Source: Ectocarpus siliculosus (Eukaryota; Sar; Phaeophyceae; Ectocarpales; Ectocarpaceae). Taken from it: DNA of 61,178 bases. Location: NCBI GenBank assembly GCA_000310025.1, contig FN647863.1, positions 218,385 through 279,562 of the forward strand, in the 5' to 3' direction. Under the pieces are notes generated by a model that saw only the letters and a program-made list of their open reading frames with translations, was not told the DNA's origin and searched no databases. Position 1 is the first letter of the stretch. The number at the start of each line of letters is the position of its first letter. The translations under genes and the position numbers were made by a program. Below, piece by piece: positions 1-61,178 of this stretch.

Positions 1-3000
1 TTTCCGCGGTGCCCAGGGTAAAAAGCCCCCCCACGGACCCCCCGGCCCGGGGGTTCGGGGCCCTTCCAAACCTTTTTCCGGGGGCCTTTTTCCGGGGGGG
101 GGGGGGGCCCCCCCCCCCCCCGCCCCCCGCGCCGGGCCAGCAGACGGCCGCTCTCCGCCCGTCCCCCGCGAACCAGACCGAGCACCGGGGGCCCAGCGGA
201 GGGGGTCTCGGTCCCGCTACCCCCCCCCGGTCTCCGGCGCTGTTGCGGAAGGCGGTGGCGATCTCGACGGTAGCGGCGGTAGCGGGGCCGGCCTCCAAGA
301 GCGGAGCGTCGAGGAAAGCGAGATCGCCAGCGGAGGAGATCGCCGCCAGGGTAAGCTCCGACCACCACCCGACGGACACGGCCCGCGGGACGGCGGCGCC
401 GGTGCCGCCTCCGGCGGCGGGAGCGGTGGTGGTCTCCGCCGGCAGCGGTGGCCCTCTTGCTGCTGCTGCTGCTGCTGCGGCCCCCGTAACGCGATGCCAG
501 GAGCGGCCGTCTGCGGAAAGACACCTAAGGGGAAGCGGCGAGAGTGTGTGTGGGGTGATTAATGTCGAGTTGAATTGACAAGGCTCAGAAAAAAGCACGA
601 CCTCCTCCCCTCCCTAAATATTTCACTCACGCGACAGAGTTGTAGCGTGTTTTTTTGCCAAAGAGTAGCGCGATTCGAGCCCAACTCTTGAGCGGAGAAC
701 AGGGTTCGAATCGGAACAAATTTACGTGCATGCTACCTACCGTATTGCTACAGAGTAGCGCGGCTTGGCTCAAACCTTTGAGCGGGAGCGCAGCAGTCGA
801 ATCAAACTTTTGCTTATTAAAGTGTACCGTATGCAGCTTTAAGCTCTTTGCTATCGTATTGTGCTACGAACGATAGAGAAGAGAGCGCGAACGGCAGCTG
901 TCTGCTGAAATAGCACACAGTACCTGCGGCCGAGGGATGAGGCGTTAGCGGCGTCCTCCGAAGTTTCCACGATGCTGACCCCTCCCGCGATGTCAAGCAC
1001 GGCCAACCTGTCTCCTGATGGGTTGAACACCACCTGAAAAAAACAACCCCATGACCGCAAAACACCCGATGGAACTAAAAAAAAGAATGCAGCTTCTGTC
1101 CTGCGGTGCAGTACTGCTGTGTCATGGAGCACCGGTTCAGTTTTCTACGAGAGCGAGAAACAGAAAGTTCAAGTAAATTAACACCATTCACCAAGGCGTG
1201 CCCTTTCTGGAGAATCGCGTGCGACCCGCGAGCGTGTTGCGGGGTGTTTGAAAGCGCGCAAGCGCTTCACGGCGCACGGGACACTAAAAACGAGATAGAC
1301 GCCATCATCGGCGTTTGATCGAAATTTTGATCGTGAGCGGTTTCCGAAACAATCAATAATCGATACAGTTTCTCAGCATTCTGGCCATGAATTAAGCAAG
1401 GAATATATGGCATTTTCATTCTTGCCTGGATCATTTTTTGATATTTTCCTTCTTGGTGATGACCGAAACAGCAATTACATGCATGGCCGTTCCATTCCTG
1501 CATGGATCATTTCTTCTTCTTGGTGAAACAAACAAGCAAAACTTGGCCTTTCTATTCCTGCCTTGGAATATCCTTTCTTCTTTCGATGATGAAAAAAATG
1601 TAGCAAAACCTCTCCATATTCCATACTCCTGCGACGCCGCGTGCTCCAGCCTGGATTACTCTTCCCCCTTGGCGACCAAAACAAAACCAGCAAATTTTTT
1701 TTTCCATATTCCATTGTACTCCTGCTCATGCTTGTACACCCACCTGCACAGGGGGCGCCACAGCTCGCAGTCCCGGGAAAAACAAAGGCAGCAACGCCGG
1801 CACCGTCCCGGGGGGCGCCCTGTCCAACCCCGCCCGCGGCGCGGGAACCACGAACGACCCCCCCTCCAGCGACACGAAGTGGAGCTCCGTCAGCCGAAGC
1901 GGCGGCAGCGGCATGGCGGCGCTCCCCCCCGCCGCCAGCCTCGACCCACGCGCGCGCAAGATGGCACCTCCGCCAGCAGCGGCGTAGGCGCTGCTTTGTT
2001 CGACGGTTGCGACGGCGGCGGCGGCAGCGGCGGCGCCCCCGGTCACTCGCCAGAGGGTGAGGGAGAGGCAGGAGTCGGGGCGGGAGGCGCCCGAAGGGCC
2101 TACCACGGCTACCGTGTCCGAGGCTGTTGTGCGGGTCAAGACGAGAGGAGAGAGAAGACGAGAGTAGCAACGTTATTATAGTTGATTTCCGCACGGACGG
2201 AGGGTGACTGCCTTTCGCAGGAAACACGAATGCAGCCATGAAGGGGGTTCGCAGGGGACAAACATGTAGTCCTGGGGGGGGGGAGGGTCGATGGCAGTGG
2301 AAGGGTTACTGTGAACGGGAACAACCCTAGGGGGTCCGATGTGAGAGTCGTGCGGGAGGGGAGGGGATGATGGTCAGCCACAGCCAGGCCTTGCGCCGGA
2401 ACAATGTACGCACTCTCAAAACCGTGGTACTGCTGTACAATCCTCGAAGGAGCACGATGGCGCCAGATAGCATACCGTACCTATCAAACCCCACTGTCAC
2501 TGCTTTCGTCCTTTCCTGCCGAGTAATCGAGCTTTGAAATCGGTCTACGGCGAGTGTGTGTGATAATGCGTCCCCAAAACTGAAATAAAAAAAGAAAATG
2601 AAACAAACAAAGCTCAAAACCGAAATTAGAAAGCACCCAAAAACAGAAAAAATAAAAAACACCCAAAAGGAAAAACAGAACACACGCAACCTATTTGGGG
2701 CGGTATCCTATGCAACCTATAACAGGGTGTGTCTTACGTTTCGTCTGTCCGTCTCACCTCCGTGGAATGCCATCGCACACGTGGAGGCATGCCATCTCCC
2801 GAGGCGCTGCTCCCAAGCCGGGGACGACAGGACCTCGCCCCCACCCTCACCCACGCCTCCTTCCACAGAAAACGAGTAGAGCGCCAAGACGGCGTCGTAC
2901 GTAAGGACCACCACCTTTGCGGACAAAAACATGCAAAAAAGTAACGAGAGACGTATGAATCAGTGCAGTCCACGAAAAAAACAAAACGGCTGTTCGAGGA

Positions 3001-6000
3001 ATCGTAGAAACAAAAGGGTGGTGTTCCAATAACACTGAATTCATCGCCGATTTATCCCGATATATCCCGGACTCAAATGTCTCTGGATGGAGATAAAATC
3101 GCTAGGTTTCCATCAGAGAAAAAAGCACGAAGGAAACGAAGCAGGAACTTGGAGATAAAGAACTTTACTTACGGGCAGGGTGGGGCAAGTGAAAATGTTA
3201 TCTCAGCTTGTCGCCCCAACCCCCAACACAAACGCGCACACAGGGAAATAGAAAGATACACAATTTGAAACTACGCAACAACATGTACACCGACTGAACC
3301 CTGGCACCAACAGAGTCCTCCAGTTGTACCCGTGACGTCACACTTTCCCAACGACACGCCTCGGCTTCAACGGAAATCTAGCTTTGCAACCACTCAAGAG
3401 GCTGGGGTAGTGAGACCATGCGTTCAGTAGGAAACAGGCGCACCCACGACCCCGCTACCGTATCGTATGTACATCACAAGACACCACACCCCCGGGATAT
3501 TGCATACTCGCACTACTATCACAAGGCATTGTACAGTATGCTGTCGACGGTTTCTTATCTTTCGTGGGTGTGTGATCGCATACAACGCTACGCGACTTCT
3601 CTTAGACCCACCTCCATCTTCCCGCCTTCCGACGACCCCCTAAGGGCGACGCCAGCGACCCCCCCCCCCAGGCTCGCCGCGGAACCCCCCCGGTCCGGCC
3701 CAGTGGGGCGCGGGACGACGGTAGCCAGACAGGCTCCGGAGAGGTGGCGCAGGCAGGCGACGCCTCCCGTAGGGGTGGAGACCGCCACGACACTGTGAAA
3801 GGAGGGGGCGTCGTAGATGCGTGTGGGGGGGTGGGGGTCGGGTACTCATGTATTGCATGCCTTGTAGCGGTTATAGACCATTTGACCCACGTGGCCGGGC
3901 ATTTTTTCCCCACGGGACCGGTCACCAATGGCCAATCGTTGCTTCCTACTTTGTCTATTGGATGGCTCAAGAAAAACAATCCCCAGAGCCTACCTATCCT
4001 TCCCGGCTCTTCAGGTCATTTCCTATGCCCCAGCACAAAAATAGGTTTGGCTAGAGAGGTTCGGTTCGGATCATCAAGAGGGGAGGGCAAACGACGACAA
4101 CGCGTTGTGCGAAGAAGACAGCTGCAGAGTAGCAGAGGGAAAGGCTCCTCGTCTTGTCTGCGGTGTGCGGTATCCCAGTGTGCGGTCTACTGCTGTCGGG
4201 GGCCATGCGCGACCCCCGTGAGATTCGACACTTTCGCGAGGCGAATACGGGCATCTTCATCATCATACAGAGCCGCGAGGCACGTTTGGGGTGAGGGAGG
4301 CAGGAATAGCCGACTAACCACGCACCCACGGGCAACGCGCATTGGCGAAGCAGAGAGCAACAGCCGCGTCCCGATCAACGCAGGGCCCGTTCGCCAACGC
4401 CTGTGCGTGGTGCCAGAGTCAACGCCCGTGGCTACTACTCAAAAACCTGACAACAAATACCAACAACAAACTTTGAACAAACCCCGCCCACCTCCCGTCT
4501 TTGCTCCACGCCAAGACTTGACCATGGAGACTCAGCGCCTCCTCCTCTTCCTCCTCCTCCTCCTCTCGCTCGCCCGCAGGCATTCGGCGGCTGCTGGGAC
4601 CACCAGGTACCGGAAGCAGCTTATTCCGCCGCAACAGCCGTGGCGCCATGACCTTCACCTCTTTCGCCCAAGGTCGGAGGGGAATAGTCGCCACGCTTGG
4701 ACCCTGTCGGCGGGGCAAGAAGGATGAGGCGGCGCGAAACGTTTTGCTTCGCACTGGGCGAAACCTAGAGGTGCGGAATGCTACCAAGCGCACGCGTTTG
4801 TGTATGGGCGGGGGTTTTCTGGGGCCGGAAGTGGCTGGTTGGTTACTGTATGCTCTTGGTTCCCAATACCTCGCCCGCCGTAGCTGGCAAAAGGGTATGT
4901 ACATGTTTCAAACGGCGGGGCACTCTTATTCAAAATAAATCTATCTCAACAGACAGGTCCGACACCGATCTACTGTACCTAGATCATCTCACAGTAAAGG
5001 CCGGGTGCCCATCTACTACCCACAGTAAACCTTACAGGCACCGGTACTGCTTGCAGATTAAGGCCTGACACCTATCTACTACCTAGACCACCTCGCATAC
5101 CATAGGCCGGGCGCCCATCTACTACCCATATGTAGCGAACTTCTCAGACGTCGCTTCGGGAATCTACGGATCTACTGCTCTCCTACGTCGGCGTCCAGCT
5201 CCCCACGAGATGCTGGACCAAAAAACACTCACCAAGGCGACCGCAACGACCCCATCCCCCTCCTCCGCATGCGCGAGCCCCCCCTCTCTGCTGCCAGCGG
5301 CAGCATCAACCCCGACCAGCGGCCGTCGCGGCCTATGCCAGACCTTGGAGAGATGTTCCACCAGCGGAGGCGTCAGGGCGGAGGGGCGGCCGAGGGACCT
5401 CCCCGAGAGAACCGATAGGAACACCGACGCCGCGATGCGCAAGTAGTTTCGCTGCACGTAGTGGTGCTGTTGGAGTTGTTGTACCCAAGGGGAGGGGGGG
5501 GGGGTGCATGGCATGGCGGTTAGATAGACCATTGGTGGGGTGATGTGCGAGAGAGCAACACAGGGTGCTTGCTGCAAGTCCGGATGTGGTACGTTACTAT
5601 TTATCTCGTTGGGAGGGCTACGTACAACGTGCAAGATCATGTTCTCGGCCAAGACCTCTGACTGCATGACCTTGGCGGCTGGGCCACCATAACGAGCAGT
5701 GATTTTGCATGGCTATGCACGTACTAGGGGCTGCTGCTAGGGGACAAGTTCGGAGGTTGTCGGCGAGGACAAGACCTGCGGGTTGACTCAGTTTCGCTGT
5801 ACACAATGGGGGCTATTGTGAATGCAGTTGGAATGGATTGGCGCAGAGTTTACGGGGGAAGGGGGGGCAGAGCAATAAACGGTGATCACGTGAGGGTGTC
5901 AACAAGTGGAATGTGCCGTGGAGATGAGGCTTGTATGACTATCGTCGATGCACATGCCGAACTTAGTTGCAGTGCAGCAGTGAAATGTCCACACGATTCA

Positions 6001-6909
6001 GCGTAGGAGGGTCGGAAGATGCGGGCTAATACAGAAAAACCCCACGGGGACTCAAAGCACAAGGAGGAATAAAAGAAGGTCGGCATTCGGGATAGAAAAG
6101 GCACCGCTGGTGGGATACGTCTGCGCGTGTGCTCATGTGAAAATTGCACCGCACCTTCACTTGTAAATATGGCGTTGGTAGTAGCAGCTGTACCTGCTGT
6201 GTCGTTTGTCGGGCATCGGAAGCTAAATATTCGTCGGATATGTAAGGATGTGTTTCAAACTGCACGCGGCGCGCTGCAATCTGCTATGAATCAGGGCACC
6301 GATACCAAAAGCCTCAGTCCCTATCGGGCGAGACTATGGTGCCATCTGCTTGTTGCGACTTTCACCGGTGCGCTGCTGTAGATGAGCTGCTGCCCGTGGT
6401 CCCGTGGTACCCAAAGTACGTACAGCGGAGTCTTGGACAGGCAGTCAACATAGCGCAACGGCGATCTGACAGGTGCAAATAGCAGCAGCTGAAAGAGGCG
6501 CAAAGCAGCCACAAAAAAAACGTACGTGTTCAACCCACGAGGAGGCTAGGAGTCTGCCCAGGATAATATGCACACAACACCCTCTCGCCACCTAAGGACA
6601 CCAGCGGTACATATGCTAGAACGAATGATGCCCAGCAGCCAGCTGTATCCGAACAAACAAACACCGTCCGTGTGCACCAACAACGTATTGAATAAGGTCC
6701 TCAAAACTCCCGACCACTCGTCCTCCCGCTTCACCTCATAGTACATCTCAGGATCCACGAGCACGACGCGTCCGCTCTCGTCCATCCTGAGGCACTCTTC
6801 CGCGTCCCCCCACCAGTTACCCGTGCCTTCCCGACATCGGGCGAGCAAACCTTCGGGCCCAAGCGGTGCCAGTTCAAACAGATACTCCACATGTTGCTGC
6901 TGCTGCTGC

Positions 6910-6941
<32 letters not shown>

Positions 6942-7049
6942 AAGTGTCGATGCAGCCGAAGAACGGGCAGTATGAAGAGGAGGCAACGCTACCGCCACTC
7001 CAGGTGATTCGCCACCAGGTTCACTCATCCCCGTAGATCTACCCTCCAT
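1..7049 (-). CDS. NBAS-like protein, N-terminal beta-propeller (3' end outside window)
   Basis: Eight exons chain in frame: 7049-6708, 5466-5233, 4703-4492, 3792-3612, 2914-2758, 2123-1744, 1033-924, and from 524 leftwards. Every junction agrees in phase (0,0,2,0,1,0,2). The translation reads as successive propeller blades, for example AWSKDGSVVAVS across the 4492/3792 junction, VVVLTYDAVLALYSF, LSLTLWRV, VVFNPSGDRLAVLD and GWWSELTLAAISSAG. The order matches the N-terminal domain of NBAS (neuroblastoma-amplified sequence), which in animals and plants belongs to the NRZ/Dsl1 ER tethering complex and also acts in nonsense-mediated decay. The start was taken as ATG 7049 (MEGRSTG); an in-frame ATG at 7340 would add 97 residues. 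A polyglutamine run lies at 6893-6943. The GGA|GTTTTG donor at 6708 is weak. Another large WD40 protein is possible, but order and spacing favour NBAS. The last exon runs into poor homopolymer sequence below 130. Confidence 0.68.
2487..2725. mobile_element. MITE-A remnant in NBAS-like intron
   Basis: It has CTTTCCTGCCGAGTAATCGA then GCTTTGAAATCGGTCTACGG and, further right, GGTATCCTATGCAACCTATA, the terminal sequence of the family. An A-rich segment (2585-2680) separates the parts. It lies in the intron between NBAS-like exons 2914-2758 and 2123-1744. Confidence 0.5.
3838..3890 (+). repeat. Dispersed repeat R1, short copy
   Basis: GGTACTCATGTATTGCATGC then CTTGTAGCGGTTATAGACCA and TTTGACCCACG, matching the start of the R1 core. 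It lies in an NBAS-like intron. Confidence 0.5.
4960..5150 (+). repeat. Degenerate repeat with CATCTACTACC units
   Basis: Imperfect units containing GGCCGGG-GCCCATCTACTA, with CCTAGATCATCTC or CCTAGACCACCTC spacers, occur about four times. The repeat lies in an NBAS-like intron. Confidence 0.5.
6708..7049 (-). CDS. NBAS-like exon 1 with polyglutamine tract
   Basis: First coding exon of the NBAS-like gene, 114 codons. It opens with a low-complexity Ser/Ala/Pro segment, then about 16 Gln interrupted by one Arg (CTG repeat on the + strand), then HVEYLFELAPLGPEG, which sits where NBAS proteins carry their short N-terminal helix before the propeller. The end of the exon includes the strand-like DESGRVVLVDPEM. 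The repeat length is probably polymorphic. The start and the donor are the least certain points of this gene. Confidence 0.5.
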
Positions 7050-8168
7050 CTCCACTGCTATTGTAGAGAACACGGCTGCGTTGCTTGTGTGCGGAGCAAA
7101 AGCAACGCTGGGGGTGACGCAAATGTGAAAGGTTCCGCCGACGAGAGGTACGCAAATGTCAGAAGAGGGCCCCCGAGCCAACCAGACTGGGCAGAGGCGG
7201 CGAGGCTGCGCCACAGGAGCCCGCTCACTGCTCTGCTGAACCACGCCGAAGCACCCAGCACACAGAGCACCAATGTTTTTTCTACGATGGAGGTCCGCTG
7301 AGATGCTGGCTGTCTCCGTCTTGGGACTGCTGACCTTCAATGCTCATCCGTCGACCGCAGCGGCAGCGGCACCAACTGCAACCGAGGTCAGCGCGCCTTG
7401 CGGCCCAGATCATGTGTTCGCCCGAAGTCTGCCATGACTGCTTTCACGCTGTCCTCTCCCGTAGTAGAAGCGTCGGTAGACGCACCAGGGCGTAGGGATG
7501 TTTGATTTTTTTAGGTGGTTTTGGTAATAGAAGAGGTAGAAGAGCAAGACCGCTGCTGCAATACATGAACGCAACGTCGGTGCTCTCGCTGCTGCAACCG
7601 CTCTTTCACCCTCCATGCCGACACCCTCCCGCAAGTCGACTGCCCCAAATCAGCAGCAGCTGCAGCAGCGGCGGCCGAAGTGGTAATTGCAGACCCATGT
7701 AGAGGGTAAGGTTTGAGGTGGAGAGCAGTAATCCCTGTGCATACCAACTATTGTGTCACTGCTGTGGGTGTGGGCGTTGACTGTATAGATACGGCGGACA
7801 CGTGGAACACGACAGTGGTACAGAAGGTGGTACAGCAGTACGGACCTACAGCAGCAATACTGCTGCAAGACATATCTCTCACTACCGGTAGTTGGGGAAA
7901 CAGGGGCTATTCCCTTGGGTGTCAACTGAACGGTCTGAGGGATTGTCCCTCCCACCTACCTAGCAATCGTAGGGTCATTCACTAAAATGAACTCCATATT
8001 ATCTATCGTTCAGTTCACGACAGTGGGCAAATACTGCACGGAAATCGATCGCGACCGCACACACCGTCTCTGAGAGTGCGTCCGGTGTACCCGGCGATAG
8101 CCTTGTTGGCTGAACTCTGCTGGCCCTGTTCCGTACTCACGCGTTTTTCTTTTCCGTCCCGTGGTACT
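7050..8168. other. Intergenic spacer between divergent genes
   Basis: This 1.1-kb stretch separates the NBAS-like gene (-) from the ubiquitin-like gene (+), so it should hold both promoters. It has several CAG/CTG clusters, including 7655-7675, and a TACAGCAGTA motif at 7831-7840. A minus-strand frame at 7410-7634 encodes a hydrophobic stretch (AAAVLLFYLFYYQNHL) that could be an upstream exon, but no splice partner is evident. No TATA box or RNA gene was recognised. Confidence 0.4.
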
Positions 8169-9299
8169 ATGCATATGATTCAGCTCACGGTACGGGTCCG
8201 AATGTCCGACGGGTCGGTGAAGCGCGTGCAGGCCCAGGCACGCGACACCGTGGAGGACGTCTGCGAGCGGGTACGTTGTCGTGTTGCTCACGCGGGGGGG
8301 GAGGGGGTCGTACTCACGTATCGTATTCCGTAGTCATTACGACATGAACCTCGCATCCATACAAAGCCGGGACGGAGCACGCGCGGAGTTCTCATTGGAC
8401 CAGGCTAAGGGTGGTACTCAGGAAAATGAATGCCGGAGGAGTTAGACCGTTGACCTCGCATGCCCGGACGGAGCGGTATGCCATTCCGGGTTTCGGACCG
8501 GCCCTACAGGCTTCACGAGGATGAACCAGAAGGTGGTCATCACCGTTGCATTCGCTGTGCTAAACCAGCTGGATGTTGCCGGGCTTCGACCAAGCCCATA
8601 TTCCATGAGGAAGGAGTACGTCGGGCATTCAATGTTGGTACTTCCACGCGCTGGTCGTCGAGACAGGGGCTCAGGCTGACTCTTATGGCTCCCGAAAGTT
8701 GGCCCAACGGATTTTTTTGGACGGGCATACCCCCACCCCCCTGATTTGCCACGGGTTTGACCAAGAGACAGACCTCTCACCACATCACCACAGAGTTCTC
8801 CCTCCATGATTGTCGTGTCGTCACCAGAACTTGAAGGCTGTACGCACCACACCTGTAGGCGTCTTTGAAGCTAATGGTGACTGCTGTGGGGTCTGTGTGT
8901 GCTGAGAAATGTCAATCCATGTGAGCAAAAGTAAGAATCCGTATGGAGAATCCGTAGGAGATTCTTTACGATAGTTTGGGACCCGACAATCATGGAGGGA
9001 GAACTCTGTGGTGATGTGGTGAGAGGTCTGTCTCGTGGTCGGATCCGTGGCAAATCAGGGGGGTGGGGGTATGCCCGTCCAAAAAAATCCGTCGGGCCAA
9101 CTTTCGGGAGCTATAAGAGTCAGCCTCAGACACCAAACGTCATTGGGTGGCACCACCATTACGAATATCGTGCTGATACCCCCGTTAGGCTTATCGCGTG
9201 CGTGACCCCCGCACCCTCTCCTCGTACAAACCTTGCAGTTGGGATGCGAGCCCGAGGCGGGCGTTGCGATCGAGGAAGACCCAGAGGCGGCAGTGGAAG
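8169..9299 (+). CDS. Ubiquitin-like N-terminal domain, NPL4-type (partial)
   Basis: Two exons are proposed: 8169-8270 and 9239-9299. Exon 1 begins ATG CAT ATG and encodes QLTVRVRMSDGSVKRVQ followed by ARDTVEDVCER, a beta-hairpin plus helix typical of ubiquitin folds. It ends at a GTACGT donor in phase 0. Exon 2 (GCAG acceptor, phase 0) continues with LGCEPEAGVAIEED and ends in phase 1 at GTCAGT. NPL4 starts with such a Ubl that binds p97/CDC48 in ER-associated degradation. The assignment rests on this short segment only. Later exons were not found; a foldback element lies just downstream at 9642, and the next recognisable exons belong to thioredoxin. The gene may be broken, or the remaining exons may be too diverged to see. 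Confidence 0.4.
8309..8470 (+). repeat. Dispersed repeat R1 (two adjoining copies)
   Basis: The R1 core runs GTACTCA, about 15 variable bases, TAGTCGTTAGACC-like, ATTGACCTCGCAT, AAGCCGGGACGGAGCAC and a TGGACCAGGCT end. Copies here are 8309-8405 and, starting again, 8444-8470. Related copies lie at 3838-3890, 44124-44219, 47868-47916 (-), 50467-50565 (-), 52887-52937 (-) and 53255-53290. The segment downstream of the second copy (8461-8600) shares a reading frame with the copy at 47655-47865. This is a transposon-derived family of unknown class. Confidence 0.6.
8671..9128. mobile_element. MITE-like hairpin element, about 145-bp terminal inverted repeats
   Basis: The left arm 8671-8815 is the reverse complement of the right arm 8984-9128 with few mismatches. 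Both contain TCCGTTGGGCCAACTTTCGG-like and CACCACATCACCACAGAG-like blocks. The loop is about 168 bp. There is no transposase frame. The element sits in the first intron of the ubiquitin-like gene next to an R1 copy and may be part of a larger composite. Because the arms are nearly identical, insertion is probably recent. Confidence 0.7.
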
Positions 9300-9641
9300 G
9301 TCAGTTCAATCTCGACGAAGTTTTTTAGACCTCGGACAGGGAGGGGCGTGTATCACGTGCTACCCTATGCCGCCTCTCTCCCCTTTTAAAAGCGTGATTG
9401 CCTGTGTCGGTGTGCATGTTTTTTTCTGTCGTTGCCGTTGAGGTTGGGTCTACTCTTGTGTGGCATTCTTCTCACGCAGGAGTAGGTCAGCGGAGCGATG
9501 ACTCCTACAATGGTCACACGGCGTGTAAAAGCCCCCCACTGGTTTCGTAGAAGCTTGATACCGTGCTTATTGCTAGATCCAGCATCATGATAGAAAAGAA
9601 GGCTTGAGTCCTCGAGATCACAATCGGTCACATTTTAGAAT

Positions 9642-11035
9642 GGGAAATAGACACAAGTGGGTATACCCACGCCATTCTCGGACAAAATGGCTACTCGAAA
9701 ATCCAGCGCGCGCGCACTCCATAGGCGACCCCCACACGACTCAAAACCCCATGCTGACACCTGGGCGACACAGTCAGGGACCATACACAGCACGGGCATC
9801 GATTTTCCCCTACTTTTAGGCACACGTTTGGCCCTAATACCGCCGACGCGCGCAAGGCCTCACCAGGGTGCCCACTTATGTCCGACATCGCGGTTGGTAT
9901 ACCCACCGGCGTCAACGAATTTTTTCATGTACCCACTTGTGTCTGTATTTTGACCCACTTTTGTCCAATTGTACCTACTTTTGTCCACGTACGGACGGCG
10001 GAAATCGAGCGGAAATCGACCTCCACGTCACCGCACGGCACAACATTGAATAGCCTCGGAACGTCTCAGAACCTCCCAACACCGTATCCATGGCATCTTT
10101 CCTATCCATGGTTGCCGACTGCGGACCGACCACGGAGGAACATGTCAGAAACATGCCAGACCCCTTCGGTACCGGCACGGGAAGATACCCGCGGCAAGCC
10201 CGGCAAGCAGCGCACTATCGGCACGACACAAATATATGCGTGACACACAACGGACAACACAACCAACGGGTCGCGCATAAAGAACAAAAAGACGCGCAAA
10301 CAGCAACAACACACACACAACAATACCAACCACCACGACGAGTGCACACCGACTCGTCACGGCAGCAGTGGCATGTCGAGGCCCTGCACCGTTGGTTGTG
10401 TTGTCCGTTGTGTGTCACGCATTTATTTGTGGCGTGCCGATAGTGAGCTGCTTGCCGGGCTTGCCACGGGTATCTTCCCGTGCCTGGTATCTTCCCGTGC
10501 TGATACCGAAGGGGTCTGGCATGTTTCTGACATGTTCCTCCATGGTCGGTCCGCAGTCGGCAACCATGGATAGGAAAGATGCCATGGATACGGTGTTGGG
10601 AGGTTCTGAGACGTTCCGAGGCTATTCAATGTTGTGCCGTGCGGTGACGTGGAGGTCGATTTCCGCTCGATTTCCGCCGTCCGTACGTGGACAAAAGTGG
10701 GTACAATTTGGACAAAAGTGGGTCAAAATACAGACACAAGTGGGTACATGAAAAAATTCGTTGACGCCGGTGGGTATACCCACCGCGATGTCGGACATAA
10801 GTGGGCACTCTGGTGAGGCCTTGCGCGCGTCGGCGGTATTAGGGCCAAACGTGTGCCTAAAAGTAGGGGAAAATCGATGCCCGTGCTGTGTATGGTCCCT
10901 GGCTGTGTCGCCCAGGTGTCAGCATGGGGTTCTGAGTCGTGTGGGGGTCGCCTATGGAGTGCGCGCGCGCTGGATTTTCGAGTAGCCACTTTTGTCCGAG
11001 AATGGCGTGGGTATACCCACTTGTGTCCATTTCCC
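9642..11035. mobile_element. Foldback element: 1.4-kb palindrome with about 630-bp arms
   Basis: The left arm 9642-10269 and right arm 10389-11035 are reverse complements over their whole length with only scattered mismatches. The loop is 119 bp (10270-10388). The right arm carries a short tandem duplication (GGTATCTTCCCGTGC twice near 10470-10500) that explains its extra length. The outer ends contain the self-complementary GTGGGTATACCCAC, and the arms contain repeated CACTTTTGTCC-like subrepeats near 9945-10000 and 10680-10750. Arms this long with subterminal repeats and no transposase are typical of foldback or long-TIR MITE elements. Frames within it are mirror copies of each other and are not convincing genes. 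Confidence 0.85.
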
Positions 11036-11339
11036 TTTTAGAATTACCCTGGGTGCCCCAATGTGCTTCCATGTATCCACGACGAGCACACGCCCTACAA
11101 CATCCCGTTTCCCCTGGTACGGTTTGTTTATATTCTTGTCGCCTTGGCAACGCAGTCTCTTCCACGCTGAAGGAGCTGTCGGTGGGGCACGGCGGTTGGC
11201 TCTACATGCTCAGGTGTGCAAAAAAGACGCGTACGATCCCACGTTTCTCGTTTCACCCGTTCAGCCAATGGTCGGCGGGGGTGATGTCACTTGCTGCGCC
11301 GCCTTGCCCTGCGAGGGAGACGCACGGCAGTACCTATCG

Positions 11340-11409
11340 CACCATCTGTATTCCTATGGTACCATCTGTATTCCTATGGTACCATCTGTGTACCTATGGT
11401 ACCATTTGT
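11340..11409 (+). repeat. 20-bp tandem repeat, about 3.5 units
   Basis: The unit GTACCATCTGTATTCCTATG is repeated from 11340 to 11409 with substitutions in the last units. It lies in the spacer before the thioredoxin exons. No coding role was recognised. Confidence 0.8.
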
Positions 11410-11856
11410 GCGTCCCCCGACCCCACCCACCACGTGTTGCCACGCTTTCCCCCGGGAGCTGCCAACAGCCTGAATTACAACCGGGAGCGTCGAGTACCCA
11501 AAGAGGAAAGCGAAGGCGCACCCTGCTTTCTGACATTTTTGTGGTTGCCACCCTGGCGACGCAGGATGGTAACCCTTGTCGTGGAACAGAGGCAATAAGG
11601 CTCGTCGTGACCCATGTCGGTGGGAAGGCAACGGGCGGTGTACGGGGTGTGCAGCTGCTCCCCCCGGTATATATCTATCTAGCCCGGGGAGATCTCCCAT
11701 CCGGAAGCACCCAAGATTGCCGTGAATGTGTTCTTGAGCATAACTGTCTCGGTCAGGCCCTGCACTTCACCGTCGCCTCACCCCCCCCGCTCGTTCGTTG
11801 CCTTCTGCAGGGATCCGGACGACCCCGGGGCGGATACGGCGGCGGCCATCCGGAGG

Positions 11857-13710
11857 ATGAAAGAGGCGAGGACGAGGGCGATCAAGGGGGGCGGGGTGAA
11901 GGAGGTCAAGACCCTGAAGGCCCTCCAACAAGAGCTCAAGGTGACTTGACTCGCGATCCGCTTGTTCCGGCACGCACACGTACCGCTCAACGGAGACGGG
12001 CTTCATTGTCGTGGACCCGTGTCGGACGTGTAAAAATGCGAGCGAGGGAGGAGGAGGGGGTGGTGTGTTTTGCTGGTACATCCAAACAGCTACTGCTGCT
12101 GTGCATGGCACATGGGTGTCACCCGGGTTTAGTATGCCTCACCGCCGTCGGTCCATGCCGGTACATCCGCCAGAATTTGAGAACAGGCTGGCGGGCCCCT
12201 CGGGGCCGTTTCATTTGAGGTATTTTTTATTGCGCAAGTTAGCCTGTGACCGCGGGAATCGACCGCGTCAAGTGTTGGATCAGTACACGGAAACATGAAG
12301 GTGCGGGGTAGAGAGATCGGAACGATTTCTAATGTTAAAACAACAACAATACCTACGTTGGGAAGACTTGACAATTTGAATAACCGGTTAGACTGTGCGA
12401 AAAGTGCGCATGTACAAGCGGCGAACCAAGCGAGCCATGTCTTTGTTGTGGGCCTCCTTTTTGGTTGAGGGCGCCGTATCTCCGCGTCGTGGTTGGTCTG
12501 TTAGTACGCATTTTCCCACAGTTCACAGCTTTTGCTGCTCGTCCTAACGCTGTTGGTAGTTGTTGATATTTCACTGTTGCTTTGGTGAGAGTGTTGATGA
12601 ATATGCTGTTGTTCTGGTTGATGCTGCCGTCGGCAGGCGGCCAAGGGCATGCTGGTCGTGGTCGACTTCTACGCGGATTGGTGCGGCCCATGGTGAGAAG
12701 AAGCAATAATTGGACCTTGAGGTTTTTGCTTCTGGTTGCGTTTTACCCCCCACAAGCTTACGCCCCACGACCCTGAGCGGCACTCTCTTCCGTCTTTATT
12801 GTTGAGACCATCGTGTGCTTGCAGACCAGTGAGGATTTTGCATGAGGCTTGGTGCACCCCTGCTTCTTTCCGCGCCCCCCCTCCTTTTCCTCCTCAGCAA
12901 GCAAATCGCGCCCGTATATAAGGAGATGGCGAAGGAGTTCCCGAAGGCCGTCTTGCTCAAGGTTAACGTCGACACCAACAAGTGAGATGGCGTTTCTTGG
13001 TCAATCGCTTACGATAGGGATTGGGTAGGGTTATGGCGTTCTCTTTCCCTCGCAGCAGCGCTTGAAGCCTATGACGGTGTCGTAGTCAGTGCTGTCGTAG
13101 TCAGTGTCGGCCTGGCTTGGTTGCTCCCCGCGTACCGGGGCGTACCTAGAGGAGCTGTTGGGAAAGGCCGGGCGCGCAAAAGGCCGGAGGGATATTTCGA
13201 AGGGGCTACCTATCGCACGGCAACGGGTTGGCTAACTCTCCCGGGTTGGATTGGTTGGAAAACTGGAAGTTGTCGCCGTGTGTGGCCGTTGCTCTTAGCT
13301 CGATCTTGCCCGACTGGTACAAAGTGACCCAGGCTATCAACTCATGGTAGTAGATACGTGATACCGGTTCCACGACAAAATGCTGCAGTAGCGGCTCTGT
13401 GTTCCGTACTCCCCAGTACCCCGGAGGGTTTTTATTTTTCGAGCTTCACAGTATGAACAGCGTCTGGGGCTGTCAGTGTCTACCTTTTGGGAATGATACA
13501 ACGTCAGACCGGCCCTTGTTTCTTCGTATTTATCATCATGTGTGTGGAATACTTCATTTTTTTTTTCTTGTTTCTTCCAGGGAGACGGCGCAGAAATACG
13601 CGGTCCAATCCATGCCGACTTTCGTCATGATCAAGAACGGGAAAAAGGTGGACGAGCTCAAGGGAGCGGGGGAGGACGCGCTGCGACAAGCAATCTCCCG
13701 AAACGCGTGA
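11857..13710 (+). CDS. Thioredoxin (CGPC active site)
   Basis: Four exons, 11857-11940, 12637-12692, 12898-12981 and 13581-13710, join with phases 0, 2 and 2 to give 117 residues. The protein has VVVDFYADWCGPC with the redox cysteines at about 44 and 47. The Cys-47 codon is split by intron 2. It then has the APVYKEMAKEF helix, VNVDTNK, the cis-proline motif SMPTF (Pro 87) and FVMIKNGKKVDEL before a TGA stop. This is a complete single-domain thioredoxin, a disulfide reductase. The start chosen is ATG 11857 (MKEARTRAIK). The exon itself appears to begin at 11811 after a strong acceptor, so a longer N-terminus, perhaps a targeting extension, is possible. As modelled there is no clear transit peptide, which suggests a cytosolic form. 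Confidence 0.9.
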
Positions 13711-15994
13711 TCGAGAATGTGTCCAGGCTGTGGCTGAACCAGAGGGGCAAAATACGCACCTGCTGCGCGTAGGGTTCTGGTTCTGGTTTGGATGTGAGCG
13801 TGAAAGCTCTTGTTTTTGGCAACAAATCCATACAACGCTGTGTGTCGGAACAGAAGTTGAATGGATATGTAGGCGAGCGGCGAAGATGTCGTCGGTTCGA
13901 ACCCGTGGCGTCTCCTCAACGTAGTGTGGCCGGTGACTGCACCGCCCGCTGCAGGGGCCGGTTCAGCAGTTTCCCTTTGTCGTGTGGTCCCCTTAGCCGT
14001 GTTGCAGCGTGTAGCATTCGCTCGCGAACACCAGGCAGATCTTTTGCCGTGCGTTCTAGAATGTAACGACATGCGCCGGCCAAATTGAGCTGTTTGCCCG
14101 TCTAGTTGGACAAGAATGATGTAGGCGATGCCTCTTGCTCTGCAATGCGCTACAACAAGAACATTTTGTGATTTCCATTTTTCTAACCGTGGGACAAGGG
14201 CAATTAACGTGAAACCTGCTTATGGCACATGAACTACTGGTGTAACTACGGCAGGACACCCCTGGCGTGTGCACGACATGCCACACGACACTATTCGAAC
14301 TACAATTAGTTCCCTTCCCGACCAAGGCAACTCCTGTAGGCAACCTGTATAGATTTCAAGCGCTCTCGTTTGCCAGACACTTCGTACATTTAGTTTGACG
14401 TCTGGCGAACGGATCAGACGATGGTTAAACGACGATAATAGATCAAAACTGAACTGAAATCTTCCTGTGGATGGCCTCTACTTGGGGGTTGATCAATGGA
14501 CGGCCATGATTCTCAGCACCTGGATGAAAAAAAAAACGGGCTCAACTGAAAGAGACTTGTCGCAAAACCCCTGGACCCACTTTCAAAGCTCCATTTCTGC
14601 ACAACCAAGTGGGTGCAGAAAGGAGCCCCGACACGTTTGTACAAAAATGCTCCCAACGAGATGTTTTCCAAAACCTACATTTTTTGTGCTGGGACAAGCG
14701 CTTGCGGTGGAGCAATCCGGCTTTGAGAATTTGTCTGTGTACGGGAGGGACATCTGTCCGCCTCTTGCGGTACATCTTCACGTCTTCACCTCAGGACGAC
14801 GGATAAATCCTGGTAAAATCATCCACCGCAGCAGAGTTGGCATTGACCCAGGTTTGGTGTACAACCAAGAAACGACCAGGTTTCCCACGTTGCCAATTTC
14901 CCAGAACGTAATCGATTGAAATTCTTATGATGGCCGTCGACTGACGAAACCCCAGTGGAGGACGTGCACCATAATCCTACTACGTACACTTAGTTCGTAT
15001 GTATCTTCGCGTGATGTGTCACACGCAAGATTTAGTCCAAATTATGCTTTGCCACGAGCATCAAAACGCTTGAAGCTTGCACTCCATACACGGGCACAGG
15101 TTTTGCGTTTGTCGGGAATGGACATAAAACCGCCCCCCAAAAACTGCTTGTAGTGCCTACAGTAGGCTACTCTGCCTACCAAATATCAACTCCGAACTTC
15201 GAGCAAGTCGGGACAGCACTAATCCTGACAGTCGAAACCTCCGCAGGCTCCAAGAAATTGAAGTTTCATGTAAATTTAACAGGTTTTAACCGTGAGAACA
15301 GTGCCTATTCTTGATAAGATTCTGAGTGAAAAGGCACACAGACCCCCCCCCACACACACACGCACCGTTGTTTGCCGTCGGGGTAGGGTTTTCGTCGGTG
15401 GGCAACTTGGATTTCGGTTTTCAATAGGAAATAGTTCACGATGGTGGGTCATTACCCCGTACTGCACAGTCAGAGCGGTTTCTATCCACGGTGCCCCTTA
15501 CGCAAATATATAGAACTTAGAATTCCCCCCCCCAAAAAAAAATCCCCTCCCCCCCCCCGAACGGCCGCCGATTTCGAGTAGTAGGCGTAGACGTGGCATG
15601 TAGTGTACCCTTGTTCCTACACTAATCCACCATATTCACTACGTAGTAGCCGCTAGGCTACCCCACAGAGGAATCAACCAACGAGCTCCGAATAGTGGCG
15701 TGTCGTGCACCAGCGAAGCGGGCAATAGCTGGTTTTGGGTGGCATGGTGGCGGCTGCTCAAACCTTCACGAAGATAAGCACCTGATTCTTCGGCGGGCAA
15801 CAGGACAGAATCAAGGGACGAAAAGACGCATCCGAGCGGCAACACATTTATTCGGATGAGCATTCGGAGCAATATTGATGCACGCACGGCGATCGCTCGC
15901 GCTAAGCGGTCGACGCCTGCGTGTGACAACAATGACGCGTTCAGAAAAACCGCAACATGTTCAGTCTAGATCTATGTGGACTACTCCTCGAAAA
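13711..15994. other. Intergenic region between convergent genes
   Basis: This 2.3-kb stretch lies between the 3' ends of the thioredoxin gene and the LNR gene. A diverged inverted-repeat element of the MITE family is visible at about 14568-14750. Homopolymer C/A runs occur at 15525-15560. No other gene, RNA or repeat was recognised. Confidence 0.5.
14568..14750. mobile_element. Diverged MITE-A copy
   Basis: It retains CCTGGACCCACTTTCAAAGC at the left and TGGAGCAATCCGGCTTTGAG at the right, plus the internal GACGAGATGTTTTCC block shared with the copies near 42600 and 53700. It is degraded compared with the copies at 43 to 57 kb. Confidence 0.45.
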
Positions 15995-18900
15995 TCACAT
16001 TAATTGGCCGAGAACCTGTACAGCAGCTTTAATTGTTTCATAGTGTGTTCTGCAGTAGTTGTTTCCTCCCTCTCAATGCTTGACCGGAGCAAAACCATAA
16101 CTCGCAGCTTGCTTCGACATGGGCCTGTTGCTATTCTCCGCCTGGGCAACAAGTCGTCGTGGACAATCACTTGCCTCGAGAAGGCTAATCCATTCGTCTG
16201 ACAGGAGGTCCACGGACTCGAGCATCACAGTGCTGGCCTCAGTAGCTGTCACGCCGAGCGTGTTGAAGGTGGAGTCGGCGTAGGACTCGTGCGTGTGGGT
16301 CAGCTCGCCGTCAATGAAAATCTGTTCACCGGCGTTGGGGACGAGACATGAGTGGATTCCGTCGGGGTTGCTTGTAGGTCGTTCGACAAAAGCCGCTTTG
16401 GACTCTTGTTGTCTTCGCGGCAAGGACGACAGTTCCGATGTATCTACCGGGTACATTCGAAGGTCCCGCTACCACAATATATACCTAGTGCACGTGATGC
16501 GGACGGCCTGCATGGTCACAGAGAGCGTCCCCAAAGAGGCGCGTAGACCAAACATCAAGAGAGAAGCAACAAGAAACTCAACATGAGAACGTGCCGGGAA
16601 TGTCGACACGATACCGGCTTCGTGGCCCGAAAACCCGCGGCGTGTGGGGTGCTGTCGCCACTCCATCGCTATGAAGGGTGATAACTTCGGCCGATCCTCA
16701 CACGTTTTGTGCAGTTCCACAGTATTGGCAAAGGGCTACCGAGGACTGGGCAATACGGGTAGACTATGTATTTGTGTTTGGTTTGCTCTGTGAGGTGGTA
16801 CTGTAGGCAGGACTCAACGTTTCCCACACTCACGTCCACGGTACGGGTGCGCTCGTTTCCCTCCCAGAAGGCAACCTGGATGTCCACGATGTCCTGGGGA
16901 TCGGCAAAGGAGAACTCGATCTGGCACGGACCTTCATCGGGGACGAGCATCGTAGCGCACGACCACCTCGACTCGATCTCGGAGATGATGCCGTCATGAG
17001 CCTTGATTGCCGCACAGCCGTCGCCGCCGGTCTCTCCGCACCCGACGTCGCCGCTGCTACTGCCCGGCCTCGTGTCGTGGGCGGTGGCTGATACGTTCAC
17101 CTCAGTCATTGTACCAACCTCGTAGGCGATGGCGACGGCGGGCAGCGGCCCCGTTTGGTTCGAGGGGATGTAAACGTACGCGGGGGGTATCGAATCATCG
17201 TTGTAGGCATCGGAGCCGTCCTGGTCCGTCCAGTCCCCGCGCACAAAGGAGTAAGAAGTCGACTCATCGTCGTAGGCGTCGGAGTCACCGTAGCCGTCGG
17301 AGAAACTGGAGCTTTCCTCGCCAAAGCACACCGCGCGCGGATCTTTGCAGTCGAAGAAGGCAGGACCCGAACCCGAATCGTTGACGACAATCGGAGGACT
17401 GTTGGAGGTGCAACTGCAGCAGTCGCCGCCATCGTAGTCTGGGGAGCGGAGAGCGGGTGGAGGCCGAGGGACGACGGCAATTCTCTGCAAACCGTTTTCG
17501 TTTTCCAATTCAGGATCTCTTAGGAATGCGACAAGTGGAAAGACCAGAAGGGTGTGCGAGCAAAGGGTTCGGCCACGAACTTCCGGAAGCATCACGCTTG
17601 GTGCGGCCTAAAATTGTACTGCTCAATGTGGGAGCGAGGAGCGAGAAACACCTGGCACAACATGTCTGACTCGCATTCACATTCTGCCCCAAGTGCTCGG
17701 ACCCATGCTGCTGAGAGAAACTACAGTAGGTGCACGATGTATGAAGAATTTCCGGCTGTCTACTGTCCTCCTGTAGTCCCGTGCAACGCACACCGCGCTG
17801 AAAATGTTTGCTTCATAACCAAAACCTCCCTCCCCACACTACAATACACACACAACCCAGCATTATATACGGGAGGTAAATCGATATCAGATAGGGTGAT
17901 ATCTCTCTTGGTTCGTTCATGAACAATCGTGGGAGGTTTCATCGGGAACCCGGCTGTCGCAACGTCTGAACTCATAACTCAACGGCAAAGAAAGGGCCCC
18001 CTCTACTGTACATAGTTTCCACGACGCGAAATGACCGTTTGGTCAATCGATCTTCGAGCCGGATATGGGCTGGCAAGGTGGGGCCAAGGACGTACTTGTA
18101 TACGATGCTTAGTCTCATCCGCCAAAAGGCAAGTAACTGCCTGTATTGCAGACATAGGGTAGGAAAAGACTTCTTCCTGCGAATGGGGAAACAAACGTTC
18201 GTGTAATTTGCTTTAGTATAGTAGTCGAAGGGGAACGACAAACTGCTGTACCGTTCCATTTTCGACGACCAACCCACCGCATTCTTCCGTGTTGTTGCTG
18301 ACGTTGCAATTGTCGTCTCATATCTCGAATGGTTTTCCACAGGCCTCCATCATTTCGACCGTAACACCATCATCGCCTACACACGCCGCGTCAGGGTCGA
18401 CGCAACCGAAAAGGGTGAAGCCACTCGTGAGGTCCTCGGGAATCTGACGGTTGGGAAATGAGGCGCCGATGATGACGCTATGAGAGGTGGTACTGTAGTC
18501 GGGGAATGTGGACGTAGAGGAGAGACAGACTTGTCGTGCATAATCAACTGTAGACTACACGTTATTTTCCCAACGGCAGAACTAATTTCGGGACTACCTG
18601 GCAGCATAGAATATTCACTTCCTGGATGGAGCTAGCTCCACGCGAAGAAGAGGAAAGTAGTTTCTTTTCAAAATAGAGAGAGGAGGCGGCAATGGCAAAC
18701 GAAGGGTTTCGCAAGAAAAATCTCGACGAGGAGAGGAGAAAACTGAGCCCAACCTCGCTCTTATATATTCGGACCCACGGGCTTCGCAGTCATTCGTACC
18801 TGGCACGTGCACTCGCAGCAGTCGCCGCCATCATAGCCTGACGAATCGGGACACAGCAGGAACGACGACGGCGTCGAAAGAAAGCCGAGGGAGGGAAAAC

Positions 18901-21900
18901 ACGAACAGCCTTAAGCCTTAGTTCTGCTTGGACGAGCCCTTGGTGCAGGCAATCTCGCGATAATATTTGCTGCTACCGTCCTTGCCTGAACTAAGGCGCT
19001 CGGGACAAATAGAACGCAACGAAAACTAAAAAAGTGAGGGTTGGGAGCTATATTCCTAGCAGAAAGAGGCACCCGTGATGATGCAGACTTGCCCCTTCCT
19101 GTCTTGCAGATCGAGCAAGGACAGAGCACGAGGTTGGCTCGTCGTGCATTACAATTGATTCGATGGTTCGGTGGGCATCTTCTGCATCTTCTCCTGGCGT
19201 GTCGACTTGAGTTCTGATCTCCGCAGCGCCTTCTCGCGAGGTATTCTGACGTCATCCCCGAACAGCAGAGGGGAGCGATCGGTTCGCATGTTCACGGGGA
19301 ACAACTTCTACGTGAACCCCGCAAAATATCAATACCCCGCAAAATATCACTACTCCGCGTTTCGTGTCTCGCGCAGTCACCTAGCGTGACAAGCAGTGAC
19401 CTCTTCTTGTCGGTGCGTTTCAGGGCCGCTTGCAGCAACGAAAAATGAAAACAACCCTGTACTCCGAAGGAGCTTCCTCAGCGCCTCGCTTGATCCAAGC
19501 CTATTGAGAGGCATTATTGTGGGTGTTTAACGATGGAAGGCAGACTGTTTGTCGTCGGTTGGCACTAGACCATGTAGACAAGGAAGGATTCGTTTCCTGG
19601 CTTGTGCGTAAGAGGAGGACGCAATCTGCGTCCAAGCTGGGGGCCTTGCTACAAGCCAAAGTAGGAGGATACACAAGGCGCTGACTACTCACTGGTAGAA
19701 CCGGAACCTACCGCATGCCTCGTTGTTGTTTCCTGGGCCACACTGGCCATCCCCGATGCTCCACAAATCTTCGCAGTTTTCAACCAAGTCGGCGGTGACG
19801 GAGTCGTCGTCAACGCAGGAGGCCGCTGGGTCGATACAGGCGAATTCTACGCACCTGGTCATAATGCCATTGTCGTTCTGGCAGATGCGTGAGCAGCAGC
19901 GAACGGGGGCATCCTTGGTCAGAGATTGAGGAGGCAGACAGATGGGGAAGCGGCATATGAAGGGCACACCTACATCGAGAAGTCGCGCCTACAATCTCAA
20001 CACACGAAGCTGTGGGGAGAGTGGGAACAGAGGCGGAAGGTGGAAAAGAGCAGTCCACGGGGGAGCTTCCACGTCAGTTCCATTTCTAGAACCCAGCGAA
20101 GTACGCTCGAATCGCCCTGCTCAACAGAGACAAACAAACGTCGTACCTGACACGTGCACGGACAACAGTCGCCGCCATCGTATGCTGTCGAGAGGGGCGG
20201 GAAAAGAAAGATGGAACGAGGAGGAAACGAGGCGTCAGGAGGGACCGCGTTGTTGGTTGACGTGGCGTCACGCATGCGTGAGGCAGCCTGTGACCACGGT
20301 GCGCCTCCGTGCCAAAGGGCACATTATCTTGCATTATGCAGGAGTTCGTGGGGGAGCTGTGGATGTTCAATATCTTCATCTTGGCAGGTGATATTGAACG
20401 CTTCGACGTTAGATAACTGATTAAAGAGAAGAACCAGTGGATCGCATATCGATTATGAATCATACCAGGTATCTCACAGATATTCAAAGGAGCCGTGTAT
20501 CGGGGATAGCTTCCCATGTCACGCTACAAGGAGCGCTGGGCGATGAGAAAGCAACATTCTCTGGGTTCTCAAGAATATCTGTACCTCTCTTACAGGTGAA
20601 CGGCTCGGGATGGGCTTGACACAGCGTTTGCGAGCCATGTGATAAGTGGTCAGCGAGTGAGTGCGTTCGGAGTGATGGTGGTCATCGGCTCATCCTAAGG
20701 TATTGGGGTGTTCCCAATAATCCCGACACTGCCTTGAAGCCACTATTGTAGATGCTACCGTTGCGCTACAGTTCACAGCAAGTCTCTCGGCTGAAATTCA
20801 GAGTTGTGTCTTGGAGCTTACCGCACTCTTCCGTGTTGAGGTCGTGATTGCAGTACCCATCACCGATTTCTTCGACCGATCCGCAGTTTTCGAGCATGCC
20901 GATAGTGATGTCGTCATCCCCGACACAAGGTGCGTTGGGGTCGACGCAGACATAATCGGAAGAAGCCTGGTTGCAGCCATCTCCAATAACACTCTGGAAG
21001 CAGGGGGGAACGCGGCAATGCATGGAAGAATAAGAGACAACAGCTCATTCAGCAAGGAGAGTGAGGAGCGAAAGGAGGCAGGGGAGAGCAACGACCTGGG
21101 AGAAACACGATGCTATGTTGCAGTTGTGCTCCGCCTGCAAATGCCCCGTGGTTTCCACCTTGCAACACGTACATGCACAACAAGAAACGAAACGTACAGG
21201 GTTACATTCACGAATCACTTCATCGAACCAAACCTTCGGTGTGGTGTGCCACGAATTTCTATGACGGTGGAAACCCTTTGCAAGCAAATTCCTAGCGAGT
21301 TGCCGTGGAAAGTTACACGGGCATCCATGGAGTATCCATGGAATAGCCTGCGAAAACGTCTTTCGTGTACATGTAGTTCATTTTCCATGGAATTCCAAGG
21401 AATTTTCCACTGAATCCCACGTGCTAGACATAACCCTTACGCTATTCACACGCATAACCAAAAGCAACTCACTCAATGAGGTACTATGAAATCCACGAGA
21501 TTCCCCACAGCACGATACACTCGATAGGTTTCCACGGAAATCGTGGAAGGTTCCTAGAATTCTGAGGAAACTTCCCTGGAAAACGCTATGGAACACCTCA
21601 TGGAATTCCGTTCCATTGAATAGTGATGTGAATGATTGTTCTCTGGAGGTTCCAATGATTCTTGACTGTACAGAAAGAATGCAAGCGTGCCTTCAAGGTG
21701 CTTGCAAAGGGAAAAATATTTGTGACTGGAAGCGTAGCTTTTGCGAAGACGGGGGAGGGGGAGAGATCCATCTGCCGACAAAAATCATTCTACCCGAGCC
21801 GGTCATCTTGGAGTGAGTGCCTGGCATGCACACTCCTTTCCAGCGGTACGCTACACACCTATACTATGGAACAGTTCCGGACGAAGAGATGCAACTGACA

Positions 21901-24900
21901 CACGGAACATATCACACAGAGCTGGGCAGAGAGGTCTGCTGATGACGCGCATCTCTCTCGACCCACGCCCATAGTAAGCACTTCGCCTGGCCGGTGCAAC
22001 GGCAAATAATTGAGGTACATACCTGGCAGGTGCATTCGCAACATTCACCGCCATCATACGCTGTGGAAAGAAGGGAAGAGGGGCACAGCGAGAAGGATGC
22101 CAAGCAAGGCAAAAGAGCGCAGTTAGCATCGTTAGCTCGTTGAAAACAACCACCGGAAATGAGCAGCTGATAGGAAGGCTCGCGTATCTACCAAACCCTG
22201 GGCGAGAAGAAGCAGCGGTGCTGTACCATATTACTTAGCAGCATCATCGCTATCTGCGTGTCTCGGACGATCTGAGAAATGCGTCGTATAGGTAAGCTGT
22301 AGCGAAGATCCCCCAAGGAGAGAGGCCTCAATAATACAACCGCCGGTGGTGCATGGTTCTTGGAGAAGGTCGCACGTGCTAATATCACAGACAATCAAGG
22401 CTTACCGCATTCCTCGATATTGTTGATGAGGTCGCAGTCGCCATCGCCGATGCGCGATTCGAAACAATTGTCCACCATTTCCTCGGTAAAGAAGTCGTCA
22501 TCGACACAATCCGCCTCAGGGTCCATGCAGGCGAAATGTTGTGAATCGCCACACAGATAAAAGGCGTCCTGGTGATGGGTTCGCAGGATGTTCAAATGCA
22601 GACAAGGTCTATGAACAAGTTTGCGAGTCGAACGAGATCACGCCACAGGCTGATACGTACGCCTACGACAGGCACAATATTACATGTAAATAGTGCTTTC
22701 TTTACATTCTCGCAGCTTGGGTCGGAAAGGTGTCCGGGACGTGCCGACATGGAAGGCGTTGTGTCAACGAAGAACGATGGACCGCTGTGAGGTGTCCAGC
22801 GAGTGATGCTCATCGGGAGGAGAGCGCGTGGAATATTAGTCTAGTGGTGAACAGCATTTGCTCTATACGCACACGTACACTCTTACCGCAATATGATGTA
22901 GACCAGTACAGCCTCGGGGGTGTCTGACACTACTGTAAGCGATGCGTTTGTCCAACTCTCGCGGTTTTTTGGGGGGGCTTCTCCGCCTCGCATATTGTTT
23001 ACAGTATCTACAGTGCACCTGGGCGATATCGCTCACAGCCGAGAAGAGCACTTGTGTGCACGCCGTGGGGAAAGGGTGTGTGGCTCTCGGGGGAAACGCC
23101 CGACCCTTTTGGTGACAATCAACCTTTGAAAGCGTTTCGTTTGTGTCCGTGTCTCGAAGACGAAGAACAGATAGCTGGCGATGCCGCCATCAGGTGCATG
23201 CACCCGGACAAGAACAACGAAAAATATCTCACAGAACGTAGGCGGCAATCCACAGAGTGAGGGGAAAAGGAGGCTATGGGTGAGACAAAACTAGGAGACG
23301 CATGGGACGGGCAGACGCACCAATGCCAGACCTCCTTGACGTGTTTCGCAAAACGAGCGCAAGACAGAATCGATTCTCATACCTAACAGGTGCACTCGCA
23401 ACAGTCACCGCCGTCGTACCCTGAGGAAAGGTGAAGAGAGCAAACGGCAGACGGGAAACATTTGCTGTGCACCACGCGATTTCTTCTCCACTACCTGAGA
23501 GTAGAGCAACCACTGCATTCTGCATGGCCACTTTGTTACCGATCGAGTTCGGGCTGATCCATCATGTCAGTGCCATACAAGCTATCGCCCTCTGCAAATG
23601 AAGAACGAGATTTCACATGAAAAAAGCCCAACGGTGAAACCGATGCGACTGAAGAGGAAACACATTGCAACATATTCACGACCAAGCGATTTCGTGCGGT
23701 TTGCACGATTCCACCAACCCCCTGCCGTAGTTGACCGCTTCGACGGAAGCATGCTACAATAACCCCACTTGTCGCATGAAAACTCAAATATCGCGAGTAC
23801 TCACCGCAGTCTGCGTTGTTGTTTTGACAATTACAATAGCCGTTGCCGATGCTATTATGGTAGCAATTATCTGCCATGTCGAGAGTGAAGTCCTTATCGA
23901 AACAAGAGGCGTTGGGGTCGATGCAGGCGAAGCCGTACTCGCAACTGACAGAGTATTCGCCGGCGGACACCGATGGCTGACAGCAGAACAAGCAATCGAC
24001 AAGCATGTGGTTTGCCAAACTAGAAACGTGGAAATTGAGATAGATAACACCAAGGGCAGGTCTTGAAGGACAGTTCTCAAGGCAAACCGCTACCTGTCAG
24101 ACACGAACAGGCTTTGTACCTAAAAACATTCATTCTTCCCGGTAGCATTCATCCTGGTGATTGTTCAGATTTCAGAGAGTGTGCTGCGGTTCTTAGCAAC
24201 AGTGAGATCTGTGTACGTAGTGAGATCCGGCCAACATAGGTAGCCAGGAGACGAATAGCTGACCCCTTTTGGAATGCATCCTCATCCCGTGTTTGCTTAC
24301 CACACACGTGCACTCGCAGCAGTCCCCGCCGTCGTAGCCTGCGAACGAAGGCGGAGGAGGGGAGACGCGAGAACAGAAAGAACAAGGACAGGGATAAAAA
24401 CATCCAAGTGTGACAGCCGGGTGACGCCGTTGCATCGAGAAAAGGCCTACAGTTGCTCGAAGGAGCGTACCTGCGTAGGAATATTTTTGAAAACGACGGA
24501 ATGAGGGCTACAACGGTGTTGGCCGTGGGGGAATAATACGAGTTTAGGTGCTCCGGAATCCAACGCGAGCTCACCGCACAACTCGTTGTTGTTCTCCTCG
24601 TCGCAAATTCCATCGCCCACGGAAGCGATATCCCTGTAAGCGGCGGTGTCAAGCACGTTCGAGCGTAAGAAAGGGATCTACGGCAGCCCCAGCACGACCA
24701 CTGGCACGAAGAACAACGTGCAATAACCATGGTACGCAACAACCACGTGCTGACCGCATAAAATGAATCGAGATGACACCTTTCAACGCTACTACGGTTA
24801 AGCGTTGAGGCGTTGACATACCCGCAGTTTTCGAACACATCGACAGTAATATCGTCGTCTCCGACACACGGCGCTGCCGGATCGATGCAGGCGAAGTTCG

Positions 24901-27900
24901 AGGCGCAGGAGTCGGCCTCGTCCACTTGGCTCTGGTACGTGCAAGCGTAGCACCACTTAAGACTTTAGGCGATTGATACATAGTTTGAGCTAAAGGAGGC
25001 GGCTGAAGGAAAAACAGGGAATAATGCGAAGAGGTTCAGGGGTCAAGATTCGACATGCACACACCGAGGCAAGACTAAAATTGCCCAATATTCATGGTGT
25101 GTCTTGCGTATGGGCATCTCGACAGCACAGTTTGGCATTCAAAACACGGGAACAGGGGCTGGAGGGACAGGCCAGTGGAAGGTAGTTGCAATCATTTTCC
25201 ACGTTTTGGAATTTCGTGGGCAGTGCAAAGATTTGTATTGCCTCTGCTACATCAAGCGGGCCTGATCTGGATGGAAGCGGTTCAGCCTCTCAGTGTGACA
25301 GACACGAAAACAACGGTGCACGAGTCAGTAGGTGGCAAAAGGATGTTTCAGAACTGAGATAGGGACCCAAAGAACAGAGGAAGAGGTGAAGAGGAAGCTA
25401 ATGCACGAAATATCGCACTCCTTGCAAGAACTCGTACGGCTTTCTAGAATTGCTCACCACGCATGTGCACTCGCAGCAGTCGCCGCCATCGTAGCCTGAG
25501 GGAAAGAAGCCACGACCACCACCGAATGGGAAGGAAAGACTCGAAACATTAGTTCCAAACCGTTCGGAAACTCGGGAAACACACACCACACCCGACCATG
25601 CTAGAGACTCGAGACCCTCCAGAAGCCGGAAACAACGCAAAGGTCAATGGGTAGCAAAATTGGGTTAGCTCGGGATCGCGATCATGACCCATTGATCGGG
25701 TCATGACACGGGCATGATCGGAGAACGATCGCAGAATGACCTCGTGTGTTGTCGGCCAGACTGTCGGACCATGACCGGGGGTATGATATGATTCAGCCAT
25801 GATAGTGTCATTACCATGTCATCATGACCAGGTACGTTACCATGAGTGGACCATGACATGATCATGACCCTATCGTCACCCAAAAAATATCTCGATGGTC
25901 TGTCTAGATTCACCGCATCGACGACAACCTAGCACCTAAAACGGCACACCCGTGTCCTGCTTGTTCCGTCAATACCAACCTAGAATGTATGTACCCAGTG
26001 CCAACCTAGCACCTTCGTGTGGGTTCAAGGTTTGGGTAAGCGCCAGGGATTGTAGCCGGTTTCATGCCCTTGCCAAAGAAGACAGTTCTAGTGTTGAGGA
26101 GCACCAGCATTACATCGGTTGTGTGTCGACTAGTCGCCGGTTGAAGGGATAGAACTCGATGCTGCTGTACAGCAGGGCAGGGGTTCGAGACGGGGAACGC
26201 TTTGCCGTTGTTGCTTCCTGCATAGACGGGGTGTTTTCGGCCTGTCAAGGTTGTGCGTGCACGGTTCATGTCCACGCCGCTAGCTAGGTGCACACAGGAA
26301 TGTTCGGGCCTACCAGGTCATGGCCGAGTCATGACCGAGCCATGACCAGGTCATGAACTAGTCATGACCTAGCGATAACCATGCCATGGCCAAGCCGTAA
26401 CAGCCTGACCCGTTCGAGGTCGAATCACGATTCGGTCAGGGCCGGGTAACGACCTGGGCATGACTTCGGTCATGACCTTGATCGAGGTAATTCCTCAATA
26501 TAGTCATCAAGTCATTACCCGCCCATGGGTCATGCTTCGGACATGATCGGGTCATGACCCAGCCATGCCCGGGCTATGGCCGTCATGACCGAGCAATGAC
26601 CCATGATCGGGTCATTTGACCCAGTCATACACCGACCATGATCACGATCATGAGAATGCCCACTCATGCCACGGTAGGGGTGAACGGATCGCTCCTGATT
26701 ATTCCAAGTAAAGAGCTCAGTATCTCAGCCTGGAATGGACACACTGACCCAACACAAACCTACCATGAGACAAGTATTTCAATGAGCTAGATGAAATACA
26801 ACAGGAATTCAAGATCGGAATTGGTGCTAGAACGTTACGAGAAGCTTCTGACGCACAACGTGCTCTCCCTACCGTGGCATGACTCTAACCCGGTAAGACT
26901 CGTAATTTCGTCGAAGGTGCAGTTGGTACGTAGACGAGAGGTGTTGAGGCATGCAACGAAACCAGGCAGACATGCAACGAATATACGGTAGGGAGGGAGG
27001 GAGGGAGGGAGGGAGGGAGAGAAAGGGAGAGAGAGGGAGGGGGGGGGGGGGAGGAGGGAGAAAATGCGAAAGGATGCAAGCGTACTCCGTCACTCGACTT
27101 TCTAACATATGGTATGCTAGGTATCCTCACAAAATTTTCCACCGTACTTACCGCATATCTCGCTGTTGTTGGCGTAGTCACACAGACCATCCCCAAACGA
27201 AGATACGAAGCAGCTCTCGATCATGACGGTAACGTCGTCGTCGTCGACACAAGGGGCGGTCGGGTCGATGCAGGCGAACGCGGTCTTGCTACAAGAGTCG
27301 TCGTCGTCTTCTGAACTCTGCCATACACACGCGCGCGCAGCAGCGCACGGACGAGAAAGCTTCATCTCGAACGTTTGAGCCCTTGTTGATAGGACATAGG
27401 AGATGGGGCTAAGCATGTCGTGCGCGCAGAACTACAAACCCCAGCAACCTCTGTGTGCAATGTTCGCACAAAAAGGAAAACAAGAAATGTGCATGCGAAA
27501 AGTACCCGAAATGATTCGAATCTTCGGACTTTGAGGGGGCAGGTGCAGAACGAAGTGTCCCTACTGTAGGGAGAGACACGCCGAGGAACGAGAAAGCAAA
27601 CGTAATTCAGGAGACCCTGTGTATGAACAATTCGAAGACTCCTCACCACGCATGTGCACTCGCAGCAGTCACCGCCGTCATAGCCTGAGAGAAACGAAGA
27701 ACGATCGACGAGGATGGCACCAAACGAAAACGATGTGGTATCAGCATCACATCTGACTGAGCCCGAGCCCCAGGGGGCGGTGGGATGAGGTTGGTCGCAA
27801 CTGTAGGGTAGAAAGAGAGGAGTAAGAGGGAGCGGGTTTGTCACGCATGAGGCCGTACCAAACTGGACTAGCTTGTACAAAATCCAATACTATTCCCATG

Positions 27901-30484
27901 CGGTTGTTGCATACGGTGATCGTGTACGGAACGGAAGTCATTTTGCGAGGCCAAGAATCAAGCCTTCAATGGGTGGTCAATGGCTTGGTTACTACTGTAG
28001 GGTAAAGCAGGGCGAATGGTTGTCCTTTCGAAAACCTGCTGCCCAATCTTCGATGCTCTGCTCTGCCTGTATGGTCTACCGCTGCTCGCTCCTATGGTAA
28101 AGTTTCAGCCGACGAAATGGAACATACTCTCTAGTCGCCAGGTACTCGGAACGTGAGAAAACATACCGCACTCTTCCTTGTTGTTCAGGGTATTGCAGTC
28201 GCCGTTCCCGATGCCTCCAGGCCATTGACAGTTCTCCGCCATGACAGCAGTAATCCCATCGTCGTCGACACAAGGAGCGTCCGGGTCGATGCACGCGAAC
28301 GCTCCATCGCAACCCCTATCGTCGTCATCGCTTCGATACTGGAATGTGCCCGGCGCAGGAACAAAAGGAAGCGAATATGTCTCAGCGAGGGTACGGAGGG
28401 GAGGGGAAGGGGGATCGAGAAAGGGGTACAAAAGGGAATCTGCTGCCTAGAAATGGCCATGATGAATGCATGGCAACTGCAATTCCCACCAACGAATTTG
28501 GACACTTTCTTGTTGTTCTTCGAGCGATCACGGTCAAGACGAAAAGAGGACAGCTATAGGGAGGTGTTGGTTACAATGAGCAGGGGAGGGTGAAGCGCGA
28601 CATTGTTTCCTTCATACCCAGGAGGGATAAAAGGCTCTATATGTCGGACTCTTCCAACCAACGCGATGGAGAGGCCCTTCTGCGATTTCCGCCTAAATAA
28701 TGGACCACCTAAAACTATGTGCCTTCGTTCGATCAGAACGAGGTCTATTGAACACCGATTCAAGATCTGCTGGCTTGTGAGGAGAAATTTTTTTAGGGCA
28801 CTCTTCGTCACACCGGTTTGGTAGCGCTCCGACAACAGATGGCCGTGCTTCACAGGCATTGCCCTAAAATCATAGGATGTGTTTTACCCTTTTCCTTTTT
28901 CCGGGAGTTCTACTCGATGAAGCTTCATCTAAAGGCAAAGCAATCAATCGTAGATCGTCAGCCAAACACGCAACACCGCGCTGGATGTGTTGAACGACAT
29001 ACACTGGGAGGTGTTGAACTACACTGGCAGCAGAACGACATGACATGGAAATGATGGGATCACCACGTGGTCGATGAGGTAATGAGGCCGAAGACGGGCA
29101 CGACAAACATCTCGCCGACCGAACGAACGCACCCACTCGTGTCGGCTCTGGTCTGGGAAGGAAGTCGATGTTCTCGAAGTTTATTTTCAAATGCATGAGA
29201 AAAATTTGTCTATTGTCCCAACTTTATGCCTCTGGCGTTGCCTGTATGCGTTCGTGCCGGGATCAAGCGTCTCTCTCGGCAAAGTAGCGTTCCAAGTGTT
29301 GCAGGACTTGAAGAAAAATGGGTGTGGGTGGTATTAGAAACGTTGGTTATTGGTGTTTGACTTGCGGAGGACACAATAGCCCGTCGAAGCGTTCGGGTGA
29401 TGAATGAAGGATTCGGTAACACAATGAAGAACACCTGTGAAGGGCATCATCAGCGGAAACAAATGGACCTCATGTGAAGAAGCTGCTGTAGCACATGTGC
29501 TACTCAAGCGCTGTTTCTCGTCGCTGGAACATGAACTTGAAAAACATTATTGGCACTGCTTTGAACGGCATCAGCGGAAACAATTTGACCGCATGTGAAA
29601 AGAATTTACCCATAACCATGTGTGGTGCACAAGAAGCTCCGCTTCTCGTCGCGAGGTCATCGCGTTGCGCCCTTCTTCTGTTAACCGTTTAATCGTTGCA
29701 CGGCATCGCCGATAGACTTCTGCAAGGTATTGAGTCGTCATCCGGCTCATCCTTCCCTACGAACGTAGACTCCATACCAGCCTCTAGATAATGCGGGTTC
29801 GAGGAGTTTCGTACCTGGCATGTGCACTCGCAGCAGTCGCCGCCGTCGTAGCCTGAGGATTTACGGCACAGGGTGGCAAACCAAAACAAGAGGAAATGCT
29901 GAAGATGGACGCAATGACTAAGCAACGACGGCGTGCTACGGGTTTTGTGGCACTCACAAAACAACGGTGTATGCGTGAGAGCGAAACAGTATGAATCTGG
30001 GGTTTCCAATACCGTATAACAATGGTTCCAGAACCAACAACGCGAGAAAGGTCGCGAGGTGTCCTGCGAGGCCTGGCAGCCCTCTCTGATCTGCGTGTAA
30101 CAATATCGCGTGTGATCAACCCAGGTTTGCATCGCAATAGCGATGCCTGATGCACTCTGAGACCTAACAAGTTGAGGCGAGGGTGCCTGGGTCGTGGCCC
30201 ATTCGGACAGAAAGGCGGATTTCTTATGAACCAAGATAGTGAAAGGGTGCGCTGTATTCACCGACAAGCCCTGAAATGAGCCAAAAACTTCATACTTACA
30301 TGCCGCATTCTGCATCGTTGTTTATTGAATCACACTTGGAGTCTCCGATGTACCAGTCGAGGCACCCGATATGGAACTCCGAGTACATGGTGGTGGACGG
30401 GTTGCTTTCTTCACAACACCCACAAGTCAGAACAACTGCTGTGGCACCGAGAAGGCCCAGCAAGCGGTTGGAGTTGTTTCTCAT
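15995..30484 (-). CDS. Secreted LNR-repeat protein with C-terminal discoidin-like domain; two in-frame stops
   Basis: Twenty-one exons read in one frame, equivalent to 867 codons: 30484-30304, 29852-29815, 28338-28167, 27684-27647, 27317-27152, 25495-25458, 24931-24822, 24633-24575, 24338-24301, 23976-23805, 23420-23383, 22568-22406, 22060-22023, 20993-20822, 20184-20147, 19877-19712, 18837-18800, 18443-18278, 17438-16834, 16321-16175, 16015-15995. A signal peptide starts at ATG 30484. Nine repeats follow. Repeats 2-9 have FACIDP-x-A-x-CV, ENC, IGDG-x-C, NN-x-EECG and then YDGGDCCECTC, the calcium-binding Lin-12/Notch (LNR) pattern; the first repeat lacks the FACIDP part. The last large exon adds an acidic Ser/Asp linker and a beta-sandwich module (IVDIQVAFWEGNERTRTVD) resembling F5/8-type-C folds. 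No membrane segment is seen, so the product is probably extracellular. TAG at 23385-23383 and TGA at 18320-18318 interrupt the frame. It may be a recent pseudogene, a truncated 349-residue protein, or rescued by exon skipping. Confidence 0.8.
16175..17438 (-). CDS. LNR gene C-terminal module (exons 19 and 20)
   Basis: Exon 17438-16834 completes the ninth LNR (DYDGGDCCSCTS). It continues through a Ser/Asp/Tyr-rich linker with NQT and NVS glycosylation sequons, then SRWSCATMLVPDEGPCQIEF and VDIQVAFWEGN. Exon 16321-16175 finishes the beta-sandwich with FNTLGVTATE, STVMLESVDLLS and EWISLLE. Joined, the part resembles F5/8-C (discoidin) carbohydrate-binding modules; that is inference from strand pattern and Trp/aromatic spacing. 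The donor 16834 is GTGAGT; the donor after 16175 is GCAAGT, a canonical GC-type site. Confidence 0.7.
18278..18443 (-). CDS. LNR exon A9 with internal TGA
   Basis: The frame reads FGCVDPDAACVGDDGVT, then MMEACGKPFEI, TGA at 18320-18318, then DDNC and NNTEECG with a TGCG|GTGGGT donor. The stop sits exactly where sister repeats have the Gly of IGDG, so a GGA-to-TGA change is the simplest explanation. The rest of the exon is intact, including length (166 bp) and both splice signals. Confidence 0.75.
21300..21620. repeat. Palindromic TTCCATGGAA-type minisatellite in LNR intron
   Basis: The intron before exon A7 holds many self-complementary or near-palindromic copies related to TTCCATGGAA, TTCCACGGAA and GAATTCC, for example around 21328, 21385, 21525 and 21598. 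They are not evenly spaced. No coding potential was seen. Confidence 0.6.
23383..23420 (-). CDS. LNR exon B5 ending in a TAG stop
   Basis: This 38-bp exon has the same length, acceptor and phase as the seven other B exons and encodes GYDGGDCCECTC. Its final codon is TAG where the sister exons have CAG or GTG, and the GTATGA donor follows directly. One C-to-T change explains it. If real and spliced, translation stops after 349 residues and five repeats. Confidence 0.75.
25670..26650. repeat. Palindromic GGGTCATGACC-type repeat array in LNR intron
   Basis: Intron sequence between LNR exons A3 and B3 carries dozens of degenerate TCATGACC/GGTCATGA units, densest at 25670-25875 and 26310-26650. 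Many are perfect inverted repeats of each other, so transcripts could fold into multiple stems. The stretch 25900-26300 between the two dense blocks is ordinary intron sequence. Confidence 0.75.
26990..27060 (+). repeat. (GGGA)n / poly-G microsatellite
   Basis: A purine-only tract of GGGA units merges into GAGA and then a run of about a dozen G. It lies in the LNR gene intron, close to exon A3. Confidence 0.9.
30304..30484 (-). CDS. LNR gene exon 1: signal peptide and first half repeat
   Basis: It starts MRNNSNRLLGLLG, continues hydrophobic to about residue 20 and is followed by a Cys-rich start (CGCCEE). The half repeat ends CLDWYIGDSKCDS and then NNDAECG. It lacks the FACIDP part seen in later repeats. 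The phase required by exon 2 is met only if the donor is GC (TGCG|GCATGT). The strong GTAAGT three bases further on would put exon 2 out of frame. Confidence 0.7.
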
Positions 30485-33370
30485 GACTTATGCTGCTCTT
30501 CGGTGAGGTGACCTGCGCGAGAATGAAGCAACATAGCAAACGAGCGAATCAAGATGAGGATACGCACACTACCGAAATCAGGCCCACTCATCAAGAACGT
30601 GAGGGTTGAGAATCCGGAATCTTGTACTCCAAGGGACTCTGTTGCAAGGGGATTCTTGCTCCTGTACAGCAGTAGTCGATCGGCCATCATGTCCCCTGCT
30701 TGTCGCTCATCACACCAAGTCACACCCAAAATTGACAAGGCCATTCTTTGGAACAAACTAGATAACGCTCGCTCCCGAACCATTGCCCCGAAAGCACCAG
30801 GCAGCGGGGGAGGGGGGGGGGTGGGACGTTCTTCGCGTTGCTCTGCCGATCCAGAACTCCTGGGGTGGAGTCTGCCACAGACCTTACACGTACTACATGT
30901 ACTGCAGCAGTCAAAGGGTGCAGCAGTGCATCTCGGGCGATTCATTTGTGGCGAGAAGACATCTATTATTTTGTGGAATAGAGAGATGCAGGGGAGGGTC
31001 GCTCATGTTCCCACGAGGATCCATATCAACGACCAACCGCCGTGAACATACACTAGACTACATAATGTACGTAGAGACTACAGAACATGCGGTGCATCGT
31101 CTATAATGTACACTGGCCGTACCTGATGATGCCTGGGAATTCCTTTGTTATTGTGTGTTGGTATCTGAGGTGGAGTGGGCGAGAGGGTTGGCGTGGGGTG
31201 TGGTGCGATTAGCGCGTTCAGACACCCCGGCTCCGTAGGGACAAAGTAAAGAATATGTGCTGCAAACTGCTCTTCCGGGGTAACAGAAGAACATGAAAAT
31301 GCGTGACCATGTTCTTACAGAACAAGTGAGATCTTCCGAGGTTCCGGTGGAACTTGGCGGGAGGTCTTCAGGTCTATCGGATTGATACTGCATCATACAC
31401 AGTATTTCTTCCTCCGGCTTGTAATCAACGTGTGGCAGCATTATGGATACCTCCCGGCCCTCCGTACGAAATACGCTTCGCACGAAACACCTCGAGAGGA
31501 GCCGTGGACGGGCCGGTCATGTATCCTGAGCCAACACGCCTCCTCGCATTATGTACATGAGAAAAGATCCCAGCCCCGAAGAAGGTTCTCAGAATGTTCT
31601 CTTGGATGAGAACGTGTATCGGTGAGATGCCCAGCGCGGCCATCTACCCGATTTCAAACTGTTCGCATGCATTTTCTGGTACAGCAGTGAATGCATGAAG
31701 GCAATTGCAGTTGTCCTCGTCTTCGGTTGATTGATCAATCGCGTGCCTGCAACCGTTCCCGACGTTCCCCCGACGACGATTCCTTTGCGACCGGTGCAGG
31801 GTGGGCCCGATTTCCTTCTTCTTGCAGACAAACAATCATAACGGAGTTGGGTATACAGACCGCCATGCCCACACACGGCTGCTGCTGCTCATGAAAAGCG
31901 TCCTTCGGCCTTCCATGAGAGCGTGAAAGTGTGGGTGTTGAGTGTGTTTCGCACCACCGGTTCTTGGCGCCAGAAGACACCATTCGGTATAACATTTGGC
32001 ACGTCATTCACGAGTTTGTGTCGCGGTACTTTTTTCTTTCCTCCCCATCCATCACCTCCGCTGATGTTCGCGCGGCGATTGCCTTCAGACAGAGAGAGAG
32101 AGAGATTCATCGAAGTTCCCACCTTGGTATGTGGTTCTGTGTTGCTGTCATCACCTCAAGGCTACGCCAGGCTCCACGCCGTCGCCTGTGTTTTGCTCCA
32201 GCTAAACGATAAACCGGTCCTTGCGTAGTAGGTTCGCGCGACGCTTCGACGCTCCTCCTCGCTTTCCCGAGCTCCCAGCGATGCGCGCTTCTCTTTTTTT
32301 TTTTTTTCTAGCAAAGAAAAAGGTTTTCTCGCCGCTGTTGCATATGGACGACAGCACCACACCACGTATGCGCTATGTACTACTTTTTAAAAGTATACAC
32401 AATTTCACGGAGTACCCGTTCGAGACAATACCACAATCGAAAGGGGTGTGCTGAAGTTTTCACCGTGAGTGGGAAGAAAATCGGCTTGACACTGGGCTCA
32501 TTTAGGGTCTATTCAAGCCTATGCACTGACTCTTTATCAGTGATGCCAGCAGGTGCTAATCACAAAAGTATTTTTATTTATCTCTCGTTTCAAGCTTCAA
32601 GTACTTTTCGGAAGACCGAAGAAACTTGGATACACATGCTTTTTTTATTATATTCTCACCACTTCAAATATTAATCAGCGTTCACAGCTCACAGCACTTC
32701 TGCCGGGTAGGAACTTCCATCCGTGGACACACAGAAGAACGGATCCTCCCCCTGAGGCCCTTCCTGCGGTGCTTGCCTTCGATGTTGATACGAGAAGAGT
32801 GCAGCACTCGCTTCCCTCGAAGTGTTGACCCGAACTACAGTACGCTTCCGTGCCAGGGACATGAAGCGAGACAAAATCTCACTTTTGAAGAAAAACTCAC
32901 GCCGGAATCCGAACCCCTGACCTGGCCACTGTAGAAAGTTGCGAGGATACCCAGTAGACTAACGCTTCCAGTACCATGAACATAAAGCGAGAGAAAAAAA
33001 AATCATATTGCAACTAAAACTCCCTTACGCCGGGATCCCAACCCCTGACCCTGTAGAAAGTTGCGAAAATACCAAGTAGTCTACCGGGGCATAATCTTTA
33101 CCCATTTTCCCAGCCTCAACGCATACAATAGTCGACTATTCTTCCGGTACCACGTCACACAGCCAGTACGGTCGTGCTACCGCCTCTTCGTACAGCAACA
33201 GCAGCAGTGCATTAACGCAGTTGCAGCAGAGGAACTCGCGAAAACAACGACCTCTTGCATGAGCTCACAGCCTTCAGCAATCCATTCGCTCTTACATTCG
33301 CTCATCCGTTCCTCTTTCAGGTTTCTATATATATACGTCAGGCTCTGCTTCATTGTGTGTTTTCATTCCC
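30485..33370. other. Gene-free spacer between LNR gene and SFGH gene
   Basis: This 2.9-kb stretch should contain the promoter of the minus-strand LNR gene (near 30485-30900). A tRNA-like tandem pair lies at 32842-33082, a short GA run at 32089-32106 and a TACAGCAGTA motif at 30665-30674. No exon or RNA gene could be supported. Confidence 0.45.
32842..33082 (-). repeat. Two-unit tandem repeat resembling a tRNA-derived SINE
   Basis: Units 32842-32959 and 32960-33082 share the ACGCTTCC start, AAGCGAGA, CGCCGGGATCC-like and CTGTAGAAAGTTGCGA blocks and the AGTAGACTA/AGTAGTCTA end. Read on the minus strand, each has GGGGTTCGGATTCCGGC, close to a Pol III B box, preceded about 40 bases upstream by AGTCTACTGGGTATCC, loosely like an A box. 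No intact tRNA cloverleaf is evident. Confidence 0.5.
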
Positions 33371-36300
33371 TCATGCCAAGAGACGGTCGGCGTGCATGCT
33401 CACGTGATCCTCGATGAAGCTGCTGATGAAGAAGTAGCTGTGGTCATACCCGTCCTGCCACAAAGCAAAAGGCAACGATCGAAACAGCAAACCGGTCCAC
33501 ACGGACGGGTGGAGAGAACGGGAGCGGAGGGCAGGGGCGGCGGCAAAGAACACGAGGAGAGAGAGAGAGAGAGAGTTTCTTCGCCTCATGCAATTTGGCA
33601 AATGGAGGGTGCCAGACTTCGTCATCCTTAGCAAGCTCTGAAATAAAGCATCTGCGTGGCACGGTTTGGTGCGTCATTGTTGCGTGTTGATGCTGTCTTC
33701 ATGACTCGGTCTACCTCCCGCACCCATGAAATAATATGTCAAGACACCGCCACAAAAGAGCATCCTGGCCTTGTTTGTGTTGGGGCTGGGGTGAAGGTTA
33801 AATATTTAGTACCTCTTGCAGGTATGGGGTGGACAGGCATGGCGAAAAGCACACCCATCCTCGTAAAGGCCTTGCGCCACAGTTCGACAGGCTGCAACAA
33901 ACCCGGTTTCAGTCCACTTGCTGGAAATACTTCACCAAATCCCTTTCGACTGGGGTTGTGTCTCGAACGGGTGGTCTTTCTATAAGGGTTATGTTTACTT
34001 TCTAAAAACCCGAACCCGTCCGCCCTCGCCAACGGTAGGGCTTTCGTTTCTGATGCAATGCTGCCTGCTAAGCGGCCCACAGGCAGCCGAGACCAACACT
34101 ACACGAGGCAATCGCACTTGATGACAAAGCTGCCCCAGGCCCCTTTCTCCCAAGGCGTTGATCGCAAACAATATGATATTGGCAAGGGGAAAAAACGACG
34201 CAGACCCTTTCCGTCCAAAGAGAACGCTTCGAAGTATTTGAACAACACGGTCTTTCTAAATAGCAAAACCAATCAAGGCCCTGGCAAAGGAATTTAGTTG
34301 ACCAAAAGACAGCACTCACTCACGTTTCAAGGTAAGCTGGTGGATGAGGAAGCGACAAAGAGAGAAATGAAATGGAGAGGGGACAACCGAAAGGCCTCGC
34401 CACACGGACCCAGAAGATATGGCAGCAAACACATATTTCTTGGAGGGTCGGGTCTATTCGGCACAGAGAGGAAAAAGCGGGTTGGTTGGTATCGCGTCCA
34501 CAACAAACAACCACAGTGAATCGGTGAAAAAACAAACTATACACGCTGCCGCTTGCATTTCGGGGGAAAATCACGCCGCCCTTCCAAAGCGAACATGAGC
34601 TATCACTCTCGTGTTTGCAGTCTATTTCATTACTCTGGAGGGCTGCTGCTGTCGTAGTGCCCTTTATGTACCTGCATCCGCATCTCGCACGGCTGTCCCT
34701 TGTCTTCGCAGGCTTTCACCAGGGCCTCAGGGATAAGCTGGCCGGCTGCTCGGGTAAAACGAAAAAAACAGAGGCACGCAGAGGAGAACATATGCACTTC
34801 ACTCCACGTGTGGTAAGGTATTTAGTCCTATACGGTATATTGACTTCGTGCTTGGCTGCGCCTTGCAATTGTTGGCCTGATTTAGCACTAATTTTCCGCC
34901 AACTAAAGAGAGAGCTTACAGCAGAGATGATCAGTAGCACCTCCGCTTAATAGCCACAGAGCCACAATTTTGCCCGACGACGCCAGATTCAATAGGAGAT
35001 CGACCTACCGCCACGCGACCAACAACAGCAACACCGACAAAAATACATTTGCAAGAAAGCCTTGTCGAATCGGGCGAGCACGGCCACCTGTGAGGAAGTT
35101 GTCTGCGGATCCTTGGTCGAGAAGGATCTTGCCGAGGCTCGGGAACGGGCCATCCCGGCGCATCAGCTCCGTCGCATCGTACTCCTGTCGAAGGGCAGAT
35201 ATACTATGAAAAACAATGATCGATGAAGCAAATCTTTCCGCTGCAGAAACTTCGCGAAACTCGTTGGATGGGATACAGGGCAATTGATACGCCCCGAACC
35301 TCGAAGTTATTGACCGCGCAGACAAGCGTAGGCAATGTGGTAGACAGCAAGCCACGGTCGGGCAGCCAGTTCTTGAACGTGAAACCAGAACATCGGATGG
35401 TCAGGTCAACACGGGTGGGGGAGGAGTATTTCGCCGACCCGCAAGCCCGTTTTACCGCAACGGTCCTCGAGGGGGGCGCCGCGGAATGTGAGTCGGTGTG
35501 GTCACCCCGGGGAAGGTGAGGCGAGCGACACCTCAGAACTAGGTGACATATTCCGCCCGATCAGTTACAGGAAGCCGTTGTTGTCCTTTCAAGCATGTTC
35601 GTACTTTGATGGTCTCCTCGCTACTGCGGTAGGCGCCCCACGAGCGTACTGTTCCGCTACCTCTCGCTGAACGGCAGTGCGGTTATTGGGCGTCACGGAT
35701 GCTTGGGTAATTCATGCCGTGTTATCCCATTCCTACGTTGTCCATGCACAGACAGGCACTCCTATTGCACCGTAGATAAGACCTGTGACCTTCAACCACG
35801 TGCCTTGGAATCGTTTCTCTGAGCTGGCAATCTCAGCCACCCATGTATCTTGCCCTTCGTGAACCGAGCGAAAACGGCTTGTGCGAGCCAATACTGACAC
35901 CACAATCTTGAAAGCGGTCTTAGAAGGTTAGCAGGTGTTGCGTCTACGTCTCACCTCTGTTACCTTCGCACGAAAAAAGCTTCTAAATTATGGTCTGTTC
36001 CTCCTCTTCTCTGCAATGTTCAAGGCAAAGACACGAATTTCATTGGTCCCAAAGAAATCTAAGTCCAAGTCACGGACAACAAGAAACGATGAACTGACAG
36101 CAGCAAAAAAAAATAGGAAATGCCGACAGCTGGCCCCACCCCCTCCCTCGCACCTTCCACGCGGCCTCGTCCTTGCCGAGGTACCCGGAGAATGCCTTCT
36201 TGCCCCAGGGGCACTCGACTGGGTTGCAGATCGCCGAAAAGGCCGACACGCTGCGATACTTGTCGGGGTTTCTGACGAAGCGACAACGAGGAGTCACGGG

Positions 36301-39294
36301 TTCCACAAAACACACGCGCGAGGTAGGGAGCGATTCAAGGGACCGATAGCACAAAAAAACGAACATCAGCACGTCTGACTTCGCAGCAAAAAATCGAGAC
36401 ACCGGTATTTGCTTGCACCGGAGCGCACGGAGATGAAAAAAGAAAAAGAAAAAGAAAAAGGGACGCAAAATCGTGAAATTTAGGGCGCCAAACCTTGAGC
36501 CTCGACACCGCACAAACGAGACACCGGGAGATACAATCGCCACGACACTACCCCAGAAAGAAACCACAAAAAACACGGAACACCATCTTGTTCAGGTGGA
36601 ACGTCTTGACGACAAGCGAAGGGGTAGCACGCGAGCCGCAGATGGAGCGGGGACACATCGCGTCGTCTTTTGCTTCCGACCGGCACCCCCGCTCCTATGT
36701 TTATTGCCCTTCTCACCGGAACGCCACTACGAGGGCGCCGTGGCCGCCCATCGAGTGCCCGCACACGGAGGCTTTGGACGTGTCCACCGCCGGGAAGCTG
36801 GCGGCGACGGCCGCCGGGAGCTCCTCCGTCACGTACGCGTACATGCGGTACTGTTATTGTGAGGCGGCGCCAATCACCGACAGAGTCGTTGGGTGGGGGT
36901 GGCATCATTACGTAGAGCAAGCAGCATTTATGGTGTCGCACCAGCAGGACGACGGCGCCATGATTTTTGGCGGGACGCTAACGGAGCACAACCAGCACCA
37001 ATGATGTCAGGGACCACAATAAACAACGATGCGTCTCCTCAATCTCCTGCCGTTGAGTGTGTACTCCCAACGTCCTGCCCGTCCAGACTTCTCCAGAGAT
37101 CGTCTACTCTACGAGACAGCAGCCCCGGGGAAAATCCTCGTGTCACTCGCGTTCTCTTTCCAGCCCGCTTCCGTCGCGTCCACGTAGAACCCAGCCCCCG
37201 TGCCGAAGTCCCAGCCTTCATCCTGCAAGCGAGGGAGCAAGAACAACCAGCCGAACGGAGTATTTCGCGCTCCGCGTTCGCACCATGCCATACGTGTGAC
37301 CGCAACAACACGCAACGTACGCGGGCTCAGACTGAAGTTTCGTGACGTGTCCTTTCCCGCCTCGCGATCCGGTGGGTGTTGGGACCTATATTAGGGCCTC
37401 GTTTGGATCTAAGAACGACAATCAGCAAAAAGTACTCTACCACAATACCACCCACCGTCGGGCGACGCCGAGAAAAGCCTCAAACGTACTTGCCTCAGCA
37501 ACACTAGTAAGCGCAACAAGTCAACCACCCAAGGAGATCCTGCGGCAGGCAGCTATCAGACGAGGTTATGTACTCTGTAGATAGACTCTACCCGAAGCGC
37601 CGCCGAACATACCTCTCCCGGCAACGTCGAGGCTCCCTGGCCTAGTTTTTCAATCACGGGCCAAAAAACAGGAAACACACCAGGACCCTCAAACTTTGAC
37701 GGGGGGGACAGCCGAAAGCTGGAAAGCTTCTAAATTTCGGTTCTAGCGGACACCAATGTTTGCCTTCTGCGCGGTAGATTCCAGGCGTAGAAAATCACAC
37801 ATCAGGTATACACTCCTACGAGCTATTGCTACCGCGCGGCAGAAATCAGGGTTCAAGCCAACTGGAGTTGAGCGCACCTCTCCAGCAACTCCGGCGCCCC
37901 GCGGGCTCGTGTCCGGGGCGACAAGTGCTACCCCCCTGAGGGCTGCGATCCGCTGTGCCCCAGCCTTTTGGATGAAGTTGTCGTCGGTGCAGGTAAGACC
38001 GCTAAGGTAGTAGAGCACCTGCGCGTTGTTGTTGGCGTTGATGTTGTATACTCACGAAAGGAACATTCTGGCCTCCATAACCTGTTGCGCATGCGCTATT
38101 CGTACTATATAATTCCCGTCGATCTGGTAAAAACGGCCTCTTCCGTAGTGAAGGGTCAAACACCCAATGACTCACCCGTTGGTGAGAACAAAATATGTGG
38201 AAAGGGCCGGGAAAATTACTAGGGTCTTCTTGTTGGGGCCACGAAAAACTAGCGGCGAAACGGTGGGTGAAAGAAAAAACAGTTTTAGGCCGGCAGGGAT
38301 AAAGACGGTTTACGCTAAAATTGCAAGGGCCGAACTGTCAGCTAAAGTTTTTTTTACAGAGGCGAGTAGAACAACAGCGCACGCCTGTCTACAGTAGTAC
38401 ATAAGTGTCGGCCTTGTGGATGAATGAGCCTATCGTCTGAACAGGCACCTGGGAGGCGGTCTACGAGCAAGTCACGTTTCTGTATCCAGGGGAATGGGAT
38501 GCCGCAAACCTACCTACCTATCGGTGATCATCAGCCGAGCTGTGCATGTACAAGTGTACCGGCATGGGGGAGAGCGCGACCCATTCTATGTAGTGAAACG
38601 ACGTCTATTTCTATATTAGCACGTTACGACAGGGAGGCATTTCCTCCCTTCCGCACATGACCACATAGTTAGACTCTGTACTCTACGGGTACGACCGATG
38701 TACTGCTGTACCACGTCGTCAGAGTCCGCAACGGGTACAACATCTGTCCCCACTCGAAATATAGAGTGGTCCGCAGCAGCATGTGAGACAACGACAGCAG
38801 TATGCGAACACACACGTGTACGTACATGTACGTACAGGTCCACAACAGCAGCAGTACCAAACATCGATTGTACATGCTTTGTTGTAGACCACATGTATCA
38901 CACATTTACATTTACAGCAGTAGATATGCATACAGACCGGCACAGCGCTGGATGCCGCCGCGGGGGGGAGAAACACGGTGAAGGTCATCTGAGTCTTGGT
39001 GGCCTTCGACTGGTGCACGCACTTGAGCAACCTACCCCCGAAGCACGCCGTCTCGCTCTTGATCTCAAGGTCGGCGGCGGCGCCACCTGACGATGATGCC
39101 ATGATGATGTCTGCTCCTCGCAAGGGCGAGGATGATCGCTTAATGTTGTCGCTGCTGCTGCTGCTGCTGCTGATGCTGCTGATGCTGCCCTTGGGTGCCG
39201 CAGCAGGCGCCGCTGAAGTGCAGCTAGGATTTGGCGGGACAAACCCTGCAACACCGTGGAGAAGCAATAGGACCGCCGGTGCTACCCCTCTCAT
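33371..39294 (-). CDS. S-formylglutathione hydrolase (esterase D family)
   Basis: Eight exons, 39294-38938, 38018-37878, 37222-37151, 36850-36717, 36271-36154, 35184-35088, 34745-34672 and 33454-33371, give 358 residues with all phases consistent. The enzyme hydrolyses S-formylglutathione to glutathione and formate in formaldehyde detoxification. Conserved blocks are [48 protein letters not shown], the nucleophile elbow GHSMGG (Ser about 223), [29 protein letters not shown] with the triad Asp, and GYDHSYFFI with the catalytic His (about 336). The stop is TGA at 33373-33371. The first 64 residues form a hydrophobic leader ([14 protein letters not shown]) and a Ser-rich spacer. An internal ATG at 39102 would give a 294-residue form, close to the usual 280. 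Exon 1 could end at 38934 instead, but only 38938 keeps the frame. Intron 3 appears to be GC-AG. Confidence 0.93.
39135..39294 (-). other. Putative N-terminal targeting leader of SFGH
   Basis: Codons 1-20 are [20 protein letters not shown]: a charged start, a hydrophobic core and Ala-Gly before Phe. In plastids of red-algal secondary origin, proteins use a signal peptide followed by a transit peptide whose first residue is Phe (ASAFAP-type motif). The following Ser/Ala/Pro-rich stretch, with a serine run from a GCT/CTG repeat (39148-39180), fits a transit peptide. Endoplasmic reticulum retention or secretion is also possible. The call is inference from composition. Confidence 0.5.
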
Positions 39295-41954
39295 CCAACA
39301 GCGACGTAGTGGGTCGTTTGTTGCGGTGTACCTTGGGATTTTGTCGACCGGCCGCTGACAGCGACCGTGTTGATGCGGGGACCACGCCCAACGCCACGCC
39401 CGCCTATCTCGAACAGCAGTACTCGCAACCCTCACACGGTCCAGCCTCGAGAACTCATGTGCAAACCGTGCATTCCCGGCGCCCCCATGCTGCTTTCACG
39501 GTGCCCCCCCGGTGGCGCGACAAAACCAACCTGTCTGCTGTGCAACACCGGCGCGTACCTGACAACAGACCAACAAACCAGACGCAGCAAGGCAACGGGG
39601 ATCCTAGCTGCGAAACTAACCTTGCCCGTGGGCGGGCCCTCCTGGCTTCAAGTTGTGAGGCGAGCACCTGCCTCTGGGTTGTTGGTGAAGGGGCTGCTGT
39701 GGTTTTGAGCGATGGGGAAGATGGCGAGGAACATTGTCCTGGGGTGGATGGTGTTGCTATTGGAGCGCAGCCGAAGCAACCCAATGACTGCGATGGTGGT
39801 GGTGCTTACCAGCACCGGCCCGAGGCACCGGAATCGTGCCGCTGGCGGGATCGTCGTCTCTGCTGCGCCTAGCGATGGATCCGCTGGCTGGAGTCAAGAG
39901 CGTGAGGAGGTTCGTGCGCCGTTGTTCGTACACACACACACGTACACGTACCACATTCTATCTTGCGGTTGATGATGGCATAAACCATGCATCGTATAGC
40001 CATGCAAATGCGTTGTCTGGACGCGTAATTGCCACCCTGTAGCTTGTTATGCGGTGTCCTGTGCGTGTAGACCGCAAGGTCGCAGGAGTTTACGTGACAC
40101 ATTCCCTTTACAAATACGCCGCGTCTGTCTTTCCCGACCACGAGCCGAGAATCTAAATCTACGATAAATAAACGGCCCGATTCTACGATTCTACGAACCG
40201 CTGGCCCGCTACAGCAAGTAGGCAGGCCTCTAGACTAAATATACATACATGAGGGAGGTAGCAATGCCCCTCACGTAACAGAGAGCCTTGACACTCGGTG
40301 ACGAAGCCTCAACCGCACGCCTTTGTCTACCACGTCAGGCGGCAATGACAATGGTGAGAAATAATGTTCTCCCGTGCCCCTCGCACACATAACCCGAACA
40401 ACGAGAGGACAGACACCTGGCCGGACAAAAAATTATGGAATAATAATTACACACACAGAAAGACTGCCCATTCGAGATATACCCAAAGTGGAAGAAGTAT
40501 GTTCCCCGCGCGGCCCATGCCCTCATACATCACACACAGAAAATAAGTTGATGACGAACATGTACACACCCCGAGACGCGCTTGCTCCGCAACCACATAG
40601 GGGTGCTATAAATAGATAAATAGCACACCCGACAAACCGATTTCCCCTAAATCTTCCGTCTATAACTTCCCAACAAAACATGCAGATGGATACTACACAA
40701 GATGGCTACCAAACCGCCTTGTTGAGCCTGTTACCCACAGGGGAGATATCGCTGTGTGCTGTTCGGGAAATCGTAGACATACAGATAGCCCTTCGCTGAC
40801 GCTATGGATTCATTGCTATTCTATCTTAGACTTCTTTCTGTAGATAGATATGGATTTATTGTGGCATATAATATGAACTGCCAGCCAGGAAATTGATGCA
40901 GCCTCGAAAAACTCAAAACCTTAGAACTTGAGCATCATTTGTGGGCTCGGTCAAGATCCCCGCTGCGCTTGAACGCTTGAACCCATGTCGCGGCCATCCG
41001 CAGCATAATCCTACTGCTGTATCGACGAAGTACAGGACTTGGTATTTATTCCAAAGAAAATCCGCTTTGCAACACTCCATTGACTGCTGTGTATACAAGT
41101 CGAGGAGCTCTGTGGCAGTGTACGCCAGTACGCCGACACACCAGACGCATGCAGGCCTGTGCATACGGCTACCCTCCCTGAACAATCCATGAAAACATGT
41201 TGTGCTTTATTGAGGCCCCTGTGCGGCGCCGTCCGCGCTAGAATTTTTTCTTTTTTTTCATCAGCGCTGTGAGCATTTCTGCCCTGCAGGTCGGAGCTCC
41301 AGTCCGTGGTCACACAGCATGCGACACTAAATAACTTTATTTATCGTGACCTGCTGTGCTACCGTGAATATATGTTCTCTCTCTCTCTGTGTCACTCTCT
41401 CTTCTCTTGGTACACTCGCTGTCGTCTTGAGCTCATCTGCTCCTTTGGTTGATTCTCCCTCGAGCGAAATACATACCCCGCAACTTGGGCATCAAAAATC
41501 AAAGGGCGCGAGAGAGTCAGTCAGTAAGTAGTGCCCTCAAGCACCTCTCGAGGCAGCCGTGAAGAAACCCCGCATGAGGGAAGGGAAGCAAGTGCTGAAC
41601 CATTTCTGAGGGGGGCTTGGCACTTGGTCGAAAGCAATGCATGACGGGAATCTTCTAGGAAACTTGTGTACAACCTCCAGAGTTTCCAGTGTTCTTTGAA
41701 CAAGTATATCCCGAGGAACCTCCTAGGAGGTACTGCTGTAGGTGGGGGGCCGGAGGAGGATGTCTAACTCGACGGATGAGATATTTACCCCGGTGGATAG
41801 ATGCAGAGTTTAAGCTTCCTTTCGAAACTACAGGTTCCTGGTTCGAACCCGGGCTGCTGTTGGTTATCTTGGCACCGTTCCGAGACTACCGCATTGCCCT
41901 TGCTTCTTCCCTGTCCCCGACCCAAACACCCGACCCAAAGCTTACATGTAAGTT

Positions 41955-42165
41955 GGTAAGAGCTAGGTTTATTTACGTGTGAGCCTATGCCGCGGCGCCA
42001 AAATGGTGAAAAGCTAGGTTGCTCTACAGGTAGAAGGCCTAAACCTCGGCGCGCGACAGGTGAAACGCTAGGTTGCTTTGCGTGTTTCGCCTGAGCGGCG
42101 GCGCTGGAGGCGGTAAGGGTTACGTCAGTGCTGCGTGCAAGCCCATGCCGCGGCGGCGCAAGAAA
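41955..42165 (+). repeat. Degenerate tandem repeat, unit about 52 bp, about four copies
   Basis: Units start near GTGAAAAGCTAGGTTGCT or GTAAGAGCTAGGTTTATT and continue to a GCC..TGCCGCGGCGCCAAAATG-like end. Later units are diverged. No coding role was recognised. Confidence 0.55.
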
Positions 42166-42561
42166 TAAAGCTTGGTGCTGTGAACGAGCTGCCCCTCCCC
42201 AAGGAAATTTCCGAGAAAATTCGTAGTCCGACATGGAGGCCACCGCTGTCGACCACGTCGTAAGCGCTACTGGAGAATGTTAAATATTGGAGGCAGGCAC
42301 GGCGCCGGCAAATATGGAGGCAAACAGAAAAAAATGATGTGTTACCTTTCCTCCTGTGTGACTGACCCTCGACTTGTGTGCCGAGTGCCAAAATGTTTAC
42401 CGCGAAAGGTACAGAGTCGCAGCCAGCGAAGGCTCGGGACGAAAACACAAAAGGCACGCGGGTAGGTGCATTTGTGTGCAGGGATAAGGGAAAGAGACGG
42501 CTGGGGCCTTCTGGCGATAAGAAACTATCACCGCAAAGAGGCTGAGACATGTCACCCAACC

Positions 42562-42745
42562 TAGACCGACTTTCAAACCTCGATTCGATTGCTCCAAAAC
42601 CAAGGGTGCGCGAGAAGGAAGAGCCTGATACTCCTACGGAAAGCCCTCGACGAGATGTTTCCCAGGACCGCCATTCTGGGTGTTGGAACAATCAATCTTG
42701 GTTGTGGAGCGATCGACCTTGTGAGAATCGGTCAACGCAGGGTGC
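42562..42745. mobile_element. MITE-A copy (diverged)
   Basis: It shows CCGACTTTCAAACCTCGATT at the left and GGAGCGATCGACCTTGTGAG then CGGTCAACGCAGGGTG at the right, with the central GACGAGATGTTTCCC and CCGCCATTCTGGGTGTTGGA blocks of the family. The terminal repeats are degraded. Confidence 0.5.
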
Positions 42746-42971
42746 CATCTCTCCGCCCCTTTTACGGTAGTAGGGCGAGAACCTCGAAAAGACGTCGAAG
42801 AAACAAACAATTCAAGTGGCCCGGTACAGTAAAGCTGCTCCCGTAATAGCGCCGGTATGTGCCCAGAGGTTTTTTTACCGGCACAATCGCCATACACAAG
42901 CGCTATTCAAAGCACGGAAATACTTGGTAGCTCAGTCTTCTCCCCGCAATATGCTTGGCACAGGCACTACC

Positions 42972-43215
42972 GCAGGTGACATAACTCAAGATACCACACC
43001 CCCTGGACCGATTTCCAAAGCTTGATGATTACTTCACTACGAAGAGCATGTCGAGTTAAAATGAAATGTTTTCGGAAAGCTCTCGACCAGACGGTTCCAA
43101 CCACTGCCGCCATTCTCGGCACCGTGACTGCTTTCATCATTTCCTGCCGAGAAATCAAGCTCTGAAAAACGGCCAAAGGGGTGTGATATCTTGCATCATG
43201 CAACCTACGTACGGT
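42972..43215. mobile_element. MITE-A copy
   Basis: The left end has GATACCACACCCCCTGGACC followed by GATTTCCAAAGCTTGATGAT. The right end has GAAATCAAGCTCTGAAAAAC, then GGGGTGTGATATCTTGCATC and ATGCAACCTACG, its inverted repeat. The interior has CTCTCGACCAGACGGTTCCA and GCCGCCATTCTCGGCACCGT. There is no transposase. Confidence 0.7.
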
Positions 43216-43840
43216 ATTCGACCGGCACTATATCGGGACCTCTACTACTGTAGTCTTTTAGTGGTCGTACGTTAATTATCTCATTTTTAGACTCTTGGGT
43301 GGCAGCCACGACTAAGACCTTCCGAAATACGGTACACAGAAAAGTACATTAGCATATGTACAATGATTTGACGTCCAGAATGAATGGGACTCTGAACACA
43401 AGACGCGAGGGGCGTGCCCAGCAAACAGCGAGTTTGAATAAGGCTGGCGAAGGAGGTAGCTGAACCAGTAGAGGCGGCGCCGTGTCCTGGCTGCTGTGTG
43501 CGGAGATAGTCCAGTGCAAGAGGTGGTGGTGATGAAAGGAAGAATGGCTTGGAGCGGGAAGAGCAAAGGGATGAACACGACGAGAGTTTCATTGGGACCG
43601 GGCGGGACACTCAAGGGGAAGGAAGGCCGGGCACACAGAATCTATGCGACCCTCTCTATCTCCCTCCTGTAGGTGCCCTCCCTACACGGCACTTAACAGC
43701 ACCTCGTCATCACCATCCGACGACCCTCTCTTATCTCCCTCTTGTGGGTGCTCTCCCTACTCGGCACTTTAACAGCACGCCCTTCCTTCGTTTCCACGCA
43801 AGCCACCCCCGGCTCTCTTTGTGTTTCTCGACACCAGTGT

Positions 43841-43877
<37 letters not shown>

Positions 43878-43878
43878 G
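43841..43878 (+). repeat. (GGC)n microsatellite
   Basis: About eleven GGC (CGG) units, directly upstream of the first hypothetical-gene exon at 43997. Confidence 0.9.
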
Positions 43879-43996
43879 CCCTTCAACAGAGTGGGCGTGG
43901 ACTGTCTCAGCCGCACGCCTCGACACAAACAAGCCTATTTAGTAACCGAAACCCCTCCGTTCTTTGTGGTTGTGGTCCCTTTCCTTTTTACATCAG

Positions 43997-46900
43997 GAAA
44001 GAGCTGACGAAGCGCCAGAAGAAGGAGCATCGGCTGGGCTGGTGGCGGTAAGCGGGCACGAATTGCGGAGAGATGGGGGGTCAGGTATGACGAGACCGGA
44101 GGGGGGGGGGCAGGGGGAGGAGGTACTCATAGTTGTGCATGCCTTGTAGTCGTTAGACCATTGACCTCGCACCCCTTCAAAGCCGGGGCGGAGCACGGCG
44201 GGTTTTCACTGGACCAGGCTCGGGGGGGGGGGGGGGGGGGGGGGGCCCAAACCCCCCAATGGCCCCCCCCCCCGGGGAAAAAATTTTTTTTTTTTTTCCC
44301 CCCCCTTCACCCAAAGTTTTTAAAAAAAAAAAACCCCCCCCCCGGGGGGGGGGGGGGGGGGGAAAACCCCCCCTTTCCCCCCCCCCGGGGGGAAAAAGGT
44401 TTTTTTTTTGGGGGGGGTCCCCCCCCAGGGGCCAAAAAAAAAAAAAACCCCCCCCCGGGGGGAATTTTTAAAACGGGAATTTCCCCCGGAAAAAAGGGGC
44501 CGGGGCCCAAAAAAGGGGTTGGGGGGTGAACCCCCCCCCCCAAAAAATTCCCCCAACCCAAAATTTTTTTTTCGGGCCCCTTTGGGGGGGGAAAAACCCA
44601 CCCTTTAAAACCCCCCCCCGGGGGGGGAAAAAAAANNNNNNNNNNNNNNNNNNNNNNNNNNNNNNNNNNNNNNNNNNNNNNNNNNNNNNNNNNNNNNNNN
44701 NNNNNNNNNNNNNNNNNNNNNNNNNNNNNNNNNNNGCGCAGACGCGTGCTCAGCCCCCCTCCCCCCCCCCGAGCCCGTGAAATATTACATCATACAACCA
44801 ACGGGACCCACTCCCCCAAAAAAACAACACTTTCCCACCCGGGGGGGGGGCTCAGCACGTCACTGTGCCCCTGCCGCGGGTGAGAAAGTGTTGTTTTTTT
44901 GGCGGCGTGCGTACCGTAGGTTGTATGATGTAATATATCACAGGCTCGGGGGGGGGGAGGGGGGCTGAGCACGTCACTGTGCCCCTGCCGCGGGTGAGAA
45001 GGTGTTTTTTTTTGGCGGCGTGCGTACCGTAGGTTGCATGATGTAAGATATCACATCGCCTGGGGCAATTTTCGAAGCTGGATATCTCGGCAGGAAAAGC
45101 GGTGACGGTGCCGAAAATGGCGTTAGGCGTTGGAACCGTCTCGTCGAGAGCATTCCCAACACGTATACTTCAATTTCGGCATCCTTGTCGTGGTGGAGTA
45201 GTCGAGCTTTGAAAACCGGTCCAGGGTGTGTGATATATTATGCATCCTTGGTAGTGTTGTAGAAAACTCCTCTGTACGGGTTTTAATGGTTCTGGTGCGT
45301 GTTCCCTGTCTGCGTGCAGTGAAGTAAGTTCATGGCCAACTTCGATGATGTTCGTTTTTGCGGCACCTCAGTTGGGCTGGAACACGGCGACCACATCCCA
45401 TCAGCGGGACCCCCGATAGCAACGATTAGCGCGACGCAAGCTCGTGTAGAGGGTGATCAGTGCCACGATGTCGGTCTCGTTCTTGCGAGAGGGCAGCCTG
45501 TAGCCTGCCCTTGCCGGGCGTCGGTGATGGGATGAGGGTAGTCTGTGTGCTCTGTTATCTGCATTCACATCAAGAACCCGTTCCGATGTCCCCTCCAGTA
45601 CCGCCTTCAAGCATCCGCACTTGTCCAACTGGCGCAGACGTTTCCGGTGTTGTTCTTGTTTTTTTTTTCATGTGTTGTCTTGCCATAGCACAACGAACGT
45701 AACTCTTCCGCGGATAGAAAGTCCACGAGAGGATAGGTTAGCGATGAATTCGCCCATTGCGTTGTGTGATGACCGACTTGTGTTTCTACGGTTACCCGAG
45801 CAGCCTCTCCTCCCCTGCGGTCGTTGTTGCGTTTTTTGTCACAGGGTGGGGGCCGCTAGATCGGCGACGGGACCCCTCCCCCAGCGCATACCCCCCGCCG
45901 CCCCCTCCAGCAGACAGCAGAACAAACTTTGGCGAGGGGTATAGACACAACAACCTGTATAGCGAAGAGCACAACGGCAGCCCAAGATTAAGACGACGAC
46001 GAAGGGGGGGGCGCGGGCGACGCTTGGATGCCCAGCTCAGCGGAGGGGGGGGGTCGGTGCAGTGGGCCCGGACGGAGGAACAAGCGCGGGACTGGGGAGT
46101 CCCGCTGGATGCCATGCCTCCGGAGTTCACTGGTGGGATTCTCATTTATGCATATTATCCGTTGTTTTTTTCATCGCGACGCAACAATGTACTTTTATAT
46201 TCGAACAGCAGGGGTACCCGGATAAGGTGTTCGCTTCGCAAGGCGGTCGCATTAGGCGGGTGAGAGATTGGCCGGCAAAGCCGAAATAATCAAGTTGTGC
46301 TACGCATTGAAATGAGGCGGCTGCCCCTGTAAAAGGCGACCGTTATAAGCTTCCCCACCCACTGCTGTATCGTGTACTGTGCTTACTAAGCTCTGAACTT
46401 TTGAGCAAGTTTTTCCGTGCGACACCTGTGTGATACCGACTTAATCGGTTCTATTCTCCGTGCTACACCTTTGTGATTACAGTACGACTTAATCTTCGTG
46501 TCGCTCTAAACTTCGCAAGTGTGTCAGTTATGCCTTTGTTCTTTCACGGCGGTTTCAAGCCTACAGCAGTACAGAGTACATGGATATCGATATGATGTGG
46601 TCATACCTTGGCAAGTTTCGCGTCGAAGCACTTGCCTCTGTTGTGCCCGCACCTTTCCGTGGGGCGTCTTCTCTTGTCTTTTTTCTGTCTTCCCGGCCAC
46701 GCTAGCGCAACTGTTGTCTTGTCTGTTGCCACTCTCCCTCCCCCGTACCTCTCTCGTTTTTCTTGTGTTGTCGTTATTTTCAATATTTTGATTGTAGTCG
46801 CTGTGTGTCTCGTGGTATCAGCGTCGCTCGTACATTGCTCGCGGTTTGCTTGCCGTGTCGTGGTGTCGTCTCTCCCTTGCTCTGGCGTACCACGGTGGTG

Positions 46901-48495
46901 CATTTTTCGTTTTTCCATTCGCCCCAAGGTCATGCTCTCCTTTTCTCTGTCTCTGTCTCGGTCTCTCTCTTTTCTCTCTCTATATATCTCTCTCTGTCTC
47001 CCTCTCGCTGTCTCTCTCTTTGTCTGTCTGTTTCGATCTCTATGTCTATGTCGATATATCTCAATCTCTCTACAACTATGTGTGATATTACTTATCTGCA
47101 AATGATACAAATCATTGTTTTCCCTTTACTCTTGTGTATCTTGTTTTGTGTGTTTGCGGAACCCGTGCTATTCTTCAGCGGAAGAAATGGAGGAGCTATC
47201 TCGAGAACGGGCCTACCTCAATGGGCTAGTCGAGGAGACTGCGGAGGCAACGGGACAACAGGTGCCCGCTGTGTAACGCGCCGCTCCCCTCCACACACAC
47301 AGACCTCGCTACGGAATCTGTTCTTAATCGGGAGAGTAGCATGCCCTCCCCCATGACACCCCCTCATGGGGCCCCAGATGATGGTCTTAAAATATATTCT
47401 TCTGTATTTTCAACCGCACTGAGACTGATATATTTTCGTTTGTCCGCCGGTTAGCGGGCTCGATGCTAAGAATACTAAACCCTTTCCCTTTGATTAGAAG
47501 TTGTTCGTGTTTTTTTTTATCCCGCTTCAAGACTGGCGTCTTTCGTTGGTCAGCCGGCTTCTGTAGCGCGGTCCATGCTCGTTAAGGAAACTCGTATGCA
47601 AACACACACGAGACACGTATAGTCGTCGTCCTGGCTAGCACAATGCAACTGTAGTCGCCAAGGTCTTATCATCCGTGGAATAGTTCCCCCTTGATACTGC
47701 TGTATCCGCTATTATTTGAGACGGTTTCGCCAGTGCCCACCATGGCGTATCTGGTTTGGCACAGCAAACGCAAAGACGATGGCCAGCTTCTGGTTCATCC
47801 TTATCCTTGTGATAACGTAGCCTGGGCAGGTGAAAACCCGGCATATCACCCGGTCCCGGCATGCGAGGCCATTGGTCGAACGACTATGCATTCGGCATGC
47901 GTTTATGTGAGTACACCCACCGCCCGCCCGCCCGCCCGCCCCGAAATAATCGGAACAGGCGTGTAATCTAGCTTTCGCCAAGACCCACAAGACGGCGTCG
48001 ACAACCATGGCGATGATACTCGTGCGGTACGCGCGTCGACACGACATGAAGGTGTGCGGGTGCGGGGTTTGGGGGTGATCCTCGAAGTTTTTCTGACTAC
48101 GCAAGCACAACCAACGGTAGGTACAATTTTATTGTTTTTGCGGGACAGTAAGGTTCGCTCCAAAAGACTTCACCCCCCCTTAGACGATGGTCTATGTTAA
48201 GAACGGATAGTATTTCTTTGATTGTCGCATGCTTCTATTTTCTTACAACGAGCGGCCTCTCTTCTCAGCTCCTCCGACATGTTGGTGTTTGTGTGCCATG
48301 TCTGTTTTTTTTGGCTGGGTTTTCGTCCCCGTTTGTCTTGTTTTGCCAAGTCTTCCTCTTCCTTGGGGGTAATTTTTTTTTTCAAGCCGGAGACAGCAAG
48401 TCGATGACACGACGGCATATGAAACTGTTGATTTCCTACGCCTGTCTCCCTTGGAAGCCGAAATCAAACGTGTGACTCTGCGCAGACTTGCCTGA
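43997..48495 (+). CDS. Hypothetical charged protein, 3' four exons
   Basis: Four exons fit in phase: 43997-44047 (KELTKRQKKEHRLGWW), 46041-46132 (WARTEEQARDWGVPLDAMPP), 47179-47261 (EEMEELSRERAYLNG then VEETAEATGQQ) and 48397-48495 (DDTTAYETVDFLRLSPLEA then KRVTLRRLA and TGA). Each lies behind a pyrimidine tract and AG and ends at GT. The product is rich in Lys, Arg and Glu and largely helical, and no family was recognised. The first exon starts in mid-codon, so the 5' end is missing. The assembly gap at 44636-44735 falls in the first intron. Exon 3 would also join in phase to the sulfotransferase exon at 48718, so the two may be one gene or may be annotated jointly. Confidence 0.4.
44124..44219 (+). 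repeat. Dispersed repeat R1 copy
   Basis: It contains GTACTCATAGTTGTGCATGC, CTTGTAGTCGTTAGACCATT and GACCTCGCACC, then AAGCCGGGGCGGAGCACGG and CTGGACCAGGCT. It ends against the poly-G tract that leads into the assembly gap. Confidence 0.7.
44220..44735. other. Low-quality homopolymer tract and 100-N assembly gap
   Basis: From 44220 to 44635 the sequence consists almost wholly of runs of G, C, A and T of variable length, unlike any biological repeat around it. It is followed by exactly 100 N (44636-44735). This is a scaffold join with poor end sequence. The first 125 bases of the window have the same look. Frames called through it are artefacts. Confidence 0.9.
44774..45260. mobile_element. 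Nested MITE-A copies with about 114-bp duplicated end
   Basis: A block CTCAGCACGTCACTGTGCCC then CTGCCGCGGGTGAGAA, a T run, GGCGGCGTGCGTACCGTAGG and TTG-ATGATGTAA-ATATCACA occurs at 44850-44942 and again at 44964-45053. An inverted, partly degraded version lies at 44774-44850. From 45018 to 45255 a full MITE-A copy follows: ACCGTAGGTTGCATGATGTA to GGTCCAGGGTGTGTGATATA. The repeats probably caused the adjoining assembly gap. Confidence 0.65.
46935..47065 (+). repeat. (TC)n-rich low-complexity tract
   Basis: Imperfect CTCTCTGTCTCT-type sequence within the intron before the third exon of the hypothetical gene. It contributes to the pyrimidine-rich surroundings but is about 115 bp upstream of that exon. 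Confidence 0.85.
47655..47916 (-). repeat. Dispersed repeat R1, long copy with shared reading frame
   Basis: On the minus strand it reads MPGPGDMPGFHL, then DEPEAGHRLCVCCAKP. The copy at 8460-8600 (+) reads MPGRSGMPFRV, then DEPEGGHHRCIRCAKP. Conservation of frame between copies on opposite strands 39 kb apart suggests a fragment of a once-coding element, possibly with a CxxC zinc motif. The R1 core follows at 47868-47916. Confidence 0.5.
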
Positions 48496-48589
48496 TGGTT
48501 TGATGTTTGATACTCCCCTGACACCACCCACTTGCTCTGTCATCGTTCGCTTGGTGTGACACTGCCGTCCCGACGCGGGTCACTCACTA

Positions 48590-48712
48590 TTTTGTCCCGT
48601 CCCGTGTTTCTTTCCCGTCCCTTATTTCTTCTTCCGCCCCGTATTTTCTCCCGTCCTGTGTATTTGTTCCGTCCCGTGTTTGCTCCCGTCCCGCCCGCCC
48701 CCGGTTTGATTC
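48590..48712 (+). repeat. Degenerate CCCGTCCCGTGTTT tandem array
   Basis: About eight imperfect units of 12-16 bp (CCCGTCCCGTGTTT-like, also CCGTCCCTTATTTCTT) form a long pyrimidine tract directly before the AG acceptor at 48717. It may have been recruited as the splice-acceptor tract of the next exon. Confidence 0.7.
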
Positions 48713-48717
48713 CGCAG

Positions 48718-51700
48718 CTTGCCTCGTTTGGAGGTAACCACGTCTCAGCAATCCCGCTCACCGAAGCCGTGCAACAGGTGAGCACCAACAAGTCGTCAAG
48801 CCTTGCGAGCATGGGCTGTTTTTTTTTGCGCGGTAACATCTGGGAGAGACGGGAAGGGGTGCTGAAGGGTCGATTTGCCGGTGCCCCGGTTGACACATCG
48901 GCGGGTAGTTTCATCTTGGGCGAAGGAATGGCTTGGGATGCATGTAAGATGTAAGATGCTCCTCTTCGCTTCGACGACAGCCGCGAGAGATTCTTGTTGC
49001 GATTGTCGCTGTGGGAGCAGGTGGAGAAAACGGAGAAGACGATGCGCGCCAACGTGAACCATGTATAGCCACCGGAGATATAGAATATTGAGTTCGGATC
49101 TTTGGCGTTTTTTTTTTTTATTGAATGCAAGGAAGGATGAGATTTTTTTTTTTTTTTGTCAAGTGTGCTGAGAGGAAGCGAGGTCGGCGGTTGGTCAGTC
49201 GGTGTTCGTTGTCCTTTTGCCGACAAACGTTGTGCCGACGCACAATCACAATCACAATCACAGTCACATGAGCAAGACGAACCTCCTCTTTCGCTCTTCG
49301 ACCCTCAACACAGCAGTCCTGCGGCATTGTTACACCTTATCTCGGCACCGACCCCCCTGGTTGGCTGGCCTGCTTGACCCCCCGGCAGATAGAGGAGAGC
49401 GGCGAGCGCGTGGATGTGATGCACTACCACTACACCGCTTACGGCTCCTTCGATGGGAGGTGGGCGGAGGCGAAGGCCATGTACGAGAAGATCATGCGGG
49501 AGGGGGAGAGAATAAACTACATCACCGTCGTGAGAAGTCAGCGGTCGCACTTCCTGAGCTACTACTACTACTACGTGCAGCCGGAAGTGCAGGTGGGTTT
49601 TCGCGTATGTCTGTGTGTCTGTGTGTCTGTGTTGTTGGCATCGACCGCGCCAACCGGCTGGCCAATGAAAATACGTCAGTCTCGGTGCGGTTGAAAACAC
49701 AAAACACTTAATAAATGCCATGAACTGGGACCCCGTGAGGGGGCATCATGGGCGAGGCGTTTGTGTGTGTGTGTGTGTTTGTGTGTGTTTGTCTATGGTG
49801 TTGGCAGCGACCGCGCTCCCCCTCGTTCTAACCCCTGTTGGTTAATTTGTTAATTTGCCGCTGTTAGCTTATTCGGCGTTGTTGACGTACTTGACTGCTT
49901 ACCCTTACCCTTATTGTTTTGGCCAGAAAGGCCAGTAATCTTCTCACTTCTGGCGCGGGGCATCGATCGGAAGTGGCACTGCCGTACCCCCCCCCCCATT
50001 ATCATTGTGCTACCACGCCCCCCCCCCTCCTCCCTTCCCCGATGTTGGCCATCGGGGTTGGGTTTTCGTCGCTTGGCAGCGATGTTGTAAAACAAGCCGA
50101 TCACTTCGTGAGTTTGCGGCAACCAGGTTACCGCTTTTTTTTACCTCGTTTTTTTTTTGGGGGCGGCAACCATAATGGTGGTCGAGTTGATTATGTTGTA
50201 CGGGGTCGAGAACCCTCACCGCGCGCAAAGGGGATAATCGCACCACGTTGTGTTATGTTGGTCAAGCATCCTGGAGGCAGCTACACAGTGCTTATTGCTG
50301 TCTCTGGAAGTGAAAGCACCAGGAAATAGAATAAGTCGTTCGCAGCTGTCATCCGCACGCAAGGAAGTAAGCACAAGATGCCGAACACACCTTAGGAGGA
50401 TGCAGCACACCTTTCATGCGGCTCGTCGAATTCCTCACGGCGCTTCGCGCTTGGTGATGTGAGATCCTGGTCCGGTGAGAACCGGCGTGCTCCGTCCCGG
50501 CTTTGCAGGGATGCGAGGTCAATGGTCTAACGACTACGGCATGCACGACTATGAGTACACGCTACTCCTCTAACCACCACCCCCCTTGCGCGCGTTTTTG
50601 CGCGATTTCTTGTTGTGTCTCGTGAGCAGTTGTCAGTGCAGCACTTCTTCGGAAGCAATCGACAAGACCCTCAGTTTCAGTACCAACGACGGAGGTTAAC
50701 AAACCCGCTTTGCGCGGAGTTCGGCATCCACAACGGTGAACAGCTGGCCCAGTTCATCGAGACGGAGCTGCCGGACTTCCGTCTGGTGAGAGAGAGAGAA
50801 GGGAGAGACAGACAGACAGAGAGAGAGGGAGAGAGACAGAGAGAGAGGGAGAGAGACAGAGAGAGAGGACAATGTCGGATAAGGGGTAAATTACAGAGGG
50901 AAATTCCTCAAAGGGGGGGGGGTGGCAACGACGCTTTCCGGGGTTGCACCCGAAAAGCCTCCCGGGCCATCCTCGAGCGACACTCTGTGCCAGGAACAGC
51001 AGGAACAGCAAAGGTAACAACGATGAGATTCATTCGCCGAAACACATGAAACATGTTGGGGGGGCGACGTATGTATCACAATGCGATTTATCCGGCTTCC
51101 AAACCAGTCGTTGAATCGTGATGCCAACGTTCAAACGAAGCTCACCAATGACCCGTAGCTGGGTATGCAAAGTAGCAGTGGGGGGCCCCCTCTATAGTGC
51201 TGTGGTGTTTCCCGAGGTTTTGCCGGCACTAAACCGGGCACGGGCACTATATTGAGAGAACAGAACGACTTGGTATTTCAGTGTTTGCGAGCCGAAAACA
51301 CTGTCACTATAGCCCCCCCCACTTTAGCAGAAACAGCAGCGACAACGATAAGATTCTCCAATCACCCGAACGGAGAAAATAGTTCTATGGTCTGACATGA
51401 ATAAATGTATCTCTTCGAAATATTATATAGAAGAGAAACGGTCGGACGGCGACACAGCGACCACTGAATCACCGACAATGCCAACGTTCAAGCCGAAGCT
51501 CACTAACCCCCCGTGTAACTTGGCACGTCAATAAATGTCAATACAGGTGTTGCTGACGGAGGCGTTTGACGAGGGCTTGATGATGATGCGGCGGATTCTG
51601 GGGTGGGAGATGATCGACATGACCTACTCCCGCATGATGGAGACGAAGGCTGGGGGGGCGCGGTGGGACGGAAAGGAACTCAAGAATGTTCCGCACTGGG

Positions 51701-51831
51701 AAGACTTGCCGACCTGGGTGAGGGCAACAGCGGCAACTTTGACGGTCTTGCTTTGCTGACGAGTCATGGGGGGGGGGGTTCGTTGACGATGCCTCGGTTT
51801 TATCCTCTGTCTCTCTCTCTGTCTCTGTCTC

Positions 51832-51893
<62 letters not shown>

Positions 51894-52522
51894 GAAAATT
51901 TCTTGTGGTATGCCAGATGCGCCGAACATCCCACACCCTGTTACGACTTTTTTTTCGCGACCTTTCTCGCGAAAAGTTCGGGTGGTATTGTACGATGCGC
52001 CGAAACATCCCACACCCGGCTACGATTTGTTTTCGCGCTAGCTTGTTGCCCCCACAACAATGCTTGCGTTCATGATAGCTTGGTTCTTCGGCGACGGTTG
52101 CCAATACCGCCTGGCCAGGGGCTTTACCGTTGCCGAGAATGATGATCGTTGAATCCACCGGTGGCCGAAGCTCTTTGGCTCAAGTAACGGCGGTGTCGAT
52201 GGGTACCGGTACCGTAGGTTGTAGTCGTTAAACCCTCCCTCCATATGTGCGGTCGCAAGGGGGGACAATGCACCGGCGGCCTGTTGATGCGGGTCACAAG
52301 ACACGAGTCCTGCAACAGTTAATGTCCACGTCGGCACGGCAAGCACGTTATATCGTGTTGGCATTGGACGACATTGAAATTTTTTTTGGGGAATCGACTG
52401 GGTGAATTTCGTTCGGCACAGCGAGCGTGTATGTCTTGCGGAAGATACGACGCGCCCTGGACCGGTTTTTGAAGCTCGATTTCGCCATGACGAAGGAATC
52501 AAATGATAACTTCTTCCTGGAG

Positions 52523-52571
<49 letters not shown>

Positions 52572-52696
52572 GAGTAATCGAGCTTTGAAAATTCGGTCCA
52601 GGGGGTGAGATATCTTGTGCAACCAACGGTATGCCGTATTGAGTTCAAGCTTGCAGGCTCGTCGTTCACCTCTCCACCGCCTCCGATCGTCTCTCG

Positions 52697-52727
<31 letters not shown>

Positions 52728-54062
52728 TGCTGCTGCTGCGCCCTGTAGGTTCAAGACAGGGTGGACGCCAATACCGCCCTGGACAAGATGCTGTACGACG
52801 CGGCCGTAAGCCACTATAACAAGGTGACAAGGGTTTGTGGTTGTATGGAGTTGAATTGGAATACTCGCCCCGCCCCCTGTGTCCACAGGCTCCATCCTCT
52901 CGAGGACGCGTGGTCAATGGTCTAACCGCTAAAAGGCATACCAAAACAATAAAGAGAGCACCCCCCATTCCCTCTGTTCACTACTGGTACTGTGGAGCGT
53001 TTCGTCAATTTTAGATGTAACGTGGGCAGGCCGCGAGACTCCCGTCAACCCCCCCCCCCCGCGGCGTTCTTTTTGCTTCTTGCACCCCAGATGAAGGCCG
53101 TTGCGGCCATGGAGATCGAAGACGACCTCAAGGAGTTCGATGAGCTGCAGAAGACGGTCAACGGGTACCTAGCACTGAACTCGTCGAGCGAGGCGATTCG
53201 CTGGTGAGCAAAGGGCGGCGGCGGTTTTGGGGGTATTCACGTAAACACATGATGCCGTAGTCGTTAGACGATTGACCTCGAATCTGTACAATATCGGGAC
53301 CGGGCGATTTGCCGGGTTTTTGCCGGCCCACGCTTGTACGTTTCACAAGGATGGTCCTGGGAGGGCAAGCATTTCATGGGGTCACTGCTGTTGTTGTCGA
53401 TCGGGTTTGATTTTCCTGTTTGGTTTTGGGTACCACCCTCAAAATGCATGTCACACGGTCCACAACTCGTGCCCAGTTTGAGGATGTGTTTGCCGCTGCG
53501 ATTCGGAGATAGCTGTCCGGATGGTGGTAGTTTTCTTTAAACCCATGTTCGCGCGGAAGGCAAGTAGAGGGAATCTGAAAACCCCACAGAAGTATACGTA
53601 TCCCCGTAAGTTCCGCAAGATATCACACCCCCTGGACCGATTTTCAAAGCTCGATTAATCGGCAGGAAAAGCACCAACGGTGCCGAAAATGGCGGCGTTG
53701 GAACCGCCTAGTCGAGAGCTTTACCAAAGAGAATCGTTTGGTTTCGGCATCCTCTTCGTCGTGGAGCAATCAGGCCTTCAAAGTCGGTCCAGGGGGTGTG
53801 GTATCTTACGTCATGCAACCTACGGTATCCCCGTAGTTTTGGTTGGGAAGAAAAGAGTGTGTGTGTGTTTTTTTTTGTCGCTCGTGCTTCTGGTTGGTTC
53901 CTCAAAACGGTCTGTCTCGAAGTGCCCCGTAACCCCCCCCCCCACCCCCCATATTTTCCACCCACCGGTGCCCCCTCCCGCCCCCCGTTTCCCGGCTGCC
54001 GCCTCAGGTACTCAGGGAGTGCGCAGCCTTACCTGGGAGGAGAACAATTTCACCCGTTCTGA
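48718..54062 (+). CDS. Galactose-3-O-sulfotransferase-like, C-terminal exons
   Basis: Seven exons in phase: 48718-48777, 49389-49592, 50630-50785, 51547-51717, 52749-52823, 53091-53203 and probably 54008-54062 (TGA). They code for 277 residues. Features of the Gal3ST family: VMHYHYT before the strand INYITVVR, and SHFLSYYYYYVQPE, the 3'-phosphate-binding region that usually reads LREP..R..S.Y.YY. Then come NPLCAEFGI, PDFRLVLLTEAFDEGLMM and RRILGWEMIDMTY, matching the family's LVLI-EYFDESLVLL-..LCW. Such enzymes move sulfate from PAPS to sugars in the Golgi, and brown algae make sulfated polysaccharides. The 5'-PAPS loop and membrane anchor were not found upstream. The gene is therefore missing 5' exons, 5'-truncated, or continues from the preceding hypothetical exons. 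The last exon is tentative. Confidence 0.72.
50467..50565 (-). repeat. Dispersed repeat R1 copy
   Basis: Minus-strand copy: GTACTCATAGTCGTGCATGC, GTAGTCGTTAGACCATTGAC, CTCGCATCCCTGC, AAGCCGGGACGGAGCACGCC, GGTTCTCACCGGACCAGGAT. It lies in an intron of the sulfotransferase-like gene and is one of the best-preserved copies. Confidence 0.75.
50786..50868 (+). repeat. (GA)n/(CAGA)n microsatellite
   Basis: A purine-rich GAGAGA/ACAGACAGAGAG tract begins immediately after the donor of exon 50630-50785, so it overlaps the 5' splice site region. Confidence 0.9.
51808..51891 (+). repeat. (TC)n microsatellite
   Basis: About 40 CT units with occasional TG interruptions in an intron of the sulfotransferase-like gene. 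Confidence 0.95.
52430..52635. mobile_element. MITE-A copy with (TC)n expansion
   Basis: The left end has GACGCGCCCTGGACCGGTTT then TTGAAGCTCGATTTCG. The right end has TGCCGAGTAATCGAGCTTTG, then TTCGGTCCAGGGGGTGAGAT and ATCTTGTGCAACC. A pure CT run at 52524-52569 replaces the centre. It lies inside an intron. Confidence 0.7.
52698..52742 (+). repeat. (CCG)n(CTG)n microsatellite
   Basis: Nine or so CCG units followed by CTG units, ending just before the CCCTGTAG acceptor of exon 52749-52823. Confidence 0.9.
53596..53840. mobile_element. MITE-A copy, best preserved
   Basis: The left end is AAGATATCACACCCCCTGGA then CCGATTTTCAAAGCTCGATT. The interior has GGTGCCGAAAATGGCGGCGT, TGGAACCGCCTAGTCGAGAG and TTTCGGCATCCTCTTCGTCG. 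The right end is CTTCAAAGTCGGTCCAGGGG then GTGTGGTATCTTACGTCATG. GTATCCCCGTA lies just outside both ends (53597 and 53824), a possible target-site duplication. The element is in the last intron of the sulfotransferase-like gene. Confidence 0.8.
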
Positions 54063-54302
54063 TTATCTTGATTCCGTCGTTCAATAACCGACAAGATCGT
54101 TTTGCTTGTCAAGATGGTGAACGGTTATTCTGGGTCACACGCCGCAAGCAGCTTGTGGGCGGTGCCACCGACGCTGGGGGGGGCGGTGGAGGCTGCGGCG
54201 GTTTCGAGCAATGGAGGACCACGCGATCAGTTCATGGCGACCGGGCGTTGTGTTGTTTGTTTAGCGCTCCGCTCTACCGTTTGTTGGTGTCCACGTCAAT
54301 CG

Positions 54303-54365
54303 AGGTGGTGGTGTTGGTGTTGTTGTTGTTGTTGTTGTTGTTGTTGTGGTTGTTATTGTTGTTGT
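54303..54365 (+). repeat. (TTG)n microsatellite
   Basis: About 18 TTG or related units with a few GTG and TTA interruptions. Intergenic. Confidence 0.9.
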
Positions 54366-54593
54366 TGTCTGCACCTTAAAAGCCGTCCGGGTGTTTGCTA
54401 CGGTAGCTTCGAGACCGGTCCACCTCACGGGACGCTTTCCGTGGCGCTCACAGCCCAGCTATCCCCCCCGAAAGGCTAACTACACACTTCTCGTGTCGGT
54501 ATTTTGTGTGCCACTCAACGCTATTCTTGTCCCGGTGCTTGGCTTGGCTTAGATTCTGCTATGCTGTCGACATCCACGTCCATGATGTCGCAA

Positions 54594-54594
<1 letters not shown>

Positions 54595-54652
<58 letters not shown>
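54595..54652 (+). repeat. (CTG)19 microsatellite
   Basis: Nineteen consecutive CTG units (also readable as GCT). Intergenic. This is the longest pure triplet run in the window. Confidence 0.95.
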
Positions 54653-54653
<1 letters not shown>

Positions 54654-56737
54654 AGTGTTGGGTGTAGTGTTGTCCATGCCGGCGGAAGGGGTTTGCATTT
54701 TTCGGAATCGGCGGGTTTGTGCTCTCCACCCTCCGGCCCCGCGCTAATTTACGTTTTCGCTAAAGTGTTAAAAGTGTAGTGTGCTTTCGGACACCACGAT
54801 CGATATTTGATTGGGGGAGGAAAGGATAACTGCGCACCTACAAGCGTATCGGGGGAAGCTGGTTCGGTGGTTCGTTTGTGTCGATCGATGCTGTGATGGG
54901 TGCTGCCATCCAATGTTTTTTGTTTTGGTAACACCCCGTTGATTTTTGTTTTCTTTCAAGTGGGTCGTACATAAACGGTGGCTGGTTGTTGGTTGTGAAC
55001 ATCTTGGCGGGTGTGATGCGATGGCCACATCTATCTGTGCGTTGGGCCGGGAACGGGCAAGGCTAAAGGTGCTAGATGGTTGCGCGGGTTGTCCGGCTGT
55101 GCCGTTCGTTGTGCTGCTGCTGCTGCTGCTGTTGTGTTGTGAGATGCTGTGAACGGTGGGGGGCCCGATATAGTCCGGTCCCATCCCAAAAGCCAACCTT
55201 GAAGTCGGGACCCCGAACGTCCCGCGTATCGGGTCATGTAAAGGTTTTGGCCATAGTCGGCAAATGTCGTGCCAAGAGGCTTTGACCGCACAAACACGAG
55301 ACCTTGGTGGGGACCTACCGAGCCTAATCTAGCGGACGGGAGCTGCCGTGTTTCTGCGTGACGATCTCGAGGCTAAATACGATAATACGTGTGGCGCAGC
55401 ATGTCCCGGCCGACAGTCCATCGTGGTCACTTCTTGTTTCGCAGCAGCACGTGCAAGTGCGGAGTTTGCGTTGAAGCCAGCCGTATGGTCAATAGACGGG
55501 CGTACGTGCTGATCCACTCATGGCCTTGGTAGCGTGTCCCTGCAAATTCATGTGGAGGAGTCGTTGGTCTTGTTGCAGTTCAGTTTTGTTGTTTTTGTCG
55601 CCTGCTTGCATTCGAGAGCTGGGGGGGTGGCGAGCGATGTAACAATGTTCGTGATACGCCAATCGCTGCTGCTGTTGTGCCTGTTTTTTTTCGTGCTTCC
55701 TACTGGACGGAGAATTCTTCATGCGCTGAAGTTAAAGTTATGATGTTGTGCTATTTGTGTGCTCACGATCGAGAGGTTTTGTCTGTTGCTCTTTTCTGTG
55801 AATGCCGTGCGGCAACCCGTTCTGTGTCTCCCCCAACTATTATATTTGCTGGCGGAGAAGAAACAGCAGTTGCAAGTTTTTTTCTTGTTGGTACAAATAT
55901 TTGTTTTTCTTTTGCACCATTTCGCCCTAGAAATACAGTATGTTGACGACGGCTGATGATGAAACCAAATCGCCACCGGGGGGTGGGGTGTGCGTCGCAC
56001 GTGTACTTAGATTTTTTTATGTTGTTCCGTGGCGGGGGGGGGGGACGCTGTCGTATCCGTGTGTGTCTCGGCGGTTTCATGCGAACGGGAACGCGGGGCC
56101 ATGCGCATCGTTTGGTACCACCGTGACGAGCAGCAGGACGGTTTCGGGGGGATTTTTTTTTCGTGTGGTGAACGCGGCGCGTGGAACGATGGACTGTGTG
56201 GGAAGCTAAGGAGGGAGAGCAAAATACAACGTTGTGTACCGTTTGTTTTGTTTTTAAATTTACGCTTTGTGTTGAATGGATGGCTCGGCAGCGTTATGTT
56301 GTTTGTTTCTGTGTGCGGTAGTATTTTCATGTGGAACAACAGGCACGTTGGTGTTGTCTTCCGTCAGCGCGATCACTGTTTTTTTGCTGTCCATCTTCCC
56401 CATCTGCTCTCTAGACTGAAAAAAGCCACCTGCTTGCTGCGTGGACCATCGTCAAAAGGGTCTGTCTGTGTCAACACTTCAGTATCTGGCTTGCTTGGGG
56501 TACCCTTTATCCACCAGTCACATGGGTTGGCATCTGAAACAAGGACATTTATCCAGCATTTGACTGCTGTGAGTGGAGGCACACATGCAAGGGATGGTAG
56601 GGGTGTCGACGGATGCATACAAAAACCAGTGATGACGTGGCCTCGAAGAAGGCTAGTGGCGCTGCTTGCGGGTTTCGTCGTATTTCTCAGCTGGTATTTC
56701 TCACGGGACACGGCATCCATCCCCTGCGGTATTAGAC

Positions 56738-56965
56738 CATGCATACCGTAGGTGACACAAGGTACCGCACCCCCTGGACCAATTCTCAAGACTTGACTTC
56801 TCCGTCAACAAAAATAATAATGGAAGCGCCGAAACGCCGAAACGGCGGAGTTGAAGCCGTCTCGTCGAGAGTTTCCCGAAAACGTATCGTTCGGTTTGTG
56901 ATCCTTTTCCTCGTTGAGTAGTCGAGTTTGAAAATCGGTCAAGGGGGTGTGGTATCACCTGCTGC
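56738..56965. mobile_element. MITE-A copy
   Basis: The left end is CATACCGTAGGTGACACAAG then GTACCGCACCCCCTGGACCA. The interior has CCGTCTCGTCGAGAGTTTCC. The right end is GTAGTCGAGTTTGAAAATCG then GTCAAGGGGGTGTGGTATCA. Intergenic. Confidence 0.7.
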
Positions 56966-58106
56966 AGACACAATCTTGTGGTTCAAATTGTTGACCCTCC
57001 GAGACCAAGCGATGGAAATAGGGGGCGAAGGGCGGGCCGTCAAAAGGGATTGATTCTCTTTCCTCTCGACCAAAACGCGAACACAACCAACGGCGGTATC
57101 CTTCTCAGCACCAGCAGTAGCAACATTAACATTTGCCTTCGATTCGTAAAAAAAAAACGTTTAGAAGCTGTATGAACACCAATCTGTTCAATTTGGTTGG
57201 TTCAATACTTAAATGTCAACGCTTTTATATTTCAATGCGGTCGCAAACTTCGGTCTGATTCCCGTCTATCCCTATTCCGCCCTCAACTTTCCTTGCAAAA
57301 CATGACTCGAAAATCCCCAGCAACGCTTCCAGAAGAAGACAACGCGGAGACCTAACCCTGGTCTTCATCGCTCGATAACCATTATGGCGTCTCCAAAACT
57401 TCTTCTCTCGCCAAATCACACATGACACGAAATACCTGAAACATCTCCTACCCCAGGAGACCTAAACGATAGCGCAGGTGCTGCAGCAGCCTCAACGTTG
57501 ATTTCGCTCGAACCTCTCCCCCGCCCCCGCCCCTCCAGCGTGCGTCAACGAAAACATGACCTTTTGTATGCTAGTTTGTCTCCAAGAGTACAGTACTAAG
57601 CTTGCAAAATGAACGAACCGCCTTCGCTTCGCGAGAAACTCAGGTTATGAGGAAATAGAACAGGGAGCGGGTACAACGCTAATCATGACCCAACTTTTTC
57701 GATTGCATTCTTTATCCAACGTCTTTCCTTACTAGAAAAACCCTGCGAAAGTTACGGCCGTGAACCGAGGGTACACAAGACAAGGGAAGGCTGGTTCCTT
57801 TCGTTCCCCGGACGAAGACCACTGCTGTGATGATGATAACACAAAAGAGAGACCAGAATCGAGGTTGCTCGTAAAGAAAAAAAAAATCCTCTTCCACTCT
57901 TGGACTCGACCTAAAAAGGTTGGCTTCCCGTTCCCCAGGGAAAAAAATCTAGAACTTTGGAGAAGGTGGAGCGCTCACGCTGATGCTCAGCATAGCAAGC
58001 CCGCGAGGCACGAATCAATCTCTCCACGAATATCCAACGCATATCCCGGTGCAACAACACGCCACGATTATCCCGACGAGGGTTTCACGAGTCCCAGGAG
58101 CACCGA

Positions 58107-60467
58107 TTAGTCTTCCTCGCTTGACGATGACGATGAGATTAGCCCGTCTAATCCGGTTGCCGCTTCCTCTTCGTCATCGTCCATCACCAAAGCGTGCCGA
58201 ACCTGGTTCCGAACGAAGGGGCATCCAGCGACATGGGGGGGAAAACGAAAAAAACAAAAATGATCATGACAACAGCACACAACAAAACGAATATGAACGA
58301 GACAAGAGAAGAGAGAAAAAGAGGGGGAGAGAAATTTCAACACAACGAACAATGCGAAACAAGAACAGCATGAAGAGAAGAAAGAAAAGAGGGGAAAGCA
58401 AGATCATTACAAACGAGACAACAGCATGAACAAGAAAAAAAGAACGATAGTAAAAAAAAAGCAACATCAACAACGCGACACAAGAACGACGCGAAAAAAA
58501 ATAAAAAAAAACAGAAAAGCAACATCAACACAATGAACGATACAAGATCAGCGCGAGAAGAAAAATATACCAGACCTGGGCGACTGAGGACGGGCGCAAG
58601 TAAGATAAACTCCGTGTCACCTCCAACAAGAGGCACCAAGGTCTTCCTTGAATTAACATGACACGCTGGCGCGACCTCAACAACTACCCAAAGCCCGTTT
58701 CCAAAGAACAATACACAAGATAAGGGCCTCCAATTCCTTCAGCTGGACTCAAGGTGGGATGGGTGGCGACTTGCAACGAAGAGGTGCACGCTTGCACCAG
58801 CAGAGATAGACACACCTTCACACCTTCCTATCCACCTCACTCGAGAACGTATCCAACAGAGACACAGCAGGCGTCGCTAGAAAGAAGCACCAGTCGCTTG
58901 GTTTCAAAACGAGGCGCACTGCAGAATCAAAACCGCCCGCTCCTAATAATTAGGGGTGTGAATACGAACCACTGGTGGTCCCGAACCAAACATGTCCACC
59001 ATAAACTTGCCCAGCCGTTGCCCTTACTCGTGCGACTGCAACTGGATCCCCCCATGTACAACTGTCCAAAAGAATGATAATCATGGTGGCGGTTGTAGTC
59101 TCAACAGACACTGAAACCTCCTCACGCACGAGTGTCCACAAAAAAAAACAAAGGCTTGTTGTCGTACGCTATAGACGGAACAGACTGAACTCTGTTGCGC
59201 AACGGAAACAATGTGTCAATACTGGTAATCTGGGGTCAGGAAGAAAAAAATCTCGCGTACCCGCCTGCCTAATATATTAATAAACATTTATGGGGGAGAG
59301 CACGCACATCGTAGTCGTAGGTCCTTACCCGTGAGCGCATGTCTTAAAATTCATACGCGAGCACGCCGGAGGATTTGAGAAGCTGGCCAACACAGGTGGC
59401 CCCAAAAGTAGTGCATATTTATCACATTCGGGTGGTGAGGAACCGACTACTGCTGTAGGCCCTTGTTGTTTTAGGCGCAAAAACAAACCTGAGCCAACCT
59501 CCTTGCGAAACGCTTTAGCCGAACTTGTTAATTGACACTCTTTACTCTCTTCGGTCTTAGTTCATCCCGCCCGTCTCTTACCGCGATGTACTTCTTCCCG
59601 TCTTCAGAGGTGTAGATCCTCTTCTGCAGGCGACCGGAAGTGTCCTCCTTCGCGGCGGTGGAGATGCCGTTGAAGGCAACGTCCGCGAGCTCTTTCGTGG
59701 CGTACACCACCTGAACAAGGACACAAGAGAAAAAGAAACGACAAAAACCTCGTCAACCATCAATCATCCTGTCATCTTTGTTGGGTGGGAACACAAAAAA
59801 ATAGGTTGCCATCAGCGAAACTGTTTTCACCACAAAAGAACACAACAAACAGCAGGAGCAGCACCAGCAACAACAGGAAAAAGCCGTCAACAACCAATCA
59901 CCTGTGCTAGGTGCGGAAACCCAAAAAGAAGGCTGTTCTCGCTCTCAGCGAAACTGCACTCCACAACAACAATGGTACAACGAAAAACGAACACATGTAC
60001 GCATACCAAAAAAAACGAAAAGAGCCGACAGCCCCCATGCACCCCAGACAACAGTTGTACCACGTAAAGCTCCAAAGCTCCTAAGGAACAAACAAAACGC
60101 ATCACAAACATGACACATCTCGATGCATGAGTTCCCCCCTCTACACAGGAGCCCACGACCGAAAACAAAACAAAACAAGAAACACGTTTCCGCGGAACAC
60201 GTCTCCCACGGAACACGAAAACAAAAACCATAAAATTACATGGGTCTTCCCGGTGGTGCCCGTGAACTCGATCCCCTCCGCCTCCTGAGCGATGACCTTT
60301 GTCTTCTTCTGCATGACCCGCATAAGCTGCTCCGGCGTCGTGCCGGCGGGAAGCCGGTGCACCATCAAGGACCGCCGCTCCTTCTCCGCCTTCGCAGCCC
60401 TCGCATCCGCGTCGTCTTCTGAAAGGTACCCCGGGGGGGAGGGGGAGTTGCGGCGGAATTCGCTCAC
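58107..60467 (-). CDS. RRM-like RNA-binding protein with acidic serine tail
   Basis: Three exons: about 60467-60240, 59710-59582 and 58202-58107, joined in phase 0 twice. The first has SPSPPGYLSEDDADARAA, a basic helix and LMVHRLPAGTTPEQLMRVMQ. The second adds VVYATKELADVAFNG after GTTGKTH and continues to RIYTSEDGKKYIA. A strand-helix-strand-strand-helix order with hydrophobic LMVHRLP (RNP2 position) and KTHVVYA (RNP1 position) suggests a degenerate RRM; this is inference. The last exon gives ALVMDDDEEEAATGLDGLI, six Ser, EED and TAA. Its link to exon 2 is supported by phase and a GTAAGA donor, but the 1.4-kb intron makes it tentative; a stop at 59528 is the alternative end. The 5' boundary of the first exon is uncertain and no start codon was identified. 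Confidence 0.5.
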
Positions 60468-61178
60468 TATTGGAGATTTGGGAATTGAGTGGATTTAGAG
60501 GCGTGTGAGCACTGCGTTTTCTCTCCTTACCCAGGGGGTTGAGTTGCGGCCCCAATTTGCTCACCACAGGAGAATTGGTTGGACAATGAGATTGGAATAC
60601 TAGTTGGTTGGAAAATAGACATGCCCTACGTCGGGGGGAGTCGGTGTACACCGCATGAGCTCTACTTCCTGGCAGCCCTCGCATCCGCCTCGAGCCAGGG
60701 GGGGTGAAAAGGCTACGGGAGAGGACCCACTCGTGATTCATTTCTTCTCGGTCTATCCCCGATATATGGGGGGGCAACAATGCGAGCAGCATCGATCGGC
60801 CGCTTGCGGAGATACGTCTCATCGGAGAAACCCCAAGCTTCGTGAGGTGTTGCACCAAATTGGACATTGTTAGTGGGAGCAGCAGCGCTTGACAGGGTAG
60901 AGCAAGCACCCCCTTGGGCATCGTCTCGCGGCCTCAAATGAACAATGTTTTCTTTTTTTTCTGTCTCTTGAATTGAAACACAATCGCCGAAAGAGAGAAG
61001 AAGGTCAAAGCATCGTCTTCTTCTTGGGAGCGATAAGAAGGTCAAGAAGCATCTTCGAGAGAAGAAGGTCAAGGACCGCCTTCGAAGAGGAACGGGAACA
61101 AGAACACCCCTCAATAAGCGTTGTGGCGGTCGTCGGCCGAACGGCTCGAGACCCCCCCCCCCCCCCCAAAAAAAACTA
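60468..61178. other. Right-end flank with local duplication
   Basis: It holds a partial duplicate of the neighbouring exon: GCAGCCCTCGCATCCGC occurs at 60394-60410 (in the exon) and 60672-60688, and the GAGTTGCGGC..AATT..GCTCAC block at 60445-60467 recurs at 60541-60564. The minus-strand frame at 60713-61114 may contain an upstream exon, but nothing decisive was seen. The window ends in C and A homopolymers. Confidence 0.45.

Follow-up and report, generated by a model that had tools for sequence, protein, structure and literature searches.

Lin-12/Notch repeats (LNRs) of the canonical Notch type contain six cysteines which form three disulfides, and in Notch the acidic residues of the DGGD type bind calcium. 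In brown algae, genes with repeats encoded by separate exons are described in the ROCO LRR and NB-ARC-TPR genes, in which tandem repeat exons lie between introns of matching phase and whose families include pseudogenes; the available part of the account describes the one-exon-per-repeat arrangement for the LRR genes, with one 72-bp phase-2 exon for each LRR and shuffling of these exons, and covers the TPR case by citation only (PMC11378527). For carbohydrate binding the closest described module is the CBM32 of the alginate lyase AlyQ, which according to the sections consulted holds calcium via the side chains of D209 and T214, has R248 and W303 as proposed uronate-binding residues and bound cleaved, but not intact, alginate (PMC5651945). 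The portion of PMC9971899 used here states that before CBM96 no known CBM of an alginate lyase binds the internal chain. Among the matches listed in our literature search, which left most subscription papers uncovered, there was no treatment of LNR cassettes or of an LNR-CBM32 protein in brown algae.

The locus studied here lies in a window of 61,178 nucleotides, i.e., the whole stretch of DNA analysed (Ectocarpus siliculosus contig FN647863.1, positions 218,385 to 279,562 of the forward strand; this 475-kb contig is called C39 below). On the minus strand of the window, from position 30484 to position 15758, we modelled a gene, termed U, with 21 exons and 20 introns (Table 1). Behind a signal-like N-terminus there are nine LNR cassettes, each a pair of an A and a B exon; B1 to B8 measure exactly 38 nt each and the ninth B is the start of a 605-nt exon which runs into the C-terminal domain. 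All introns between A and B of one cassette are in phase 1, all introns between B and the following A are in phase 0, and the intron splitting A4, the only split A, is in phase 2. The cassettes are therefore frame-neutral as originally predicted, and the nine repeats, the 20 introns and the eight B exons of 38 bp were all recovered, the same exons and phases being found in two intact paralogues, X and Y. The one split A of the prediction is A4 (110 and 59 nt), and A1 with 181 nt falls outside the predicted length range of the A exons (110–172 bp).

The model has no frameshift. Acceptors are AG at 20 of 20 introns and donors are GT at 18, the other two (A1 and C2) being GC. GC-AG introns also occur once among the 20 introns of X (exon A3) and are absent from the 20 introns of Y and the 16 of the paralogue W. 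In a blastn comparison of U with X, from which pieces below 60 bases were left out (as in the comparison of W with X below), all aligned pieces of at least 60 bases fall on the exons and their short margins and the introns remain unaligned. The joining of A to B exons by splicing is predicted from the sequence. The gene had been taken to end at 15995, and the last exon, placed by homology with X (VQIFVTP and stop in X, VLIFVKV and stop in U), lies beyond this limit; an alternative last exon ending at 15995, which was our own guess and so no test of the original prediction, led into stops. The intron between A3 and B3 contains at window positions 26300–26660 many palindromic motifs similar to GGTCATGACC, part of which form a 33-nt tandem repeat. 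Elsewhere in the window an open frame on the minus strand (6546–7340) with a long stretch of glutamines (at 6895–6941, a TGC repeat) gave only a weak low-complexity Pfam match, and a Pfam scan of eight of the 12 window open reading frames of at least 220 aa gave nothing over the cut-off.

Table 1. Exons of gene U in the order of the transcript; numbers are plus-strand positions of the window.
Exon	Position	Strand	Remarks
A1	30304..30484	-	181 nt; start codon, signal-like N-terminus, first short LNR A part; GC donor GCATGT (paralogue A1: GTATGT)
B1	29815..29852	-	38 nt; YDGGDCCECTCQ
A2	28167..28338	-	172 nt
B2	27647..27684	-	38 nt
A3	27152..27317	-	166 nt
B3	25458..25495	-	38 nt
A4a	24822..24931	-	110 nt; first half of split A; split common to X, Y, Z, W and the C24 gene
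A4b	24575..24633	-	59 nt; second half of split A; phase 2 intron between the halves
B4	24301..24338	-	38 nt
A5	23805..23976	-	172 nt
B5	23383..23420	-	38 nt; last codon (23385-23383) is a TAG stop
A6	22406..22568	-	163 nt
B6	22023..22060	-	38 nt; YDGGECCECTCQ
A7	20822..20993	-	172 nt
B7	20147..20184	-	38 nt
A8	19712..19877	-	166 nt
B8	18800..18837	-	38 nt
A9	18278..18443	-	166 nt; in-frame TGA stop (18320-18318)
B9, linker and first part of CBM32-like domain	16834..17438	-	domain part 16834-17151
C2	16175..16321	-	CBM32-like domain; tryptophan aligned with AlyQ W303; GC donor
C3 (last)	15758..15781	-	VLIFVKV and stop; placed by homology with X

The assignment of the repeats to the LNR family, which the original prediction had made from the sequence motifs, was confirmed by profile searches of the spliced proteins with Pfam LNR (PF00066). 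U, with the letter X written at its stops, gave an E value of 2.9e-21 and 76 bits in six stretches and X gave 5.5e-22 and 78.3 bits in eight stretches, both passing the curated cut-off of 21.2 bits. When the whole genome was read exon by exon, the same search found two places, none of them on C39, because an intron cuts every LNR and the match appears only after splicing. A profile of the repeats matched the PDB entries of pappalysin-2 (5.1e-8), Notch1 (4.5e-6) and pappalysin-1 (1.2e-5). The repeats thus resemble the LNRs of the Notch negative regulatory region and of the pappalysins, with profile scores far over the cut-off and the DGGDC motif kept; the acidic residues of DGGD are invariant in all 13 repeats of our alignment. 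In contrast to Notch, the LNRs of this alignment have four cysteines instead of six: those in ENC, GxCD, xxCG and GDC are invariant and the two middle partners are absent, as they are in the aligned C-terminal LNR of pappalysin-2. Unlike the Notch and pappalysin proteins, moreover, there are nine units here, each followed by CxC and a C..ACIDPxAxCV stretch, and the Pfam scan of the spliced protein found no EGF, ankyrin or protease domain.

LNR was the sole Pfam family in the spliced protein at E 0.1, and the view that the protein is not a Notch receptor stands. That it also has no membrane part is likely by hydropathy but less settled: outside the first 40 residues the peak values are 1.27 for X, 1.37 for U, 1.44 for W and 1.66 for Y, the last lying at the C-terminus of Y and being similar to its signal-like start (1.61). 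We therefore regard a membrane tail as unlikely, the C-terminus of Y being a borderline case. X is very acidic and rich in cysteine (198 acidic residues, 16 lysines and arginines and 94 cysteines among 847 residues).

Ten contigs of bacterial MAGs, five from Neomarinimicrobiota, also gave LNR matches of the four-cysteine type, so the module is not a speciality of animals. The one contig which we translated (L055, Neomarinimicrobiota) has the same four-cysteine LNR, one of them followed by a DCLDPxxA stretch, but in this bacterial protein the LNRs are scattered over a long sequence of other make-up and there are no introns. One viral contig of IMG/VR also has an LNR match. In the Ectocarpus genome the locus C36:197473-200556 encodes an LNR split by an intron-like gap, then CCECTCV..FSCLDPSA and then a long stretch which by eye resembles a parallel beta-helix.

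The C-terminal domain had been called discoidin-like. The kind of domain turned out to be right only in a sensitive profile search, and the expected Pfam family was not matched: PF00754 (F5/8C) gave no match to the last 160 residues of X and U even at E 10, and in a search of the genome it hit four places, none of them on C39. A profile of the domain found the AlyQ CBM32 (PDB 7d29 and 5xnr) with E 0.012 when built from four sequences and 0.0013 when built from five, the next unrelated match being at 0.54. In the alignment of X, Y, U and W the AlyQ residues D209, T214, R248 and W303 stand opposite D, S, R and W, respectively (we counted these AlyQ numbers along the AlyQ fragment from the residues named in the consulted part of PMC5651945); the residues of the calcium site, with serine for threonine, and the arginine and tryptophan of the uronate site are thus kept in the alignment. 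With the AlyQ fragment as query a locus on contig C19 (E 0.012) and one on C33 (0.15) were found and C39 itself was not matched; with the C39 domain as query the same loci were matched at 1.2e-16 and 7.0e-16. Since both queries match them, these loci form a bridge between the C39 domain and the AlyQ CBM32. A single-sequence structure model of one exon alone was all-beta with a mean pLDDT of 47.3, too low for the model to be used. No viral relatives of the domain were found in viral_contigs. Unlike AlyQ, the protein has no PF00754 match and no lyase domain was found in it, the domain stands behind an LNR array and is spread over three exons, and the organism is itself an alginate maker. Judged by its sequence, the domain of the U family resembles CBM32 and is classed as CBM32-like only, without a Pfam match.

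A degenerate B-exon pattern, allowing up to one mismatch, gave 98 matches in the 189-Mb genome, which are pattern matches and not verified exons, and none when the pattern was reversed. C39 carries 42 of these 98 matches, and the remainder are spread over 14 other contigs. With a looser pattern 42 B-like exons were found in 260 kb of C39 (140–400 kb, with 438 bases missing), where they belong to six genes, W, V, U, Z, Y and X. Full gene models were made for U, X, Y and W. No internal stop occurs in X (847 aa) or Y (851 aa), and W (713 aa), with 17 exons and seven cassettes, is likewise intact, so that three of the six cluster genes are intact as models. Z has lost cassettes 1–3 and is interrupted both in A7 and in its C-terminal exon, and V survives as a remnant that contains stops and a break of the frame. 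Matches beyond 400 kb show further family members on C39, namely a C-terminal domain at 410 kb that is 96% like that of X and B matches at 414–424 kb and 431–437 kb. Counted exon by exon, the C-terminal domain has 32 matching places in the genome. On the evidence of these matches U is a member of a large family of clustered paralogues in the brown alga. A short relative (L021, C24:2786438-2789464, minus strand) has a split A followed by a B exon whose donor is GC; the C-terminal stretch comes next on an apparently separate exon, which differs from the arrangement in X, Y and U. Exon A5 of Y (C39:361180-361402) contains a run of five WDDD units, a 12-bp coding minisatellite which is much shorter in X. 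Expansion of EsV-1-7 is a mark of brown algae; of 880 candidates in the genome, 150 are scored EsV-1-7 matches, against none in 14 control genomes, which fits a brown alga.

The original prediction held that the phase arrangement permits gain, loss or shuffling of repeats by intron recombination. An A+B pair lies between introns of matching phase, and a deletion reaching from one intron between A and B to the next would remove one repeat and keep the frame. Such deletions are seen in W. Compared with X, W lacks two stretches, in both cases with the breakpoints inside introns between A and B: B1+A2, where the sequence passes from the A1–B1 to the A2–B2 intron, and B8+A9, where it passes from the A8–B8 to the A9–B9 intron and some bases at the junction find no match. 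The W segment is free of runs of N, and its reading frame remains open. As U, X and Y have nine cassettes and the related gene on contig C24 shows A1 to A9, the change in W is a loss, and read from these alignments frame-neutral cassette loss has happened twice in this gene. Gain and shuffling were not seen. Each of the 37 repeats compared from X, Y, W, Z, V and the C24 gene has its best match in another gene at the corresponding position, and for U this holds for six of eight repeats, the misses being U_3 and U_5; these counts and the repeat tree leave out the first cassettes (which have no ACIDP part), the broken repeats Z_7, V_6 and V_9 and the second C11 and C27 copies, take K_9 of the C24 gene and three type I repeats without B part, and contain Z_4 joined by hand from two exons. 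When the X repeats were permuted, 84 of 40,320 orders scored at least as high against U as the true order, and a tree constrained to group the repeats by position, U included, was not rejected (p-AU 0.31). Reshuffling of repeats among positions, as described for the repeat-exon receptors of brown algae, was thus not found in these repeats, and we see no support for shuffling of cassettes as the main process. Like the ROCO LRR genes, the present family has tandem repeat exons between matching-phase introns and pseudogenes; it differs from them in using two exons per repeat, in its signal-like start and in that its repeats keep their position. The family may rather have evolved by duplication of whole genes with occasional loss of a cassette and decay of copies.

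The genome contains two exon architectures of such repeats. In the genes on contigs C3, C9, C11 and C27 (L003–L013 and L022–L027) a B part and the following A part lie together in one exon, which is entered and left at the phase-1 position, whereas in the C39 genes and the C24 gene B and the following A are separated by a phase-0 intron. As the architectures differ by this phase-0 intron, the 38-nt exon would be due to an extra intron in one branch, in every repeat but the last, or to loss of the intron in the other. That the split-cassette (type II) repeats go back to one origin is disfavoured by the AU test (0.043, weak rejection of monophyly) and not by the SH test (0.188, no rejection).

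Two in-frame stops in U were overlooked in the original prediction. The TAG in B5 stands directly before the donor and the TGA in A9 is at the site of the first glycine of the IGDG motif of the other cassettes. Cassette 9 also departs from the paralogues at its cysteines, with CTS for CTC and the first cysteine absent. The divergence between U and X (dS 0.94, dN 0.28, ratio 0.30) is constrained, and together with the lack of frameshifts this argues for a gene which was long in use and has been lost recently. U is therefore probably a recent null and not a working gene: purifying selection would have maintained it over most of its history, until two nonsense changes silenced it recently. The stops could also be sequencing or assembly errors or mark a null allele. 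Selenocysteine at the TGA was considered; the TAG elsewhere in U counts against it.

That U still works is a reading to which we give a clearly minor share of likelihood. B5+A6 and B8+A9 are each frame-neutral pairs, so skipping both would remove both stops and leave a seven-repeat protein; otherwise the stops would be sequencing errors or confined to one allele, or a truncated five-repeat protein would be made. The splice sites and the absence of frameshifts from the model speak for a working gene, as does the U–X ratio, which is not raised against that between X and Y (0.37). B8+A9 is exactly the pair deleted in W, and alternative splicing of shuffled LRR exons is described for brown-algal ROCO genes in the available part of PMC11378527. 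Set against this are the two independent nonsense codons, the cysteine departures of cassette 9 and the presence of the decayed copies V and Z in the same cluster, and we keep to the reading of U as a probable recent null.

As to the function of the intact family members, the protein would begin with a signal peptide, continue with seven to nine LNR units of the four-cysteine type, which linkers rich in aspartate join to one another, and end in the CBM32-like domain. We expect every LNR to hold one calcium ion and the CBM32-like domain to bind a uronic acid of alginate, probably at chain ends as in AlyQ. Such a probably secreted, polyanionic protein might serve in the calcium-alginate wall as an anchor or cross-linker that carries calcium, a proposal on which we stand about evenly divided. 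Since the AlyQ CBM32 binds cleaved alginate only, anchoring to intact alginate is not a given.

Alternatively the family could be a recognition repertoire of an immune kind, in which repeat number and loops vary so that microbes or cut alginate are recognised, as with the shuffled LRR/TPR receptors of brown algae. Clustered duplicates with decayed copies and the different repeat number of W fit such a repertoire, and Laminaria digitata recognises oligoguluronates according to the part of PMC3123347 consulted. Between X and Y, dN/dS reaches its highest values in the linkers (0.73) and the loop preceding IGDG (0.62), and it is intermediate in the ACIDP core (0.42), the C-terminal part (0.30) and B (0.27) and lowest in the LNR core (0.18). 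No region exceeds 1 between X and Y, however, and the loop between U and Y is at 0.64, which gives no sign of positive selection in these comparisons; in addition the repeats keep their position and the Pfam scan of the spliced protein found no signalling domain. We consider this repertoire improbable.

A role in developmental signalling between cells, like that of the LNR proteins reported to be down in the Ectocarpus etoile mutant, appears unlikely to us to the same degree. The LNR proteins of the etoile study are said to be transmembrane, whereas hydropathy gives no clear transmembrane segment here, with the C-terminus of Y as the borderline case. In its favour, the available part of PMC3879662 gives a Notch receptor sensu stricto as absent in Ectocarpus and lists 16 Notch-domain genes among gamete transcripts, one of which, Esi0061_0098, is cited as down-regulated in etoile. 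Least probable among the readings considered is a birth-and-death family of secreted LNR proteins which would sense the cut ends of the alga's own alginate via the lyase-type CBM32, with deletion and exon skipping shortening the calcium-binding array in frame, as a wall-integrity sensor unlike the LRR/TPR repertoires.

The comparison of W with X, Y, the C24 gene and U provides a natural case in which intron phase makes the loss of a repeat harmless to the frame, and with both gene architectures present in a single genome the origin of the 38-nt exon can be tested. The family joins an LNR array to a binding domain of the alginate-lyase type in an alginate-making kind of organism. If this domain binds alginate ends, the proteins would be testable candidates for perceiving or organising the wall.
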